DNA of 62,505 nt from Gemmatimonadota bacterium. Lineage in GTDB: Bacteria > Gemmatimonadota > Gemmatimonadetes > Longimicrobiales > Gaopeijiaceae. Below are positions 1 through 62,505 of this stretch, one piece after another (position 1 is the first letter of the stretch; each line of letters opens with the position of its first letter). Below the pieces are notes generated by a model. That model saw nothing but the letters and a program-made list of their open reading frames with translations, did no database searches and was not told the origin of the DNA. The DNA lies in NCBI GenBank assembly GCA_030827315.1, contig JAURER010000017.1, forward strand, positions 1 to 62,505, given 5' to 3'. Both the position numbers and the translations under genes were made by a program.

Positions 1-418
1 GATGCGCAGTATAGACGCTTGTGACGATGACGCCGCGACACGGAGCGAGCGCGGCCCGCTCGCTCTGGACCAACGCCTGGCGCCGGGGTTCCGATAGACC
101 GGTCTCGTCAGCCAGCGGATGGTGGAGGAGCGAGACGATGCGCAGCCGTCGCGCGTGCGCCTCGATCGGTCCAGGCAGCCCCCCCATCGCCAGGCCGTCG
201 ATAACGACGAGGGCCCCGTCGTCGAAGTGCGCCAGCGTGACCTCGAGCGAGCGCCGCGCCGTCGCATCGCCGTCCGGAAAGGCACCGTCGAGGTTGTGCA
301 CGCGTACGGTCCAGCCGCGGGCCCGGAGCCCTTCGACCATCCGTGCGTCGTAGAGGTAGCCGCCCGTGCGTTGCTCGAGCGGGCCGGGGACGACGAAGTG
401 GAGCCCCCGCTCGCTCAC
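1..418 (-). CDS. Glycosyltransferase family 4, N-terminal part (cut by window edge)
   Basis: The visible 139 codons run off the left edge, so only the N-terminal Rossmann half is present. The protein opens with a hydrophobic strand and a Gly-rich loop ([18 protein letters not shown]), followed by a region with HNLDG, a VVIDGLA strand and [10 protein letters not shown], an arrangement seen in GT-B glycosyltransferases that act on nucleotide sugars. A GTG start at 418 overlaps the stop of the upstream PTPS-like gene by four bases, which implies translational coupling. It is the last visible gene of a run containing a PTPS-fold protein and a dehydrogenase. Acceptor and sugar cannot be read from the sequence. 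The catalytic C-terminal half lies outside the window. Confidence 0.72.
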
Positions 419-813
419 ACCGGACCTTCGTAGCTGCCCCATGCGACGTGCGACTCGTGGAGTGTCACGCAGATCGACGAGACGCCCTTCGCTCCCTCCC
501 CCAGCTCGCCCGAGCGTACGGAGCGCACCATGCGCTCCCAGATCTCGCGCGCGAGGAATTCGGTCGTCGTGTTCTTCCCCTCGAAGTCGGCCATGTCGTC
601 GAGGTTCCGGTAGTTCATCGCGTCGAGGATCGCCTTCAGCCGGTCTCCGGCCGCCGCGATGTCGACGACCAGCCCGTCCGCGTCGAGCTCCGGCCGGCGG
701 AAGGTGGCGTCGACGACGTACGTCGCCCCGTGGAGGCGCTGCGCGGGTCCGAAGGCCTCGCCGCGAAAGGAGTGCGCGATCATGAAGTGGTCACGGACGT
801 TCAGGCTGTACAT
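415..813 (-). CDS. 6-pyruvoyl-tetrahydropterin synthase-fold protein lacking catalytic residues
   Basis: A 132-residue protein of the PTPS/QueD size and fold. Canonical members bind zinc through three His and use Cys, Asp/His and Glu for catalysis on dihydroneopterin triphosphate. Here the first zinc His is kept (H14) and the second too (H28), but the HGH motif reads HGA (A30). The catalytic Cys position four residues before H28 is Ala (A24), and the usual LDH motif reads LDA (D64-A65). The substrate-pocket segment NTTTE (81-85) and the C-terminal Glu (E120) remain. So the pterin pocket looks retained while the active site is lost (inference). It sits between a dehydrogenase and a glycosyltransferase, so queuosine synthesis is unlikely. 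Start is ATG without a clear ribosome site. Confidence 0.78.
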
Positions 814-855
814 GGCGGTTGGGGTCGGGGTGATGGTTGTGGCGGTGACGGCGCG

Positions 856-1845
856 TCACGCGTAGCGGATGCGGTGGCAGAGCACGCCGGCCGGCGCGTT
901 CACGAGCCGCTGCATGGTCTCCGGAAGCTCGTCGAAGTCGCTCTCGCCGCTGAGCAGCGCGTCGAGGGCAGGGTCCCTGAGCAGGTCGAGGGCGAGCATC
1001 ATACGACGCGCGTGGGTCCAGCGCGGGGCGCGGCCCGGCGGGATCCGTCCCACCTGGCTGCTCCGGATCGTGAGCCGCTTCGCGTGGAAGTCCTCGCCGA
1101 GCGGGAGCGGGACGGCCCGGTCGCCGAACCAGCTCAACTCCAGGACCGTCGACTCCGGTCCAGCCGCGGACAGTGCCGCGCCAAGGGCCTCCGGGCTGCC
1201 GCTGGCGTGGATGACGAGGTCGGCCTCCGCACCGCCGGGCTGCTCCGTCGAGAAGCCCACGCCCAGCCGCTCGGCGACCGGTGCCCGCCCGGCGTCGACG
1301 TCGACGAGCGTGACGTCGGTGCCGGGGACGCGCCCGCACAGGTACGCGGTGAGCGATCCGACGACACCGGCACCGACCACCAGAATGCGGTCCCCGGGGC
1401 CGGGGGCCGCGTCCCAGACGGCGTTGACCGCCGTCTCCATGTTGGCGGCCAGGACCGCACGTTCGGGCGGCAGCCCCGGGGGGAGCGGCGTCACGGCGCC
1501 GGCTGGGACGACGTAGCGGTCCTGGTGCGGGTACAGGCAGAAGACATCCCGGCCGGCCAGGTCGGGTGGCCCTTCCAGCACTTCGCCGACGCTCGCGTAG
1601 CCGTACTTCACGGGGCCAGGGAAGTCCCCCTCCTGGAACGGGGCGCGCATCGCTTCGTACTGGGATGCGGGCACGCCTCCGCGGAAGACGAGCGACTCGG
1701 TGCCTCGGCTGACGCCGGAGAAGCGCGCGCGCACCAGCACGTCACCCTCTTGTCGCGGCGGCAGCGGGGCCGTCACGATCTCCCCCACGCCCGGTGCGCG
1801 GACCCGGAAGTGCCGGGCGGTGTCTCTTTGCGAAGGTTCTCTCAA
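856..1845 (-). CDS. Zinc-less medium-chain alcohol dehydrogenase-like oxidoreductase
   Basis: This 329-residue protein has the MDR layout: an N-terminal GroES-like domain, then a Rossmann domain with the nucleotide-binding loop VVGAGVVGS near residue 157. The usual catalytic-zinc Cys segment is replaced by SGVSRGTES (43-51), and the four-Cys structural zinc lobe is absent. This resembles the BchC/threonine-dehydrogenase-like branch rather than a classical zinc alcohol dehydrogenase. The substrate is unknown. The start is a TTG with GGAG five bases upstream. It lies 42 bases ahead of the PTPS-like gene and is divergent from the CDP-alcohol phosphatidyltransferase across only 47 bases, so one short intergenic region must hold both promoters. 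Confidence 0.75.
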   Translation of the reverse strand: MREPSQRDTARHFRVRAPGVGEIVTAPLPPRQEGDVLVRARFSGVSRGTESLVFRGGVPASQYEAMRAPFQEGDFPGPVKYGYASVGEVLEGPPDLAGRDVFCLYPHQDRYVVPAGAVTPLPPGLPPERAVLAANMETAVNAVWDAAPGPGDRILVVGAGVVGSLTAYLCGRVPGTDVTLVDVDAGRAPVAERLGVGFSTEQPGGAEADLVIHASGSPEALGAALSAAGPESTVLELSWFGDRAVPLPLGEDFHAKRLTIRSSQVGRIPPGRAPRWTHARRMMLALDLLRDPALDALLSGESDFDELPETMQRLVNAPAGVLCHRIRYA

Positions 1846-1892
1846 CGTGACTCCGATCTGCTGCTCATGAACGCTGTCCGAACGCTACCCCG

Positions 1893-2630
1893 ATGGATGC
1901 CGCACGTGCGGCGGGCGACCCTGTGAGACGACCCGACGTGTTTCGGGACGTCGCGCTCGCGGCGCCGGTTGTGGCCCTCGCCGCGGGCCCAACGTGGTGG
2001 CTGCTCGGGTGGCCGGCCAGCTTTGCGGCGGCCGTGACGTCTTTGTACGCGGCGCTGGCGGTGATCGTGCTCCACCGTCTGCCGCCCGAGGCGCCCGGCC
2101 CGGGGGTCGGCACCGCGAATCGTGTGACCCTGCTGCGCGCCTCCCTCTCGATTCCGGTCGGCGCGCTGGCGCTCTTCCCCGTCGCGCTCGACAACGCCGG
2201 CGCCTGGTGGGTGATCGTGCTCGGGACAGTGGCCATGGTGCTCGACGGCGTCGACGGGCGGATCGCGAGGCGTACGGGGACGGAGACCGCGTTCGGCGCG
2301 CGCTTCGACATGGAGCTCGACGCGGCGCTCATCCTGGCGCTTTCCGTGCTCGTGTGGGCGAGCGGGAAGGCAGGTCCCTGGGTGCTGGCCATCGGCGCGA
2401 TGCGCTACGTGTTCGTCGCCGCCGGCTGGGTCGTGCCCGCCCTCGACGGCGCGCTTCCGGAGCGGTTCCGCCGAAAGGCCGTGTGCGTGGTCCAGGGTGT
2501 GGTGCTCCTCGTGGCGCTCGGGCCCGTCATTCCCGGGCCGATGGCCGCGTTCGTCTGCGCGTTCGGGCTCGCCGCCCTCGCGTGGTCGTTCGCGGTCGAC
2601 GTGTTGTGGCTGCTCAGGGCCGCTGGCTAG
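1893..2630 (+). CDS. CDP-alcohol phosphatidyltransferase family membrane protein
   Basis: A 245-residue integral membrane protein with several hydrophobic helices and the full CDP-alcohol phosphotransferase signature D-x2-D-G-x2-A-R-x8-G-x3-D-x3-D. The signature residues are D118, D121, G122, A125, R126, G135, D139 and D143, so it should be catalytically competent. The family transfers a phosphoalcohol from a CDP-linked donor onto an alcohol in the inner membrane, making phospholipids or inositol-type lipids; which product is made here cannot be told. It is divergent from the dehydrogenase/PTPS-like/glycosyltransferase run. The ATG at 1893 has no strong ribosome site, and a GTG 20-30 bases downstream is possible. 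Confidence 0.85.
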   Translation: MDAARAAGDPVRRPDVFRDVALAAPVVALAAGPTWWLLGWPASFAAAVTSLYAALAVIVLHRLPPEAPGPGVGTANRVTLLRASLSIPVGALALFPVALDNAGAWWVIVLGTVAMVLDGVDGRIARRTGTETAFGARFDMELDAALILALSVLVWASGKAGPWVLAIGAMRYVFVAAGWVVPALDGALPERFRRKAVCVVQGVVLLVALGPVIPGPMAAFVCAFGLAALAWSFAVDVLWLLRAAG

Positions 2631-2658
2631 GCTCGCCGCCCGGGCCTGCCGCCGCGGC

Positions 2659-3534
2659 TCATCGCTCGATGGGCGCCCGTACCAGGTTACCCCACTCCGT
2701 CCACGAGCCGTCGTAGTTCCGGACGTCGGGGAAGCCGAGAAGGTGTCGCAGCACGAACCACGTATGGCTCGAGCGCTCTCCGATCCGGCAGTAGGCGATG
2801 ATGTCGTCCTCCGGCCGGAGACCCTGCTCCGTCTCGTAGATGGCGCGGAGTTCGTCCACGCCGCGGAACGTCGCGTCGTCGTTCGCCGCCCGCTTCCATG
2901 GAACGCTCGCCGCGCCGGGGATGTGGCCGCCCCGCAGGGCGCCCTCCTGCGGGTAGTCGGGCATGTGGAGCTTCTGACCGCTGTACTCCTCGGGTGACCG
3001 CACGTCGACCAGCCGGCCCTTCGACTCGACGTGCAGCATCACGTCGTCCCGGTACGCGCGGATCGCCTCGTCGTCGCGTGCCACCACCGGATACGCCGAG
3101 CGCGCCGGCGTGGGCGTGTCAGTCGTGATCGGGCGGCCTTCTTCGATCCACTTCCTGCGGCCTCCGTCGAGCAGGCGAACGTCAGGGTGTCCGAACAGCG
3201 TGAAGACCCAGAGTGCGTACGCGGCCCACCAGTTGAAGTTGTCGCCGTAGAAGACGACGGTGGTGTCGCGCGAGATCCCCTTGGCCGACATGAGCTCGGC
3301 GAACTTCACGGCGTCGAGGTAATCGCGGGTGAGCGGGTCGTTGAGGTCCATGTGCCAGTCGACCTTCACCGCGCCGGGGATGTGTCCCACCTCATAGAGC
3401 AGCACGTCCTCGTCCGACTCCACGACGACCACGTCGGGGTGGTCGAGGTGATCGGCGAGCCAAGCCGTGGAGACCAGCTTCTCGGGGTGCGCGTACTGCT
3501 GGAACGCCGGGTGGGGATCGTGAGGGGCGGGCAT
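2659..3534 (-). CDS. sseA: Two-domain sulfurtransferase (thiosulfate/3-mercaptopyruvate)
   Basis: A 291-residue protein with two tandem rhodanese domains. The N-terminal one is catalytically silent. The C-terminal one carries the active-site loop CRIGERS starting at C249, the thiosulfate/mercaptopyruvate sulfurtransferase type. It would move sulfane sulfur to an acceptor such as cyanide or thiols in the cytoplasm; no signal peptide is visible. The ATG has GGAG five bases upstream. It is divergent from sufE, which takes persulfide sulfur for Fe-S cluster assembly. The loop type suggests thiosulfate as donor, but the gene symbol is by family, not demonstrated specificity. Confidence 0.85.
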
Positions 3535-3632
3535 TGGGACTCCGGAGTGCGGGGGGCCGCGCGAACATGGAGGATGGTAATGGTCGCCCGACGCTCATGG
3601 AACCGGTCCCGACGTGGACGGTAGGCAAGCGC

Positions 3633-4067
3633 ATGAGCATTCCCGTCGCCCTCGAGAGGATCGTGTCGCGCTTCGAGCGCGCCCCGAAGGAACTGCGCGT
3701 GCAGGCCCTCCTGCAGTACGCCGGAAAGGTGCCGCCGCTGCCGGAGGAGCTCGCGGCGGACCGATCGGGGCTGGAGCAGGTCCACGAGTGCCAGACCCCC
3801 TTCTTTCTCGCCACGCAGGTGGACGACGAACGAGCGGTCCACCTCTTCTTCGACGCGCCGCCGGAGAGCCCCACGGTGCGCGGATTCGCCGGCATCCTTC
3901 ATGAAGGGCTCGAAGGCGCGTCCGTCGAGGACGTCCTCGCGGTCCCCCCCGACTTCTACGGCCGCATGGGGCTGGAGGCGGTCGTCTCGCCCCTTCGCAT
4001 GCGCGGGATGAGCGCGATCCTGGCACGCCTGCAGCGGCAGGTCCGGGAGGCCGTGGCCCGGGGGTAG
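3633..4067 (+). CDS. sufE: SufE family sulfur-acceptor protein
   Basis: The 144-residue product matches SufE in size and pattern, including the sulfur-accepting cysteine in VHEC (C53). SufE takes sulfane sulfur from a cysteine desulfurase and passes it on for Fe-S cluster assembly. I chose the ATG at 3633 because the homologous region (IPVALERIV) begins right after it. In-frame ATGs at 3534, 3567 and 3597 would add only low-complexity residues. The neighbouring divergent sulfurtransferase fits a shared role in sulfur mobilisation. No SufS, SufB or SufC gene is next to it. Confidence 0.82.
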   Translation: MSIPVALERIVSRFERAPKELRVQALLQYAGKVPPLPEELAADRSGLEQVHECQTPFFLATQVDDERAVHLFFDAPPESPTVRGFAGILHEGLEGASVEDVLAVPPDFYGRMGLEAVVSPLRMRGMSAILARLQRQVREAVARG

Positions 4068-4074
4068 CGGGCGC

Positions 4075-4662
4075 TCAGCTCCGCAGTTGCCACGTGGTCT
4101 CGACCTCCACGGCCATGCCGCCGGGCAGGGATCCCATCCCCACGGCGGCTCGCGTGCCCTTTCCCGCGTCCTCCCCGAAGACGTCCACCATGAGGTCGCT
4201 GAACCCGTTGATGACCTGGGGCTGCTCGGTGAAGTCCGGGGTCGCGTTCACCATGCCGAGGGTGCGGACCAGCCGCGCGACGCGGTCGAGCGAACCGACG
4301 TGGGCGCGGAGCGTGGCGAGCACCAGGAGTCCCACGGCGCGCGCGGCCTCGCGACCCTGCTCCAGCGTCATGTCGTCTCCGACCTTCCCGATGTAGGAGG
4401 GACCCCCTTCGGGCGTTCTCGGCGTATGCCCTGCGAGGTAGACCACGTCGCCGACGGTGACGGCGGTGACGTACGTCGCGACGGGGGCGCGCGGCGTGGG
4501 CAGCTCGATGCCCAGTTCGCGCAGACGCCCCTCTGGGCTCACCTGCGTCAGCACGAGCCGCGGTTCCCGGGCCGCGGCGGCGTGCCCGGGAAGAAGAAGT
4601 CCGAGGGACGCGGCGGCGGCCCCTCCGAAGAATCGGCGACGAGAGGGCACGGGGTGCGTCAT
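4075..4662 (-). CDS. RidA/YjgF family protein with Tat signal peptide
   Basis: A 195-residue protein whose N-terminus carries a twin-arginine motif (SRRRFFGG), a hydrophobic stretch and an Ala-rich cleavage region (HAAAA), followed by a RidA-like domain. The domain shows the family's C-terminal pattern with a conserved Arg (GTRAAVGMGSLP) and an acidic VEVE strand. Classical RidA hydrolyses reactive enamines and imines from PLP enzymes in the cytosol; this copy should be exported folded. ATG at 4662 is preferred over the longer ATG at 4701 because GGAG lies eight bases upstream and the Tat motif follows directly. The substrate in the periplasm is unknown. Confidence 0.8.
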   Translation of the reverse strand: MTHPVPSRRRFFGGAAAASLGLLLPGHAAAAREPRLVLTQVSPEGRLRELGIELPTPRAPVATYVTAVTVGDVVYLAGHTPRTPEGGPSYIGKVGDDMTLEQGREAARAVGLLVLATLRAHVGSLDRVARLVRTLGMVNATPDFTEQPQVINGFSDLMVDVFGEDAGKGTRAAVGMGSLPGGMAVEVETTWQLRS

Positions 4663-4749
4663 GGGGATCTCCGGCTCGGCATGGTGAACGACGGGAGCCA
4701 TGGTAGCCGGCGGGTAGCCCCCGTCAACGTTCCGCCATTACTGTGCAGG

Positions 4750-5847
4750 ATGAAACGGCGCTTACCATTCCCGCGCTGCGCCCTCGCCGCGGTGCTCTTC
4801 GCGGGCGCGCTGACGGCGTGCTCGGACGATCCGGTCGGAATGGGTGACGGCATCGTCGCCGGGGTCGATCTGGACGCCCTCTTCGCCGCGGCCACGAGCG
4901 CCGAGATCGCCGCGGTCGAGGCCGACTGGCAGTCACGGACCGTGGGCGCCGTGGGCGTGGAGGTGGTCGAGGACACCGTCGTCGTCCAGTCGGGTCTCGA
5001 CGTTCGCGTTCGGATCGTCACCCATGTCGTCGACGACTTCCGTCACGTGGGGGCGGTGATTTCGGTGTTGGGCGCGACGGGCCCGCTGCCGGTGATCGTC
5101 TACGCACACGGGGGAGACGAGGGCGTGTCCGTGGAGGACGTGCTCTTCCAGTTCCCCCTCATCGGCGCCGACGTCGCCGGCTTCGTCTGGATCGTGCCGT
5201 CCTTCCGCGCCGAGCCGCTGCGCTTCCGGGGCCAGACGTGGAAGTCTCAGGGCTCGCCGAGCCCGTGGGACCGCGACGTGGACGACGCGCTCGCCCTTCT
5301 CGACGCGACGCTGTCCATCGAGCCGGCCGCGGACGAAGCGAACGTCGCGGTGCTCGGATTCAGCCGTGGAGCGGGGGTGGGCATGCTCATGGGGATCCGC
5401 GACGAACGGATTGACCGGATCGTCGAGTTCTTCGGGCCGACCGACTTCCTCGGCCCGTTCGTGCGCACGCTCACGCAGGAATCTCTGCTCGGTGACCCCC
5501 GCGACCTGCCCGGCCTGGCCTACCTGGACGAGACCTTCCTCCAGCCGCTTGCCGACGGCGAGAAGACGATCGCGGAGGTCCGCTTGGAGCTGGTGCGCCG
5601 CTCGCCGGTGCTCTGGGCCCCGGAGCTTCCTACGCTACAGCTGCACCACGGAACCGACGATCCGATCGTGGAAGTGAGCCAGGCGGAGGCGCTCATCACG
5701 GTCATGACGGCCATCGGGCGCTCAGAGCCGGACTTCCAGCCCTTCCTGTATCCGGGCGGCACGCACACCCCGCTCGCGCTTCCGAACAGCATCGAAAGAG
5801 CCGTGGCCTTCCTGCTGGCGCTTCTTCCGGCCCCGCTCGCGAACTGA
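4750..5847 (+). CDS. Lipoprotein alpha/beta hydrolase
   Basis: A 365-residue protein with a lipoprotein signal ending in LTACS, so it is probably anchored in a membrane after cleavage before Cys. The mature part has an alpha/beta hydrolase catalytic set: nucleophile in GFSRG (S205), acid in GTDDP (D303 or D304) and His in GGTHTPL (H339). The layout resembles dienelactone hydrolase and prolyl oligopeptidase relatives, so esterase or peptidase activity is likely, but the substrate is open. It is divergent from the Tat-RidA gene by 87 bases and lies 17 bases before the MDR gene, perhaps in one transcript. Confidence 0.8.
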   Translation: MKRRLPFPRCALAAVLFAGALTACSDDPVGMGDGIVAGVDLDALFAAATSAEIAAVEADWQSRTVGAVGVEVVEDTVVVQSGLDVRVRIVTHVVDDFRHVGAVISVLGATGPLPVIVYAHGGDEGVSVEDVLFQFPLIGADVAGFVWIVPSFRAEPLRFRGQTWKSQGSPSPWDRDVDDALALLDATLSIEPAADEANVAVLGFSRGAGVGMLMGIRDERIDRIVEFFGPTDFLGPFVRTLTQESLLGDPRDLPGLAYLDETFLQPLADGEKTIAEVRLELVRRSPVLWAPELPTLQLHHGTDDPIVEVSQAEALITVMTAIGRSEPDFQPFLYPGGTHTPLALPNSIERAVAFLLALLPAPLAN

Positions 5848-5864
5848 CCCGGGAGACCTGACCC

Positions 5865-6911
5865 GTGCGCGCGTGGATGCTCGAGAGGACCGGCCCTCCG
5901 GAGGTGCTTCGTCTCGTGACGGTGGCGTCACCGGAGCCGGGGCCCGGGCAGGTCGCGGTCGAGGTCGAGGCCATCGGCATCAACTACGCCGAGGTTCTCT
6001 CGCGGCGGGGGCTGTACGGCTGGGCTCCCAGGCGTCCCTACGTGCCGGGCATGGAGGCGACGGGGACCATCGCGGCGCTCGGGGAGGGCGTTCACGGACG
6101 CGAGATCGGTGAGCGCGTCGTGGTGGGCACGCAGCACGGCGCCTACGCGGAGCGGCTCGTCGTCCCGGCTCGCCGCGCGCTGCCGGCGATCGACGGCTTC
6201 AGCGTGGAGGAGAACGCGGCCTTCGGGGTGAATTTCATGACCGCTTGGGTCGCGCTGATGGAGATGGCACGGCTGCGGCCGACCGACCGGGTCGGCATCA
6301 CCGCGGCGGCGGGGGGCGTCGGCACGGCCGCCGTGCAGATCGCTTCGGCCTACGGCTGTCGGGTCGTCGGGATGGCCGGCAGCGACGCGAAGCTGCACCT
6401 GATCCGGGAGCTGGGCGCCGAGGCCGGAGTGAACTACCGCCGGCCCGACTTCGAGCGTCGGCTCGCAGAGGTGGCGCCCGACGGGGCGCTCGATGTCGTA
6501 CTGGAGGTCGTGGGCGGCGACGTCTACCGGGCATGTCAGGCACTCCTCGCCAACTTCGGCCGGATCGTGGTCGCCGGGTACGCCGGCCTGGACTACTCGC
6601 TCTGGAACCCGCTGTCGTGGTGGAGGGCGTGGCGCGGTGCGCCGCGCATGAACGTCTCGGACTCCGCGGTCGCCTCGACGGGCGTGCTCGCGACCCACAT
6701 CGGCTACCTCCTTCCCGACGAGGAGCGCCTTCTGAGCGTGTGGGGCGCGCTCACCGCCTTCGCGACCGGGCACGGCCTCCGCCCAGTGGTCGGATCGACG
6801 TTCGACTTCGCGGACCTTCCGGCCGCGCACCGCTTGATGGAGTCCCGCGACAGCGTGGGCAAGCTCGTGGTGCGACTGGAGGGGGCCCGGCCGGCCTCCT
6901 TGTCGCTGTGA
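5865..6911 (+). CDS. Quinone-reductase-like zinc-independent MDR oxidoreductase
   Basis: This 348-residue protein has the zeta-crystallin/VAT-1-type MDR fold: an N-terminal GroES-like domain (GINYAEVLSRRG) and a Rossmann domain with the AAAGGVGTAAVQIA loop near residue 150. No zinc-binding Cys set is present. Family members use NADPH to reduce quinones or enones in the cytosol. The GTG start has GGGAG about ten bases upstream and follows the hydrolase lipoprotein by 17 bases. The substrate cannot be read from the sequence. Confidence 0.82.
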   Translation: MRAWMLERTGPPEVLRLVTVASPEPGPGQVAVEVEAIGINYAEVLSRRGLYGWAPRRPYVPGMEATGTIAALGEGVHGREIGERVVVGTQHGAYAERLVVPARRALPAIDGFSVEENAAFGVNFMTAWVALMEMARLRPTDRVGITAAAGGVGTAAVQIASAYGCRVVGMAGSDAKLHLIRELGAEAGVNYRRPDFERRLAEVAPDGALDVVLEVVGGDVYRACQALLANFGRIVVAGYAGLDYSLWNPLSWWRAWRGAPRMNVSDSAVASTGVLATHIGYLLPDEERLLSVWGALTAFATGHGLRPVVGSTFDFADLPAAHRLMESRDSVGKLVVRLEGARPASLSL

Positions 6912-6977
6912 GGGGCACCGCGTACCGTCCTCTTCCCGCCGGATTCGGCGGCCCCGCGGATGAACGAAGGAGAGAGC

Positions 6978-8471
6978 ATGGTGAGTTGCAGACGGACGGC
7001 GCGGTCGCGTGTGGCGATCGTGGGTGTCGGGCTGGTCGCCCTGGCGGCTGCGCCCGTCGGCGCGCAGGACGCCAAGACGCAGATGGCGGCGTACATCGAC
7101 GCGAACGCGGACGCGTTCGTCGAGACGGCTCAGGAGATCTGGGATCTCGCCGAGGTCGGGTACATGGAGACCCAGTCCTCCGAGCTCCTGCAGGCGAGGC
7201 TCCGGAGCGCGGGCTTCGAGATCGCGGCCGGGGTGGCGGGCATGCCGACGGCGTTCGTCGCCTCCTGGGGCGGCGGTGGCCCGGTGATCGGCATCATGGG
7301 CGAGTTCGACGCGCTCCCCGGCATCAACCAGAGCCGTTCCGCGGAGCGTGACCCCGTGCCGGGCAAGATCGCCGGCCACGCGTGCGGACATCATCTGTTC
7401 GGGACTGGCTCCGTCGCGGCCGCCATGGCGGTGAAGGACTGGGCCGAATCCACCGGAACCCCGGCGACCATCCGGTTCTACGGCACGCCCGCGGAGGAGG
7501 GTGGCGCGGGCAAGGTGTACATGGTTCGGGCGGGTCTGATGAGCGACGTGGACGTGATGCTCCACTGGCACGCCGGCTCGCAGAACGACGCCAGCGCGTC
7601 GTCGTCCCTGGCAAACAAGTCGGGAATGTTCCGCTTCTACGGACAGTCCGCGCACGCCGCGGGCGCGCCCTGGCGTGGTCGCTCCGCCCTCGACGGGGTG
7701 GAGGCGTTCCACAACATGGTCAACCTCATGCGGGAGCACGTGACGCCCGAGAGCCGGATCCACTACGTGATCACCTCGGGTGGCTCCGCGCCGAACGTGA
7801 TTCCCGACTTCGCCGAGTCTTACATCTACGTGCGGCACCCGGACCCCGAGGAGTCCCGTCGGATGTTCGACTGGGTGACCCAGGCGGCGCAGGGCGCGGC
7901 CATGGGCACGCAGACGCGCATGGAGCACGAAGTCATCCACGGCATCTACAACGTCCTGCCCAACGAGGCGCTCGCACGCGTCGTGCACGCCAACCTCACG
8001 CGCGTGGGCGGCGTCCAGTACGACGCCGAGGAGCGCCGCTTCGCGGAAGTGATCCATTCGACCTTCCCGGCGGACGTTCCACCGATCGAACGGGCCGCGG
8101 TCATCGAGCCGTTCGAGGTGATCGAGAAGGGCGAAGGGGGCTCGACCGACGTCGGCGACGTGAGCTGGACGGTCCCGACGGCCGGCCTGAGCACCGCCAC
8201 CTGGGTGCCGGGAACGTCGGCCCACTCGTGGCAGGCGGTCGCGGCCGGTGGCATGAGCATCGGCAACAAGGGGATGATCAACGCGGCCAAGACGCTGGCG
8301 TTCACCATGTACGACCTCATCACCAACCCCGCGCTCATCGACGCGGCGCAGCAGGAGTTCGTCGAGCGCCGTGGCGAGGACTACGAGTACGAGCCGCTGC
8401 TGGGAGATCGCGATCCGCCGCTGGACTACCGGGCCAGCGTCGTGGGCGGCAACGGCAACGGCGGCAACTGA
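6978..8471 (+). CDS. Secreted M20-family amidohydrolase (AbgB-like)
   Basis: The 497-residue product starts with a signal peptide ending near GAQDA, then an M20 dizinc hydrolase domain. Visible metal/catalytic motifs are GEFDALPG, the GHACGHHLFG segment, PAEEGGAG and a late SAHSW His. The dimerisation domain sits in the middle (GQSAHAAGAPW). This pattern matches p-aminobenzoyl-glutamate hydrolase subunit B and related amidohydrolases. The ATG at 6978 is preferred over 6960 because AAGGAG precedes it at good spacing. A perfect hairpin follows the gene. The periplasmic substrate is unknown. Confidence 0.82.
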   Translation: MVSCRRTARSRVAIVGVGLVALAAAPVGAQDAKTQMAAYIDANADAFVETAQEIWDLAEVGYMETQSSELLQARLRSAGFEIAAGVAGMPTAFVASWGGGGPVIGIMGEFDALPGINQSRSAERDPVPGKIAGHACGHHLFGTGSVAAAMAVKDWAESTGTPATIRFYGTPAEEGGAGKVYMVRAGLMSDVDVMLHWHAGSQNDASASSSLANKSGMFRFYGQSAHAAGAPWRGRSALDGVEAFHNMVNLMREHVTPESRIHYVITSGGSAPNVIPDFAESYIYVRHPDPEESRRMFDWVTQAAQGAAMGTQTRMEHEVIHGIYNVLPNEALARVVHANLTRVGGVQYDAEERRFAEVIHSTFPADVPPIERAAVIEPFEVIEKGEGGSTDVGDVSWTVPTAGLSTATWVPGTSAHSWQAVAAGGMSIGNKGMINAAKTLAFTMYDLITNPALIDAAQQEFVERRGEDYEYEPLLGDRDPPLDYRASVVGGNGNGGN

Positions 8472-8514
8472 TCCCGGCCACCGGCGCTCGCGCCGGCCCG
8501 GGGGGTGAGACATC

Positions 8515-8545
8515 GAGGGCGCGGCTCCGACGGAGCCGCGCCCTC
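8515..8545. terminator. Strong hairpin between convergent genes
   Basis: A 14-bp perfect inverted repeat with a 3-base loop (arms starting GAGGGCGCGG and ending CCGCGCCCTC). It lies 43 bases after the M20 amidohydrolase stop, and its last base pairs overlap the stop codon of the convergent MBL gene. It probably terminates transcription from both sides. No long T-run follows, as is common in GC-rich genomes. Confidence 0.7.
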
Positions 8546-9620
8546 ACGCGTTCGGATCGTCCGCCCCTGCGACCTCGATCTCGACGGTGTCTCCGTGCCG
8601 CAGCACGTGGAGGTCGGCGAGCGGAAGCCCGGCCGCGGTCCACGCCTCGCGCGTTCGCCTGGGTGGGTCTAGGGGGTCCTCGAAGGTCAGGCGGAACGTG
8701 CCCCAGTGTCCCGGTACGAAGGCCCCGGAGCCGCCGATGTCCCGATAGATTTGCAGGGCTTCTTCCGGGTCGACATGGGACGCGGCCATGAACCAGCGGG
8801 GCTCGTAGGCGCCGATCGGGATCAGGGACACGTCGAAGGGGCCCAGCCTGGCTCCGATCTCGGAAAAACAGCCCGCGTACCCGCTGTCTCCGCCGAAGAA
8901 GACGCGTGGGCCCCCGCGCCGCGCGGCTCCGGCCGGGCCGCCGCCGTGGGCGGGGGAGGGGTCCTCGGGCCGGGGCACGATGGCCCAGGAGCCCCAGAGC
9001 CGCGCGTTCGTCCCCCACGGCGTTCGGCGTGTCCAGTGCCGGGCGGGCGTGGCGTGAAAGGCGAAGCGTCCCCCCGGAGCGTCGGCGGACTGCCACCAGT
9101 CGAGCTCGACCACGCGGCGTACCCCCAGTCGTCCGAACCACCCGCCGTACCCCAGCGGGGTAAACCAGGTCAGGTCGTCGCCGTGTCGACGGTGGAGTGC
9201 GCGGACGGTCGCGCGATCCAGATGGTCGAAGTGGTCGTGCGACAGCAGGACGGCGTGGATCGGCGGGAGCTCGTCCAGGGCGGGAAGCGGTGGGACGAAC
9301 CGTCGCGCTCCGGTGAACGTGACCGGGGAGGCGCGCTCCGACCAGACCGGATCCGTAAGGACGTTCAGCCCCGGGAGCTGAACCAGGAAGGTCGTGTGCC
9401 CGACCCATGTCACGCGCACGCCTTCCCCCTCGATCACCGGATGCCCGATCCTCGGCGTTCCCACGGGTAGCTGCCCGGGCGCCGGATCGGGCGGGAGCCT
9501 CGAGGTCAGCCACGTCCACGCCACGCGCCAGAAGCGCGAGCGGATCGCGTCGTCTCCCGCGGCCTCGGGCCAGGGGTTGCGAAATCGACCGTCGGGGAGG
9601 TGGTGGGCGGGACGCGTCAC
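8544..9620 (-). CDS. MBL-fold metallo-hydrolase (UlaG/NAPE-PLD-like)
   Basis: A 358-residue beta-lactamase-fold hydrolase with the metal motif SHDHFDHLD, a later GGDSGYA Asp and a C-terminal GHWGTF His. The DPVWSERASP segment and the aromatic-rich middle resemble the N-acyl-phosphatidylethanolamine phospholipase D and UlaG-like branch, which hydrolyse phosphodiesters or lactones. I place the start at GTG 9620, where AAAGG lies seven bases upstream. The frame stays open further but would then overlap the divergent SDR gene with Arg-rich sequence. No signal peptide is visible. The substrate is uncertain. Confidence 0.78.
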   Translation of the reverse strand: MTRPAHHLPDGRFRNPWPEAAGDDAIRSRFWRVAWTWLTSRLPPDPAPGQLPVGTPRIGHPVIEGEGVRVTWVGHTTFLVQLPGLNVLTDPVWSERASPVTFTGARRFVPPLPALDELPPIHAVLLSHDHFDHLDRATVRALHRRHGDDLTWFTPLGYGGWFGRLGVRRVVELDWWQSADAPGGRFAFHATPARHWTRRTPWGTNARLWGSWAIVPRPEDPSPAHGGGPAGAARRGGPRVFFGGDSGYAGCFSEIGARLGPFDVSLIPIGAYEPRWFMAASHVDPEEALQIYRDIGGSGAFVPGHWGTFRLTFEDPLDPPRRTREAWTAAGLPLADLHVLRHGDTVEIEVAGADDPNA

Positions 9621-9696
9621 GCGGCGCCTTTGCGCGGGTGGGGTGTAGCGGACTGTGCGAGGTCGTGGTCGATGACGATAACGAGGTGGGCCGGAG

Positions 9697-10308
9697 ATGA
9701 GGATTCTTGTGGTCGGGGCAACGGGTACCATCGGGGCGGCCGTGGTCGACGCGCTGCGCGGGCGCGGCCACGAGGTGGTGAGCGCAGGGCACTCGGCCGG
9801 GGATCACCGGGTCGACCTCTCCGACGCTGCGTCGATCGACGAGCTGTACGCAGCCGTCGGACCCCTGGAGGCGGTGGTGTGCACCGCAGGAGTCGCTCGC
9901 TTCGGTGCGCTCGAGGAGCTCGACGACGAGGCCTTCGTGGCGAGCCTGGCGAACAAGCTCATGGGGCAGGTCAACCTCGTGCGGAGGGGACTCGCGACGG
10001 TCGCACGGGGCGGGTCCTTCACCCTCACGAGCGGCACGCTCTCCCAGCGCCCCACCCCCGGGACGGCCGCCGTGGCGATGACCGGCGCGGCGGTGGAGTC
10101 CTTTGCGCGCGCCGCGGCCATCGACCTCGAAGGGCGCTGGCGGGTCAACACCGTCAGCCCCGGGTGGGTCGCCGAGAGTCGCATGAAGATGGGTCTCGAC
10201 CCGATGCCGGGAATCTGGGCCGCCGAGCTGGCCGAGTACTACGTCCGCAGCGTCACGGGTGAGGAGAGCGGAGCGACGCTCGAGGCGGAGGAGCCGCTGG
10301 AAAGCTGA
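9697..10308 (+). CDS. Short-chain dehydrogenase lacking the Tyr-x3-Lys motif
   Basis: This 203-residue protein has an N-terminal NAD(P) loop GATGTIGAA and the SDR strand order, including CTAGVA and the NTVSPGW segment after the active-site helix. Where classical SDRs have Tyr-x3-Lys, this protein reads AVAMTGAAVE, so the standard catalytic Tyr is missing. That is a recognised feature of a small group of about 200-residue SDR-like proteins. Its reaction is therefore unclear; it may use another acid or simply bind the cofactor. GGAG directly precedes the ATG. Divergent from the MBL gene. Confidence 0.75.
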   Translation: MRILVVGATGTIGAAVVDALRGRGHEVVSAGHSAGDHRVDLSDAASIDELYAAVGPLEAVVCTAGVARFGALEELDDEAFVASLANKLMGQVNLVRRGLATVARGGSFTLTSGTLSQRPTPGTAAVAMTGAAVESFARAAAIDLEGRWRVNTVSPGWVAESRMKMGLDPMPGIWAAELAEYYVRSVTGEESGATLEAEEPLES

Positions 10309-10367
10309 TCCCTTCCCCGGCCGCGGTCGGGGAGTTCTCCGTGTACCACGGTTGCGGGGCCGGGGTT

Positions 10368-10407
10368 GTTTCTGTACAGTGTGTTCAAGAAAAACTTGTA
10401 CAGAAAC
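10368..10407. promoter_or_regulatory. 11-bp inverted repeat just before the first DUF5916 gene
   Basis: Two perfect 11-base arms, GTTTCTGTACA at 10368-10378 and its complement TGTACAGAAAC at 10397-10407, are separated by an 18-base AT-rich spacer. The right arm ends ten bases before the ATG of the DUF5916 gene. The surroundings are strongly GC-rich, so this AT-rich dyad stands out. It could be an operator for a dimeric repressor, or in RNA a hairpin that controls access to the start, which has no Shine-Dalgarno sequence. No T-run follows, so a terminator is less likely. Confidence 0.6.
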
Positions 10408-10417
10408 GAAACACGCC

Positions 10418-12817
10418 ATGCTCAAGTCTGCCATCCTTCTCGCGGCTCTGGTCCAGCTCTCTCCCCAGGAGGGCAATGCGCCGGCCTTCGAGCCGGCCGG
10501 CCGTTCCGCGCCGGGCCGACCGGCCTCACCCGCCTCCTTCGACGGCTCCGCCCGGCAGATTTCCGTGCCGGCGCCCGTCGTCGCGAACGTCTCCATCGAC
10601 ATCGACGGCCGCCTCGATGACGCCGCCTGGGCGAAGGCTTCGCTCCTGACCGGTTTCACGCAGTACGATCCGGTCGAGGGGAGCGCGGCGTCGGAGAACA
10701 CCGAAGTGCGTCTGCTGGTGACCGCCGACGCCCTGTACTTCGGCATTCGTGCGGACGACCGCAGCGGCGGAGTGCGCGCCACCCTCACCGAGCGTGACGG
10801 GTACGGCCGTTCGGACGACTACGTCCGGGTCATCCTGGACACGTTCAACGACAGCCGACGCGCCTACGTGTTCATGGTGAACCCGCTCGGCATCCAGGGT
10901 GACGGACTCTGGGTCGAGGGAACGGGGCGGGGCTATGGCGATCCGATCGACTGGAGTCCCGACTTCATCTGGCAGTCGTACGGGCGGGTCGACGAGCGCG
11001 GGTACACGGCGGAAATCCGTATCCCCCTGAAGACGCTGCGCTTTCCCGCCCTGCCGTCGCAGGACTGGGGCATGCAGATCCAGCGCACGATCAGGCGGAC
11101 GGGGTACGCGCAGTCGTGGGCTCCCATCACGGCGGAGCGTGCCAACCGACTCGAGCAGTCCGGTTCCCTGCAGGGGCTCGAAGGACTCGACACGGGTCTC
11201 TTCATGGAGATCAACCCCACCGTCGTCGGGTCGAGCCAGGGGCGGTACGCGCCCGACCGTGAGGCCCTCGTGCGCGATGGGGCCGACGGCGAGTTCGGGC
11301 TCAATCTCACGTATGGGCTGACGTCCAACCTCACGCTCGACGGCACCGTCAATCCGGACTTCAGCCAGATCGAGGCGGATGCCGGGCAGATCGCGGTCAA
11401 CGAGCGCTTCGCCCTCTTCCTGTCCGAGCAACGCCCGTTCTTCCTCGAAGGCACGGATGTCTTCCAGATGCCGAAGCGTCTGGTCTACACCCGCTCCATC
11501 GTCAACCCGGTCGGCGCGGCGAAGGTTTCCGGAAAGGTCGGCGGCTTTCAGGTCGCGTACCTCGGGGCCGTGGACGAGCTCGGTGATCCGGGCGCCCAGG
11601 GTGGTGTGTCGAACCCGGTGGTCAACCTCGTGCGCGTGAAGGGCGACATCGGTCGCTCTTCGACCGTGGGCCTGGTCTACACGGACCGCACCGAGCCCGG
11701 CGCCTCGTACAATCGCGTGGCCGGCGCGGACGCACGGCTGGTCCTCGGCGGCCGCTATACCCTCGAGCTGCTCGCGGCGGGGAGCATGGACGGCGACGCT
11801 GGGGCGGGTTCCGACTACGGCACGCTCTTCAGCGCGGACTTCCGACGCTCGGGCCGCAGCTTCTCTGCCAACGCCTCGTTCGAGGACGTCGCCGACGACT
11901 TTCGGGCGGGCAGCGGCTTCATCCGCCGCGTGGGCGTGACGCAGGTCGACGGGGGCTCCAGTTACACCTTCCGCGGCCGGCGCGGCGCGCTCGTCGAGAG
12001 CTGGGGGCCGTCCGTCGAGGCAGAAAGCCTCTGGCTCCGGGACGACTTCTGGAGCGGCACGGGACCGCTCGAGACGCAGTTCGGAGGGGGCCTGCGAGCG
12101 TTCTTCCGAGGCAACGTGGGTACCTTCCTCAACTATCGGCGCAGCGCCTTCGACTTCGCCCCCGACCTCTACGACGGCGTGTACACGGGGCCGACCGAGG
12201 ACGCGCTCGAGCCCGTGGTCGTGGACCCGAGCCGGTACGCCGGCCTGCAGTCCGTGAGCCTGCGCGGGTGGGTCAGCTCCTGGGAGTCGGTGAGCCTGTC
12301 GCTGGGCGGTGGATGGGCGGAGACCCCGATCTTCTCCAGCGGGCTTCCCATGGACCTCGGCAACTCCTGGAGCGGAGATGTCGGCGTGACGCTGATCCCC
12401 ACGGGATCGGCCCAGGTCGAACTCGGGCTCCGGCACGTCACCATCGTCCGCGCGCGAGACGGGTCCCGCTACTCGTCGGCCACGATCCCCAGGATGCAGG
12501 CCCGCTATCAGATGACGCGTGCGCTCTACGTGCGCGGGATCGGGGAGTACTCGAGCCAGGAGCGTGGCGACCTGCTCGATCCGGTGTCCGGACAGGCGGT
12601 CTGGTCGTGCAGGACCTCCGGATGCGCGGCGCGCACCGGATCGGACGCACACGATTTCCGTCTCGAGGGCCTGCTCGGGTACGAGCCTTCCCCCGGCACC
12701 GTGGTCTTCTTCGGGTACACGCGGCAGTTCCGGGACACGTCGGCGTTCAGCTTCACCCAGCTCCGCCCTACGGCCGACGGCCTCTTCCTCAAGTTGAGTT
12801 ACCGCTTCCGGATGTAG
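10418..12817 (+). CDS. CBM9-like/DUF5916 outer-membrane protein, copy 1
   Basis: A 799-residue protein: signal peptide, a CBM9-like beta-sandwich (roughly residues 55-230, with IDGRLDDAAW), then a long DUF5916 C-terminal half rich in alternating aromatic and polar residues, as in beta-barrels, ending in Phe-Arg-Met. The family signature NPDFSQIEAD occurs at residue 312, followed by FFLEG. Proteins of this kind are abundant in Gemmatimonadota and Bacteroidota, and their function is not established; surface carbohydrate or peptide handling is a common guess. ATG at 10418 is chosen because the signal peptide begins there. An inverted repeat precedes it and a strong hairpin follows it. Confidence 0.85.
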   Translation: MLKSAILLAALVQLSPQEGNAPAFEPAGRSAPGRPASPASFDGSARQISVPAPVVANVSIDIDGRLDDAAWAKASLLTGFTQYDPVEGSAASENTEVRLLVTADALYFGIRADDRSGGVRATLTERDGYGRSDDYVRVILDTFNDSRRAYVFMVNPLGIQGDGLWVEGTGRGYGDPIDWSPDFIWQSYGRVDERGYTAEIRIPLKTLRFPALPSQDWGMQIQRTIRRTGYAQSWAPITAERANRLEQSGSLQGLEGLDTGLFMEINPTVVGSSQGRYAPDREALVRDGADGEFGLNLTYGLTSNLTLDGTVNPDFSQIEADAGQIAVNERFALFLSEQRPFFLEGTDVFQMPKRLVYTRSIVNPVGAAKVSGKVGGFQVAYLGAVDELGDPGAQGGVSNPVVNLVRVKGDIGRSSTVGLVYTDRTEPGASYNRVAGADARLVLGGRYTLELLAAGSMDGDAGAGSDYGTLFSADFRRSGRSFSANASFEDVADDFRAGSGFIRRVGVTQVDGGSSYTFRGRRGALVESWGPSVEAESLWLRDDFWSGTGPLETQFGGGLRAFFRGNVGTFLNYRRSAFDFAPDLYDGVYTGPTEDALEPVVVDPSRYAGLQSVSLRGWVSSWESVSLSLGGGWAETPIFSSGLPMDLGNSWSGDVGVTLIPTGSAQVELGLRHVTIVRARDGSRYSSATIPRMQARYQMTRALYVRGIGEYSSQERGDLLDPVSGQAVWSCRTSGCAARTGSDAHDFRLEGLLGYEPSPGTVVFFGYTRQFRDTSAFSFTQLRPTADGLFLKLSYRFRM

Positions 12818-12834
12818 CGTACGCCCCGACGCGA

Positions 12835-12869
12835 AACGGGCGGGAGCGACCGTGTCGCTCCCGCCCGTT
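12835..12869. terminator. 16-bp hairpin between DUF5916 and FAH-family genes
   Basis: A perfect 16-bp stem (arms 12835-12850 and 12854-12869, starting AACGGGCGGG) with a 3-base loop lies 17 bases after the DUF5916 stop and 53 bases before the end of the convergent FAH-family gene. It is well placed as a bidirectional intrinsic terminator. Confidence 0.72.
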
Positions 12870-12922
12870 CGATCGGATCGCGCTCCCTCGAGCCGCGGCG
12901 CCGCGCGGCGGCCGCGGTAGGG

Positions 12923-14065
12923 TCAGTTCCCTCCGGGCCGGTAGCTGCGGACCGGCGAGAGCTGGGCTCCGGTGAGCCCCGTCGGCTGCTCCTCGCCCAC
13001 CACCGGCATGGTCAGCGTCCCGATGCCGTCGATGCTGCCGCTGATGACTTCCCCGACCTGAAGGAAGCGTTGCTCGCCGCGCACGGCGGTCCCCATGCCG
13101 GTTCCGCCGGACGTGCCGTTGTTGATGACGTCACCGGGGTAGAGGGTGATGATCGACGAGCCGTACTCGATGAGCTCCCAGAGGGAGTGGATCATGTCAC
13201 CGGCCGTCGCCTCCTGCATGCGCTCGTCGCCCACGTCGAGCGTCTGGCGCAGGATCTCCATGGGGTTGCCGTAGAACTCCTTCGGGACGATCCACGGCCC
13301 CTGCGGCGCGAAGGTGTCGTGTCCCTTTCCGACGAACCAGTCGGAGGTCAGCGGGTTGCCTCCCGGAGGCCGGCCGCCGCGGTCGGAGATGTCCATCGTC
13401 ACCATGTATCCGAAGACGTGCGCCTCGGCGTCGTTGGCCGAGATGTACTTGCCCGCCCTCCCGATGACGGCCCCGAGCTCCACCTCCCAGTCGATGCGGT
13501 CACGCCCCCAAGGGAGAACGATCGGCTCCCCGTTACCCACGACCGCGCCGCGGCTCGGCTTGAGGAAGAGGTACGGAACCCCGCGGTTCTCGAGCCGCTG
13601 CCGGCGCGCCTCCGCACGCTCCGCGTCCGTGCCCGTCTCGTTGACGTGGCTGTAGAAGTTGACCGCGGCGTTGAGGATCTTGCCCGGGTACATGATCGGG
13701 GGCAGCGTCCGCACCTCGTCGAGCTCGTGGATCCATGCCGGGCGTGTCCCGTCGATCATGTCGTTCGCCACGACGTGGTTCACCAGCTCGTACAGCCGGG
13801 CCTTCATCCCGTACTCGTAGCGGGCGATGAGGTCGAGCATGTCGCTCGGCGCGGGGATCACCGGGTACATCCCGTTGCGCTGTAGCGCCGCGTTCGCGCG
13901 GTTCACGTCGACGATGTACCGGTCGCGCAGGACCATGGCCACGGTCGGCGTGCCTTCGATCTCGAAGGTGCCGACCTTGAACGGCTCGGCGCTCTCCTGG
14001 GCGGATGCGGGCGACGCTACGAGCGCGGCCGCCAAGAGCAGGAGAAGTGGAAGTCGGGCAGGCAT
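12923..14065 (-). CDS. Secreted fumarylacetoacetate hydrolase-family protein
   Basis: This 380-residue protein has a clear Sec signal peptide (Leu/Ala-rich, ending SASAQ) before a FAH domain. Metal and active-site signatures are present: WEVELGAVIG (Glu/Glu ligands), a downstream Asp segment and GKGHDTF with the catalytic-type Lys, then PQGPW. The C-terminal GTSGGTGM replaces the more common GTP-x-GVG. FAH-superfamily enzymes cleave or decarboxylate C-C bonds in aromatic degradation and are normally cytosolic, so the export signal is unusual. ATG at 14065 has GAGG eight bases upstream. Substrate unknown. Confidence 0.82.
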   Translation of the reverse strand: MPARLPLLLLLAAALVASPASAQESAEPFKVGTFEIEGTPTVAMVLRDRYIVDVNRANAALQRNGMYPVIPAPSDMLDLIARYEYGMKARLYELVNHVVANDMIDGTRPAWIHELDEVRTLPPIMYPGKILNAAVNFYSHVNETGTDAERAEARRQRLENRGVPYLFLKPSRGAVVGNGEPIVLPWGRDRIDWEVELGAVIGRAGKYISANDAEAHVFGYMVTMDISDRGGRPPGGNPLTSDWFVGKGHDTFAPQGPWIVPKEFYGNPMEILRQTLDVGDERMQEATAGDMIHSLWELIEYGSSIITLYPGDVINNGTSGGTGMGTAVRGEQRFLQVGEVISGSIDGIGTLTMPVVGEEQPTGLTGAQLSPVRSYRPGGN

Positions 14066-14282
14066 GCTCAGACCTCGTCAGGAGTGGAACGTGGCCGGGG
14101 AGTGTGCGGCCCGGGCCCGCGTCGTGTCAATCGCGTCGACCCCGCTCCGTCCCCATACTTCAGGTGGACGGTCGCGATTCGCATCGAGCGAGAGTGGGTC
14201 TCATGTCCCCAACCTCCGGAGATTCCGTGGTGCCCGGTCCGCGGCGCCTGCACGCCGGCGGATGCCAGGCGGGAGGTGACCG

Positions 14283-15266
14283 ATGACGGCACCGGAAGCC
14301 GGCGGGACGCCTCGGGCCACCGCCGACCAGGTCCGGGTCGCCTACGCCGCGGGCGTTCGTGCGACCATGACCGCGCTCGTGGTGAGCGCGGCGCTGGCTA
14401 CCCTGAAGATCGGCGCAGGGGTGCTGGGGAACTCGTTCGCGCTCATCGCGGATGGAGTGGAGTCGGTCCTCGACCTGCTCACGGGACTCCTGGTCATCGG
14501 GGGTCTCAAGGTCGGCACCAGCGAGCCCACGAGCGCGTACCCGTACGGGAGGGGCAAGGCCGAGCCGCTGGCGGCGCTGGTCGTGGCGACGGTGCTGCTG
14601 CTGGCGGCCGCCGGGATCGCCATCGGCGCCGTCCACGAGATCCTCTCGCCTCACCCGCCGCCGCGTCCGTTCACGCTCGCCGTGCTGGTCGTGGTGCTGG
14701 TGACGAAGGAGCTGACGTTTCGCTGGCTCGTACGCCGGGGCCGGGAGATCGGAAGCCAGGCCATCGAGGTCGACGCATGGCATCATCGGTCGGATGCTCT
14801 GACGTCTCTCGCGGCGTTCGTGGGGATCTCGGTGGCCCTCCTGGCCGGGCCGAAGTGGGCGATGGCGGACGACTGGGCCGCTCTCGCCGCCTGCGGTGTG
14901 ATCGCCTGGAATGGCGTGCGGCTGTTCCGAGGCGGCCTGAGCGAGGTGCTGGACGTCGCGGCCCCGGCGGAGATCCACGACCGGATCCGGTCGGTGGCCG
15001 GCGCCGTGGCGGGAGTCGTCGCCGTGGAGGAGCTGCGGGTGCGGCGTAGCGGGCTCGTCTTCCTGGTCGACATCCACCTGGAGGTGGACGGGGACATCAG
15101 CGTCCGGCGCGGGCACGAAATCGGCCACGTCGTCAAGGACCGGTTGCTCGGGTGCGAAGTCCCGATTCTCGACGTACTCGTCCACGTGGAGCCCCAGTGG
15201 CCCCACGCTGAGCCGCCTCAGGCGAGCGAGAGGAGTGCCTCGGCGAGCCGCTCCGGATCGACGTAG
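14283..15266 (+). CDS. Cation diffusion facilitator (CDF) metal transporter
   Basis: A 327-residue inner-membrane protein with six predicted helices and a C-terminal cytoplasmic metallochaperone-like domain. Transport-site motifs are DGVESVLD in helix 2 and HHRSD in helix 5. By comparison with YiiP the site is Glu-x3-Asp plus His-x3-Asp, instead of Asp-x3-Asp plus His-x3-Asp. CDF proteins export Zn, Fe, Mn or Co using the proton gradient; the Glu variant makes metal choice uncertain. The ATG has a strong ribosome site (GGGAGGTGACCG). The 3' end overlaps the convergent CofD-like gene by 49 bases. Confidence 0.88.
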   Translation: MTAPEAGGTPRATADQVRVAYAAGVRATMTALVVSAALATLKIGAGVLGNSFALIADGVESVLDLLTGLLVIGGLKVGTSEPTSAYPYGRGKAEPLAALVVATVLLLAAAGIAIGAVHEILSPHPPPRPFTLAVLVVVLVTKELTFRWLVRRGREIGSQAIEVDAWHHRSDALTSLAAFVGISVALLAGPKWAMADDWAALAACGVIAWNGVRLFRGGLSEVLDVAAPAEIHDRIRSVAGAVAGVVAVEELRVRRSGLVFLVDIHLEVDGDISVRRGHEIGHVVKDRLLGCEVPILDVLVHVEPQWPHAEPPQASERSASASRSGST

Positions 15267-16420
15267 GGCGCGCTTTCCGCGGTGACGAGCGGCACGCGCA
15301 CGACTTCCACGCCGAGCTTCTCCACCGCGCGCTGCGCCGCGCGCGTCGGGGCGGAGCGGGCGTCGTCGACGAGCACGAACTGCAGCAGCCGTTCGGTTGC
15401 GACGCGCCGCGAGGCCCCGGACGTCAGGACGGCACGGAGCGTGTCGACCTTCTGCGCGAGCCCCATGCCGTGCTCCTCGGGGTCGGGTGCAGGGTTCGGG
15501 ACGAACACGCGCGGGACGTCGGTCGCCGCGATGGCGTCGGAGACGCCGTCCGGCAGCAGCGTTGCGACGAGGCTGGTCCAGAAGCTGCCGACGGGATAGC
15601 AGATCAGGTCCGCGGTCCTGATCAGGTCGTCCACCGCCTCCGAGATCCTCGGCCGGTATGGCGCGGCGCTCTTCTTCGATCGGGTGAGCCACAGGCGGTC
15701 GATGGGCGCCGGAAGCGCGGTCGCGCGCGCGCCGGTCAGCGCGTGCTGCCCCACCACGCGCGAGCCGTCCGTCAGCTCGGCGACCAGGTGCAGGCTCTCC
15801 TCGACGACCGGGCGCACCACGCCCCGCACTTCGACGAGACGGGAGAAGAGGTACAGGACCGAATCGAGGCTTCGTCCCTGGTTCAGGTAGCCCGCCGCCA
15901 GCACGAGGTTGCCGACATTGGCACCGCGCAGGTCGAAGTGGGCCGGCATGGCTTCGATGAAGAAGGTGACGTGCCGTCGAACGATCGAGCGAAGAGGCTC
16001 GGGTACGGCACGCACAAGCGGGTCGCGCCCACCGGCCATCTGGCCGAGCCGGGCGCGCAGCTCGTCGTTCGTCGCGTCGGTCGGGAGCCTGAGCGCGAAG
16101 AGGCGGTAGATCTCCGGGTTGCCGAGCACCGACGTGTCCGCGAGTGCCATGAGCCGGTTCCGCAGGTCTCCCACGGCCGGCATCCGGAAGGCCGTGCGGA
16201 GCTTCGCGCTGCTCCCCCCGGAGTCGAACGGGGTGATCACGTGCCGCGAATGGTGTGTGTAGCGGACGAGGGTCTGGCTCAGCCCGCGCAGGCTGCTGCC
16301 CCCGCTGAAGAAGAGGAGCCGTGCGCCCGTCTCCGGCGCGTGCAGGGCGCGCGCGATCCGCACGGGATCCGGGACGGTGGCGCGGCGCGTGACGCGAACG
16401 CGGCTGGACGGAGATTCCAC
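15218..16420 (-). CDS. CofD/YvcK-like protein (GAK-system type)
   Basis: This 400-residue protein contains the CofD fold: an N-terminal nucleotide-binding loop FFSGGSSLRG, then TPFDSGGSSAKLR, and later an RGANVGNLV segment. CofD transfers lactyl-phosphate in F420 synthesis, but the length and motif forms here match the CofD-related proteins named after the GAK cassette (ATP-grasp, amphipathic-Trp, kinase). None of the other cassette members is adjacent, and no F420 gene is seen, so the role is unknown. GTG start with AGGA six bases upstream. Divergent from a hypothetical exported protein. Confidence 0.72.
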   Translation of the reverse strand: MESPSSRVRVTRRATVPDPVRIARALHAPETGARLLFFSGGSSLRGLSQTLVRYTHHSRHVITPFDSGGSSAKLRTAFRMPAVGDLRNRLMALADTSVLGNPEIYRLFALRLPTDATNDELRARLGQMAGGRDPLVRAVPEPLRSIVRRHVTFFIEAMPAHFDLRGANVGNLVLAAGYLNQGRSLDSVLYLFSRLVEVRGVVRPVVEESLHLVAELTDGSRVVGQHALTGARATALPAPIDRLWLTRSKKSAAPYRPRISEAVDDLIRTADLICYPVGSFWTSLVATLLPDGVSDAIAATDVPRVFVPNPAPDPEEHGMGLAQKVDTLRAVLTSGASRRVATERLLQFVLVDDARSAPTRAAQRAVEKLGVEVVRVPLVTAESAPYVDPERLAEALLSLA

Positions 16421-16526
16421 GATCGGTCCTGTGCAAGGGCGGGGCTCGCCGGGCGTATGAGCTACCCGGAGCGTGGATCGCTACGAAAGATAGATCCGAA
16501 GACGGACGCGAGAGGAGCCGGAGCCA

Positions 16527-17174
16527 ATGACGGTCCAGAGAAGCAGCCTGATCGCGATCGCGCTCGTGACGGGTGCCTGCACCCCGCTACAGGGCCAGCA
16601 CCTCGATCTCGGGCTCGGGGCGGTCTTCTACGTCGACCGGCCCGAGACGTTCACGGATTCGCCCTGCGACGGTGCCCCGGCGGGCCTGACCGGCACCGCC
16701 TCCTGGAGGGCGCTGAACTGGCTCGCCCTCGAGGGAAGCGGCTCGGTCAACGGTAGCGTGGGTGGCACAACCTGTGCCATCGCCGACCTCATTCCCGTCC
16801 CGTACGACGTGCCCGTGGTGCGGACTGTGTGGCCGGACGGATTCCGCGGCTCTTCGTTCTCCACGACGCATCTCTCCGCCGTGGTCGAGCCGTTCTCGAC
16901 GGGGCCCGTAAGCCCGCGCGCCCGCACCGGTTTCGGGCGAATCTGGAACAAGGGCGTCGGCTACCGGGTGCTGGGCCTGGGGGTGCGCTACCGCTTCGGA
17001 CGTCACGCCTTCGTCACCGACGTCGACGCGTGGAGCTTCACCACGCGGGAAGAGGAGTGGACGGTCGTCTACCGCGCCGACGCGCCACCGGACATCCTGT
17101 CGCGCGAGACGATCGAGCACGATCTGCGGCTCTTCGCGGTGCGCGTCGGGTGGGAAGTCTCCCTGGGGCGGTGA
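16527..17174 (+). CDS. Hypothetical exported protein, possibly beta-barrel
   Basis: A 215-residue protein with an N-terminal signal sequence; cleavage may occur near LQGQH, or at a poor lipobox-like GAC. The mature part has repeated short amphipathic strands (for example RVLGLGVRYRFG) and ends in RVGWEVSLGR, which suggests a small outer-membrane barrel. I recognise no family. The ATG has GAGGAG upstream at fair spacing. It is convergent with the M28 peptidase gene. Confidence 0.6.
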   Translation: MTVQRSSLIAIALVTGACTPLQGQHLDLGLGAVFYVDRPETFTDSPCDGAPAGLTGTASWRALNWLALEGSGSVNGSVGGTTCAIADLIPVPYDVPVVRTVWPDGFRGSSFSTTHLSAVVEPFSTGPVSPRARTGFGRIWNKGVGYRVLGLGVRYRFGRHAFVTDVDAWSFTTREEEWTVVYRADAPPDILSRETIEHDLRLFAVRVGWEVSLGR

Positions 17175-17228
17175 CGTGGTGCATGCGTGGTCGCGCGGTC
17201 CGGGCCGGAAGGGCCGCGCCCCGGCGCG

Positions 17229-18911
17229 TCACCCTCCGCCAAAGAGCCCGCCGAAGAAGTCTCCCGGGTTCCACGATGGCCTCGGCGTCTCCTGCGCGAT
17301 GATGTAACCGGTCAGGAAGTTCACGCGGGCATGGTCCGCCCCGGCCCCGAAGTCGAAGCTCTGGTCCATCTCGTCGAAGGGCGTGTGGTAGACATCGCTG
17401 CGGTACGCCGTGTTGATGGCGCCCCCGTCCCGCTCGTCGCCGGTCTCGAAGCCGCTCTTGATGAAGAGGGCGGGGATGCCCCGGCGGATGAAGCTGAAGT
17501 GGTCGGAGCGGATGAAGAGCACCTGCTCCGGGATCGGGTCGGGACCGATGGCGATGCCCATGTGTTCGGCGGCCGTGGCGACGCTCCGCCCCATGCTCGA
17601 GTGCTCCGCGCCGTACGGCACGATGTCGCGCAGCGGGTGGAACAGGAACGGCATGTCCAGCGAGAAGTTGGCCACGATGCTCGACGGCGGCACCGTGGGG
17701 TTCTGCACGAAGTAGTCGGACCCGAGCAGCCCCCACTCCTCGGCGGTTACGACCAGGAAGAGAACCGAGCGCCGTGGCGGCGTGGGAAGGCTTGCGTAGG
17801 CCCGGGCGATCTCCAGCACGATCGACGTCCCCGAGGCGTTGTCGTGCGCACCGTTGTAGATCGCGTCGCCATCGACCTCCACGCCCACCCCGAAGTGATC
17901 GACGTGCGCGACGTACGTAACGTACTCGTCGCGAAGCTCGGGGTCGCTCCCTTCCAGCTTGGCTACCACGTTCCAGCTCTCGACGCCCTCGTGCCTCGTC
18001 GTGGTCCGCATGGACACGCGCGTGATGAGATCGAAGGCCTGCGGCGTACCGGCGGTCGCCGCCGCGATTGCATCACCCACGGATGCCGGGGCGCCGCGGA
18101 ACAGCACCTCCACGGCCGAGTGGTTGAGCGACGCCGAACCCCGCAGCGCTTCCTGTCCACGGTTGGGGCGTCCGGCCCCGTCGAGCCACGCGAACGCACC
18201 CTGTTTCGCGCGCGCGGAATTGACCTCCCAGCGCAGGCGCGGGTCGTCCGGAGCCCAGAAGGTCATGGTTCCGATCGCGCCGCGACGGAGCGCCTCGTCC
18301 GTCTTCGTCGCGCCCGACGAGTAGTACGCCCGTTCGTTGCTGGGAAAGCTGGCGGGGGCACCGCTGAGGAACATGACGACCTTGCCCTGCACGTCGACGT
18401 CGGCGTAGTCGTCATACCCCAGCGCGGGGGCGCTCACTCCGAAACCCACGAAGGCGACGGGAGCGTCCGTGATTTCGACCTCGCCCCGCAGCGGATCCGC
18501 CCCGAGGTAGAAGTCGAGGTCGTAGAGGAGGTCCGACGTCCCTTCGGCCGTCCAGACCGACATCGAGCTCTCGCCCTCGACGACCGTGCTGTGGCGCAGG
18601 GGCACCGCCTGGCGGTACGTCCCGCTCTCTCCGGCTGGCTCGAGCCCGAGGCCACGGAGTTGATTCTCGGCGTAGCCTGCCGCACCCGCGAAGCCCGGGG
18701 ATCCCGGACCGCGCCCGGCGAGCGAGTCGTCCGCGAGCACGCTCATGTGGCGCGAGACGGCTTCCGGCGTGATCACCCCCAGCGCAGCTCCGACCTCGGG
18801 CGCGTCCAGGTCGAGGGAACCGGCCGGGGCGTCACCGACCGCCGAGCACGCGGCGAGGGTCGTCGCGACGAGCACGGCGGGAAGGGCGCGGAGAAGGAAG
18901 CGGTCGTTCAT
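17229..18911 (-). CDS. M28-family lipoprotein peptidase with PA-like insert
   Basis: A 560-residue protein with a lipoprotein signal (TLAACS), a PA-like domain in the first half, then an M28 dizinc aminopeptidase domain. Metal-binding motifs include AHVDHFG, GAHDNASGT, VTAEEWGLLG and a late SDVYHTPFDE His. M28 peptidases remove N-terminal residues from peptides or act on acylated amino acids. It is probably anchored in a membrane. The ATG has AAAGGAC six bases upstream. It stands alone between a hypothetical gene (convergent) and the divergent EEP gene. Confidence 0.87.
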   Translation of the reverse strand: MNDRFLLRALPAVLVATTLAACSAVGDAPAGSLDLDAPEVGAALGVITPEAVSRHMSVLADDSLAGRGPGSPGFAGAAGYAENQLRGLGLEPAGESGTYRQAVPLRHSTVVEGESSMSVWTAEGTSDLLYDLDFYLGADPLRGEVEITDAPVAFVGFGVSAPALGYDDYADVDVQGKVVMFLSGAPASFPSNERAYYSSGATKTDEALRRGAIGTMTFWAPDDPRLRWEVNSARAKQGAFAWLDGAGRPNRGQEALRGSASLNHSAVEVLFRGAPASVGDAIAAATAGTPQAFDLITRVSMRTTTRHEGVESWNVVAKLEGSDPELRDEYVTYVAHVDHFGVGVEVDGDAIYNGAHDNASGTSIVLEIARAYASLPTPPRRSVLFLVVTAEEWGLLGSDYFVQNPTVPPSSIVANFSLDMPFLFHPLRDIVPYGAEHSSMGRSVATAAEHMGIAIGPDPIPEQVLFIRSDHFSFIRRGIPALFIKSGFETGDERDGGAINTAYRSDVYHTPFDEMDQSFDFGAGADHARVNFLTGYIIAQETPRPSWNPGDFFGGLFGGG

Positions 18912-19083
18912 GGGTCGTCCTTTCGATTCGGTGCCGGGACCGAAGCATGCGCGAGCGCGCGAGTGACCGCAACGGATCGACCCGGGCCGGTCGCCCCGGA
19001 ATCGCGGCGGGCAGGTGGCCGCGGGCGCGCCGTGCGCCTATCGTGGGCCGGCACGTCACGCTGCGCGCAACCCGGGGAGACCG

Positions 19084-19947
19084 ATGGCGCCGATCGGGAG
19101 GCGAAAGGGGCACGCCCGAACGTGGCGGCGAGCGCTCGGCGCTTGCGGTCGGCGCGCCGTCGCCGTCGCCGTGGCGTCGGCGTGCGCGCTGGTTCCCGCG
19201 CCGGCCGGCGCGCAGGGCACGCTCCGCGTCGTCGCCTACAACATCCGGCACGGCCAGGGCATGGACGACCGTGTCGACCTTCGCCGCGTGGCCGAAACGC
19301 TGCGTGCCCTGGGCGCCGATGTGATCACGCTCCAGGAAGTGGACGACCGCACCGAACGGACCGGCGGCGTCGATCAGACGGCCGTCCTCGCGGACCTGCT
19401 CGGCTATCACGGCGTCCACGGTCCCCATCGACCGTACCAGGGGGGCTTCTACGGGAACGCGGTGCTCACGCGGCTCCCCGTCGTGAGCCAGACGACGCAT
19501 CGCATCCCGCCGGCCTCTGAGAGCGGGCTCTCCGTGCACGAGGTGGTCGTGGAGGCTGCCCCGGGCCGCCGGGTCTCGGTGGTGTCCGTTCATCTCGCCG
19601 GCACCGCGGCCGAGCGGATGGCGCAGGCCGACACGGTCACCGTGCGCTTCGCGGACCGGGCCCATCCCGTGATCCTGGCCGGGGACTTCAACGGTCGGCC
19701 GGACGACGAAGTCGTGGGCAGGCTCCGGGGGGCGTGGAGGGTGGCGGTCAAGCGCGGCGACCCGCGAACCTACCCCGCCGATCGACCGAGCCGGGAGATC
19801 GACTTCGTCATGTGGAGGCCGGGAGCCGAGGGGAGCGAGGCCGGGCTGCGGCTGCTCCGCAACTTCGTGGGAGAGGAACGCCTCGCGTCCGACCATCGCC
19901 CCGTCGTCGCGGATTTTCGACTCGAACCCGAGAGGCGCGACCCGTGA
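19084..19947 (+). CDS. Secreted endonuclease/exonuclease/phosphatase-family protein
   Basis: A 287-residue protein with a basic N-terminus, a long hydrophobic signal ending PAGAQG, then an EEP fold. Motifs are YNIRHGQG, LQEVDDR (catalytic metal Glu), SVHLAG, AGDFNGRPDD and SDHRPV (terminal Asp-His). This fold covers nucleases, phosphatases and sphingomyelinase-like phosphodiesterases, so the substrate is not known. ATG at 19084 has GGGGAG close upstream and gives a standard signal peptide. The stop overlaps the GTG of the following metallophosphoesterase by four bases. Confidence 0.83.
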   Translation: MAPIGRRKGHARTWRRALGACGRRAVAVAVASACALVPAPAGAQGTLRVVAYNIRHGQGMDDRVDLRRVAETLRALGADVITLQEVDDRTERTGGVDQTAVLADLLGYHGVHGPHRPYQGGFYGNAVLTRLPVVSQTTHRIPPASESGLSVHEVVVEAAPGRRVSVVSVHLAGTAAERMAQADTVTVRFADRAHPVILAGDFNGRPDDEVVGRLRGAWRVAVKRGDPRTYPADRPSREIDFVMWRPGAEGSEAGLRLLRNFVGEERLASDHRPVVADFRLEPERRDP

Positions 19948-20549
19948 GACTGCTCCTGTGCAGCGACATCCACTGTGACGCCGCCGCGGCACGCGACCTC
20001 GTCCGGCGTTCGAGCGAAGTCGACGTGCTCGTCTGCGCCGGCGACCTCGCCGTCATGAGACGAGGACTCGAAAGGACCGCCGAAATCCTTGCGGAAGCGA
20101 GCTGTCCCGCCGTCCTGGTCGCGGGCAACGGGGAGTCCGCCGACGAGCTCGCGGCGGCCTGTGGCGGGTGGGAGGGTGCGCACGTCCTGCACGGCTCGGG
20201 TTGTGAGGTCGGGGGGCTCTCCTTCTGGGGGCTCGGCGGCGCGATTCCGGTCACGCCGTTCGGCGCGTGGAGCTTCGACCTGAGCGAGGAAGAGGCGCGC
20301 CCGCTTCTCGCGGGGTGCCCCTCCGGCTCCATTCTAGTCACCCATTCACCGCCGCTCGGCCACGTCGACACCGTCGACGTCGGCGTCCACCTCGGGAGCC
20401 GGGCCGTGCTCGAGACGATCGAACGCCGGAGACCGAGCCTCGCCGTGTGCGGGCATATCCATGCCTGCTGGGAGCAGGAGTCGCGCGTGGGCGGTACGCG
20501 CGTGGTCAACGCAGGTCCGCGCGGAATCGTCGTCGACGTGACGACGTGA
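19944..20549 (+). CDS. Calcineurin-like metallophosphoesterase
   Basis: The 201-residue cytosolic protein shows the dimetal phosphoesterase motifs in order: SDIHCD, AGDLAV, AGNGES (in place of the usual GNHE), VTHSPP and CGHIHA. The GTG start overlaps the stop of the EEP gene (GTGA), so both are likely made from one transcript. The change of the GNHE His to Gly is notable because that His is normally catalytic, though GN-x-E forms occur in some members. Substrate unknown. Confidence 0.83.
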   Translation: MRLLLCSDIHCDAAAARDLVRRSSEVDVLVCAGDLAVMRRGLERTAEILAEASCPAVLVAGNGESADELAAACGGWEGAHVLHGSGCEVGGLSFWGLGGAIPVTPFGAWSFDLSEEEARPLLAGCPSGSILVTHSPPLGHVDTVDVGVHLGSRAVLETIERRRPSLAVCGHIHACWEQESRVGGTRVVNAGPRGIVVDVTT

Positions 20550-20625
20550 AACGCCGCCGGCTCTGATTCCGTAGAACGATGCATGCGCGGCGCGGACGAG
20601 ACCGCGCCCCGTACAGGAACGAGGG

Positions 20626-20847
20626 ATGAAGACGTCCATGATGAGATTCGTGGCGGGACTCACGGTGACGGGCATCATCGGTCTCCTGCTGCTGGAGGCG
20701 CTGAAGATCCTGATGGTGCCGATCGCGGTCTGGGTCATGGGGTTGCTCGCCCTGGCGCTCAAGGTCGTCATGCTCGGCGCCCTGGTGGTCCTGGGGATCG
20801 GCTTCTTTCTCTACCGGCGGTCGCAGAGGGAGGGCGCCCGGGCCTGA
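20626..20847 (+). CDS. Small two-helix membrane protein
   Basis: A 73-residue protein made almost entirely of two hydrophobic helices (residues about 8-36 and 38-63) with a short basic tail (YRRSQREG). A GAGGG ribosome site lies immediately before the ATG. It follows the phosphoesterase by 76 bases in the same direction. I recognise no family and cannot assign a function. Confidence 0.6.
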   Translation: MKTSMMRFVAGLTVTGIIGLLLLEALKILMVPIAVWVMGLLALALKVVMLGALVVLGIGFFLYRRSQREGARA

Positions 20848-20869
20848 CCGGGGTGACGGCTCAACCTTT

Positions 20870-21637
20870 GTGGTGCGACGTTTGTCTCTTGTGGGTCTGC
20901 CGCTTGGCGCGCCCCGCGCATCCCATCTCTCCTCCCTCTCTCCAGTGTCTTACATCGCACTCACGCGTGGGTACCGAGGCCCTGCCCGGTCAGCGGCCCG
21001 CATCTTCCTGCTCGCAGCGCTCCTCCTGTTCGGCACGCGCGAGGCGTCGGCACAGTCCGAATCCGTTCAGCTCTTCGCGGGGGACTCGATTCGCATCGAC
21101 GGGTCCACGATCGCCAGCGTAGTCACCGTGGAGGGAAGCCGGCTCATCACCGTCCGACGGGCCAAGCCGCGTTGCAGGGCGGGCGAGCGCCACGGTGAGG
21201 CCCCCATCTGCGATCCGGCTCCACTGATCCGGGAGGAAGTGGATCTGGGGCGGGCCATCATCGAGAAGCGGGCGGCGAAGGGAAACGTGGACGTGCGCAC
21301 GCTCGTGGGCGGCGTCGTGGGCGGGGCGGCGTTTGCGGCGGCCGGCTACCTGCTGGGGCCCGCCGTCGGCTTCGGTAAGGTTCCCCAGTGGGAGTGTCTC
21401 GAAATCGAGAATCCCATTGCATGTCCGGCCGGCCCCGTTGCACGTGACGAGTACGAGTCCATCCAGCGCGCGCGGGACCAGAAGCGGGGTGCCTTATTTT
21501 TCGGCGTGATCGGGGGCTCGGCCGTGGCCATCGTCACGCGCAAGCTGTCGGTCGGCTGGATCCGAGTCGACCCGTTGATCCCTGCCGCGCCGGCCGAGGC
21601 GTGGGGCGTCAACGTTTCGGTTTCGGGTCGCCGGTGA
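20870..21637 (+). CDS. Hypothetical exported protein with Gly-rich segment
   Basis: Up to 255 residues, though the true start may be GTG 20945, just before a signal sequence (FLLAALLLF, cleavage near ASAQ). The mature protein has a basic, Cys-containing region and then a Gly/Ala-rich hydrophobic stretch (GGVVGGAAFAAAGYLLG), which could be a membrane or glycine-zipper segment. A second hydrophobic segment follows near the C-terminus. No known family recognised. It lies 22 bases after the small membrane protein gene. Confidence 0.5.
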   Translation: MVRRLSLVGLPLGAPRASHLSSLSPVSYIALTRGYRGPARSAARIFLLAALLLFGTREASAQSESVQLFAGDSIRIDGSTIASVVTVEGSRLITVRRAKPRCRAGERHGEAPICDPAPLIREEVDLGRAIIEKRAAKGNVDVRTLVGGVVGGAAFAAAGYLLGPAVGFGKVPQWECLEIENPIACPAGPVARDEYESIQRARDQKRGALFFGVIGGSAVAIVTRKLSVGWIRVDPLIPAAPAEAWGVNVSVSGRR

Positions 21638-21763
21638 CGCGGGACGGCGTGTACCCCCCGGCGTCGGGGCGGCACGTGCCATTCGCCGCACCCTTCTCGC
21701 GACGGTCCGTCCAGCCCGGATCATGATTCCCCGGCCCGCGGGAGAACGAGCGTCGGAGGACGC

Positions 21764-22015
21764 GTGAGCGACACGCGATCCGCCCTGTATCTGCGCGACG
21801 AGATCGACCCCGAGAGCGGCGATCCAACCGGGTCCCGGCTCGAGCTGGAGCGTGACGGTCTCACCACCCACGGTCGGATCGTGGGCATGACGGGTTCGGG
21901 CAAGACCGGGCTCGGCGTGTGCCTGCTCGAGGAGGTCGACGACTTCGGAGTACCGCTGGAGCGTTCCGACGTCTCCCTCGACGAGCTGGTTCTCTTCTGG
22001 GCCTTGCGGTACTGA
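21764..22015 (+). pseudogene. Truncated HerA-like ATPase remnant
   Basis: An 83-codon frame starting GTG behind a good GGAGG ribosome site. Residues 1-58 resemble the start of large HerA/DUF87-type ATP-binding proteins: an acidic N-terminus, DGLTTHG and an intact P-loop GMTGSGKTGLG followed by LLEE. The full-length proteins then continue for hundreds of residues with Walker B; here the frame ends 25 residues later with unrelated sequence. It therefore looks like a deletion relic, although a short functional peptide cannot be excluded. It ends 2 bases before the next DUF5916 gene. Confidence 0.55.
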
Positions 22016-22017
22016 GG

Positions 22018-24306
22018 ATGTCCCGCCGAAGGTGGTCTATGGACACGTGGGGCACGGGCGGTCTTTTCCTCGCGCTCGTCGCGGCCCTGGGCGTTTTCGG
22101 GCCGGACGCGTCGGCCCAGCAGTCCGGATCGGGATCGTACACGACGTATCCGGTCGATGCCATGTCGGCGCCGAGACCGACGATCCGCGCCACGCGCGTC
22201 GATCTTCCGGTCACGATCGACGGCCTGCTCGACGAGGAGGCATGGGGCCGGGCGGTGGTCAACCGGGACACGTGGATTCAGACCATCCCCGACCCGGGTA
22301 TGCCCGCGTCGCAGGAGACGATCCTCCGCATCGTCTATGACGACGAGAACCTCTACGTGGGGGCCGTGCTTTTCGACGAAGATCCCCGTCACCTGGCGAT
22401 TCCGGGTCTCGAGCAGGATTTCGATACGCCGAACGCGGACATCTTCGGCGTGGCACTCGACACGTACCTCGACCGCGCGAACGGCTTCCTCTGGGCGGTG
22501 AACGCGGCCGGTGCGCTCTGGGACGCCCAGGCGTTCAATGATCAGCAGGACATGTCGCCGGCGTGGGAGGGCATCGTCGACGTGCGGACGTCGGTCAACG
22601 ACTCGACCTGGGTCGTCGAGATGGCGATCCCCTTCGCGACCCTGCGGTTCAACCCGGTCGAGGGCGACCAGCTCTGGGGCGTGAACTTCTCCCGTCGCAT
22701 CCGCCGGCGAAACGAGGACGCGCTGTGGGCTCCGCTTCCCCTCCAGTACCGCGTCTACAAGTTCTCGTTGGCAGGGACCCTGGAGGGGCTGTCGGACCTG
22801 CCGCACGGCCGCAACCTCTGGGTCAAGCCCTATGCCCTGGGCGACCGGTTGAGCGGGCTTCGACACCACCCGGTCGAAACCGATGGCGCCGTGGGGATCG
22901 ACGCGAAGTGGGGGATCACCCCACGCATGACGCTCGACCTCACCGTGAACACCGATTTCAGTCAGGTCGAGGTCGACGCGGAACAGGTGAACCTGACGCG
23001 CTTCTCGCTCTTCTTTCCGGAACGCCGCGACTTCTTCCTAGAGAACGAGGGCACGTTCGCCTTCCAGGACGTCTCGCTGCGCAACTACAGAACGGGAAGC
23101 AACGCCCGAAACTTCCGTCTCTTCAACTCGCGGCGCATCGGGCTCTCGGAAACAACGCGCCAGCCGCTGCCGATCGGTGGGGGTGCCCGGCTCACGGGCC
23201 GCATCGGCGATCGGCTCGAGGTCGGATTCCTCGACATGCAGACGCGCTCGCTCGACGGACTTTCCGACGGGTCGAGCTACACGGCTGAGAACTTCGCGGT
23301 CGCTCGGGTGAAGGCCAAGGTAGGGGCGGCGACCGTCGGGGGAATGTTCATCAATCGTGAGCAGACCGGTGGCGCCGGCGTGGCCGACTACAATCGTGCC
23401 TACGGCGTCGACCTGAACGTGCAGGCCGCGCCGAACATGCTCGTGTCCGGCTACTGGGCGCGCACGGACGACAGCGCGCCCATCGGGCCCGACGCCAACA
23501 TCGCGATGTTCCAGACCGCCTGGCGCAACGCCTTCTGGGACGTCTCCGGGCTCTACAAGCACGTCGGCGACGGCTTCGAGCCGGAGACTGGCTTCGTGGA
23601 TCGAATCGCGGTGGAGCGGTACTTCGGGACCGTGGGCGTCCACCCGCAGATCAACCGATTCGGGGTCCGCGAGATCAACCCTTACCTGGACGTGGACGTA
23701 TACACGGACCTGTCCGGTGCGCTCGAAACACGGGGCGTGCAGGCCGGGACCGACCTGCACTTCACGGCTGGAGGCGTGTTCACCGCGTCCGTGACCGACC
23801 GTCTCGAGCGCCTTTTCGTGGACACGCGGATCGCTGGCGTGGAAGTCGCGTCGGGTACCTACGAGTGGCTGGAGCCCGAAATCCGTGCGACCACGCGGGG
23901 CGACCGCCCGCTCGCCCTCTCGGGGGGCGTCCAATGGGGCGACTTCTACGACGGGTCGCGGACGTCGTACTCCGCACGGGTCACCGTGCGCCCGAACGAG
24001 CACGTTTCGCTGGAGGTCGGGGCGCAGCGGAACGAACTCGTGCTCGGCGGCACCTCCTTCAACGCCGACCTCTACAGCGCGCGGCTTCGTTACGCGTACG
24101 ACACGCGAGCCTTCCTGCTCGCGTTCGTGCAGTACAACCAGGCGACCCGGGAGCTCATCGGCAACGCGCGCATCAACCTCATCCACGCGCCGCTTTCCGA
24201 CGTGTTCCTCGTGTACACGGAGCGCAGGAGCCTGGCGAGCGGTGCGCCGGCTGCACCGCAGGAGCGGGGGATCACCCTCAAGGTCACGAAGCTGCTGGCA
24301 TTCTGA
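22018..24306 (+). CDS. CBM9-like/DUF5916 outer-membrane protein, copy 2
   Basis: A 762-residue paralogue of the first DUF5916 protein: signal peptide (cleavage near ASAQ), CBM9-like domain with IDGLLDEEAW, then a barrel-like DUF5916 region with NTDFSQVEVD at residue 311 and FFLEN after it. ATG 22018 is used; ATG 22039 has a better ribosome site (AAGGTGG) and gives an equally good signal peptide. Its 3' end overlaps the convergent SulP gene by 23 bases. Function of the family is not established. Confidence 0.85.
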   Translation: MSRRRWSMDTWGTGGLFLALVAALGVFGPDASAQQSGSGSYTTYPVDAMSAPRPTIRATRVDLPVTIDGLLDEEAWGRAVVNRDTWIQTIPDPGMPASQETILRIVYDDENLYVGAVLFDEDPRHLAIPGLEQDFDTPNADIFGVALDTYLDRANGFLWAVNAAGALWDAQAFNDQQDMSPAWEGIVDVRTSVNDSTWVVEMAIPFATLRFNPVEGDQLWGVNFSRRIRRRNEDALWAPLPLQYRVYKFSLAGTLEGLSDLPHGRNLWVKPYALGDRLSGLRHHPVETDGAVGIDAKWGITPRMTLDLTVNTDFSQVEVDAEQVNLTRFSLFFPERRDFFLENEGTFAFQDVSLRNYRTGSNARNFRLFNSRRIGLSETTRQPLPIGGGARLTGRIGDRLEVGFLDMQTRSLDGLSDGSSYTAENFAVARVKAKVGAATVGGMFINREQTGGAGVADYNRAYGVDLNVQAAPNMLVSGYWARTDDSAPIGPDANIAMFQTAWRNAFWDVSGLYKHVGDGFEPETGFVDRIAVERYFGTVGVHPQINRFGVREINPYLDVDVYTDLSGALETRGVQAGTDLHFTAGGVFTASVTDRLERLFVDTRIAGVEVASGTYEWLEPEIRATTRGDRPLALSGGVQWGDFYDGSRTSYSARVTVRPNEHVSLEVGAQRNELVLGGTSFNADLYSARLRYAYDTRAFLLAFVQYNQATRELIGNARINLIHAPLSDVFLVYTERRSLASGAPAAPQERGITLKVTKLLAF

Positions 24307-26080
24307 CCTCGGGAGGGGCCGCCGCGCGGGTTGCGGCATCCACTGCGCCGCGAAGTTCCGGATAGAAGCACTCCGGGCCGAGCATCGCGATGATGCCCCC
24401 CACCTCGAGCTTGTCGCGGAGCGGACCCTTCACGCCGGCGAAGAAGACCCGTCCGCCCGCGCCGAGAATCTCCGTGAAGACCTCGTGCAGGACGTGCAGC
24501 CCCGTCGAGTCGGTACGGTTGACCGGGTAGGCGTCGATGACGATGGAGGGCGATCCGCCCGCCTCGCCCGGCATCCGCCGGCTGCGCTCCTCGGCCGACG
24601 CGAAGCACTCGCGCAACGCGTCGCGGAATCCCTCGGCGTTCCCGTAGAAGAGCGACGCGTCCATGCGGAGGATCGAGACCCCTTCGGGCACCTCGGTGTT
24701 CGGGTTGCGCCGCTTGTCCACGTAGCGGTCGGTGCCGGGCACCCGGCCGAGGAGGGCGATGTGGGGGCGCGTGATCTGCTCGAGCACGACGGCCATGGAG
24801 AGACCCGCGCCGATCAGGATGCCCTCTTCGATTCCGAGGGCGAGGGTCGCCACGAAGGTGGCCATCATGAGCGCGAAGTCCTTCCGGTCGATGCTCCACA
24901 GCTCTTTCGCGCCCTTCACGTCCACGAGTCCGGAGACGGCCACGACGATGATCGCCGCGAGCAGCGCCCTGGGCAGGTGGTGGAAGAGCGGGGTGAGGAA
25001 CAGCAGCGTGACGGCGATCACGCCCGCGCTCACCAGCGCCGAGACCTGCGTCTTCGCGCCCGCGTCGGCGTTGACCGCCGTGCGCGAGAATCCACCGGTG
25101 ACCGGGAACGACTGGAAGAGGGCCGCGGCCAGATTCGAGACCCCGAGCGCGCGGAGTTCCTGATCGGCATCGAGGTCGTATCGGAAGCGCGAGGCATACA
25201 CCTTCGAGACGGCGATCGACTCCATGAATCCCACGAGCGCGATCGCGACGGCCACAGGAAGGAGTGCCCGGACGTCGGCGAGGGAGACGTGCGCTCCCAG
25301 GTCCTGGAAGCCCGGTATCGCGAGGCCGGGGACCGCCGGCGCGGGCAGTCCGGATGGAACCTCTCCGACGATTCGAACGCCTCGATCGCCGAAACCGAAG
25401 ATCCACGACGCGGCGGTTCCCGCAGCGACGATCATCATCGGCACCGGCAGCCGGGGGAAGCCGGCGCGCAGCCCCAGCCCGGCCGCGATCGCGGAACCGC
25501 CCACCGTGAGGGTGAGGAGGTGGGTGTCCCGCCAGCGCTCCGCGAGGGCCGCAAGGATCTCGTGGACGTGACCCGTTCCGAGGGACAGCCCGGTCAGTCC
25601 TCCGAGCTGACTGGTCGCGATCATCACCGCCGCGGCCGACGTGAACCCCGCGAGCACCGGGTGGGAGAGGAGGTTCACGAGGAACCCTGCGCGCGCGAGC
25701 CCCATGAGGAGCTGGATCGCCCCCACCAGAGCCGAAAGGAAGATGGCGATCGTCAGGTAGCGGGCCGGGTCGCCGCCCGCGAGCGGCGCGACGCCACTGG
25801 CCACGAGAAGGGCGGCCATCGCGGCCGGTCCCACCGACATGTGCCGCGACGTCCCTAGCAGCGCGTAAACCGCCATCGGCACCACGGCGGCGTAGAGGCC
25901 GTACTCCGGCGGGAGGCCGGCGATCAGCGCGTAGGCCATCCCCTGGGGAATGAGCACCACGCCGACCGTCAGCCCCGCCGCTACGTCGGTCCAGAGATCG
26001 GAACGTCCGTAGGACTGCAGGGTGCGGGCGAGGGGGAGTCTGCTCCCCCTCGCCCGACCGGAATCGGCTCGAGCGGTCAA
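24284..26080 (-). CDS. SulP-family inorganic anion transporter with STAS domain
   Basis: A 598-residue inner-membrane protein with 10-12 hydrophobic helices and a C-terminal STAS domain. Typical SulP motifs are present: IPQGMAYA near residue 45, GLPPEYGLYAA, GTSRHMSVGP and GGFSRTAVN. The STAS domain holds DSTGLHVLHE. SulP members carry sulfate, bicarbonate or other anions. The start is a TTG overlapping the stop of the persulfide-dioxygenase-type gene (TTGA), so it is the last gene of the sulfur operon. Export or uptake of sulfate/sulfite is the likeliest role from context (inference). Confidence 0.87.
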   Translation of the reverse strand: MTARADSGRARGSRLPLARTLQSYGRSDLWTDVAAGLTVGVVLIPQGMAYALIAGLPPEYGLYAAVVPMAVYALLGTSRHMSVGPAAMAALLVASGVAPLAGGDPARYLTIAIFLSALVGAIQLLMGLARAGFLVNLLSHPVLAGFTSAAAVMIATSQLGGLTGLSLGTGHVHEILAALAERWRDTHLLTLTVGGSAIAAGLGLRAGFPRLPVPMMIVAAGTAASWIFGFGDRGVRIVGEVPSGLPAPAVPGLAIPGFQDLGAHVSLADVRALLPVAVAIALVGFMESIAVSKVYASRFRYDLDADQELRALGVSNLAAALFQSFPVTGGFSRTAVNADAGAKTQVSALVSAGVIAVTLLFLTPLFHHLPRALLAAIIVVAVSGLVDVKGAKELWSIDRKDFALMMATFVATLALGIEEGILIGAGLSMAVVLEQITRPHIALLGRVPGTDRYVDKRRNPNTEVPEGVSILRMDASLFYGNAEGFRDALRECFASAEERSRRMPGEAGGSPSIVIDAYPVNRTDSTGLHVLHEVFTEILGAGGRVFFAGVKGPLRDKLEVGGIIAMLGPECFYPELRGAVDAATRAAAPPEVRMPAAS

Positions 26081-27504
26081 GCCACGGCCGCCGCGACCAC
26101 CGGGCTCACGCCCGGCCAGGACGCGAATTCGCCATCCACCAGCGTCACCCGGTAGCCTTCACGTGCGAGGAGCGCGGCGGCTGCCGAGGCGCGGTTGCCT
26201 GTACGGCAGTACGTGAGCACAGGCTTGTCCTTCGGGATCTCGGCGAGCCGGTGCGCGACCCTCGTGTGCGCGATGTTGATCGCACCCGGGATGTGTGCCC
26301 CCGCGTGCTCGGCGGCGCCCCGGACGTCGAGGATCGTGTACGTGGCCGAGTCCACCTCGGCAGCGAGGTCGTGGAAGTCGACCCGCTCGATGATCTCCTC
26401 GGCCAGGCCGCACTCGACGAGAGCCGAAGGCGGCGTGAAGCCAGCGATGTTGTCGTAGCCGATGCGGACCAGGGTTCGGACGGCCTCGTCCACGTCGGCG
26501 GGGTCGACGATCAGGTAGATGTTTGCCGACGGATCGACGTAGGAACCGACGATCATCGCGAAGTTGATCCCCAGCGGAGCGTAGAGCGAGCCGGGTACGT
26601 GCCCGGCCATGAAGCCCTTCCGGTCCGCACGCGTGTCGACGATGACCGCGCCGTCCCTGCTGCCACGCTCGGCGAGCTCTTCGATGCCGTACAGCTTCGG
26701 AGCAGGCAGGTCGCCGAGGACCGGAACACCGTTCTTGTTGAGATCCTTCATGCGGGCGAAGTAGAGCGGCGGCTCGGGCTGTCCGTCCAGGATGGAGCTC
26801 ACGAAACCGGCTTCCGTGTCGAATCCGAGCGCCGCGTTGAACTTGCGCTCGTAGCCGACCGTCGACTGGGGCACTGCGCCGAGCGCCTTGCCGCACGCGC
26901 TGCCGGCGCCGTGGCCCGGCCAGACCTGCACGTGATCCTCCAGAGCGAGGAAGCGCTTGGTGGACGCGTACAGGCGACGCGCGGACGGTTCCCGCGCTCC
27001 CGTCACTCCGGCGGCCGTCTCCAGCAGGTCGGGGCGTCCGAGGTCGCCCACGAATACGAAGTCGCCGGATGCGATGCCGATCGGCTCGTTGGCGCCGCCG
27101 CCCATGTCCGTGATCAGGAAGCTCACGTGCTCGGGCGTGTGCCCCGGCGTGTGGAGGGCCTGAAGCTTGATGTTGCCCACCATGAACTCGTCGTTGTCGT
27201 GCAGGAAGTGGACGTCGTAGCTCGAGTTCCTGGCCCAGTTGTACTTCCAGTTCGCGTCACCCTCGTCGGAGACGTAGAGCTTCACGTCGTGCTGCTCCGC
27301 GAACTCGCGGAGCCCCGAGAGGAAGTCGGCGTGAATGTGGGTTTCGGTGGCGGCCACGATGCGCAGCCCTTCCTCGGCCGCGATCCGGACGTACCGGTCG
27401 ATGTCGCGCTCGGGGTCGATCACGAGCGCCTCGCCGGTGCGCTGGCAGCCGACGATGTAGGCGTACTGCGCCAGCTCCGGGTCGAAAATCTGTCGAAAGA
27501 ACAT
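26077..27504 (-). CDS. Persulfide dioxygenase-like MBL protein with two rhodanese domains
   Basis: A 475-residue cytosolic fusion. Residues 1-240 are an ETHE1-type MBL domain with THIHADFLSG (H56, H58, D60), HTPGHTPEH and GDLGRPDL. Two rhodanese domains follow: the first lacks an active-site Cys, and the second has CRTGNRAS at C433. The MBL domain should oxidise glutathione or protein persulfide to sulfite, while the active rhodanese could feed or take sulfane sulfur. CstB of staphylococci is a comparable fusion. It sits downstream of the split YeeE/YedE genes and directly before SulP. Confidence 0.87.
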   Translation of the reverse strand: MFFRQIFDPELAQYAYIVGCQRTGEALVIDPERDIDRYVRIAAEEGLRIVAATETHIHADFLSGLREFAEQHDVKLYVSDEGDANWKYNWARNSSYDVHFLHDNDEFMVGNIKLQALHTPGHTPEHVSFLITDMGGGANEPIGIASGDFVFVGDLGRPDLLETAAGVTGAREPSARRLYASTKRFLALEDHVQVWPGHGAGSACGKALGAVPQSTVGYERKFNAALGFDTEAGFVSSILDGQPEPPLYFARMKDLNKNGVPVLGDLPAPKLYGIEELAERGSRDGAVIVDTRADRKGFMAGHVPGSLYAPLGINFAMIVGSYVDPSANIYLIVDPADVDEAVRTLVRIGYDNIAGFTPPSALVECGLAEEIIERVDFHDLAAEVDSATYTILDVRGAAEHAGAHIPGAINIAHTRVAHRLAEIPKDKPVLTYCRTGNRASAAAALLAREGYRVTLVDGEFASWPGVSPVVAAAVA

Positions 27505-27549
27505 GGTGGTATCTCGTGGTTGTTGTCGAAGCGTGATTCGAGGGGTGCC

Positions 27550-28023
27550 TCAGCTGTGAGGCAGGCGATGGCGCAGGGCGCCGTAGGTCCAGACGCCCGC
27601 GAGGGCGCTCGCGAAGGCGGCGGCCATGACGGTCACGCCGTTGCCGAACAGGACGTAGATCGGGCCAGGGCATGCTCCGAGGAGCCCCCACCCGAGTCCG
27701 AAGGCGATCCCGCCGAGCCAGTACTGCGAGCCGGGCGCCTTGAAGGATTCCGTCGGGAGCTCCAGGGGGTGATGGGTCATCGACCGGAGGCCCATGCGCT
27801 TGATGACCTGGATTCCGATCGCACCGACCGCGACGGCCGATCCGATGATCCCGTACATGTGGAAGGCCTGGAAGCGGAACATCTCCTGGATCCTGAACCA
27901 GGACACGACCTCGGCGCGGGTGAAGACGATCCCGAGCACGATGCCGATGACCAGATAGGGCCAGAGGCGCTCGGGCTTTGTCGTCATGGACGACGACTGG
28001 AGGTTCTGGGGTTCGATGGCCAT
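27550..28023 (-). CDS. YeeE/YedE half-transporter, C-terminal-type half
   Basis: A 157-residue membrane protein with about four helices, carrying the YedE-type motif GLLGACPGP with its conserved Cys. In full-length YeeE/TsuA thiosulfate transporters, Cys residues in the pore bind and pass thiosulfate; here the protein is half size, and the partner half is encoded 2 bases upstream. ATG at 28023 is chosen because it follows the upstream stop (TGATCATG). A later ATG at 27987 is possible. It probably pairs with the neighbouring half as one transporter. Confidence 0.83.
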   Translation of the reverse strand: MAIEPQNLQSSSMTTKPERLWPYLVIGIVLGIVFTRAEVVSWFRIQEMFRFQAFHMYGIIGSAVAVGAIGIQVIKRMGLRSMTHHPLELPTESFKAPGSQYWLGGIAFGLGWGLLGACPGPIYVLFGNGVTVMAAAFASALAGVWTYGALRHRLPHS

Positions 28024-28025
28024 GA

Positions 28026-28592
28026 TCACATTCCCCCGCCGAGAAGCATGGGAAGAAGGAGGTGGGTCGAGACGAGGCCTCCGATGAAGAAGCCGATCAC
28101 GGCCACGAGAGAGGTGACCCGCAGCGCGGAGAGGCCCGAGATCGCGTGCCCCGAGGTGCATCCGTTGGCATACCGCGTGCCGAAGCCGACCAGGAACCCG
28201 CCGACGACGATGAGTACGAAGCCGGGGACGGTCGCCAGTGCGCTCCAGGAAAACAGCTCGGAAGGCACGACGCCCGCGAAGTCGTTGATTCCCAGGCCGC
28301 CGAGGTCGGCGCGCGTGGCCTCCGAGATGGCCACGTCACCCGGCCCGGTCAGCGCGGCGACGAAGCCGCCGATCATCAGACCGGCGGCCATGGTCAGGCG
28401 CCACCCACCCAGGTGTCGCCAGGAGTAGTCGAAGTAGTCGAGCCCGCTCGGGATCGTCGCGGCGCAGACGTCGCGGAACGTGGAGGAGATGCCCCACTTC
28501 CGGCCGGCGTACAGGTACACGAGCGGCACGGTCAGGCCGATCGCCGGGCCGGCCACGTACCAGGGCCAGGGCTGTGTCAGGAAGCTCATCAT
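28026..28592 (-). CDS. YeeE/YedE half-transporter, N-terminal-type half
   Basis: A 188-residue membrane protein with four to five helices and the YeeE motif YANGCTSGHAISG, whose Cys is a conserved sulfur-binding residue in this family. Another Cys lies in RDVCAA. Together with the following half-size gene it should form the thiosulfate- or persulfide-type sulfur importer. Start at one of two adjacent ATGs (28592 or 28589). No strong ribosome site is visible. It follows the ArsR gene by 65 bases. Confidence 0.83.
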   Translation of the reverse strand: MMSFLTQPWPWYVAGPAIGLTVPLVYLYAGRKWGISSTFRDVCAATIPSGLDYFDYSWRHLGGWRLTMAAGLMIGGFVAALTGPGDVAISEATRADLGGLGINDFAGVVPSELFSWSALATVPGFVLIVVGGFLVGFGTRYANGCTSGHAISGLSALRVTSLVAVIGFFIGGLVSTHLLLPMLLGGGM

Positions 28593-28657
28593 GGGTTTCG
28601 GGAGGGTTCTGGTGGGAGGGGTGACAAGGTTCGGCAGAGCGAAGGGCGCCCGTACGA

Positions 28658-28990
28658 TCAGCTTCCCGTGCCGAGCATGGCGCTCAGCTCCTCGGCCCGG
28701 GCCTCGAGCCGATCGCACATGACTTCGCAGAGCAGGCCGACCGACGGATCGGCGACGCTGTAGATCGAGTACAGGCCTTCCTTGCGCCGCTCGACGAAGC
28801 TCGATGCGCGCAGAAGACTCAGATGCTTCGAGACGTTGGCCTGGTTCAGGCCGGTCTGGTCGACCAGCTCCGAAACGGTGCATTCACCGTCGAGCAGCAC
28901 GTTGAGGATGCGCAGCCGCGCGGGCTCGGAGAGAACGCGGAAGCGCTCGGCGATCTGTTCGAGGATCTCGGGGGAGAGCGGCTTGGCCAT
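28658..28990 (-). CDS. ArsR/SmtB-family regulator of the sulfur operon
   Basis: A 110-residue winged-helix repressor with the ArsR pattern (SEPARLRIL, NQANVSKHLSLL, EGLYSIY). Cysteines lie at C37, C88 and C92. In SqrR and BigR, two Cys form a tetrasulfide or disulfide when persulfides are present; C37 with C88 or C92 could do the same (inference). As the first gene of the sulfur operon it probably represses its own promoter and is released by sulfane sulfur. An in-frame ATG at 29032 exists, but the homologous region starts at 28990. A dyad lies about 90 bases upstream. Confidence 0.83.
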   Translation of the reverse strand: MAKPLSPEILEQIAERFRVLSEPARLRILNVLLDGECTVSELVDQTGLNQANVSKHLSLLRASSFVERRKEGLYSIYSVADPSVGLLCEVMCDRLEARAEELSAMLGTGS

Positions 28991-29080
28991 TGTTCTGGGT
29001 CGGCTCGGCAGGAGGAAACTGGAACGGCGCATTCGGTGGTCTCCGCGGGCACCCGTGCGCCATGGACGGAGAAATGGTTT

Positions 29081-29109
29081 ACTGTATCACCATATAGTAA
29101 TGTAGTGAT
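29081..29109. promoter_or_regulatory. AT-rich dyad upstream of the ArsR gene
   Basis: Within a GC-rich genome this 29-base block is AT-rich. It contains an imperfect 7-4-7 dyad (ACTGTAT / ATATAGT, 29081-29098) and flanking ATCAC/GTGAT arms (29086-29090 and 29105-29109). It lies between the divergent ArsR operon and the DUF5107 gene. Position and form fit an ArsR-family operator; -35/-10 boxes cannot be fixed with confidence. Confidence 0.5.
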
Positions 29110-29243
29110 GACGAGGGCGCAACACTCCGGTGCGCCGGCGTCCGGCCTGGCCCCGAGTTGTTCGCCCCGGGGGCACGACCGATCTTGACCGGGCAGTGCC
29201 GAGACGTGGGGTCGCGGCCGGTACCCGTGCGAGGAGCATCGTC

Positions 29244-32200
29244 GTGCGCACCTTCTTCTTCGTGATCACCGCCCTCGCGGCCGGTGCCGCGTCGGATGCC
29301 GTCGCACAGCAGGCGGCGCGGGTCGCCGTCGAACGGAGGGTGATCGCGACGTATCCGTTCTCGGGCCCGAACCGTATCCCGATCCTCGCCAGCGACACGC
29401 GGCTGTACCCGTACCACCGTTTCGAGGGCTACGCCCATGAAGCGGAGGATCGGGCGTGGACGGTGGTGCACCTCGAAAACGAGTGGATCGAGCTCTGGGT
29501 GCTTCCCGAGGTGGGAGGGAAGGTCTGGGGCGCCCGGGTCAAGGAAACGGGCCACGAGTTCATCTACCGCAACGAGGTTCTGAAATTCCGCAATATCGCC
29601 CTGCGCGGTCCGTGGACCTCGGGAGGCATCGAGTTCAATTTCGGCGTCATCGGCCATACGCCGTCGACGGCGACGCCGGTCGACTGGGACACGCGCGAGA
29701 ACGGGGACGGAAGCGTGAGCGTCTTCGTGGGGGCCATGGATCTCCCGTCCCGAACGCGCTGGCGGGTCGAGGTCCGGCTGCCGGCCGATCGCGCCTATTT
29801 CGAGACGCGCGTGCAGTGGCACAACCCGACGCCGCTCGAGCAGCCGTACTACAACTGGATGACGGCGGCGGCGTTCGCACAGGACGATCTGGTCATGTCC
29901 ATTCCCGGCACCGCGTACCTCGAGCACCCGGGTGCGGAACGACCGTGGCCGGTGGACGCGGAAGGGCACACGCTTCCCGTGTACGCGGAGAACCGGTTTG
30001 GCGAGAACAAGTCCTTTCACGTCGTCGGCGAGCTGAACGACTTCTTCGGGGGCTACTACCACGAGGACGGGTACGGCTTCGGTCACTGGGCGCGGCACGA
30101 GGAGATGCCGGGCCAGAAGCTCTGGCTCTGGGCGCTCTCACGGCAGGGCGGAATCTGGGAAGACCTGCTCACCGACACGGACGGTCAGTACGTCGAGTTC
30201 CAGGCAGGGCGGCTTCTCGTGCAGTACTCGCCGACGGGTGAGGTGAACCCGATCTCGCAGGCCGGCTTCGACGCGGGCGCCACCGACCGCTGGACGGAGA
30301 CGTGGTTTCCGGTGGAGGGACTCGACGGACTGACGGACGCTTCGCGGGACGGCGCCATGGCGGTGCAGCGGCTCGGCGACGACATGGCGGTCAGGGTCCA
30401 CGCGTTCGGGGCGCTGGCGGACACGCTCCGGATCTGGGCCGACGGGCGCGAGGTTCTCTCCGAGGAAATCCGGTTCGACGTGCTGACGCCCGTCGAGCGA
30501 CGGCTGCGCATCGCGCAGTGGGCTCACGTGCGCGTCGAGCTGTCCGGTCTCGGGCTGGAGTGGGACAGCGCTCCCGGGGCACTTTCGCTCTCTCGCCCGT
30601 GGGCCACGGACGACGACGCGGTGCCGAGCATTCCCGAACGCGACCGCCTCGTCGAGGAGGCTGCGGAGCTCGTGCAGGGGCGATACCTCGAGCGGGCCCG
30701 GGCGGTGTACGGGTCGGTTCTCGACGAGGAGCCGTGGAACAGGGACGCCCTGCTAGGCATGGCGGACCTCGAGTACCGGCGCGGCCGCTTTGACGCCGGT
30801 CTCGCGCTCGTCGATCGCGCGCTCCGCCTCGACACGTACGACGCCGAGGCGAACTTCGTGGCGGGCAACCTCCACAGCGCCCTCGGACGCGACCTGGACG
30901 CCCGCGACGCCTATGGGTGGGCGGCCCGCTCCATGCGATACCGGGCCGTCGCGTACACCCGGCTGTCCGAGATCGCGCTTTCGGCCGGAGCGAACGAAGA
31001 GGCAAGACGATACGCGGTGCTGGCGCTGGATTACGACCGCCATGCGCCGAAGCCGCACCACATGCTCGCCCTGCTCGCGCGGATCGAGGGAGACACCGGC
31101 GCGGCGTCGCGCATCCTCGCGGAAGTCGAGGCGGTCGATCCGCTGGATCATTTCGTTGCCGCGGAGCGGTATCTCGGTGGCCCCCGGAACTCCGCAGCCG
31201 GTGACGGCTTCGGCGCGCGGTTGCGTAGCGAATATCCGGAGCAGGAAGTGCTGGAGCTGGGCATCGATTACGCCCGCCGGGGTCGCGCCGAAGACGCCGC
31301 TGCCTTGCTCGACGCCGTGCCCGTGCTTGCGCGACATCCCATGGTTCGTGCGTGGCGCGCCTGGCTGACCGGCGACGCGACGCTCCTCGCCGGCGGGGCC
31401 GATCCGGCATTCGTCTTTCCCTACCGCGCGGAATCCATCGCCGTGCTTCGGCACGCCGTGCAGGAGGACGCGCACTGGTCGTGGGCGTATCTCCTCGCGC
31501 TGAACCTGTGGGCCCGCGACCGGACGGACGAAGCCGGCAGAATCCTTCACGGCCTGGGTGACGCGCCGGACTTCGCGCCGTTCTACGTGACACGGGCAGC
31601 GTTGGCCGCCCTCGTGGAGAGCTCCTCTCCGCTCGCCGGCTCCGATCAGGAGTCCGATCTACGAAGAGCGGTCGCGCTCGACCCGGGCGACCGGGCCATG
31701 CGCGTGCCCCTGGTGCGCCACCTGCAGGAGGAAGGTCGGTGGGAGGGCGCGCTCGCGGCTTCGTCGGCGGCCCTGACACGGTTTCCCGACGACGCCGACC
31801 TAGCGTTGCTGCACGTGGCGTCGCTGGTGGAGACGATGCGCTGGGATCCGGCGGTCGAGATCCTGGACCGCGTGCGGGTGCTGCCCTCGGAAAACTCGGG
31901 GGTGGCGCATACGCTGTTCGCGCAGGCGCAGACGATGGCGGGCATCGAGGCCCTGGAGCAGGGGAACGCAGCGGCGGCGGTCCGGCGCTTCGAGGCGGCG
32001 CTGAGCTGGCCCGAGCACCTCGGACAGGGGCGCCCCTACGAACCGGAGGAACGGCTGCAGCGGTACCTGCTCGGCGTAGCTCTGAGCGAGGATGGTCAGG
32101 ATGATCGGGCGCGCGACGCTCTGGAACGCGTCGTGGCGACGACCCCGCGCGAAGCGTTCGGAGGCGGGTCCATCGGGAGACTGGATCTGCTGGGTGCGGC

Positions 32201-32414
32201 CGCCATGGCCGACCTCGGACGCTCCTCGGAGTTGCGTGGCTTCGGGGACGGTCCGGAGGGTGCGCTGGCGCGCGTGGCGAGTGCCGTCCGGCGAGCGGCC
32301 GCTGCCGAAGCCGACGTCCACGCGGCGCTCACCCGTGCGCTCGAGGATGCCGCCGCCGAGCTCGCGGACGTCGACGGGCGACTCCTCTGGCGCGGGCTCA
32401 GACTCCGCGAGTGA
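29244..32414 (+). CDS. Large secreted DUF5107 protein with TPR repeats
   Basis: A 1056-residue protein: short signal peptide (ending DAVAQQ), a DUF5107-like galactose-mutarotase-type beta region over about the first 330 residues (ELWVLPEVGGKVWG, FNFGVIGHTPS, WWYN-like YYNWMTAAAF), then a long helical part of tetratricopeptide-type repeats (for example RARAVYGSVLDEEPWNRDAL) to the end. DUF5107 proteins are often found with glycoside hydrolases, so a carbohydrate-related role is likely but unproven. GTG 29244 has GAGGAG at eight bases and fits the signal peptide. It may share the divergent regulatory region with the ArsR operon. Confidence 0.75.
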   Translation: MRTFFFVITALAAGAASDAVAQQAARVAVERRVIATYPFSGPNRIPILASDTRLYPYHRFEGYAHEAEDRAWTVVHLENEWIELWVLPEVGGKVWGARVKETGHEFIYRNEVLKFRNIALRGPWTSGGIEFNFGVIGHTPSTATPVDWDTRENGDGSVSVFVGAMDLPSRTRWRVEVRLPADRAYFETRVQWHNPTPLEQPYYNWMTAAAFAQDDLVMSIPGTAYLEHPGAERPWPVDAEGHTLPVYAENRFGENKSFHVVGELNDFFGGYYHEDGYGFGHWARHEEMPGQKLWLWALSRQGGIWEDLLTDTDGQYVEFQAGRLLVQYSPTGEVNPISQAGFDAGATDRWTETWFPVEGLDGLTDASRDGAMAVQRLGDDMAVRVHAFGALADTLRIWADGREVLSEEIRFDVLTPVERRLRIAQWAHVRVELSGLGLEWDSAPGALSLSRPWATDDDAVPSIPERDRLVEEAAELVQGRYLERARAVYGSVLDEEPWNRDALLGMADLEYRRGRFDAGLALVDRALRLDTYDAEANFVAGNLHSALGRDLDARDAYGWAARSMRYRAVAYTRLSEIALSAGANEEARRYAVLALDYDRHAPKPHHMLALLARIEGDTGAASRILAEVEAVDPLDHFVAAERYLGGPRNSAAGDGFGARLRSEYPEQEVLELGIDYARRGRAEDAAALLDAVPVLARHPMVRAWRAWLTGDATLLAGGADPAFVFPYRAESIAVLRHAVQEDAHWSWAYLLALNLWARDRTDEAGRILHGLGDAPDFAPFYVTRAALAALVESSSPLAGSDQESDLRRAVALDPGDRAMRVPLVRHLQEEGRWEGALAASSAALTRFPDDADLALLHVASLVETMRWDPAVEILDRVRVLPSENSGVAHTLFAQAQTMAGIEALEQGNAAAAVRRFEAALSWPEHLGQGRPYEPEERLQRYLLGVALSEDGQDDRARDALERVVATTPREAFGGGSIGRLDLLGAAAMADLGRSSELRGFGDGPEGALARVASAVRRAAAAEADVHAALTRALEDAAAELADVDGRLLWRGLRLRE

Positions 32415-32422
32415 GCTGCCCG

Positions 32423-34024
32423 CTACCGCCCCTTCCGCGGCACGAGCTCGTTCGCCATGGCGGCCTGATAGACGAAGACCGCCATGATCACCGCGTTCCG
32501 CTTCAGGTCGTCCAGGGGAATCGTGTCGAAGAAGTCGAGATTGGTGTGCCCCCCGGTTCCACCGACATTGTCCTGGAGGAACTGGAAGCCGGGTAGCCCG
32601 ACCTCGTCGAAGGCCACGTGGTCCGTGCTTCCCACGCCGCGCGCAACGATCGTCGTCATGCCCATGTCCCGCAGGGGCTCCATCCACGCGGCGAAGGGCG
32701 CACGCGCGTGCTCGTTGCCCTGCAGCCAGATGCCCCGGTAGCGGCCGGGCCCGTAGTCCTGGTTGAAGTAGGCGGAGAAGCGATCGTACCCGTCCCGACG
32801 CCCGACCTCGGGGTCGTCGGGGTTCCCGAAGTGACGCGCCACGTACGCCCGTGATCCGTAGAGGCCCTGTTCCTCTCCCGACCAGAGGGCGATGCGGATG
32901 GTCCGGCGCGGCTGGACGCCGACCGCCTTCAGGATCCGCATCGCCTCGAGCATGACCGCGACGCCGGAGGTGTTGTCCGACGCGTTGGGGCTCGCGTGCC
33001 AGGTGTCGAAGTGGGCACCAAGCATCACGACCTCGTCGGCGCGGTCGGTGCCCTGGATCTCGCCGAGCACGTTGTGCGCCTCGGTCACGCGCTCGCCGTG
33101 CCGGTTCTGGACCTCGACCTCGACCTCCACGGGGATGTCACGGGCGGCGATCCGGTAGATGCGGTTGTAGTGCTCGGGCGTGATCGCGATCACCGGAACC
33201 GAGGCCAGCGTCGCGTCGCGAGCCCACTGGTCGACCTTCGCTCCCGGCCTCGCGAAGCCGCGCACCGCTCCCGGCCACCCGCTGCTCGACTCGAGCAAGA
33301 CGGCGGCACCCTCCGAGACGTAGAAGGCCAGCTTCTCCTCGGCGGTCAGCACGTCGGGGTTGGCAGGGCGCGGTGGGTACAGGCGCGAGAAGTACGGGTC
33401 CGGCCCCGGGGGTGGCACCATGACGTCCCGCTCGAGCTCACGGAGTTCCTCGTCGGTGCGGCGCGGCGTGCCGGTTTCGAAGCGGGAAATGTCGATGGCG
33501 GCGGGCGGCGTCGAGAGGACCGCGACGCCCCGCAGCCTTCCGCGGTAGCGATCGAGATCCTGTCGCGTGTGTACGTCTCCGATCACCGCGGGCAGTCGCT
33601 GCCGCCCCTGGGTACCCGGCGTGTGCGCGATCGGATACCCCACGAGGGGCGAGTAGTCCGGCTCGAGCATGTGCAGGGACACGTACTCGTTGTCCCAGCT
33701 CGCGCCGTACTCCATGAAGGGTTCGCGCTCGACGTTCACCAGTCCGATGCGCTCCATCTCGCCGACGACCCAGCGCTGGGCGCGGTCCATGTCCGCTGAG
33801 TTCGTGAGGCGGGCGCCGAGCACGTCCGTCATGTACGAGAACGTGTTGGGAAGCTCGGACCGCTGGAGCCCTTCCTCCCGGATTTTCGCCACCATCTCGA
33901 TGTCGACCGACCAGGTGGTCGCCTGGGCGGCGAGCGGCGCCGCGCACCCGGCAGCGACGACCACGAGTCCGGGCAGGCGAGCGCGCGCGCGTGCGCTCGC
34001 CGCGACGGGGTACGATCGCTTCAT
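32423..34024 (-). CDS. Secreted M28-family aminopeptidase
   Basis: A 533-residue protein with a signal peptide (cleavage near PLAAQA), a PA-like insert and an M28 peptidase domain. Metal ligands are visible as GAHFDTW, ASDNTSG, SGEEQGLYG and the late GGTGGHTNLDF His. It resembles carboxypeptidase Q-like exported M28 enzymes that cleave peptides outside the cytoplasm. GGAG lies close upstream of the ATG. It ends 8 bases after the convergent DUF5107 gene. Confidence 0.87.
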   Translation of the reverse strand: MKRSYPVAASARARARLPGLVVVAAGCAAPLAAQATTWSVDIEMVAKIREEGLQRSELPNTFSYMTDVLGARLTNSADMDRAQRWVVGEMERIGLVNVEREPFMEYGASWDNEYVSLHMLEPDYSPLVGYPIAHTPGTQGRQRLPAVIGDVHTRQDLDRYRGRLRGVAVLSTPPAAIDISRFETGTPRRTDEELRELERDVMVPPPGPDPYFSRLYPPRPANPDVLTAEEKLAFYVSEGAAVLLESSSGWPGAVRGFARPGAKVDQWARDATLASVPVIAITPEHYNRIYRIAARDIPVEVEVEVQNRHGERVTEAHNVLGEIQGTDRADEVVMLGAHFDTWHASPNASDNTSGVAVMLEAMRILKAVGVQPRRTIRIALWSGEEQGLYGSRAYVARHFGNPDDPEVGRRDGYDRFSAYFNQDYGPGRYRGIWLQGNEHARAPFAAWMEPLRDMGMTTIVARGVGSTDHVAFDEVGLPGFQFLQDNVGGTGGHTNLDFFDTIPLDDLKRNAVIMAVFVYQAAMANELVPRKGR

Positions 34025-34068
34025 CGGTCTTCTCCGGAGAGGGGTCCACGGAGCCGTCCGGCCACCGT

Positions 34069-35733
34069 CTAGAAGAGGCCGGTTACGACTCCGTCCACGA
34101 TGTCCACCTTCATGGCCGACGGCTCGACGCCGAGGCCGGGCATGGTCATGATGCTGCCGGTCTTGGCGACCACGAAGCCCGCACCCGCCGACGGCGTCAC
34201 TTCGCGGACCGAGATCCGGAAGCCTTTCGGACGCCCGAGCTTCGTCGGGTCGTCGGAGAAGGAGTACTGCGTCTTGGCGACGCAGACCGGCGCATCCCTG
34301 AGGCCTGCGGCCTCGAGCGTCGCGATCTCCTTCGCGGCTTTCGCGTCGATGTCCACCCCGTCCGCTCCGTAGATCTCCTTCGCGATCGTCTCGAGCTTGT
34401 CGGCCAGGCCCATGTCGAGCGGGTAAAGCGGGCGGTAGTCCGCCTCACCCGACTCGAGCGCGTCCCAGACGGCGTCGGCCAGGTCCAGGCACCCCGCGCC
34501 ACCTCCGCCCCACGGATCCGCGGCCACCATGGTGGCGCCGACCGCGTCGCAGGCCGCGCGCACCGCGGCGACCTCGGCCGCGGTGTCGGACGAGAAGCGG
34601 TTCAGTGCCACGATGGGTGGGACCCCGAACTTCCGGACGTTCTCGATGTGCCCCTGCAGGTTCGCGGCGCCCCTGGCGACCGCGTCCACGTTCTCGTTGC
34701 CGAGGTCCGACTTGGCGACCCCGCCGTTCATCTTGAGCGCGCGCACGGTGGCCACGATGACCGCGGCGCCCGGCCGCAGCCCGCCGAAGCGGCACTTGAT
34801 GTCGAAGAACTTCTCCGCCCCGAGGTCGGCGCCGAAGCCGGCCTCGGTCACCACCACGTCTCCCAGCGCGAGTCCGGCCCGCGTCGCGGAGAGTGAATTG
34901 CACCCGTGCGCGATGTTGGCGAAGGGGCCCCCGTGCACGAGGGCCGGCGTGCCGCCGAGCGTCTGCACGAGGTTCGGGTTCATGGCGTCCTTCAGGAGCA
35001 CCGCCAGCGCCCCCGAGACGCCGAGCCCTCCGGCACGCACCGGCGCGCCTTCCTGGGTGTAGCCGACGATGATTCGGTCGAGGCGCGCCTTGAGGTCGTC
35101 GATGCCGTCGGCGAGGCAGAAGATCGCCATGATCTCGGAGGCCGCGGTGATGACGAAGCCGTCCTGCCGCGGCACGCCGCCGGTGCGGCCACCCAGCCCG
35201 ATCACGATGTCACGCAGCGCGCGGTCGTTCATGTCGACGGCGCGCGGCCAGGTGATCTGTGTCGGATCGAGACGGAGCGTGTTGGGCCGGTAGAGGTGGT
35301 TGTCGAGGACGGCGGACAGGAGCGCGTGCGCCGAGCTGATCGCGTGGAAATCTCCGTTGAAGTGGAGGTTGATCTCCTCCATCGGCACGACCTGGCTGAA
35401 CCCGCCTCCGGCGGCTCCGCCCTTGACGCCGAACACGGGCCCGAGGCTCGGTTCGCGGAGGCAGAGCACCGGCCGGCGGTCGCGGAGCATGAGCGCGTCG
35501 GCGAGCCCCACCGACGTCGTCGACTTCCCCTCGCCCGCGGGCGTGGGGCTGATGCCGGTCACCAGCACCAGACGGCCGTCTTCGGAACCGCGGCTGCGCG
35601 CCACGTCGAGCGGGATCTTCGCCTTGTGGTGTCCGTACGGGACGATGTCCCCGGGCCCCAGGCCGATCTTCGCGGCGATGTCCTGAATGGGCCGGAGCTC
35701 GGCCGCCTGTGCGATTTCGATGTCGGTCTTCAC
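34069..35733 (-). CDS. fhs: Formate-tetrahydrofolate ligase
   Basis: A 554-residue cytosolic enzyme that makes 10-formyl-tetrahydrofolate from formate, ATP and tetrahydrofolate. The P-loop-like TPAGEGKST is at 64-72, and conserved blocks such as FNGDFHAI, GPFANIAHG and TEAGFGADLG are intact, so it looks functional and full length. The GTG start at 35733 has GAGG seven bases upstream; the frame remains open far further but only as antisense of the next gene. The gene stands alone between the M28 peptidase and the divergent third DUF5916 gene. Confidence 0.95.
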   Translation of the reverse strand: MKTDIEIAQAAELRPIQDIAAKIGLGPGDIVPYGHHKAKIPLDVARSRGSEDGRLVLVTGISPTPAGEGKSTTSVGLADALMLRDRRPVLCLREPSLGPVFGVKGGAAGGGFSQVVPMEEINLHFNGDFHAISSAHALLSAVLDNHLYRPNTLRLDPTQITWPRAVDMNDRALRDIVIGLGGRTGGVPRQDGFVITAASEIMAIFCLADGIDDLKARLDRIIVGYTQEGAPVRAGGLGVSGALAVLLKDAMNPNLVQTLGGTPALVHGGPFANIAHGCNSLSATRAGLALGDVVVTEAGFGADLGAEKFFDIKCRFGGLRPGAAVIVATVRALKMNGGVAKSDLGNENVDAVARGAANLQGHIENVRKFGVPPIVALNRFSSDTAAEVAAVRAACDAVGATMVAADPWGGGGAGCLDLADAVWDALESGEADYRPLYPLDMGLADKLETIAKEIYGADGVDIDAKAAKEIATLEAAGLRDAPVCVAKTQYSFSDDPTKLGRPKGFRISVREVTPSAGAGFVVAKTGSIMTMPGLGVEPSAMKVDIVDGVVTGLF

Positions 35734-35913
35734 GTCGCGTCCTCGATTCGATCCCGGATTGAGTCGGGCGCCAACATCGAGCCGATCGTCGGGGAGGCGC
35801 AAGGCGCACGTGGGTTCTCGCGCGATCGGCCGCGTCGTCGGTAGCTTCCCACGACCCACCGTCGACCCTTCTCTCGAGCTGAAACCGCCGCTCGTGGACC
35901 CCTGCCGAACCTC

Positions 35914-38175
35914 ATGACGATACAGAACCGAGCCGGATTCGTCGCAGCGCTCGCACTGCTGCTGTTCACCCTCGTGCCCGCCTCGGCGCGGGCGCAGACG
36001 AGCCGTGACCAATACCGCGTCCGTGCGATGTCCACGCAGACGCCGCCGGTGCTGGACGGCTACCTCGAGGAGGAGGTCTGGGGCAGGGGCGGGCTCATCG
36101 ACGAGCTGATCCAGCAGGAGCCGGTGGAGGGCGCTCCGGCCACCGAGCGCACCGAGATCCACCTCCTCTACGACGCGCAGACGCTGTACGTGGGGGTGCG
36201 GGCGTGGGACTCCGCGCGGCCGGTCGCCACGGAGATGCGCCGGGACTCCGACCAGATCCTGGCGGAGGACAACATTCAGATCATCCTGGATACGTTCAAG
36301 GATTCGCGCTCCGGGTACATGTTCGTGACCAATCCGCTCGGAGCCCAGTTGGACCTGCAGATCTTCAACGAGGGCGAGGGGGCGACGACCGCGCTGTCCC
36401 TGCCCACGTCGAACATCAACAAGGACTGGGACGGCGTCTGGTATACCGCGGCGCGCGTCGTGGACGACGGGTGGATCGCCGAGATCGCGATCCCCATGGT
36501 CACGCTCCGCTTTCCGGCCTCGACCACCCAGGAATGGGGCATGAATCTCCTGCGCAACATCGGCAGGAAGAACGAGCAGGTGTTCTGGGCCCCCATCACG
36601 AAGGAGTTCACCATCCACCGCGTGAGCATGGCGGGGACGCTGGAGGGGATGCAGGGCCTGAACCGCGGTATGGACCTCCGCGTGACGCCCTTCGTCACCG
36701 GCGGCGCGAGCAGCGTGCTCGACCAGAGCACCCCGGATGTCGTGGAGGCCAACGACCTGCAAGGTGACTTCGGCGTCGACCTCAAATACGGAATCACCGC
36801 GGGTATCAATCTCGACGTGACCATCAACACCGACTTCGCGCAGGCGGAGGTCGACGACGAGCAGGTCAATCTCACGCGCTTCCCCCTCTTTTTTCCGGAG
36901 AAGCGCGACTTCTTCCTCGAGAACTCGGGCCAGTTCAACACCGGCTCGGCGACGGCGTTCGGACGCTACGCGGACATGTTCTTCAGCCGGCGCATCGGAC
37001 TTTCCGAGCGGGGCGAGGAGGTACCGATCATCGGCGGCGCCCGCATGACGGGAAAGATCGGGCGGAACGACATCGCGATCATGGACGTCCAGACGAACGA
37101 GGCGTTCGGCAACTCCGCGGAGAACTTCCTCGTCGCGAAGTACAGCCGGAACTTCTGGTCGCGCTCCCGCGTGGGCGGGATGTTCATCAACAAGGCCCAG
37201 ACGAACTACGTCGGCGACATCGACGGCAGCCACTACAACCGCACGTACGCCATCGACGCCCTCGTGGCACCGCACCCGAACTTCACGGTGCAGGGCTTCC
37301 TGGCGAAGACGGAGACCCCCGTCGACACCCCGCCGCCGGCGGGTGCCGAGGGGTACGGCGAGGTGGGGAGCTACGTCAACGCGACCTGGCTCGACACCGA
37401 CTGGCGGATCTACGGCGAGTACGTCGACTTCGAGAACGACTTCAACCCGGAGGTCGGCTTCCTCCCACGCACGGGGATCCGCACCACGAAGCTGCATCTG
37501 GAGCGGAACCCTCGGCCCGGCTTCCTGGGCATCCGGGTGCTGTCGCCCATGATCAACTGGACGTACACGACCGACCAGACCGGCCGTCGGCTCGCGGACC
37601 GCTGGCATTACATGATGGGCGCGCGCTTCCAGAACGGCGCGTTCTTCAACATCTGGTACAACGACAACTTCGACCGGGTCGACGAAGACTTCACGCTGCG
37701 CGGCGTGAGCATCCCCGCGGGCGACTACGAGTTCGGGGAGTGGCGCATCTCCTTCGACAGCAACCCCTCGCGTCGCTGGTACTATGGTCTGATGTGGGCA
37801 CCGCAGGACTTCTATGGCGGCGACCGGCAGGACCTCCAGCTCAGGCTCGGTGCGCGGATCACCGACCGCCTCTCCACCGAGGCGTCGTACACGCGCAACG
37901 ACGTCAGCCTGCCCCGAGGAGACTTCGACGTCGACCTCGCCGCGTTGCGCGTTGATCTCGCTCTGTCACCGACGATGTCCCTGCGGTCCATCACGCAGTA
38001 CAACTCCCAGTCCGAGCAGTTCGGAACGGCTGCACGCTTCCGTTGGACCTACGAGCCCGGCAGCGACATCTACATCGTGTACGACGAACTGCGTCGGGAC
38101 CGCTTCGAGGGCACCACCTTCTTTTACCGGGAGCGCAGCCTGATCATCAAGGCGACCTTCCTCGTCACCCGGTGA
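35914..38175 (+). CDS. CBM9-like/DUF5916 outer-membrane protein, copy 3
   Basis: A 753-residue paralogue with signal peptide (near ARAQT), CBM9-like domain with LDGYLEEEVWG, and a DUF5916 barrel-like region carrying NTDFAQAEVD at residue 305 and FFLENSG. It is closest in motif form to copy 2 (both have QVNLTRF and FFPE). The start ATG lacks a Shine-Dalgarno sequence, as in copy 1. It is divergent from fhs by 180 bases and ends 31 bases before the convergent SDR gene. Function not established. Confidence 0.85.
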   Translation: MTIQNRAGFVAALALLLFTLVPASARAQTSRDQYRVRAMSTQTPPVLDGYLEEEVWGRGGLIDELIQQEPVEGAPATERTEIHLLYDAQTLYVGVRAWDSARPVATEMRRDSDQILAEDNIQIILDTFKDSRSGYMFVTNPLGAQLDLQIFNEGEGATTALSLPTSNINKDWDGVWYTAARVVDDGWIAEIAIPMVTLRFPASTTQEWGMNLLRNIGRKNEQVFWAPITKEFTIHRVSMAGTLEGMQGLNRGMDLRVTPFVTGGASSVLDQSTPDVVEANDLQGDFGVDLKYGITAGINLDVTINTDFAQAEVDDEQVNLTRFPLFFPEKRDFFLENSGQFNTGSATAFGRYADMFFSRRIGLSERGEEVPIIGGARMTGKIGRNDIAIMDVQTNEAFGNSAENFLVAKYSRNFWSRSRVGGMFINKAQTNYVGDIDGSHYNRTYAIDALVAPHPNFTVQGFLAKTETPVDTPPPAGAEGYGEVGSYVNATWLDTDWRIYGEYVDFENDFNPEVGFLPRTGIRTTKLHLERNPRPGFLGIRVLSPMINWTYTTDQTGRRLADRWHYMMGARFQNGAFFNIWYNDNFDRVDEDFTLRGVSIPAGDYEFGEWRISFDSNPSRRWYYGLMWAPQDFYGGDRQDLQLRLGARITDRLSTEASYTRNDVSLPRGDFDVDLAALRVDLALSPTMSLRSITQYNSQSEQFGTAARFRWTYEPGSDIYIVYDELRRDRFEGTTFFYRERSLIIKATFLVTR

Positions 38176-38206
38176 GTCTGCCGCGGACGAGGCTCTCCGG
38201 GACCGA

Positions 38207-39145
38207 TCAGAGGGCGCCCTCGCCGGTCAGACTGCGGCTCAGTTCTCGCAGGCGCCGTCGGGAGTCCTCGTCGTACGCCTGCGCGTGAGCGCGCTGAGGC
38301 CGTAGCCCGTTGAAGAACTGGCCGCCCTCGATCTCGTCGGAGACGATGAGCTGCATGACCGCGTCGGCGCCTTCGTCGATGGTCGACCTGGGCTCGACCC
38401 CGGCACGCGCCACCATGCCGGTAGGCATGTACGTCGCCGGGTGCAGCGCGTTGACCATGACGCCGACGCCCGCGAGCGCCTCGTGCAGGTCGAGCGTGTG
38501 CGCGATCTGGGCGAGCTTGCTCTGTCCGTAGGCCCGACCGCCGCTGAAGTCCTTCTCGATCATGACGTCTTCCCAGTCGATGGGGCTCTGGGCCAGCGAG
38601 GAGATGTTCACGATGCGAGCTGGAGCGCTCGACCGGATCAGCGGGAGCAGCCGGTGGGTGAGAAGGAACGGCGAGAGGTAGTTCACCTGGAAGCGGAATT
38701 CGTGGCCGTCCTCGCTGACCAGACGCTCGTTCGGCGCCGAACCGAAGCCGGCGTTGTTCACCAGCACGTCCAGCCGGTCGTAGTCGCGAAGAATCGCGTC
38801 GCCGAGGGTGCGCACCTCTTCGAAGGAGGCGAAGTCGGCGGAATAGAGGCGGGCACTCCCGGGTCCGGCGTTGATCTCCTCCACGACCTCCATGCCGCGC
38901 TCACGGTTGCGTCCGTGGACGATGACGTGGGCGCCGCGGGCCCCCATGCGCAGGGCGACCTCGCGGCCGAGTCCGCTCGTGGAGCCGGTGACGAGGACCA
39001 CCTGCTGGCCGGGAGTGGGAGCCACGCCGTCCTGCGCGCTCAGGTGCATGGGCGCGGCTGCGGCCCAGGCCAGGACGAGAAGAGCCAGGACCGGGGCGAG
39101 GGAGACGCCCGCGTCGGGGCTCGGAGACGGTTCGGACGGGCGCAT
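38207..39145 (-). CDS. Exported short-chain dehydrogenase (retinol-dehydrogenase-like)
   Basis: A 312-residue protein whose first ~38 residues form a signal or anchor (LALLVLAW, then SAQDG), followed by an SDR domain with GSTSGLG cofactor loop, NNAGFG, the catalytic YGQSK pair and an intact Ser segment (NISSLAQ). The domain resembles retinol dehydrogenase-type SDRs. An NAD(P)-dependent enzyme outside the cytoplasm is unusual, so the N-terminus may instead be a membrane anchor with the domain inside. ATG at 39145 has GGAGG upstream; ATG 39172 is less likely. Confidence 0.78.
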   Translation of the reverse strand: MRPSEPSPSPDAGVSLAPVLALLVLAWAAAAPMHLSAQDGVAPTPGQQVVLVTGSTSGLGREVALRMGARGAHVIVHGRNRERGMEVVEEINAGPGSARLYSADFASFEEVRTLGDAILRDYDRLDVLVNNAGFGSAPNERLVSEDGHEFRFQVNYLSPFLLTHRLLPLIRSSAPARIVNISSLAQSPIDWEDVMIEKDFSGGRAYGQSKLAQIAHTLDLHEALAGVGVMVNALHPATYMPTGMVARAGVEPRSTIDEGADAVMQLIVSDEIEGGQFFNGLRPQRAHAQAYDEDSRRRLRELSRSLTGEGAL

Positions 39146-39262
39146 GGTTCCTCCGGGGTTCGGATCCGGCAATCATAGCGCGGTGTGAGGCCGCTCGCTT
39201 GTCTCACGCGTCGACTCGGATGCACGCTCCCCGCGTACCCGATCGGAGGCGGCCGTCATGGA

Positions 39263-39570
39263 GATACGATTCTCGCGTGCGAGCGAGTCGGAAGTGTCGG
39301 AACTTCCCACCGGCCTCACGGGCGGCGGGGCGCCCGTCACGTCTCATCGCGCCGGGCTGGTACGGGGTGGCCAACGTGAAGTGGCTGACCCGCATCGAGG
39401 TCCGGGATACCCGCTTCACAAGGCGCTTCATGGCCGGGGATTACGTGACGCTGCGACAGGAGGGGTCCGACGACGACGGCGTGTGGGCCGAGACCTCCGT
39501 GGGGCGGACCAACATCCATTCCACCCCGGCGAACGGTCAGGTGACCCGGGAGATCACGATCCCGGCGTAG
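39263..39570 (+). pseudogene. Decayed sulfite-oxidase-type molybdoenzyme
   Basis: From about 39328 one frame reads GRPSRLIAPGWYGVANVKW and then RRFMAGDYVTLRQE and ETSVGR, a strong match to the molybdopterin-binding domain of sulfite oxidase-family enzymes. Just upstream, from 39263, another frame reads DTILACERVGS, which fits the preceding part of the same domain, so a frameshift lies in between. The frame stops soon after ETSVGR, and the C-terminal dimerisation domain is missing. The 5' part with the cofactor Cys is not seen either. It is therefore a relic. It overlaps the end of the convergent aminopeptidase gene. Confidence 0.6.
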
Positions 39571-40636
39571 GCGCGTCGCCGGGCAGCAGTTCGAAGGGGT
39601 CGTCGACGCTTCCGGCTCGGGCCTTGAGGTCCGCCAGGGCTGCGACGAGGTCGCCCTCGTGCGACTGGAGGAAGGCGTCGAAGTCGGCCAAGCGGTTGTA
39701 GTACCGGATCCGCGAGAGCAGGGTGGCGTTATTCAGCGGCGTATCGCGGAAGCCGGCGAAGGTGAACTCCTCGAGCTCCGGGGCCACCAGCGCGTCGAAG
39801 CGCGCAAGTGCCTCGTCGAAGATCCGTTCGCGTCCCGCGATCTTGTCTTCCCGGGTCAGACTCGCGTCGCCGTAGAGCGTCTCCAGTTCGGCGACGAAGC
39901 CGTCCAGGTAGCCGCTGAAGCGCTGAAAGTCCCGCCAGCGTGCGAGGGCCCGGGCGCACTTCACCGAGTCGGGGCCGCCGCCGGCGCGGGTGCAGAAGAA
40001 TCGGGCCGCGCCCACGCGTCCGACGAAGGTGGCGAAACTCTCGTTGAATCCCACCCGGCCCGGCACGAAGAGGTGCTGGTGCGAAAGCTCGTGGAGGACC
40101 GTCGTCACGACCTCTACGTCGTCCGTCTGCAGGGCGGTGGAGAGGATCGGGTCGTTGAACCATCCGAGGGTGCTGAACGCGGCCGTCGGGAGCACGTACG
40201 TGTCGAATCCCTTCTCCGCGAGGCCGGCCTCTTCCCTCAGCGCGCTTTCGAGCGAGAAGTGCCCCTTGTAGGGCACGGTCCCGACGATGGGAAACCACCA
40301 CGTCTTGGGCACCAGCCGGTCCTGGTGTGCGGCGGTGACGATCAGAGCCAGCGTGTCGCGGTCGAGCTCGGTGTACATGGTGTACGACTCGCCCACCGCG
40401 ATGCCCAGGTCGTTCGCGGCGAAGCGGCGCGCCTCCAAGACCCACGAGAGCTTGGCGCGCGTGTCCGCGTCGACGGTCGTGTCGGCGAGCACTTCGTGGA
40501 TCGGCCGCCGGGCGCGGAGGATGCGCGCCTCGGCGATGCCCGCCTTGACCACGTACACCGGCGAGCAGGCGACCCAGGTCGTCGCCATGACGAGGGCCGT
40601 GAGCCCGAGTCCGAGGCGCCCGAGCGTCTTCTTCAT
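39554..40636 (-). CDS. Putative zinc aminopeptidase, lipoprotein-like (COG4324 type)
   Basis: A 360-residue protein with an N-terminal signal and a Cys at the end of the hydrophobic core (WVACSP), so lipid attachment is possible. The body has HELSHQHLF, an HExxH zinc-protease motif, with a downstream FNESFATFVG Glu. This matches the predicted aminopeptidase family COG4324. It would act at the membrane, substrate unknown. ATG 40636 gives the signal peptide. It lies 58 bases downstream of a small hypothetical gene. Confidence 0.75.
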   Translation of the reverse strand: MKKTLGRLGLGLTALVMATTWVACSPVYVVKAGIAEARILRARRPIHEVLADTTVDADTRAKLSWVLEARRFAANDLGIAVGESYTMYTELDRDTLALIVTAAHQDRLVPKTWWFPIVGTVPYKGHFSLESALREEAGLAEKGFDTYVLPTAAFSTLGWFNDPILSTALQTDDVEVVTTVLHELSHQHLFVPGRVGFNESFATFVGRVGAARFFCTRAGGGPDSVKCARALARWRDFQRFSGYLDGFVAELETLYGDASLTREDKIAGRERIFDEALARFDALVAPELEEFTFAGFRDTPLNNATLLSRIRYYNRLADFDAFLQSHEGDLVAALADLKARAGSVDDPFELLPGDAPTPGS

Positions 40637-40694
40637 GCGCGGGTCGCCCCCGATCGGCCTCTCGCCGGGGTCGTGGAGGTCCGGCCCTCCGGGA

Positions 40695-40901
40695 TCATGG
40701 TGCGGTCGGGTCGTCCATGTACGTCCGGCTGTCCGGATGGACGGCGATCCGAAGCTCGACGAGGTCCACGTGGGGCGCGAGATCGGCGGGCACCGCGTCC
40801 GCCGCGGCGCGCAGCGCAGTCGTCGCGTCGTCGGCCTCGACGACAAGGGTGTGGTAGCGCTGTCGCGCCCCCCCGTAACGTACCGTGACCTGGTAGTGCA
40901 T
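40695..40901 (-). CDS. Small conserved-looking hypothetical protein
   Basis: A 68-residue protein with a clear alpha/beta pattern: two N-terminal strands (YQVTVRYG, YHTLVVEAD), a helix (TTALRAAADAV) and a strand (LVELRIAVHP). It has no hydrophobic segment and is probably cytosolic. Divergent from the Kdo transferase gene and upstream of the aminopeptidase gene on the same strand. No family recognised. Confidence 0.55.
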   Translation of the reverse strand: MHYQVTVRYGGARQRYHTLVVEADDATTALRAAADAVPADLAPHVDLVELRIAVHPDSRTYMDDPTAP

Positions 40902-40990
40902 GCCGGGAATCTACCGACGGCTCCCGTGTGGACCTATCGTCCACCCCATGACGTGCACGGGTACCCCCTTCTGACGCCGCCGGAGTGCCG

Positions 40991-42307
40991 GTGATCTTCC
41001 TCGCCTACCGACTGGCTGTGGGGGGCGTGCGGGCCGTGTCTCCGCTGCTCTCCGCGGGTGACTCCAAGCTCGCCCGCGGGATCGCCGGTCGTCGACACGC
41101 GCACGGGCTGCTCCGAAGCTGGGGGCGGACGCTGCGTGACCCCGAGCGGCCCCTCCTCTGGTTCCATGCGCCCAGCGTCGGCGAGGGCCTTCAGGCCCAG
41201 GCCGTGATCCGCGCGGTGCTCGAGCGGCGGCCCGAGATCCAGATCGTCTACACCTTCTTTTCCCCCTCCGCGGAGGACCTCGCCCGTCGCATGAACGCCG
41301 ACGTCGCGACGTATCTGCCCTGGGACCTGCGGGGTCCGAGCCGAGCCGCTCTCGAGGCACTGCGCCCCGATCTGCTCGCCTTCACCAAGACGGAGGTGTG
41401 GCCCGTTCTGGCCGCCACCGCGGACGAGGCGGGGGTGCCGGTGGCCATCGTCGGGGCGACCGTCCCGGAGGGAGCCGGCCGCATGCGGTGGCCGGCCCGA
41501 ACGCTGCTGCGGTCCACCTGGGGGCGGCTTGCCGTGGCGTGCGCCAACACGGAGGAGGACGCCGCACGCCTTGCTCGGCTCGGGGTCCGCGGAGAGGCCA
41601 TCCGGATCACGGGGGACCCGGGCATCGACTCCGCGGCGCGCCGCTTCGGGAGCGCGGACCCCGGCGCGCGGTATCTCGCCCCGTTCCGGGCCAGGACGCG
41701 CCCGACCGTGGTGGCCGGCTCGACGTGGCCGGCCGACGAGGCCGTGCTGCTCCCCGGCCTGGTCGAGGCGCGACGCCGGCTGCCGTCGCTCCGTGTGCTG
41801 ATCGCGCCGCACGAGCCCGACGACCGGCACGTGGGCGCTCTGCTGGCCTCGCTCCGAGGGATGGGCTGGAGCGCGGCGCGGCTGGCCGAGGTCGAGGCGA
41901 GCGGCACGGCGGACGACGTCGACGCCGTCGTGGTCGACCGGGTGGGGGTGCTGGCCCACCTGTACGGCATCGGCGACGTGTCGTTCGTGGGCGGAGGCTT
42001 CCACGACGCCGGCCTGCACTCGGTGCTCGAGCCCGCGGCCGCGGGTACGCCGGTCGTGTTCGGCCCGAAGCACCGGAACGCCCGCGCCGCCGGCGAGTTG
42101 GTCGCCTCCGGGGGCGCGAGGGTCGCGACGGATTCCGGCGATTTCGCGGAGATCGTTTCCGGGTGGCTCTCCGACCACGAGGAGCGGAAACGCATCGGAC
42201 GGGTGGCCCGGGAGTATATTGTTGCGCACCTCGGCGCAGCGGAGCGCTCCGCCGACATCCTCCTCGAAACCATCGGGCGTGCCGGAGCACGCAGCGGAAC
42301 CAGATGA
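40991..42307 (+). CDS. waaA: Kdo transferase (3-deoxy-D-manno-octulosonic acid transferase)
   Basis: A 438-residue GT-B glycosyltransferase of the WaaA/KdtA family, adding Kdo to lipid A precursor at the inner membrane face. An N-terminal anchor precedes the Kdo-transferase blocks WFHAPSVGEG, FTKTEVWP, GDPGIDSA and the C-terminal GGGFHDAGLHSVLEP and FGPKHRN. It shows that the organism makes lipopolysaccharide. I use GTG 40991 (GGAG five bases before); GTG 40985 is an alternative. The stop overlaps the start of the rhodanese gene (ATGA). Confidence 0.9.
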   Translation: MIFLAYRLAVGGVRAVSPLLSAGDSKLARGIAGRRHAHGLLRSWGRTLRDPERPLLWFHAPSVGEGLQAQAVIRAVLERRPEIQIVYTFFSPSAEDLARRMNADVATYLPWDLRGPSRAALEALRPDLLAFTKTEVWPVLAATADEAGVPVAIVGATVPEGAGRMRWPARTLLRSTWGRLAVACANTEEDAARLARLGVRGEAIRITGDPGIDSAARRFGSADPGARYLAPFRARTRPTVVAGSTWPADEAVLLPGLVEARRRLPSLRVLIAPHEPDDRHVGALLASLRGMGWSAARLAEVEASGTADDVDAVVVDRVGVLAHLYGIGDVSFVGGGFHDAGLHSVLEPAAAGTPVVFGPKHRNARAAGELVASGGARVATDSGDFAEIVSGWLSDHEERKRIGRVAREYIVAHLGAAERSADILLETIGRAGARSGTR

Positions 42308-42645
42308 CGAATGCACCCTCCGTACCCGAGATCGGCGCCGCGGACCTCAAGGAGCGGCTGGACCGTGGCGACCCCCTCGTGCTCGTGGACGTACGCGAGC
42401 CCTTCGAGGCGCAGATCGCCGATCTGCCCGACCACGGTCAGGTGAGGATCCCGACCGGAGACTTCCCCCAGCGGTTCACCGAGCTGGATCCCGGGTCCGA
42501 GATCGTCGTCTACTGCCGGAGCGGGTCGCGCAGCGCGTGGGCGTGCTCGATCCTCGCCCATCACGGGTACGAACGCGTGCTGAACCTGCACGGGGGCGTG
42601 CTCGGATGGCGTGCGGAGGTCGATCCCTCGCTGGCTGCCTACTGA
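42304..42645 (+). CDS. Single-domain rhodanese
   Basis: A 113-residue cytosolic rhodanese with an intact active-site loop CRSGSRS starting at C71 and the upstream DVREPFE strand. It could carry sulfur to an acceptor protein or act in thiosulfate/persulfide relay. The ATG overlaps the waaA stop, so it is made with waaA; that pairing has no obvious metabolic reason. The lipoprotein glycosidase-like gene follows after 11 bases. Confidence 0.88.
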   Translation: MTNAPSVPEIGAADLKERLDRGDPLVLVDVREPFEAQIADLPDHGQVRIPTGDFPQRFTELDPGSEIVVYCRSGSRSAWACSILAHHGYERVLNLHGGVLGWRAEVDPSLAAY

Positions 42646-42656
42646 CCGGAACGTCC

Positions 42657-44144
42657 GTGATTCCTCGCATCGCGATCTTCGCCGACGCCCTGTCGTTCCC
42701 GAGACTGCTGCCGCTCGGGCTGTGCATCTCCCTCCTCGCCGGATGCTCGCCGGCACCGCCCGTCCAAGCAGAGGACTCGTCCGCGGTGGCCGACGGTTCA
42801 CGACCCGCTCCCGAGGGTCCCGCAGCGTCCGGCGTCGGGGATCCGTCCGACGGCGACGGCGCTGCGCTGCCGGCCGACACGGGCGCGACGGACCCGACGG
42901 GTCCGTCGCGCCCCGTCATGGACATGGCGGCCGCGGGGCCGATGATCCACCCGCGGCGGACCGAGCGGGCCGACTTCGCGGACGCACGGTTCGCCCGCCC
43001 CGAACACATCCGCGGACTCTATCTGAACGCCTGGGCCGCGGGTTCGACGCGCCGTCTCGAGGAGCTCATCACGGTGGCCCGCGAGACCGAGATCAACGCA
43101 TTCGTCATCGACATCAAGGACGCGACGGGGTACCTGAGCCACACGACCGCCGTCCCGATGGCGCGCGAGATCGGAGCGACTGGGGAGCGGCGCATCCGCG
43201 ACCTCGGGGCCCTGCTGGACCGGCTCGAGACGGAGGGGGTCTACCCGATCGCGCGCATCGTGGTGGTCAAGGATCCACTTCTCGCCGCGGCGCGGCCGGA
43301 GCTGGCGGTGCAGGACAGGGCGGGTGGCGTCTGGGTCGACAGCAAGGAGACCGTCTGGCTGAACCTCTTCGCACCCGACGTGTGGAGCTACCACGTTCAG
43401 ATCGCCCGGGAGGTCGCCGAGATGGGCTTCCCCGAGATCCAGTGGGACTACATCCGCTTTCCGGACGCGCCGGAATCGGACATGGCGCGCGCCGTCTTCC
43501 CGGGAAGCGACGGACGGGAGCGCGTCGAGGCGGTGCGTGGCTTCCTGGCCTACGCGCGAGACGAGCTCGCCGATCTTCCGGTGCGGTCCACCGCCGACGT
43601 CTTCGGTGTCACGACGACGTTCCGAGGTGACGTCGGCATTGGACAGGTGTGGGAGTCCTTCATCGATGTGGTCGACGCGGCGCTGCCCATGGTGTATCCC
43701 AGCCACTACTGGGAGGGGAGCTTCGGCTACACGGAGCCCAACGCGCATCCGTACGAGGTTGTGGGCGCGGCACTTCGCGACGCGCTTCGGCGGTCGGAGC
43801 GGGTCCAAGGCGCGGGTCTCACGAGGCCGTGGCTCCAGGACTTCTCACTCGGCAAGCCGCCCTACGGTCAGGCCGAGGTGAGAGCGCAGATCGAGGCCAC
43901 GTACGACGCCGGTGTCCAGGAGTGGGTGCTCTGGAATCCTTCCAGCCGCTACACGATCTCGGCCATCGAGCCGGTGGGCGGATTCGAGGAAGAGCCGCTC
44001 ATTCGCGTGGCCGGGGTTCTGACACCGGCGTCGCGTCGACAGCTGGTGATCGATTCGGTTGCGGCCATCGACTCCACCGTCGTGAACCGGCCCGACACCG
44101 TGGGGACCGGACTCACCCCTTCGGCGATACGCCTGCCGAAGTGA
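42657..44144 (+). CDS. Lipoprotein putative glycoside hydrolase (DUF4015)
   Basis: A 495-residue protein with a lipobox (LLAGCS) and a Pro/Ala-rich linker of about 70 residues. A TIM-barrel-type domain of the DUF4015 putative glycosidase family follows: RGLYLNAW, VIDIKDATGYLS, IQWDYIRFPD, DVFGVTTT, PMVYPSHYWEG. The Asp residues in VIDIKD and WDYIRFPD sit where barrel active sites usually lie. It is probably anchored in a membrane and acts on a polysaccharide, substrate unknown. GTG start. Its last 32 bases overlap the convergent ABC transporter gene. Confidence 0.8.
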   Translation: MIPRIAIFADALSFPRLLPLGLCISLLAGCSPAPPVQAEDSSAVADGSRPAPEGPAASGVGDPSDGDGAALPADTGATDPTGPSRPVMDMAAAGPMIHPRRTERADFADARFARPEHIRGLYLNAWAAGSTRRLEELITVARETEINAFVIDIKDATGYLSHTTAVPMAREIGATGERRIRDLGALLDRLETEGVYPIARIVVVKDPLLAAARPELAVQDRAGGVWVDSKETVWLNLFAPDVWSYHVQIAREVAEMGFPEIQWDYIRFPDAPESDMARAVFPGSDGRERVEAVRGFLAYARDELADLPVRSTADVFGVTTTFRGDVGIGQVWESFIDVVDAALPMVYPSHYWEGSFGYTEPNAHPYEVVGAALRDALRRSERVQGAGLTRPWLQDFSLGKPPYGQAEVRAQIEATYDAGVQEWVLWNPSSRYTISAIEPVGGFEEEPLIRVAGVLTPASRRQLVIDSVAAIDSTVVNRPDTVGTGLTPSAIRLPK

Positions 44145-45960
44145 ACTGGAGCTTGTGCAGACGAGCGTAGAGTCCGCCGCGTTCCAGGAGTTCCTCGTGG
44201 GTCCCCTCCTCGTGAACCCGACCGTGGTGCATCACGAGGATCCGATCGGCGTTCTGCACCGTGGAGAGGCGGTGCGCGATGACCAGCGAGGTGCGGCCGG
44301 CGAGCAGCTGGTCGGTCGCCGCCTCGATCCTGGCCTCGAAGTCCGAGTCGACCGAGCTCGTCGCCTCGTCGAGCACGAGGATCGCAGGGTCGAAGGCGAG
44401 GGCGCGGGCGAAGCTCACCAGCTGCCGCTCACCCACCGAGAGTGAGGCGCCCCGCTCACCCAGCGGCTGGCGGTACCCTCCCTCCAGCCGCTCGATGAAT
44501 TCGGCGGCTCCGATCCGCTCGGCCGCGTCACGAATGCGCTCTTCCGGAATTTCGGACGAGCCGAGGCGGATGTTGTACTCGACGTCCTGGCTGAAGAGGA
44601 AGACGTCCTGCAGCACGAGTCCGATCCGCGAGCGTAGCTCGGCCAGTGCGACGTCGGTGATCGGGACGCCGTCCAGAAGGATCCGGCCCCGCTGCACGTC
44701 GTAGAATCGCGTGAGGAGGTTGATGAGTGTCGTCTTGCCGGCGCCCGTGTGACCGACGATCGCGAGCTTCTCTCCCGGTGCCACGCGAAAGCTCACGTCG
44801 CGGAGCACCCAGTCGGGCTCGGCGCCCGTCGCGTCGACGCTTCGGCGTTCCGCCGCCCCCGGGTGCACGTCGCTCCCGTAGGCGAACCAGACATTCTCGA
44901 AGACGATGCTGCCCTGACCGTCCGGGGGCAGAGTGCGCGGCTGCGCAGGGTCCACCACGCGGATCTCCTCGTCGAGGAGCTGGAAAACGCGCTCGGACGA
45001 CGCCATGGCCGCCTGAAGCAGGTTGTACTTTTCGGAGAGATCCTGGATGGGGCGGAAGAATCTCCGGGCGTACTGCAGGAAGGCCGCGATGACGCCGACG
45101 CTGACCGTGCCTTCGAGCATGCGTCCGCCCCCGTACCAGATGATCAGCGCGAGGGCGAGGGCCGTGAAGAACTCGATGACGGGGAAGAAGAGCGCGTAGT
45201 AGGTGATGGAGCGCAGGTGCGCCTGGAGGTGGTCCTCCGTAAGCTCGGCGAGCCGCGCGGCGTCGGCTTTCTCCCGGTTGAAGAGCTGGACGACCCGGAC
45301 GCCCGTGATGCGCTCCTGAAGGAACGCGTTGATGCGGGCGATGCGCACCCGGATGTCGCGATACGCGACGCGGATGCGCGCGCGGAAAAGGAACGCGGCC
45401 AGGAAGACGAGAGGCAGGATCGAGAAGGCGACCAGCGCCAGCCGCCAGCTCATGCTCAGCATGGCCGCCACGATGAAGCCGAGCGTGAACAGGTCTCCGA
45501 AGACCGTCACGACGCCGGAACTGAAGAGGGTGTTGAGCGTCTCGACGTCGTTGGTGATGCGGGTCATGAGGCGCCCGATCGGGTTCCGGTCGTAGAACCG
45601 GAGGTCGAGGCGCTGGAGCTTGTCGAAGATCTCCGCGCGGAGGTCGAACATGATCGACTGGCCCAGCCACGTCGTGACCAGCTCCTGCGCGTACTCGAGC
45701 AGAAACTCCAGGACGAGCGCCACGACGAAGGCGGAGACGAGGATCGTCAGCAGGCGGGTGTCCGAATCGGGGATGGCCCGGTCGATGACGAGCTGCGTAA
45801 TCCACGGACCGACCACGGCGAGCGCAGAGCCGAGGAGCAGAATCACGAGCGCCAGCGCCACGTGAACGCGGTACGGCCTGAGGTACCGAAGCAGACGCCG
45901 CATCAGACGGGCGTCGTAGGCCTTGCCCAGGGCGTCTTCTTCGTGGATGCCTTCCGCCAT
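44113..45960 (-). CDS. ABC exporter (membrane-spanning plus ATPase half-transporter)
   Basis: A 615-residue half-transporter: six-helix membrane domain (residues about 25-320) fused to an ATPase domain with Walker A GHTGAGKTT near 402, signature LSVGERQ, Walker B ILVLDEATSSVD and H-loop IAHRLST. The LSVGE signature is of the MdlB type. It should work as a homodimer or pair with a second half outside the window to export lipid or drug-like substrates. ATG 45960 has no clear ribosome site, and a longer open frame upstream is only Pro/Arg-rich. Divergent from uvrA. Confidence 0.9.
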   Translation of the reverse strand: MAEGIHEEDALGKAYDARLMRRLLRYLRPYRVHVALALVILLLGSALAVVGPWITQLVIDRAIPDSDTRLLTILVSAFVVALVLEFLLEYAQELVTTWLGQSIMFDLRAEIFDKLQRLDLRFYDRNPIGRLMTRITNDVETLNTLFSSGVVTVFGDLFTLGFIVAAMLSMSWRLALVAFSILPLVFLAAFLFRARIRVAYRDIRVRIARINAFLQERITGVRVVQLFNREKADAARLAELTEDHLQAHLRSITYYALFFPVIEFFTALALALIIWYGGGRMLEGTVSVGVIAAFLQYARRFFRPIQDLSEKYNLLQAAMASSERVFQLLDEEIRVVDPAQPRTLPPDGQGSIVFENVWFAYGSDVHPGAAERRSVDATGAEPDWVLRDVSFRVAPGEKLAIVGHTGAGKTTLINLLTRFYDVQRGRILLDGVPITDVALAELRSRIGLVLQDVFLFSQDVEYNIRLGSSEIPEERIRDAAERIGAAEFIERLEGGYRQPLGERGASLSVGERQLVSFARALAFDPAILVLDEATSSVDSDFEARIEAATDQLLAGRTSLVIAHRLSTVQNADRILVMHHGRVHEEGTHEELLERGGLYARLHKLQFTSAGVSPKG

Positions 45961-46175
45961 TTCGTACGCCGGCCGCGGGGTCCGAGGGCCGCGAGGCGTT
46001 CGGACGTGGAGGATGGGCAGCGGCTCGTCCGCCGCGTTCGACACACTCGCGAGGGCACGCGGTCGCGTCCAGCCCGGTGCGCACCGGGCTGGCCCGGGCG
46101 CCGGTCGTTCCGCACCCAGCCGCCCCGGCCGGGGCACCCCGTTCAGCTTCCGGCCGCTCGTTGTATCATCCCTGC

Positions 46176-49019
46176 ATGAACGACCCGATCCGGATCCGCG
46201 GCGCCCGGCAGCACAACCTGAAGGGCATCGACCTCGACCTGCCCCGGCGTAGCCTGACGGTCATTACCGGGCCTTCGGGATCGGGGAAGAGTTCGCTCGC
46301 ACTCGATACCCTTTTCGCGGAGGGCCAGCGCAGGTACGTCGAGTCCCTCTCGACGTACGCGAAGCAGTTCCTGGAGCGCATGGAGAAGCCCGACGTGGAC
46401 TCCGTCGAGGGGATCTCGCCGGCCGTCGCCATCGAGCAGAAGAATCCCACGAAGTCGTCACGCTCCACCGTGGGTACCGCGACCGAGGTCTACGACTACA
46501 TGCGCCTGCTGTGGTCCCGCGTGGGGCGCACGCACTGTCCGGAATGCGGACGGCACGTCCGGCCGGACACCGTGAGCTCGGCCGTCGACCGCGTCGTCCG
46601 TCTCCCGCACGGCACACGCATCCAGGTGGGCTTCCCGCTTCCGAGGAGCGAGGAGATCACCCATGAGACGGTGGTGTCCAATCTGCGCGCGCTGGGATTC
46701 GTACGTCTTCTCGTCGACGGCGAGGGGGTGGATCTGTCCGGGCCCGAAGCGGACACCCCCGAGGGGCTGGGCAGGGACGTTACCGCGGCTCGTGAGCTTC
46801 TCGTGGTGGTCGACCGGCTCAAGGTCGACCCGCAGCAGACCGAGCGCCTCGCCGACTCGCTGGGGACGTGCTTCGTCGAGGGCGACGGCGAGGCCATCGT
46901 GGTCCTCCAGGAGCCGCTGGAGGACGGGGTGGGGCGCCTCCTCTTCACCGAGCACTTCCGCTGTCCCGACCACCCGGACGTCGGCTTCCTCGATCCGTCG
47001 CCGCAGCTCTTCTCCTTCAACAATCCCTACGGTACCTGCCCCCTGTGCACGGGATTCGGTGCCACGCTCGATTACGATCCGGAGCTGATCGTGCCGAACG
47101 AGGTCCGGTCGCTCGCCGAGGGCGCGGTCGATCCGTGGACGAAGCCCCGGTACCGGAAGGAGCGTGACCGACTCGCCGCGTTCGCGAAGGATCGCGGCGT
47201 TTCGACCCGAAAGGCGTGGAAGGACCTTCCCGACGACTTCCGCGACGCGGTGATGTACGGCACGAAGGGCTTCAAGGGCGTCGTACCCTTCCTCGTGTCC
47301 AAGGAGAGCAAGCGGTACAAGCAGTACATCCGCGTCTTCCTCCGTCAGTACCAGTCGCCGAAGACGTGCCGGGAGTGCGGCGGCGCGCGGATTCGCGCGC
47401 AGGCGCTCCACGTGCGTGTCGGCGACCGCACGATCGCGAACGTCTCGGACCTCCCGCTCGACGAGCTCAGGCCGTGGATCGAGGGTCTGGCACTCTCGCC
47501 GATGGAGGAGCAGATCGCCGAAACGATCCTGCGCGAGCTGCGCGCTCGCGTCGGCTTCCTGGTGGACGTCGGGCTCGGGTATCTGTCGCTCAGCCGGCAG
47601 ATGCGTACGCTCTCAGGCGGTGAGGCGCAGAGGATCAATCTCGCGAACTCGCTCGGCTCGGCGCTGGTCGACACGCTCTACGTGCTCGACGAGCCCACCG
47701 TCGGTCTGCATCCGAAGGACACAGGAGCTCTGCTCGACCTGCTCCGGCGGCTGCGCGCCGCCGGCAACACGGTCGTGGTCGTCGAGCACGACGCGCAGGC
47801 CATTCGCACGGCCGACCACGTGGTCGAGCTGGGACCGGCATCGGGCGAGCACGGCGGCCGGGTCGTCTTCGAGGGCACGCCGGGGGAGCTCGAGAACGTG
47901 GACACCGTCACGGGCCGCTACCTCTCGGGGCGCTCGCCCATCACGTCGCCCGGACGTCCGCGCTCGCTCGACGGCCCGACGCTGGAGCTGCGGGGCGCGC
48001 GGCAGCACAACCTGGACGGCGTTGACGTCGAGATCCCGCTGGGCGCCATGACCGTCGTGTCCGGGGTGTCCGGCTCGGGCAAGTCGACCCTCGTGCACGA
48101 CGTCCTGTACCGGGCCGCGGAGCGCGAGCTCGGCTCGGGCGAGACGAGCGCGAAGGAGCACCTGGGCGAGGTCGTGGGAGAGTACGACGAGCTCAGGGGG
48201 CTTACGCACATCGACGAGGTGGTGCTGGTCGACCAGAGCCCCATCGGTCGGACCCCGCGCTCGAATCCCGTCACCTACATCAAGGCGTGGGACGACGTTC
48301 GGAAGCTCTTCGCCGAGACGCCGGTCGCGCGGGAGCGAGGGTACGGGCCGGGCCACTTCAGCTTCAACGTCGAAGGAGGCCGCTGCGAGGCGTGCAAGGG
48401 CGCCGGCGCCGTCGAGGTGGAGATGATCTTCATGGCGGACGTCTACGTGCCGTGCGACAGCTGCGGGGGACGCAGATACCGCCGCGAGATCCTCGACGTG
48501 AAGGTCCGCGGCAAGACGATCGCCGAGGTCCTCGACCTCACGGTGGACGAAGCGATCCGATTCTTCATCCGGCATCGGAAGCTCGGAAAGACGCTCTGGC
48601 AGCTCCAGCAGGTGGGGCTCGGATACCTGCGACTCGGCCAGCCGGCGACGACGCTGTCGGGTGGGGAGTCGCAGCGTCTCAAGATCGCCCGGGAGCTGGC
48701 ACGGGTTTCGGGCAAGAAGGGGAGGAAGCTCTACATCCTGGACGAGCCGACCACGGGGCTCGCCGGCGAGGATGTGCGCAAGCTCGTGGAGGTTCTGGGC
48801 CGCCTGGTGGACGCGGGAAACACCGTCCTGGTCATCGAGCACAATCTCGATGTCATTCGCGTGGCGGACTGGGTCGTCGACCTCGGACCCGGCGCGGGCG
48901 TTCGGGGAGGGCAGGTCGTGGGCATGGGGCCACCCGAGACGATTGCGAGCATCCCGGAGAGCGCGACGGGCCGCTACCTCGCCGAAGCCCTTCGAGACGC
49001 GGCCTCGCGTGCCGGGTAG
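46176..49019 (+). CDS. uvrA: Excinuclease ABC subunit A
   Basis: A 947-residue UvrA, the damage-recognition ATPase of nucleotide excision repair. Both ATPase halves are present: first Walker [10 protein letters not shown] at 32-40 and second GVSGSGKST near 630; signatures LSGGEAQR and LSGGESQR. The C-terminal zinc module CEAC...CDSC is complete. The first zinc module reads CPDH (C263, H266) then CPLC (C288, C291), so one Cys ligand is His. The second ATPase has TTGLAGED where most UvrA have TTGLH. The 3' end overlaps the glycosyltransferase start by 11 bases. Confidence 0.95.
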
Positions 49020-50067
49020 GCGCGGTCGTCCCCGTGCGCCGGTGACGACGCCCGGCCGGGGGGCGCCGGTGGTCAGCGTCCTGTTGCCCGTCAGGGACGA
49101 CGCGGAGTACCTGGACCAGGCGGTCGCGTCCATACTCGCCCAGACCGTCCGCGACCTCGAGGTGGTGGCCGTCGACGACGGTTCGACCGACGGGTCGGCC
49201 GAGCGGCTCGACGCGTGGGCGTCCAGGGACGGTCGCGTTCGCGTTCTTCGGCAGGCGCCGGCAGGAATCGTGGCGGCACTCGAGCGGGCCCGGGCGGCGG
49301 CTTCGGGTCCATACCTGGCACGCATGGACGCCGACGACGTGGCGCACGAGCAGCGTTTCGCCCGCCAGCTGGAGCTGCTGCAGACGGACACCACCCTGGC
49401 CGGCTGCGGCTGCGGGGTCCGCTACTTTCCCGACGAAGCCGTCCGCGCGGGCGCGCGGCGGTACGAGGCCTGGCTGAACCGTACGGTCGCACCGGATGCC
49501 ATCGAGGCCGCGCTCTTCGTCGAGTGCCCGCTGGCACACCCGACGTTCTTCCTGCGGGCGGAGGCGGTCGACGCTGTGGGCGGATACCGCGATGCCGGGT
49601 GGCCGGAGGACTACGATCTGGTGCTTCGCCTGTGGCGGGCCGGGCAACGTCTGGGGAAGGTGCCGGACGTCCTGCACCGATGGCGCGAGCGACCGGACCG
49701 ACTGTCCCGTACGTCCGCGGCGTACGCGCGTGAAGCCTTCCTGAGCTGCAAGGTGCACCATCTCCGCCGCAGCCTCCTCACGAACGACCGGGCCTGCGTG
49801 GTCTGGGGCTCGGGCCCCATCGGGAAGGCCTTCTCGAAGGCTCTGCGGGCCGCCGGGACGCGGGTTGCGGCCTTCGTCGAGCTGGACCCGCGGAAGCTTG
49901 GCCAGACCATTCACGGTGCGCCGGTCGTGGACCCTGGGCAGGCCCTCGGATACCGGGGACCGCTGCACCTCGCGGCGGTGGGGCAGAAGGGCGCACGGGA
50001 GCGGATTCGAGGGGTCCTGCGCGCGGGTGGTTTCCGGGAGGTGAGCGACTTCGTCGCGGTCGCCTGA
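49009..50067 (+). CDS. Glycosyltransferase 2 with C-terminal Rossmann-like domain
   Basis: Up to 352 residues. An N-terminal GT-A domain has VSVLLPVRDD, the metal-binding DADD and a later WPEDYDL, typical of GT2 enzymes. The last ~90 residues form a separate Rossmann-like unit (VVWGSGPIGKAFSK with a G-x-G-x2-G loop), like the N-terminal domain of sugar O-acyltransferases such as PglD. The start may be GTG 49009 (overlapping uvrA), 49042 or 49069; all are in frame. The gyrA leader follows. Sugar and acceptor unknown. Confidence 0.8.
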   Translation: MPGRRGRPRAPVTTPGRGAPVVSVLLPVRDDAEYLDQAVASILAQTVRDLEVVAVDDGSTDGSAERLDAWASRDGRVRVLRQAPAGIVAALERARAAASGPYLARMDADDVAHEQRFARQLELLQTDTTLAGCGCGVRYFPDEAVRAGARRYEAWLNRTVAPDAIEAALFVECPLAHPTFFLRAEAVDAVGGYRDAGWPEDYDLVLRLWRAGQRLGKVPDVLHRWRERPDRLSRTSAAYAREAFLSCKVHHLRRSLLTNDRACVVWGSGPIGKAFSKALRAAGTRVAAFVELDPRKLGQTIHGAPVVDPGQALGYRGPLHLAAVGQKGARERIRGVLRAGGFREVSDFVAVA

Positions 50068-50079
50068 AAACCGTTGTGG

Positions 50080-50144
50080 GAAAAGGCTTTTCGCGGCTTG
50101 GAGTTGGGTCGTTGCCGGGTTATTTTTTCTGGTTATGAAAAGCC
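50080..50144 (+). promoter_or_regulatory. gyrA leader with promoter-like boxes and paired GGCTTTTC/GAAAAGCC arms
   Basis: The 199-base gap before gyrA is locally AT-rich. It holds a possible sigma-70 promoter (TTGGAG at 50098-50103, 17-base spacing, TATTTT at 50121-50126). GGCTTTTC (50085-50092) pairs with GAAAAGCC (50137-50144), and the first arm is itself within a GAAAAGGCTTTTC dyad (50080-50092). The arms flank the promoter, so they could be a regulator's operators bringing two sites together, for example in supercoiling-sensitive control of gyrase. Confidence 0.45.
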
Positions 50145-50266
50145 TGTCCGGGTGGCGCGGTCGAGCCCCCCGGGAACCCCTGCCGGAGTACCGTGTTCGC
50201 CCACCTTCAGCGCGCTGATCGGCGCGCGGGCGTCCGGCTCCCAGCCACGACAGGAAGTGCGCGTGT

Positions 50267-52776
<2,510 letters not shown>

Positions 52777-52780
<4 letters not shown>

Positions 52781-53775
52781 GCGAGGTCGTCCAGGGCGAG
52801 GGCCTCGTCGGGCTGACCGAGATCGAGGCGGCGTCGCGCCGCCTCGCGGGCATCATCGTGCCCACGCCCCTCATCCCCGCGGACGCCGTTTCCGACGTGG
52901 TCGGCGCGCAGGTCCATCTCAAGTGCGAGAACCTCCAGCGCGCCGGATCGTTCAAGCTCCGTGGGGCGTTCAACTTCGTCTCCCAGCTTTCCGACGATCA
53001 GGTCGCCGCCGGAATCATCACGTACTCTTCCGGCAATCACGCCCAGGCCGTGGCACTCGCCGGGCGCCTGCGCGGGGTACGCGTCGTGGTCGTGATGCCC
53101 ACAGACGCGCCGAAGGTCAAGCGCGACGGTGCGCAGAGGCTCGGTGCCGAGGTGGTGTTCGAAGGAACGACGTCGCTCGAACGGAAGGTCCGCGCCGAAG
53201 CGATCGCGAAGGCGGAGCGCCTGGTGATGGTTCCGCCCTTCGATCACCGGCATATCATCGCGGGGCAGGGAACCGTGGGGCTCGAGATCGTCAGGGCGTG
53301 GCCCGACGTCGACCTCGTGCTGGCCCCCATCGGGGGAGGCGGGCTGGCCAGTGGCATCGCCGCGGCCGTAAAGCGCATGCTGCCCTCGGCCAGGGTCATC
53401 GGCGTCGAGCCGGAGGGCGCCGCGTCGATGCGCTCCGCACTCGACCACGGTGCTCCGACGCTGCTTCCCGAGGTGAGCACCATCGCCGACGGACTCAGGC
53501 CCGTGATCGCCGGCGACCTCACCTTCGAGCACGCGCGCGCGCTCATGGACGACGTCGTGACGGTCTCGGACGATTCGATCCTGCGTGCGGCCGAAATGCT
53601 CGTGCACCGGCAGAAGCTGGTGGTCGAATGGAGTGGTGCGGCGACCACGGCCGCGCTCCTGTCGGGGCGCGTGAAGGCGGCGGGTAAGCGCGTCGCTGTC
53701 GTGATCAGCGGCGGCAACCTGGAGACGCCCTCGTCGTGCGGGGAGTGCCCCGTGGCACCCCTGCGCGTCGTCTGA
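52777..53775 (+). CDS. Threonine dehydratase-type PLP enzyme
   Basis: A 332-residue fold-type II PLP enzyme. The cofactor Lys is K60 in SFKLRGA; SSGNHAQ and the Gly-rich phosphate loop GGGGLASG are intact. It should deaminate threonine (or serine) to 2-oxobutyrate. It lacks the C-terminal ACT regulatory domain of biosynthetic IlvA, so it is of the short catabolic/TdcB or serine-racemase-like type. It overlaps gyrA by four bases and is followed after 10 bases by a HAD phosphatase. Confidence 0.87.
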
Positions 53776-53785
53776 GGAGACTCCC

Positions 53786-54475
53786 ATGCGCCGGATCGTC
53801 CTGTTCGACATCGACGGTACGCTCCTTTGGGGCGGTCCGGCCAAGCACGCGTTCGTCGACGCCGTGAGGGAGATCTACGGGACGCCCGGTGCCTTCGAGC
53901 ACGTCAGCTTCGCCGGAAAGACCGATCCGCAGATCGCCCGTGAGCTCCTGCTCGGCGTGGGGCTGGAGCCAGGGGAGATCGATCTCGGCTTCGGCAGGCT
54001 CTGGGAGCGCTACCTGACCTACCTCGAGGAGCGCCTGCCGGGCGACCCGGTGACGGTCCTCCCCGGCGTTCCGGAGCTCCTGAGCGCGCTCCAGGATTTC
54101 GCCGACGTGGGCGTGGGGCTTCTGACCGGAAACATCGCCGGCGGAGCGCGCCTGAAGCTCGCTTCCGGTGGGCTCTTGGAGCACTTCGCCTTCGGCAGCT
54201 ACGGATCGGATCACGAGGAACGGGACGAGCTTCCCGCCATCGCCGTCGGCCGCGCACGGTCCCTCTGGGGTGACGTCGTGACCGCCGGCGCCGCGATCGT
54301 GGTTGGCGACACGCCGCGTGACGTGGCGTGCGGGAAGGCCGGCGGAACGCGCACGCTCGCGGTCGCGACCGGGACGTTCACGACCGCGGAACTCGCCGCG
54401 TCGGAGCCCGACCATGTGCTGGAGAGTCTGGTCGAGACGGAGCACGTGCTGGAGCTCCTCCTCGGGGAAGCCTGA
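53786..54475 (+). CDS. HAD-family phosphatase
   Basis: A 229-residue HAD hydrolase with the nucleophile motif DIDGT (D8, D10), a cap region, the TGN motif II and GDTPRDVACGKAGG for Mg binding. The size and form are like phosphoglycolate phosphatase relatives, but substrate cannot be inferred. The ATG has GGAG upstream. It forms a tight unit with gyrA and the threonine dehydratase. Confidence 0.85.
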   Translation: MRRIVLFDIDGTLLWGGPAKHAFVDAVREIYGTPGAFEHVSFAGKTDPQIARELLLGVGLEPGEIDLGFGRLWERYLTYLEERLPGDPVTVLPGVPELLSALQDFADVGVGLLTGNIAGGARLKLASGGLLEHFAFGSYGSDHEERDELPAIAVGRARSLWGDVVTAGAAIVVGDTPRDVACGKAGGTRTLAVATGTFTTAELAASEPDHVLESLVETEHVLELLLGEA

Positions 54476-54487
54476 CGGCATGCCGTC
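54474..54487. terminator. Short palindrome after the HAD phosphatase gene
   Basis: A perfect 14-base palindrome GACGGCATGCCGTC straddles the HAD phosphatase stop and is followed by GTTTCGTT. It can form only a 5-bp stem with a 4-base loop, so it is at best a weak terminator ahead of the dsbA promoter region. The remaining ~160 bases to dsbA hold nothing else I can support. Confidence 0.3.
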
Positions 54488-54648
54488 GTTTCGTTCGTGC
54501 CGGGATCGTGCGGTCATCGCTTGATCCGCATGGATCGCGGAAACATCTTCCCCTGCCGGGCGAACCACTGCAGGCCCGGTCCGCCGCACGAGCGCGGTCT
54601 GCCCAAATCAGGATTCGCGTGAGCGGGTCCGCATGAACGGAGTGACAC

Positions 54649-55386
54649 GTGTCCAGAGGTGAGGAACGGCGCCAGGCCCGCGCGGCCGAGGGCGACATGA
54701 AGAAGTTCTACTACATCTTCGCCGCGGTCGCGGTCATCGGCATCGGCGTGGTCGGCTTCCGGGTGAGCTCGAGCATGTTCGGCAGCGCCGTCTCGGCGCC
54801 GATCACGCTCGACTTCGCGGACGACGCGGAGTTGATCGCGCTGGCCCAGGGGATCACGAAAGGGGACGACGCCGCACCGGTCACGCTCGTGGAGTTCGGA
54901 GACTACCAGTGCCCCGGCTGCGGATCGTTTGCCCTCTCGGTCAAACCCCAGATCGAGGCCACGCTGGTCGCGTCCGGTCAGGTGAAATTCGTGTTCTACG
55001 ACTTCCCGCTCATCTCGATCCACCCGAACGCCTTCCTGGCCGCTCGGGCCGCACGGTGCGCCGCGGACGAAGGCAAGTTCTGGGAGTACCACGAGGTACT
55101 CTTCCGGAACCAGTCCCGCTGGGCGACGGCGTCCATGCCGGCCAGTGCGTTCGAGGACTACAGCGCGGAGGTCGGTGTGAACGAAGGCTCGTTCACGGCG
55201 TGCCTGAACAGCGACGAGTATGCAGACGTTGTCACGGCCAACATGGAGCTCGGGACGCGGATGGGCGTCAGCGGCACGCCCACGATCTTCATCAACGCGA
55301 ACGGGCAGACGCGCCGCCTGAACAACTACGACTTCCAGAGCCTCAACGACGCCGTGCAGACGATGCTGGCGCCGGGCGATCGCTGA
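54649..55386 (+). CDS. DsbA-family thiol oxidoreductase, membrane-anchored
   Basis: A 245-residue protein with an N-terminal membrane anchor (residues about 18-40) and a thioredoxin/DsbA-fold domain outside. The redox motif is CPGC (C88, C91) after GDYQ, with a cis-Pro segment (GTPTIFIN). It should introduce disulfides into exported proteins. GTG start with GGAG seven bases before. It lies just upstream of a VKOR gene, which would reoxidise it, the usual DsbA-VKOR pairing in bacteria lacking DsbB. Confidence 0.9.
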   Translation: MSRGEERRQARAAEGDMKKFYYIFAAVAVIGIGVVGFRVSSSMFGSAVSAPITLDFADDAELIALAQGITKGDDAAPVTLVEFGDYQCPGCGSFALSVKPQIEATLVASGQVKFVFYDFPLISIHPNAFLAARAARCAADEGKFWEYHEVLFRNQSRWATASMPASAFEDYSAEVGVNEGSFTACLNSDEYADVVTANMELGTRMGVSGTPTIFINANGQTRRLNNYDFQSLNDAVQTMLAPGDR

Positions 55387-55394
55387 CTGGGCGC

Positions 55395-55886
55395 GTGACG
55401 GGTATCTCCAACGACCCGGCGGTCGATGACGTCGGTCAGGGGCGCGGTGCGCCGCACGGCAACCGGATGGTGGTCGCGGTCCTGGCCCTCGTCGGCTTCT
55501 TCGTCGCGCTCTTTCTCTGGGCGCACAACGCGGGGCTGACCGGGCCGATTCAGTGCGGCATCGGCGACTGCGCCACCGTGCAATCGAGCGAATACGCCTA
55601 CATCGGACCGGTGCCCGTGTCGACGATCGGCGTGGTCGGATACGCGGTGCTCGTCGCGTTGGCGCTCCTGGGGCTTCAGCCGGCGCACCGCGATTCCCGG
55701 CTCGTCGGCACGCTCCTGCTCGCCGGCTCCGGGGGTGGCGTCCTCTTCTCTGCGTGGCTGACCTATCTCGAGGCGTTCGTGATCCACGCCTGGTGTCAGT
55801 ACTGCGTGATCTCGGCGATCTTGATCACGCTGATTTTCTTCGCATCACTCCCCGAGGTGGGCCGCGTCCGCGGAGGCGCCCGATGA
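55395..55886 (+). CDS. Vitamin K epoxide reductase (VKOR)-family protein
   Basis: A 163-residue, four-helix membrane protein with the VKOR residues: loop Cys pair C54 and C59, and the active-site WCQYC motif (C134, C137). Bacterial VKOR passes electrons from DsbA-like proteins to quinone and so replaces DsbB. It follows the DsbA-like gene by 8 bases and overlaps the 65-residue gene by four. Starting at GTG 55395 keeps the first helix. Confidence 0.9.
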   Translation: MTGISNDPAVDDVGQGRGAPHGNRMVVAVLALVGFFVALFLWAHNAGLTGPIQCGIGDCATVQSSEYAYIGPVPVSTIGVVGYAVLVALALLGLQPAHRDSRLVGTLLLAGSGGGVLFSAWLTYLEAFVIHAWCQYCVISAILITLIFFASLPEVGRVRGGAR

Positions 55887-56080
55887 GCGACGACATGATG
55901 AAGGTGCGGCTTCTGTTCGTGGACGAAGGCGACTACCATCACGAGACTGTCGAGATTCCTGCGGCGTCACTCGAAGCGTACGAGCGCCTCATCGACTGCC
56001 TGCGCGAAGATCCCGAGGTGCTCCGGCGCATCCACGTGGATTTCGACCGACTCGTCTCCGCCTGCGTGAAGGGCGACTAG
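55883..56080 (+). CDS. 65-residue hypothetical protein coupled to VKOR
   Basis: A 65-residue soluble protein: strand VRLLFVDEG, then an acidic/amphipathic helix region with LEAYERLIDCLRED and VLRRIHVDFDRLVSAC. It holds Cys residues at 39 and 61. The ATG overlaps the VKOR stop (ATGA), so it is made with VKOR and DsbA. Its end overlaps the convergent DUF402 stop by four bases. Function unknown; a role in the oxidative-folding unit is a guess from position. Confidence 0.6.
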   Translation: MSDDMMKVRLLFVDEGDYHHETVEIPAASLEAYERLIDCLREDPEVLRRIHVDFDRLVSACVKGD

Positions 56081-56616
56081 GTCGGTCCACCGAGCCGGGC
56101 GAGCGCGCGCTCGAGCGTCCACTCCGTCACGACGGCGGGCGGCCAGGCACCGCCGGCCACGAGGTCGAGGATCCTGTCCGCTTCCTCTCGTGCCCGATCG
56201 GCCGTCGTGGTATCGATGTGCCGGGCGGCCAGCGCCTGATCCAGCTCGTCCTCGTCGAGCAGCCGGGCCGGACCCTGCACCGGCCACCAGACGTCGAGAT
56301 AGAGGTCCGTGGTTTGCCAGACGGGGCCGTCCATCACCGGCGGCGTGAGGATGTTGGCGTACAGCCCGGTGTAGGACCCATCCGCGCGGTGGAACCGGCC
56401 GATGTCGTGCCACACGCCCGGGAAGGTGAACCAGACGGCGAGTGAGCCGCGCTCGAGCATCACGGCGCCGTCGACGGTCATCGGCGCTTCGAGATCGAGC
56501 GGCTCGGACAGCGTGACGATCACGTCGTCGCGCTCGACCACGATGCGCTGGTCGTAGATCCGGAGCCGGTCTGGAGGGCGACGGTAGTGGATCGCGACCC
56601 GTGAGGCCGCGGTCAC
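56077..56616 (-). CDS. DUF402 family protein
   Basis: A 179-residue protein of the DUF402 family, with the beta-barrel-like pattern and the acidic motif TTDLYLDVWW that marks the metal site in family members known to hydrolyse nucleoside di/triphosphates or nucleotidyl-phosphonates. It is probably a metal-dependent hydrolase of small phosphorylated molecules (inference). GTG 56616 overlaps the stop of the XdhC/CoxI gene, making it the last gene of the overlapped operon. Confidence 0.75.
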   Translation of the reverse strand: MTAASRVAIHYRRPPDRLRIYDQRIVVERDDVIVTLSEPLDLEAPMTVDGAVMLERGSLAVWFTFPGVWHDIGRFHRADGSYTGLYANILTPPVMDGPVWQTTDLYLDVWWPVQGPARLLDEDELDQALAARHIDTTTADRAREEADRILDLVAGGAWPPAVVTEWTLERALARLGGPT

Positions 56617-56984
56617 GCTTCGGGCTCCCCCGGCGATGCCGACTGCGCGAGCGAGGGGTCCGACACCCGTTCCACGAACACGTCCATCACGCCGCCGCAT
56701 ACGGCCGGACTCCATGTCGTGAAGTCTTCGGTCAGGTCGACTCGGACGCGTTCCGCCGCTCCCGTCTCGATGACCCTTCGCGCTGATTCGATGACCTCTG
56801 CCTCGCCGCAGCCACCGCCCACCGTGCCGACGAGCCCCACGGCAGGATCCACGAGCATGCGCGCCCCCACCTTTCGAGGCGTGGAGCCGCGGGTCGCGAC
56901 GATCGTTGCCAGCGCGCACGTCCGGCCTGCGCGTCGTGCCTCGGCGAGCGCCTCGGCGAGGGAGCGGTCGTCTTCGTGGGTCAT
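56613..56984 (-). CDS. XdhC/CoxI-family small protein
   Basis: A 123-residue protein comprising only the XdhC/CoxI domain, with RGSTPRKVGARML, GTVGGGCGEAE and VCGG. The two conserved Cys are those thought important in XdhC for handling sulfurated molybdenum cofactor. XdhC-type proteins help insert sulfurated Moco into xanthine dehydrogenase or CO dehydrogenase. The Rossmann part is missing here but is present in the gene just upstream, so the two may work as a split XdhC. ATG 56984 overlaps the upstream stop. Confidence 0.82.
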   Translation of the reverse strand: MTHEDDRSLAEALAEARRAGRTCALATIVATRGSTPRKVGARMLVDPAVGLVGTVGGGCGEAEVIESARRVIETGAAERVRVDLTEDFTTWSPAVCGGVMDVFVERVSDPSLAQSASPGEPEA

Positions 56985-57862
56985 TGGGTATCGTCTCGGT
57001 CTGCTTCCGGCTCGTGGGCATCGCTGGAGAAGAAGCGCTCAGCCACTCGCTCGACGTCGCGGAGTGACGAGCCCGAGCCGCCCCGGTCGAGGAGCACGAG
57101 CTGCGCCGCCACCGCCACCGCGATCTCCTCCGGTGTCTCGGCCCCGATGTCGAGACCGACCGGCGCGTGAATCCGCGCGAGGTCCTCCTGCCCGAAGCCT
57201 TCCTCGAGCAGCTGAACGTACGTCGCCCGCACCCGGCGGCGGCTCCCGATCATACCGACGTACGCCGGGGGCGGATCCGTGCGAAGGGCCCGCACCAGGC
57301 ACTCGTAGTCGTACTTGTGCCCACGGGTGACGAGTAGGAGGTACGATCGTTCGTGGAGGGTCACGGCGGCGAAGGGGTCCGAAAAGTCCGTACGCACGAG
57401 CCGGTGCGCGTCGGGAAAGCGCTCGCGCGTCGCGAAGTCGGGACGATCGTCGAGAACGAGGACCCGGTACCCGAGGAGCGCTCCGAGGTGGGCCATGGGC
57501 TGTGCGATGTGCCCCGCGCCCACGACGACCAGCTCGCGGAGCGGGCGCCGGAGCTCCAGGTAGAGTTCGTACGGCTCGGAGGTCGAGGGCTCGACCCCGG
57601 TGACGTGGATGGTGCGGATGCCGTCCTGGGCCCGGGGATCGCCAATCGCGTCGTCCAGACAGGCGAGCGCGGCCCGGTCGAGGGGTTCGGAGCCGAGCGC
57701 ACCTACCCTTCGGTCACCGCTCCCGTCACGGACGCGGACGAGGCGCGCTCCCAGGCGCGCCGTCGCCGGCCCGCCGACGAGTGTGACGGCCGCGGCCGTA
57801 CCGCCCGTTTCGGCCGTCCGGATGAGGAGTTCCGCCGCTTGGGCGGCGCCTAACGCGGTCAT
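56981..57862 (-). CDS. XdhC-type protein with Rossmann domain
   Basis: A 293-residue protein with a degenerate XdhC/CoxI-like N-terminal part (about residues 1-110), lacking the GGGC and CGG Cys motifs, and a C-terminal XdhC Rossmann domain (VVVGAGHIAQPMA near 125; LVTRGHKYDYECL; YVGMIGSRRR). Such proteins bind and deliver molybdenum cofactor. Paired with the small XdhC/CoxI protein it would supply the missing half. Start ATG overlaps the MocA-like stop. Confidence 0.82.
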   Translation of the reverse strand: MTALGAAQAAELLIRTAETGGTAAAVTLVGGPATARLGARLVRVRDGSGDRRVGALGSEPLDRAALACLDDAIGDPRAQDGIRTIHVTGVEPSTSEPYELYLELRRPLRELVVVGAGHIAQPMAHLGALLGYRVLVLDDRPDFATRERFPDAHRLVRTDFSDPFAAVTLHERSYLLLVTRGHKYDYECLVRALRTDPPPAYVGMIGSRRRVRATYVQLLEEGFGQEDLARIHAPVGLDIGAETPEEIAVAVAAQLVLLDRGGSGSSLRDVERVAERFFSSDAHEPEADRDDTQ

Positions 57863-58470
57863 CCTGCGCCCCCCGGCGCCAGGGACGAACGAATGCGCCG
57901 GTACGCCTCGGGTGTGTCGATATCCTCGATCACGCCGGGGTCGTCGATTCCGACCAGCCGTGCCTCGTGGAGATGCCGGTGCACCACCGTCCGCGCTCCG
58001 CCCTCGAGGCCGGGGTCGAGAAGCTCGGCGAAGAGCGTCCGGGCGAAGACGGCTGGATGCCCCCGCTTCCGGCCGTGTACCGGAATCGTCAACGGCCCGC
58101 CCCCGTCGGCGGCAGCTTCGAGAATGGTGCGCACGACGTCCGGCGTCACCAGCGGGTGATCGAGCGGGAGCCATGCGACCCCGTCGACGTCCGGTTCCAG
58201 CGCCTGGAGCACCATCCGAAGCGACGTGATGGGTCCCTCTCCCGGGGAGGGATTCCTGAGTACCCGGGCCCCGCTGCGTTCGGCCTCGGCGGCCGTGACG
58301 TCGTCACCCTTTGCGACCACGACGTGCACGGTGGCGCAGCCGCCTTCACCGAGGGCGTGCACGACGCGCTTCACGAAGGTGCGGCCCTCGAGGGTGAGCA
58401 TGGCCTTGGGCGTGCCCATCCGCCGTGAGGCGCCCGCGGCGGGGACGACGCCCACGAAACGAGGCTTCAA
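57859..58470 (-). CDS. MocA/MobA-like molybdenum cofactor nucleotidyltransferase
   Basis: A 203-residue nucleotidyltransferase with the NTP-binding PAAGASRRMGTPKAML and the LPLDHPLV metal segment, typical of MocA/MobA proteins that attach CMP or GMP to molybdopterin. Because the next genes are XdhC types, the MocA-like role (making the cytosine dinucleotide cofactor for the xanthine dehydrogenase family) is most likely. The start is a TTG overlapping the FadJ-like stop (TTGA); GTG 58455 is an alternative. Confidence 0.8.
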   Translation of the reverse strand: MKPRFVGVVPAAGASRRMGTPKAMLTLEGRTFVKRVVHALGEGGCATVHVVVAKGDDVTAAEAERSGARVLRNPSPGEGPITSLRMVLQALEPDVDGVAWLPLDHPLVTPDVVRTILEAAADGGGPLTIPVHGRKRGHPAVFARTLFAELLDPGLEGGARTVVHRHLHEARLVGIDDPGVIEDIDTPEAYRRIRSSLAPGGAG

Positions 58471-60665
58471 CGCGCGCCAGCGGAGCCGGGAAAGGCTGCG
58501 TAGAAGGAGCGATCCGATTCGGCCAGTCGAAGGAGCAGGGGGGCCGGCGCGAAGCGGTCGCCGTACCGGTCATGAAGGGCATGCACGTGGTCGAGAACGC
58601 CGCGGGGGTGGAGGGTGTCCGCGAAGCGCAAAAGCCCTCCCCGGAACGGCGGGAAGCCCGTGCCCATGATCATGGCGAGGTCCACGTCCCGGGCCGCGCC
58701 GACGATGCCGTCGTCGAGAATGCGCGCGGCCTCGTTCACCATGGCGACCACGAGCCGACGCCTGATCTCGCTGACGGTCTCTTCCGAAGCCGCCGTCTCC
58801 GAAGACGGCGCTGTGAGCCCGAACGACGCGTATACGTCCGGATCGACGCCCTTCTCGATGCCCTTCTCGTAACGGTAAAAGCCGAGCCCGCCCTTGCGGC
58901 CCAGGCGTCCAGTCTCCGCGAGCGCCTTCAGGACCGGCGACGGTGCGAGCCTCTCGCCCAGCGCCGCGTGCAGCGATGCTCCCGCGTGGCCCGAGACGTC
59001 GATGCCCACCTCGTCGATGAGCCGCAGGGGGCCCATCGGCATGCCGAACTCCCTGGCCACACGGTCGATTACCGCGACCGATCCGAAGTCCGTCAGGAGG
59101 AACCCCGCTTCGTTCAGGTACGGGCCCAGAATGCGATTGACCAGAAAGCCCGGGCCGTCGCCGACCACCACCGGGACCTTGCCCAGTTCCACGGAGAGCC
59201 GGTAGACGGTCGCGATCGTCTCGTCCGAGGTGCGCGGACCGCGGATGACTTCCACGAGAGGCATCCGGTGCACCGGATTGAAGAAGTGCATGCCGCAGAA
59301 GCGCTCGGGACGTTCGAGCGCCTCGGCCATCTCGGCCACGGAGAGCGACGAGGTGTTCGTGGCGAGGACGCACGCGGAGGACACGTGGCCCTCGGTCTCG
59401 CGCAGGACGGTCTTCTTCACGTCCATCCTCTCGACGATCGCCTCGACGACCAGGTCGGCCCCGGAGAGTCCGTGATACTCCAGACCGCCGGAAATACGCT
59501 CCTGGGCCTGCACCGCCTCGCGCTTCGTCATCCGCCGTTTCGAGACCGCCCCGTCGAAGAGGGAGCGTGCGTGCCGGAGTCCACCGGTGACGGCCTCGTG
59601 CCGGACGTCCTTCATGTAGACCCGGATGCCCCGGGACGCCGCGAGCTGCCCGATGCCGCCGCCCATGACGCCTGCGCCGAGGACGCCGAGCGTCTGCACG
59701 GGGCGAGCGGTGGCTCGCTCGCGGTCGGGTGCGGCCGGAATGCCCGTGCCCTTGCGGGCCGCCTCCCGCATGTGGAACACGTGGATCAGGTTCTTGCACA
59801 CGGGTCCGACCACCAGTTCGGCGCCGGAACGGGCTTCCGCCGCGAGGCTGTCTTCGACGCTCCCTCCCAGGTGGTCGTGGAGCAGGTCGAGAATGCGAAG
59901 CGGCGCCGGGTAATGCCCGCCGGTGGTCGCCATCACCTTTCGGCGGGCCATGGTCAGCACGATGCGGCGCCCGGGACGCGTCTCGTCCAGCGCGCGGGTC
60001 ACCAGCTTGCGCCGGGGCGGGGCGGGGCTCTTCCCGTGGCGCACCACGCCGAGCGTGAAGGCGCGTACGGCGTCGTGGAAGCCTCCCGCGGGGAGCACTT
60101 CGGACGCGAGCCCGATCCGTTTCGCCCGCCGTGCGTCCACCCGCTTCCCCGTGAGGATCAGGTCGAGTGCTCCCTGAAGTCCGATGAGCCGTGGCAGACG
60201 GGTCGTACCACCCCACGCCGGAAGGATGCCGAGCTGGACCTCGGGGAGGCTCATGACCGTCTTCGGGCCGTCGGAGAGGACGCGGTAGTCGCACGCGAGC
60301 GACATCTCCACTCCACCGCCCATACAGACCCCATGCACCGCCGCCACCGTGGGGACTGGCAGGGCGGCGAGGTCGCCGTAGATGCTCTGGCCGACCGTGA
60401 TCTGCTTTTCCGCCTCCGTGGGGTCCTCGATCCCGGCGATGGCGGCGACGTCCGCGCCCGCGATGAAGGAATCGGCCTTGCCGCGGATGATCAGCGCGAG
60501 GAGGCGCGCCTCCCCAGCCGCCGCGCGGGCTTCGTCCAGCACTTCACCGAATCGGAGCATGACGGGCTCCGTCAGCACGTTCAGCGAGCGCTCCGGGTCG
60601 TCGAAGGTGACCCAGCCGATCCGGTCGGCGTCGATGTCGAAGGTGGGGCTGCGGCTCTGCGTCAT
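58467..60665 (-). CDS. FadJ/FadB-like fatty-acid oxidation multifunctional enzyme
   Basis: A 732-residue fusion of an enoyl-CoA hydratase domain (about 1-300) and a 3-hydroxyacyl-CoA dehydrogenase domain (about 340-730). Hydratase Glu residues lie in GGGVEMSLAC and LPEVQLGILP; the dehydrogenase has GAGVMGGGIG and the catalytic His of HFFNPVHRMPLVEV. It would hydrate and oxidise fatty acyl-CoA in beta-oxidation. It is the first gene of the overlapped operon with Moco genes, which is an odd pairing. ATG 60665 is used; no thiolase gene is adjacent. Confidence 0.93.
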   Translation of the reverse strand: MTQSRSPTFDIDADRIGWVTFDDPERSLNVLTEPVMLRFGEVLDEARAAAGEARLLALIIRGKADSFIAGADVAAIAGIEDPTEAEKQITVGQSIYGDLAALPVPTVAAVHGVCMGGGVEMSLACDYRVLSDGPKTVMSLPEVQLGILPAWGGTTRLPRLIGLQGALDLILTGKRVDARRAKRIGLASEVLPAGGFHDAVRAFTLGVVRHGKSPAPPRRKLVTRALDETRPGRRIVLTMARRKVMATTGGHYPAPLRILDLLHDHLGGSVEDSLAAEARSGAELVVGPVCKNLIHVFHMREAARKGTGIPAAPDRERATARPVQTLGVLGAGVMGGGIGQLAASRGIRVYMKDVRHEAVTGGLRHARSLFDGAVSKRRMTKREAVQAQERISGGLEYHGLSGADLVVEAIVERMDVKKTVLRETEGHVSSACVLATNTSSLSVAEMAEALERPERFCGMHFFNPVHRMPLVEVIRGPRTSDETIATVYRLSVELGKVPVVVGDGPGFLVNRILGPYLNEAGFLLTDFGSVAVIDRVAREFGMPMGPLRLIDEVGIDVSGHAGASLHAALGERLAPSPVLKALAETGRLGRKGGLGFYRYEKGIEKGVDPDVYASFGLTAPSSETAASEETVSEIRRRLVVAMVNEAARILDDGIVGAARDVDLAMIMGTGFPPFRGGLLRFADTLHPRGVLDHVHALHDRYGDRFAPAPLLLRLAESDRSFYAAFPGSAGAR

Positions 60666-60726
60666 CGCCGGGTCACGAGAGGGGACGAGGATCCCACCAC
60701 AATACGGAACATGGGGCCAAAAGGAA

Positions 60727-60759
60727 GCCGCCCGGACGCGACCTGCGCGCCCGGGCGGC
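60727..60759 (-). terminator. Hairpin downstream of the lipoprotein gene
   Basis: Arms GCCGCCCGG (60727-60735) and CCGGGCGGC (60751-60759) pair perfectly, with a further CGCG/CGCG pair inside the 15-base loop. It lies between the lipoprotein gene and fadJ-like gene on the same strand, as expected for a terminator that separates them. Confidence 0.55.
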
Positions 60760-60786
60760 CCGAAGACTGCGGTGTCGGGGTGGAGC

Positions 60787-61566
60787 CTAGAGCTTGATGC
60801 GCTCCTGCGCGTTGGCACGCGTGAGCGTGACCGTCAGCGGCTCACCGCCCTCGACCGTGATCGGGACGTTCCAGTAGAGCTCGGTGTAGGGGAGCTCGTA
60901 GCGGGCGTGGACCCAGTAGCTGCCCGGCTTCACCATGAGGTTGCCGCGGGCGACGCCGCTCGCGTCCGTCGTGTCGACGACCCAGTCGAGCGCCGAGGCG
61001 CGCTCCTTGAGGGAGAAGACGGTCCCGATTTCCGAGAACACTTCGTCCGCCCAGTTGTCCCTGAGGATGCGTACGGAATCCGAGGCGCGGATCGTACCCT
61101 GCTGGAGCTCGTCGAACACAGCGAAGGTGCGCTCGACTTCGCGCTCCGCGGCACCGTACTGGCTGTCCCAGTCCTGCCACTCGCGGAAGAGCGCCACGTA
61201 GCGAGCCTCACCGCGGGCCAGCGGCTCCATGGCGTCGTTGAGTTTCTGGAGCGTGTCCCGGATCGTCGCCCAGCGACGGTTCGCGGCATCCCAGGCTTCC
61301 TGGGCTGACTGAACCTCGGTGCGCGCGTCGATGAGCTCCTGCGGAACCGCGGGCTCGGGTGTCCCGTACGCCGCGGTCATCGAATCGAAGACCGCATCGC
61401 GGTCGAACGGGATGATCTGCACCTCGATGTCGGAGAGCTGGCGCTGAACCATGCCTTCTCCGTCGGGGTTGGGAACGTCGATCTCCATCGTCACCACGAC
61501 CTCGGCCGGACCGCAGGCCGCGGCTACGAGCAGGAGGCTGAGGGCGAACGGGAGGGACCTTCTCAT
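60787..61566 (-). CDS. Hypothetical lipoprotein with coiled-coil region
   Basis: A 259-residue protein with a lipoprotein signal (LLVAAACG). A middle region of long helices rich in charged residues and Trp (about residues 75-165) is likely coiled coil. The C-terminal part has a beta-sandwich-like pattern (GNLMVKPGSYWVHARYELP) resembling carboxypeptidase-regulatory-type folds. No family recognised. ATG 61566 has GGAG eight bases upstream. It follows the M23 peptidase gene by 115 bases. Confidence 0.65.
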   Translation of the reverse strand: MRRSLPFALSLLLVAAACGPAEVVVTMEIDVPNPDGEGMVQRQLSDIEVQIIPFDRDAVFDSMTAAYGTPEPAVPQELIDARTEVQSAQEAWDAANRRWATIRDTLQKLNDAMEPLARGEARYVALFREWQDWDSQYGAAEREVERTFAVFDELQQGTIRASDSVRILRDNWADEVFSEIGTVFSLKERASALDWVVDTTDASGVARGNLMVKPGSYWVHARYELPYTELYWNVPITVEGGEPLTVTLTRANAQERIKL

Positions 61567-61681
61567 GGCTCGGACTCCGTTGGTGTCGAACGCATTAATG
61601 TGATAGCGGCCAAAGTTAGTCGGCCGGAAAATCGCGAGCAACCGCGTCCGGCGATGGGTACCCCGGGGGGCACCGGCTCGA

Positions 61682-62505
61682 TCAGTTCCGGATGAAGTCG
61701 GGAAGCACGAAGCGGGACGGGTCCTGCGCCACGCCGTTCACCTTGACCTCGTAGTGGAGGTTCGGGGCGGTCGTGATGCCGGTTCTCCCCACCTGGGCGA
61801 TGACGTCGCCCCGGGTCACCTCGTCACCCACCTGGGCGATGAGCTTCGATGCGTGCCCATACAGGGTGGTGAAACCGAACCCGTGGTCGATCTCGATGGT
61901 CAGGCCGTACCCCACGACCCATCCCGAGCGGATCACCCGGCCCTTGGCCGCGGCGAAGATGGGCGTCCCGACCGACGCCGAGACGTCGATCCCCTCGTGC
62001 GGGAGGGGGCGGTTGTGCACCGGGTGCATCCTCGACTGCGAGAAACGGCTGGTGAGCCAGCCGCGGGTCGGCAGGATCGAGGGGGTGGACTCCAGCAGCT
62101 CGCGATGCGCCAGGGCGGAGTCCGTCGCCTCCTCGAGGCTCTCGGCCAGGAGGCGCGCCCGACGCTCGAGCGCGCTGAGGTCGTAGCCTGTCGCGAACAC
62201 CGCCTTGGTGGTGGTCGAGTCCACCGCCCAGAGCGGAGAGGCCGCCGGGATCCCGAGTCCAGGGCCGCCGACACCAGCCTCGAGGACCTCGGCATCGATG
62301 ACGTCCAGTCCGGCGATGCTGCGGAAATGGGCGCCGTTGGAGGCCACTCGGTCGAGCGTCGACTCCAGCTCGCGAAGCCGCGTCTGGAACTCGGAAAGCT
62401 CCGACGCGAGCGCCTCGTTGCGAGCCTCGAGGTTGAAGGCCTTGAGACGGGCCGTGGCGTGGGCGCCGATGAAGAGGCCTCCGGCCAGGACGACGACGGC
62501 TGCAC
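61682..62505 (-). CDS. M23-family peptidase, C-terminal part (cut by window edge)
   Basis: The frame is open to the right edge, giving 274 codons without the start. Visible from the edge are a membrane segment (AAVVVLAGGLFIGA), a coiled-coil stretch of about 50 residues, then a LytM/M23 domain near the C-terminus. The domain has HEGID for the first zinc ligands, IDHGFGFTTLYGHAS and LHYEVKVNG for the last His. It should cut peptidoglycan cross-links or act as an activator of amidases in the periplasm. A GTG at 62347 is in frame, but the upstream anchor shows the true start lies outside. Confidence 0.87.
   Translation of the reverse strand, partial: AAVVVLAGGLFIGAHATARLKAFNLEARNEALASELSEFQTRLRELESTLDRVASNGAHFRSIAGLDVIDAEVLEAGVGGPGLGIPAASPLWAVDSTTTKAVFATGYDLSALERRARLLAESLEEATDSALAHRELLESTPSILPTRGWLTSRFSQSRMHPVHNRPLPHEGIDVSASVGTPIFAAAKGRVIRSGWVVGYGLTIEIDHGFGFTTLYGHASKLIAQVGDEVTRGDVIAQVGRTGITTAPNLHYEVKVNGVAQDPSRFVLPDFIRN

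Follow-up and report, generated by a model that had tools for sequence, protein, structure and literature searches.

A molybdoenzyme maturation set probably relocated into a fadJ–DUF402 gene pair in a family of Gemmatimonadota

Why genes for maturing a molybdenum cofactor should share a chain with a beta-oxidation gene is the question raised by one locus of a Gemmatimonadota bacterium. In the window (i.e., the whole 62,505-nucleotide stretch of DNA that was analysed), we confirmed five genes, fadJ-like, mocA-like, xdhC, coxI and DUF402, lying head to tail on the minus strand at 56077-60665 (Table 1), with start and stop overlapping by 4 bases at each of the four junctions (TTGA, ATGA, ATGA and GTGA) and no molybdoenzyme next to the chain, all as an earlier note on this DNA had described. 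That note further proposed that an XDH-family enzyme encoded elsewhere acts on acyl-CoA or aromatic substrates, and that the cofactor genes are part of an operon for fat oxidation. The mocA-xdhC-coxI trio is probably co-transcribed with fadJ; a promoter scan and a terminator scan, the latter covering 55800-61000, reported no candidates.

Table 1 Features of the five-gene chain and its upstream flank in the window.
Feature	Position	Strand	Description
fadJ-like gene	58467-60665	minus	732 aa; enoyl-CoA hydratase + 3-hydroxyacyl-CoA dehydrogenase; Pfam ECH_1, 3HCDH_N and 3HCDH above cut-off
mocA-like gene	57859-58470	minus	203 aa, TTG start; probable CTP:molybdopterin cytidylyltransferase; PF12804
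xdhC	56981-57862	minus	293 aa; second CoxI-like domain (~aa 1-100) + XdhC Rossmann domain (aa 111-255); PF13478
coxI	56613-56984	minus	123 aa; stand-alone XdhC/CoxI domain; GGGCGE and PAVCGG cysteine motifs; PF02625
DUF402 gene	56077-56616	minus	179 aa, GTG start; NtdP/FomD-type nucleotide phosphatase-like protein; PF04167
GC-rich hairpin between fadJ and the gene upstream	60690-60786	minus	-48.6 kcal/mol, z -3.0; possible terminator of the upstream gene

Gene names are used here at the family level, the proteins having reached the Pfam domain cut-offs and not the curated FadJ, MocA, FomD and NtdP cut-offs. The FadJ-like protein carries the ECH and 3HCDH domains of FadJ and resembles FadJ/FadB, the alpha subunit of the fatty acid oxidation complex, in its full length and in the order of hydratase and dehydrogenase. 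Unlike these, it does not score high enough for the equivalog cut-offs of FadJ or FadB (for FadJ, 595 against 968 bits with TIGR02440 and 667 against 869 bits with NF008363), and no Thiolase_N match was found on its contig. The genome has four strong PF02737 matches, of which only this one falls within a long open frame (788 aa). The next protein in the chain has a MobA-like NTP transferase domain (PF12804, 126 bits, cut-off 27) and is named MocA-like because it does not reach the TIGR03310 MocA equivalog cut-off (129.4 against 186.45 bits). It contains a PAAGASRRMG stretch, which we take to be the nucleotide-binding motif; this stretch was judged by eye since a strict pattern missed many members, in which PASG or PCAG replaces AAG/AGG. 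At the other end of the chain, the DUF402 protein (PF04167, 58 bits, cut-off 23.9) looks like a protein of the nucleotide-phosphatase type. It shares the Pfam domain and the equally spaced N/D/D metal-site residues with the DUF402 phosphatases NtdP and FomD. N88, D104 and D108 are conserved in 51/51 aligned sequences and have the spacing of the conserved N404/D420/D424 in RNase W. In contrast, its match to the named equivalogs is very weak (FomD: 23 against 320 bits; NtdP: 20 against 280 bits).

The xdhC and coxI genes are two parts of one chaperone that is normally fused, here split and with the order swapped. xdhC holds the only XdhC Rossmann domain found in the genome (PF13478, 152 bits, cut-off 29.7) and coxI matches PF02625 with 84 bits; coxI aligns to residues 12-113 of 2we7, and the xdhC profile to residues 119-369. 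The same domains make up the fused XdhC/CoxI structures (PDB 2we7/2we8 and 3on5), which differ from the window in that the latter has two genes, a swapped order and conserved cysteines confined to the small CoxI protein. C59 and C96 of coxI are invariant (40/40 aligned), and no cysteine of xdhC reaches 90% conservation. In the XdhC family, the CoxI domain bears a conserved cysteine (Cys82 in R. capsulatus; PMC2997495), to which either C59 or C96 may correspond. The N-terminal part of xdhC also matches CoxI (HHalign 95.9%); we dropped the idea that it is a newly degenerate CoxI, as a second domain of this kind is already present in the fused structure 2we7. As a family member, the window xdhC would be a chaperone for molybdenum hydroxylases, with predicted roles in cofactor binding and sulfuration.

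Potential clients exist in the genome, which bears out the expectation of an XDH-family enzyme elsewhere: three large subunits (PF02738) are found on contigs C13, C54 and C82, and MoaA, acting in cofactor synthesis, is also encoded. On C54 and C82 the genes form small-large-FAD clusters, and the small subunits encoded there have an N-terminal twin-arginine-like stretch, as judged by eye. E. coli PaoABC is likewise a small-large-FAD enzyme and carries a cytosine-dinucleotide cofactor, which MocA makes and the XdhC-like PaoD delivers (PMC3909100). The E. coli system described there and the window share a CTP:molybdopterin cytidylyltransferase and an XdhC-like chaperone for an enzyme of this family; the window differs in that the chaperone is split in two genes, the enzymes presumed to be its clients are encoded on other contigs and the set is lodged in a fadJ-DUF402 pair. 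The suggestion of an acyl-CoA or aromatic substrate finds qualified support. The large subunit on C13, the best-scoring XDH enzyme of the genome, has 4-hydroxybenzoyl-CoA reductase (1rm6) as its nearest solved structure (621 bits, the next at 267), but falls below the curated cut-off for the alpha subunit of that family (TIGR03194, 891 against 994.55 bits). Given that three XDH large subunits are encoded elsewhere and that the only XdhC Rossmann domain of the genome is in the window, the trio is most likely the maturation set for all three enzymes.

Comparison with relatives revealed two arrangements. In the window's own family (f1), the complete five-gene order is present in 23 of 35 genomes, including the window's own, which makes the chain more than a chance arrangement. 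Three loci (the window, L043 and L057) have a 4-base overlap at every one of the four junctions, and exact overlaps vary elsewhere; the persistence of the order, often with overlapping starts, would fit selection for the genes being expressed together. The conservation of the neighbourhood holds inside f1 but not outside it. In the sister family f2, 11 of 12 genomes have fadJ next to DUF402 and no trio between them, with a 4-base overlap of the two genes at L076 and L086, and in f2 and the other sister family, f3, the trio adjoins C13-type XDH subunits at 10 of 15 fetched XdhC loci (7/10 in f2, 3/5 in f3), some of which were chosen since tables placed XdhC and a C13-type enzyme on one contig. 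This set is without the f2 genome G049, whose XdhC is above the cut-off, and without seven f3 genomes. Counted by genome and among the matches listed, the trio and a C13-type enzyme are close together in only 11/24 (7/12 in f2; 4/12 in f3, with G050 counted from tables), and XdhC was not seen near a C13-type enzyme in 8/12 f3 and 5/12 f2 genomes, as judged by eye on draft contigs. No C13-type subunit was found in 58 loci, which comprise those of the DUF402 region and the odd ones from f1. The f2/f3 trio is mostly split like that of f1. For the underlying alignments, rows were kept by length and type (xdhC 40/47, coxI 40/47, fadJ 34/38, mocA 40/44, DUF402 51/52), and L090, L092 and L098, being of a different type, were excluded from the profiles. 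Three loci labelled "Gammaproteobacteria" (L136, L139 and L140) have a Gemmatimonadota neighbourhood and were counted among the 37 Gemmatimonadota-type loci.

The trio also tracks the presence of XDH enzymes. Among the matches listed for 59 genomes, XdhC_C was above the cut-off in 54 of 56 genomes with XDH and in none of the three without (Fisher p = 3e-4, relatedness of genomes not corrected for), and no complete trio was seen where XDH was absent. In G021 (95% complete), which has no XDH, no XdhC (among the matches listed) and no coxI, fadJ and DUF402 are full-length and the only thing between them is a mocA-like frame with a degraded motif, indicating that the trio follows molybdoenzymes and not fadJ. 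In G051, where no XDH was found and XdhC scores only below the cut-off, fadJ persists; DUF402 persists in all three genomes without XDH (G021, G051 and G054). The two genomes with XDH and no XdhC_C are G022 (81% complete, seven XDH matches listed) and G010 (63% complete, three listed). The trio is evidently not the sole way of serving XDH enzymes, as G017 and G024 have a different XdhC type elsewhere, with coxI before xdhC, and additional XdhC copies are present in G018 and G023.

Taken together, these comparisons make it probable that the trio is a maturation set for XDH-family enzymes that entered an older fadJ-DUF402 pair in the f1 ancestor and serves molybdoenzymes, not fat oxidation. The MocA-like protein would attach CMP to the molybdenum cofactor; XdhC and CoxI, as a two-piece chaperone, would then receive the cofactor, have it sulfurated and load it into the three XDH-family enzymes, whose genes are on other contigs. 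The arrangement in f2 and f3 suggests that the trio came from beside an XDH enzyme that it serves; its placement between fadJ and DUF402 would be explained most simply by relocation from beside a C13-type enzyme, although the direction is our reading of the two arrangements. The neighbourhood is then probably a product of genome rearrangement and not a sign of joint function.

This conclusion disagrees with the earlier proposal of a functional tie between the cofactor genes and a fat-oxidation operon, the part of that interpretation which found no support: the order is limited to f1, the f2 fadJ-DUF402 pair lacks the trio, the trio is often beside an XDH enzyme, and G021 keeps fadJ. In its metabolic form, the proposal would be that the trio is in the fadJ operon since C13 acts on an acyl-CoA feeding or draining FadJ, the two being induced jointly. 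The resemblance of C13 to the alpha subunit of 4-hydroxybenzoyl-CoA reductase, the five-gene order in f1 and a thiolase ~7.5 kb from C13 on the same contig are in its favour, yet the trio and a C13-type enzyme stand together without fadJ in f2/f3, and fadJ persists where XDH was not found. Moreover, no FAD (beta) subunit gene was found beside C13, whose next gene is AmiA-like and whose flanks encode peptidase, amidohydrolase, M20, cupin and DUF1028 proteins. We rejected this coupling on the f2/f3 arrangement and G021 and regard it as very unlikely. Just as doubtful is the related idea that the long-standing place of the set in the fadJ operon is functional: C13, which seems to lack a FAD gene of its own, would be a new hydroxylase or reductase of the molybdenum type with acyl-CoA as its substrate, the chaperone being made alongside FadJ for one CoA-ester pathway.

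Insertion of the trio from another phylum, instead of movement within the genome, is highly improbable. Split xdhC/coxI genes do occur in several other phyla, but f1 xdhC forms one group with those of f2, f3 and other named Gemmatimonadota (SH-aLRT 99 in a quick tree built without L040, L045, L047, L048 and L094, which are near-copies or fragments), and f2/f3 hold the same trio, often beside their own XDH enzyme.

Least credible is a place for DUF402 in the cofactor module, where it would resemble FomD and hydrolyse the cytidylyl-cofactor, or CTP/CDP in the surroundings of MocA. In favour of this, a cytidylyl compound is the substrate that FomD hydrolyses (PMC11602121), and the Chloroflexi-labelled L155 has the order mocA-xdhC-coxI-DUF402, with coxI and DUF402 overlapping and an xdhC that branches (SH-aLRT 91) as sister of the Gemmatimonadota group, but FomD similarity is far below the cut-off, DUF402 outlasts XDH, the trio is at 0/24 f2/f3 DUF402 loci examined, and it is at only 2/61 Chloroflexota DUF402 loci examined, both (L190 and L221) being the seed genome. 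These 61 loci (1 + 30 + 30, some places twice) show immediate flanks only, ~1.5 kb each side, and were drawn from 159/301 genomes with a PF04167 match and 93/400 with a match to the L155 protein; as the L155 arrangement does not recur among them, we rejected the cofactor role as the main function of DUF402.

Relocation therefore remains the reading that we prefer. It accounts for the oddity of the operon, in that a maturation set apparently moved away from one client enzyme and now serves several. G021 provides a natural test case, in which loss or decay of the set goes with the loss of its clients, and the split chaperone, in which a small protein of its own bears the conserved cysteines, gives a route to testing the role of each half. 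The genes themselves are ordinary; it is their arrangement that is informative, and it calls for caution against inferring pathway coupling from operon neighbourhood alone.

We found on the minus strand the five-gene chain with overlapping starts that the earlier note had described, each start codon sharing a 4-base overlap with the preceding stop at every junction. The contig (C67) belongs to a genome of 3.07 Mb that is 98% complete. A GC-rich hairpin lies between fadJ and its upstream gene (z -3.0), and a simple terminator scan listed nothing there. DUF402, the last gene of the chain, is tail to tail with a 65-aa ORF, which follows dsbA-like and VKOR-like genes (both named by eye), has no match in Pfam or NCBIfam, and has relatives in the same place in many loci of the window's own family (f1) and of two sister families (f2 and f3). 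A 284-aa ORF holds its position beside the five-gene chain across many f1 loci and several f2 ones; the ORF next to it looks by eye like an M23-type peptidase.

Features and gene arrangements by locus and position (trio, mocA-xdhC-coxI)
Feature	Locus	Position	Strand
65-aa ORF	window	55883-56080	plus
fadJ-like, mocA-like, xdhC, coxI and DUF402 genes, in that order	window	56077-60665	minus
284-aa ORF	window	60787-61641	minus
f1, order interrupted at contig ends	L025, L045		
f1, trio and DUF402, no fadJ	L056, L058, L063		
f1, fadJ and trio, no DUF402	L093		
f1, all three trio genes, coxI displaced, no fadJ or DUF402	L091		
f1, fadJ-DUF402 without trio	L051, L055		
f1, only a degraded mocA of the trio, between fadJ and DUF402	L054 (G021)	~7966-8661	
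mocA and xdhC matches in a single open frame, ~516 aa	L101 (G047)	5732-7279	minus
mocA-xdhC-coxI-DUF402 in series	L155	770-3017	

The five-gene order is real and conserved in f1, and its parts are ordinary. Relatives show two ARRANGEMENTS of fadJ, the trio, DUF402 and the XDH enzyme. The conserved neighbourhood that the earlier note proposed to check holds within f1, where 23/35 genomes (own included) carry the full order, but not in f2, where fadJ adjoins DUF402 without the trio in 11 of 12 genomes. The arrangement was not found in the f1 genomes G024 and G010, and the remaining f2 genome, G037, gave no DUF402 match. In f3 the retrieved stretches, some of them short, show DUF402 but no fadJ in all 12 genomes. 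Family f3 is probably Longimicrobiaceae, because a Longimicrobium locus (L143) sits within it in the xdhC tree. Loci close to the window and bearing names come from Gemmatimonadota assemblies; three loci (L136, L139, L140) are labelled Gammaproteobacteria, yet their neighbourhood is of Gemmatimonadota type, and these labels are probably wrong.

The XdhC neighbourhood was fetched for 15/24 f2/f3 genomes, some picked for XdhC and XDH on one contig, and a small or large subunit like that on contig C13 of the window's genome was present at 10 of these 15 loci (7/10 f2, 3/5 f3). With G050 added from match tables, XdhC accompanies a C13-type enzyme in 11/24 genomes; in the others XdhC and XDH are far apart or on different contigs, or XDH is absent. 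No C13-type subunit occurred in the 58 loci covering the DUF402 region and the odd f1 loci. On a fadJ tree built from 34 rows by a quick method, having the trio beside fadJ is a state that requires four changes, and the three f1 rows that lack it fall within f1 with moderate branch support (86 and 84); by itself this tree does not distinguish gain from loss. The simplest history would be a single move of the trio into the fadJ-DUF402 gap in the f1 ancestor, followed by losses.

As the earlier note had anticipated, XDH-family enzymes lie elsewhere in the genome: three large subunits, encoded on contigs C13, C54 and C82, with MoaA (cofactor synthesis) on C62. The window holds the only XdhC Rossmann domain found in this genome. 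Clusters C54 and C82 share the subunit order small-large-FAD, and their small subunits carry an N-terminal SRRDFIKG or SRRTFIKG stretch, which resembles a twin-arginine export signal; in C82 a cytochrome b561-type gene follows the FAD subunit. C13 comprises a small and a large subunit with no adjoining FAD subunit, among genes for an M1 peptidase, an amidohydrolase, M20, a cupin and DUF1028. Its large subunit is closest to 4-hydroxybenzoyl-CoA reductase (1rm6; 621 bits, next solved structure 267) and scores below the cut-off of that family.

Across 59 genomes, XdhC_C exceeded its cut-off in 54 of the 56 with an XDH large subunit and in none of the three without (G021, G051, G054; Fisher P = 3e-4, kinship ignored); in G051 a single XdhC match falls below the cut-off. 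The two exceptions are G010 (63% complete) and G022 (81% complete), the latter with seven XDH large-subunit matches and no XdhC Rossmann domain found (contig stretch L055). In G021 (95% complete), XDH and XdhC were not found, so the trio was not retained once the XDH enzymes had gone. There fadJ and DUF402 are full length, and the mocA-like frame, which shares 44% identity with mocA from L065, is degraded and has VIPCADRSGAIGGAPPPLL where VIPAAGLSSRIGGNPKPLL is expected; fadJ and DUF402 are therefore independent of the trio in this genome. Together with the f2 fadJ-DUF402 pairs lacking the trio, the retention of fadJ without XDH in G021 speaks against the suggested coupling of the cofactor genes to fat oxidation. 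Judged from these sequence comparisons, the trio follows the molybdoenzymes.

The FadJ-like protein is probably a beta-oxidation hydratase/dehydrogenase. No thiolase was found on its contig; for the genome's other three strong dehydrogenase matches, a thiolase lies within about 1.5 kb in every case. DUF402 is probably a nucleotide phosphatase; its N/D/D residues are kept in 51/51 aligned relatives, with the published spacing of the family. On the Chloroflexi-labelled contig L155, the DUF402 gene in series with the trio is the only one found in that genome, and the order was absent from 59 other Chloroflexota DUF402 loci examined; this short contig (6.7 kb) could be a contaminant. A search of largely open-access literature gave no report of xdhC with fadJ or of this gene arrangement, and no paper treating DUF402 together with at least two of xanthine dehydrogenase, MocA, XdhC and CoxI.

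The chaperone is split in the window: in the solved fused protein 2we7, identical in sequence to 2we8, residues 12-113 match coxI and 119-369 match the xdhC profile. PMC10609526 describes this protein as an XdhC homologue from Mycobacterium smegmatis. At its N-terminal end, xdhC carries a second CoxI-like domain (HHalign 95.9%), which in L155 matches Pfam directly. C59 and C96 of coxI are invariant (40/40 aligned), and no cysteine of xdhC is conserved at 90% in the alignment; a review (PMC2997495) describes a single cysteine shared by almost all XdhC-like proteins and calls its role unclear. Layouts were counted in the best-scoring 80 of 588 public loci, so the counts are not population frequencies: xdhC then coxI in a different frame (48/80; 35/37 Gemmatimonadota-type, 13/43 others), a single coxI-xdhC frame (16/80), a single frame in swapped order (8/80), two frames coxI-xdhC (5/80) and no separate coxI hit (3/80). 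Since 13/43 of the other loci have it, the split form is not peculiar to the window's family. The swapped single frame occurs in L163, L174, L177, L185 and L187 (Desulfotomaculaceae, Peptococcaceae and an Armatimonadetes assembly).

In the E. coli MocA-PaoD-PaoABC system, as set out in PMC3909100, MocA converts the cofactor to its cytosine dinucleotide form, and the XdhC-type chaperone takes this up, with sulfuration expected, and loads it into the large subunit. By homology, the mocA product would make the same cofactor form, and XdhC and CoxI together would act as the chaperone that accepts it, sees to its sulfuration and supplies the large subunit with it. One XdhC-CoxI pair would then serve three XDH-family enzymes.
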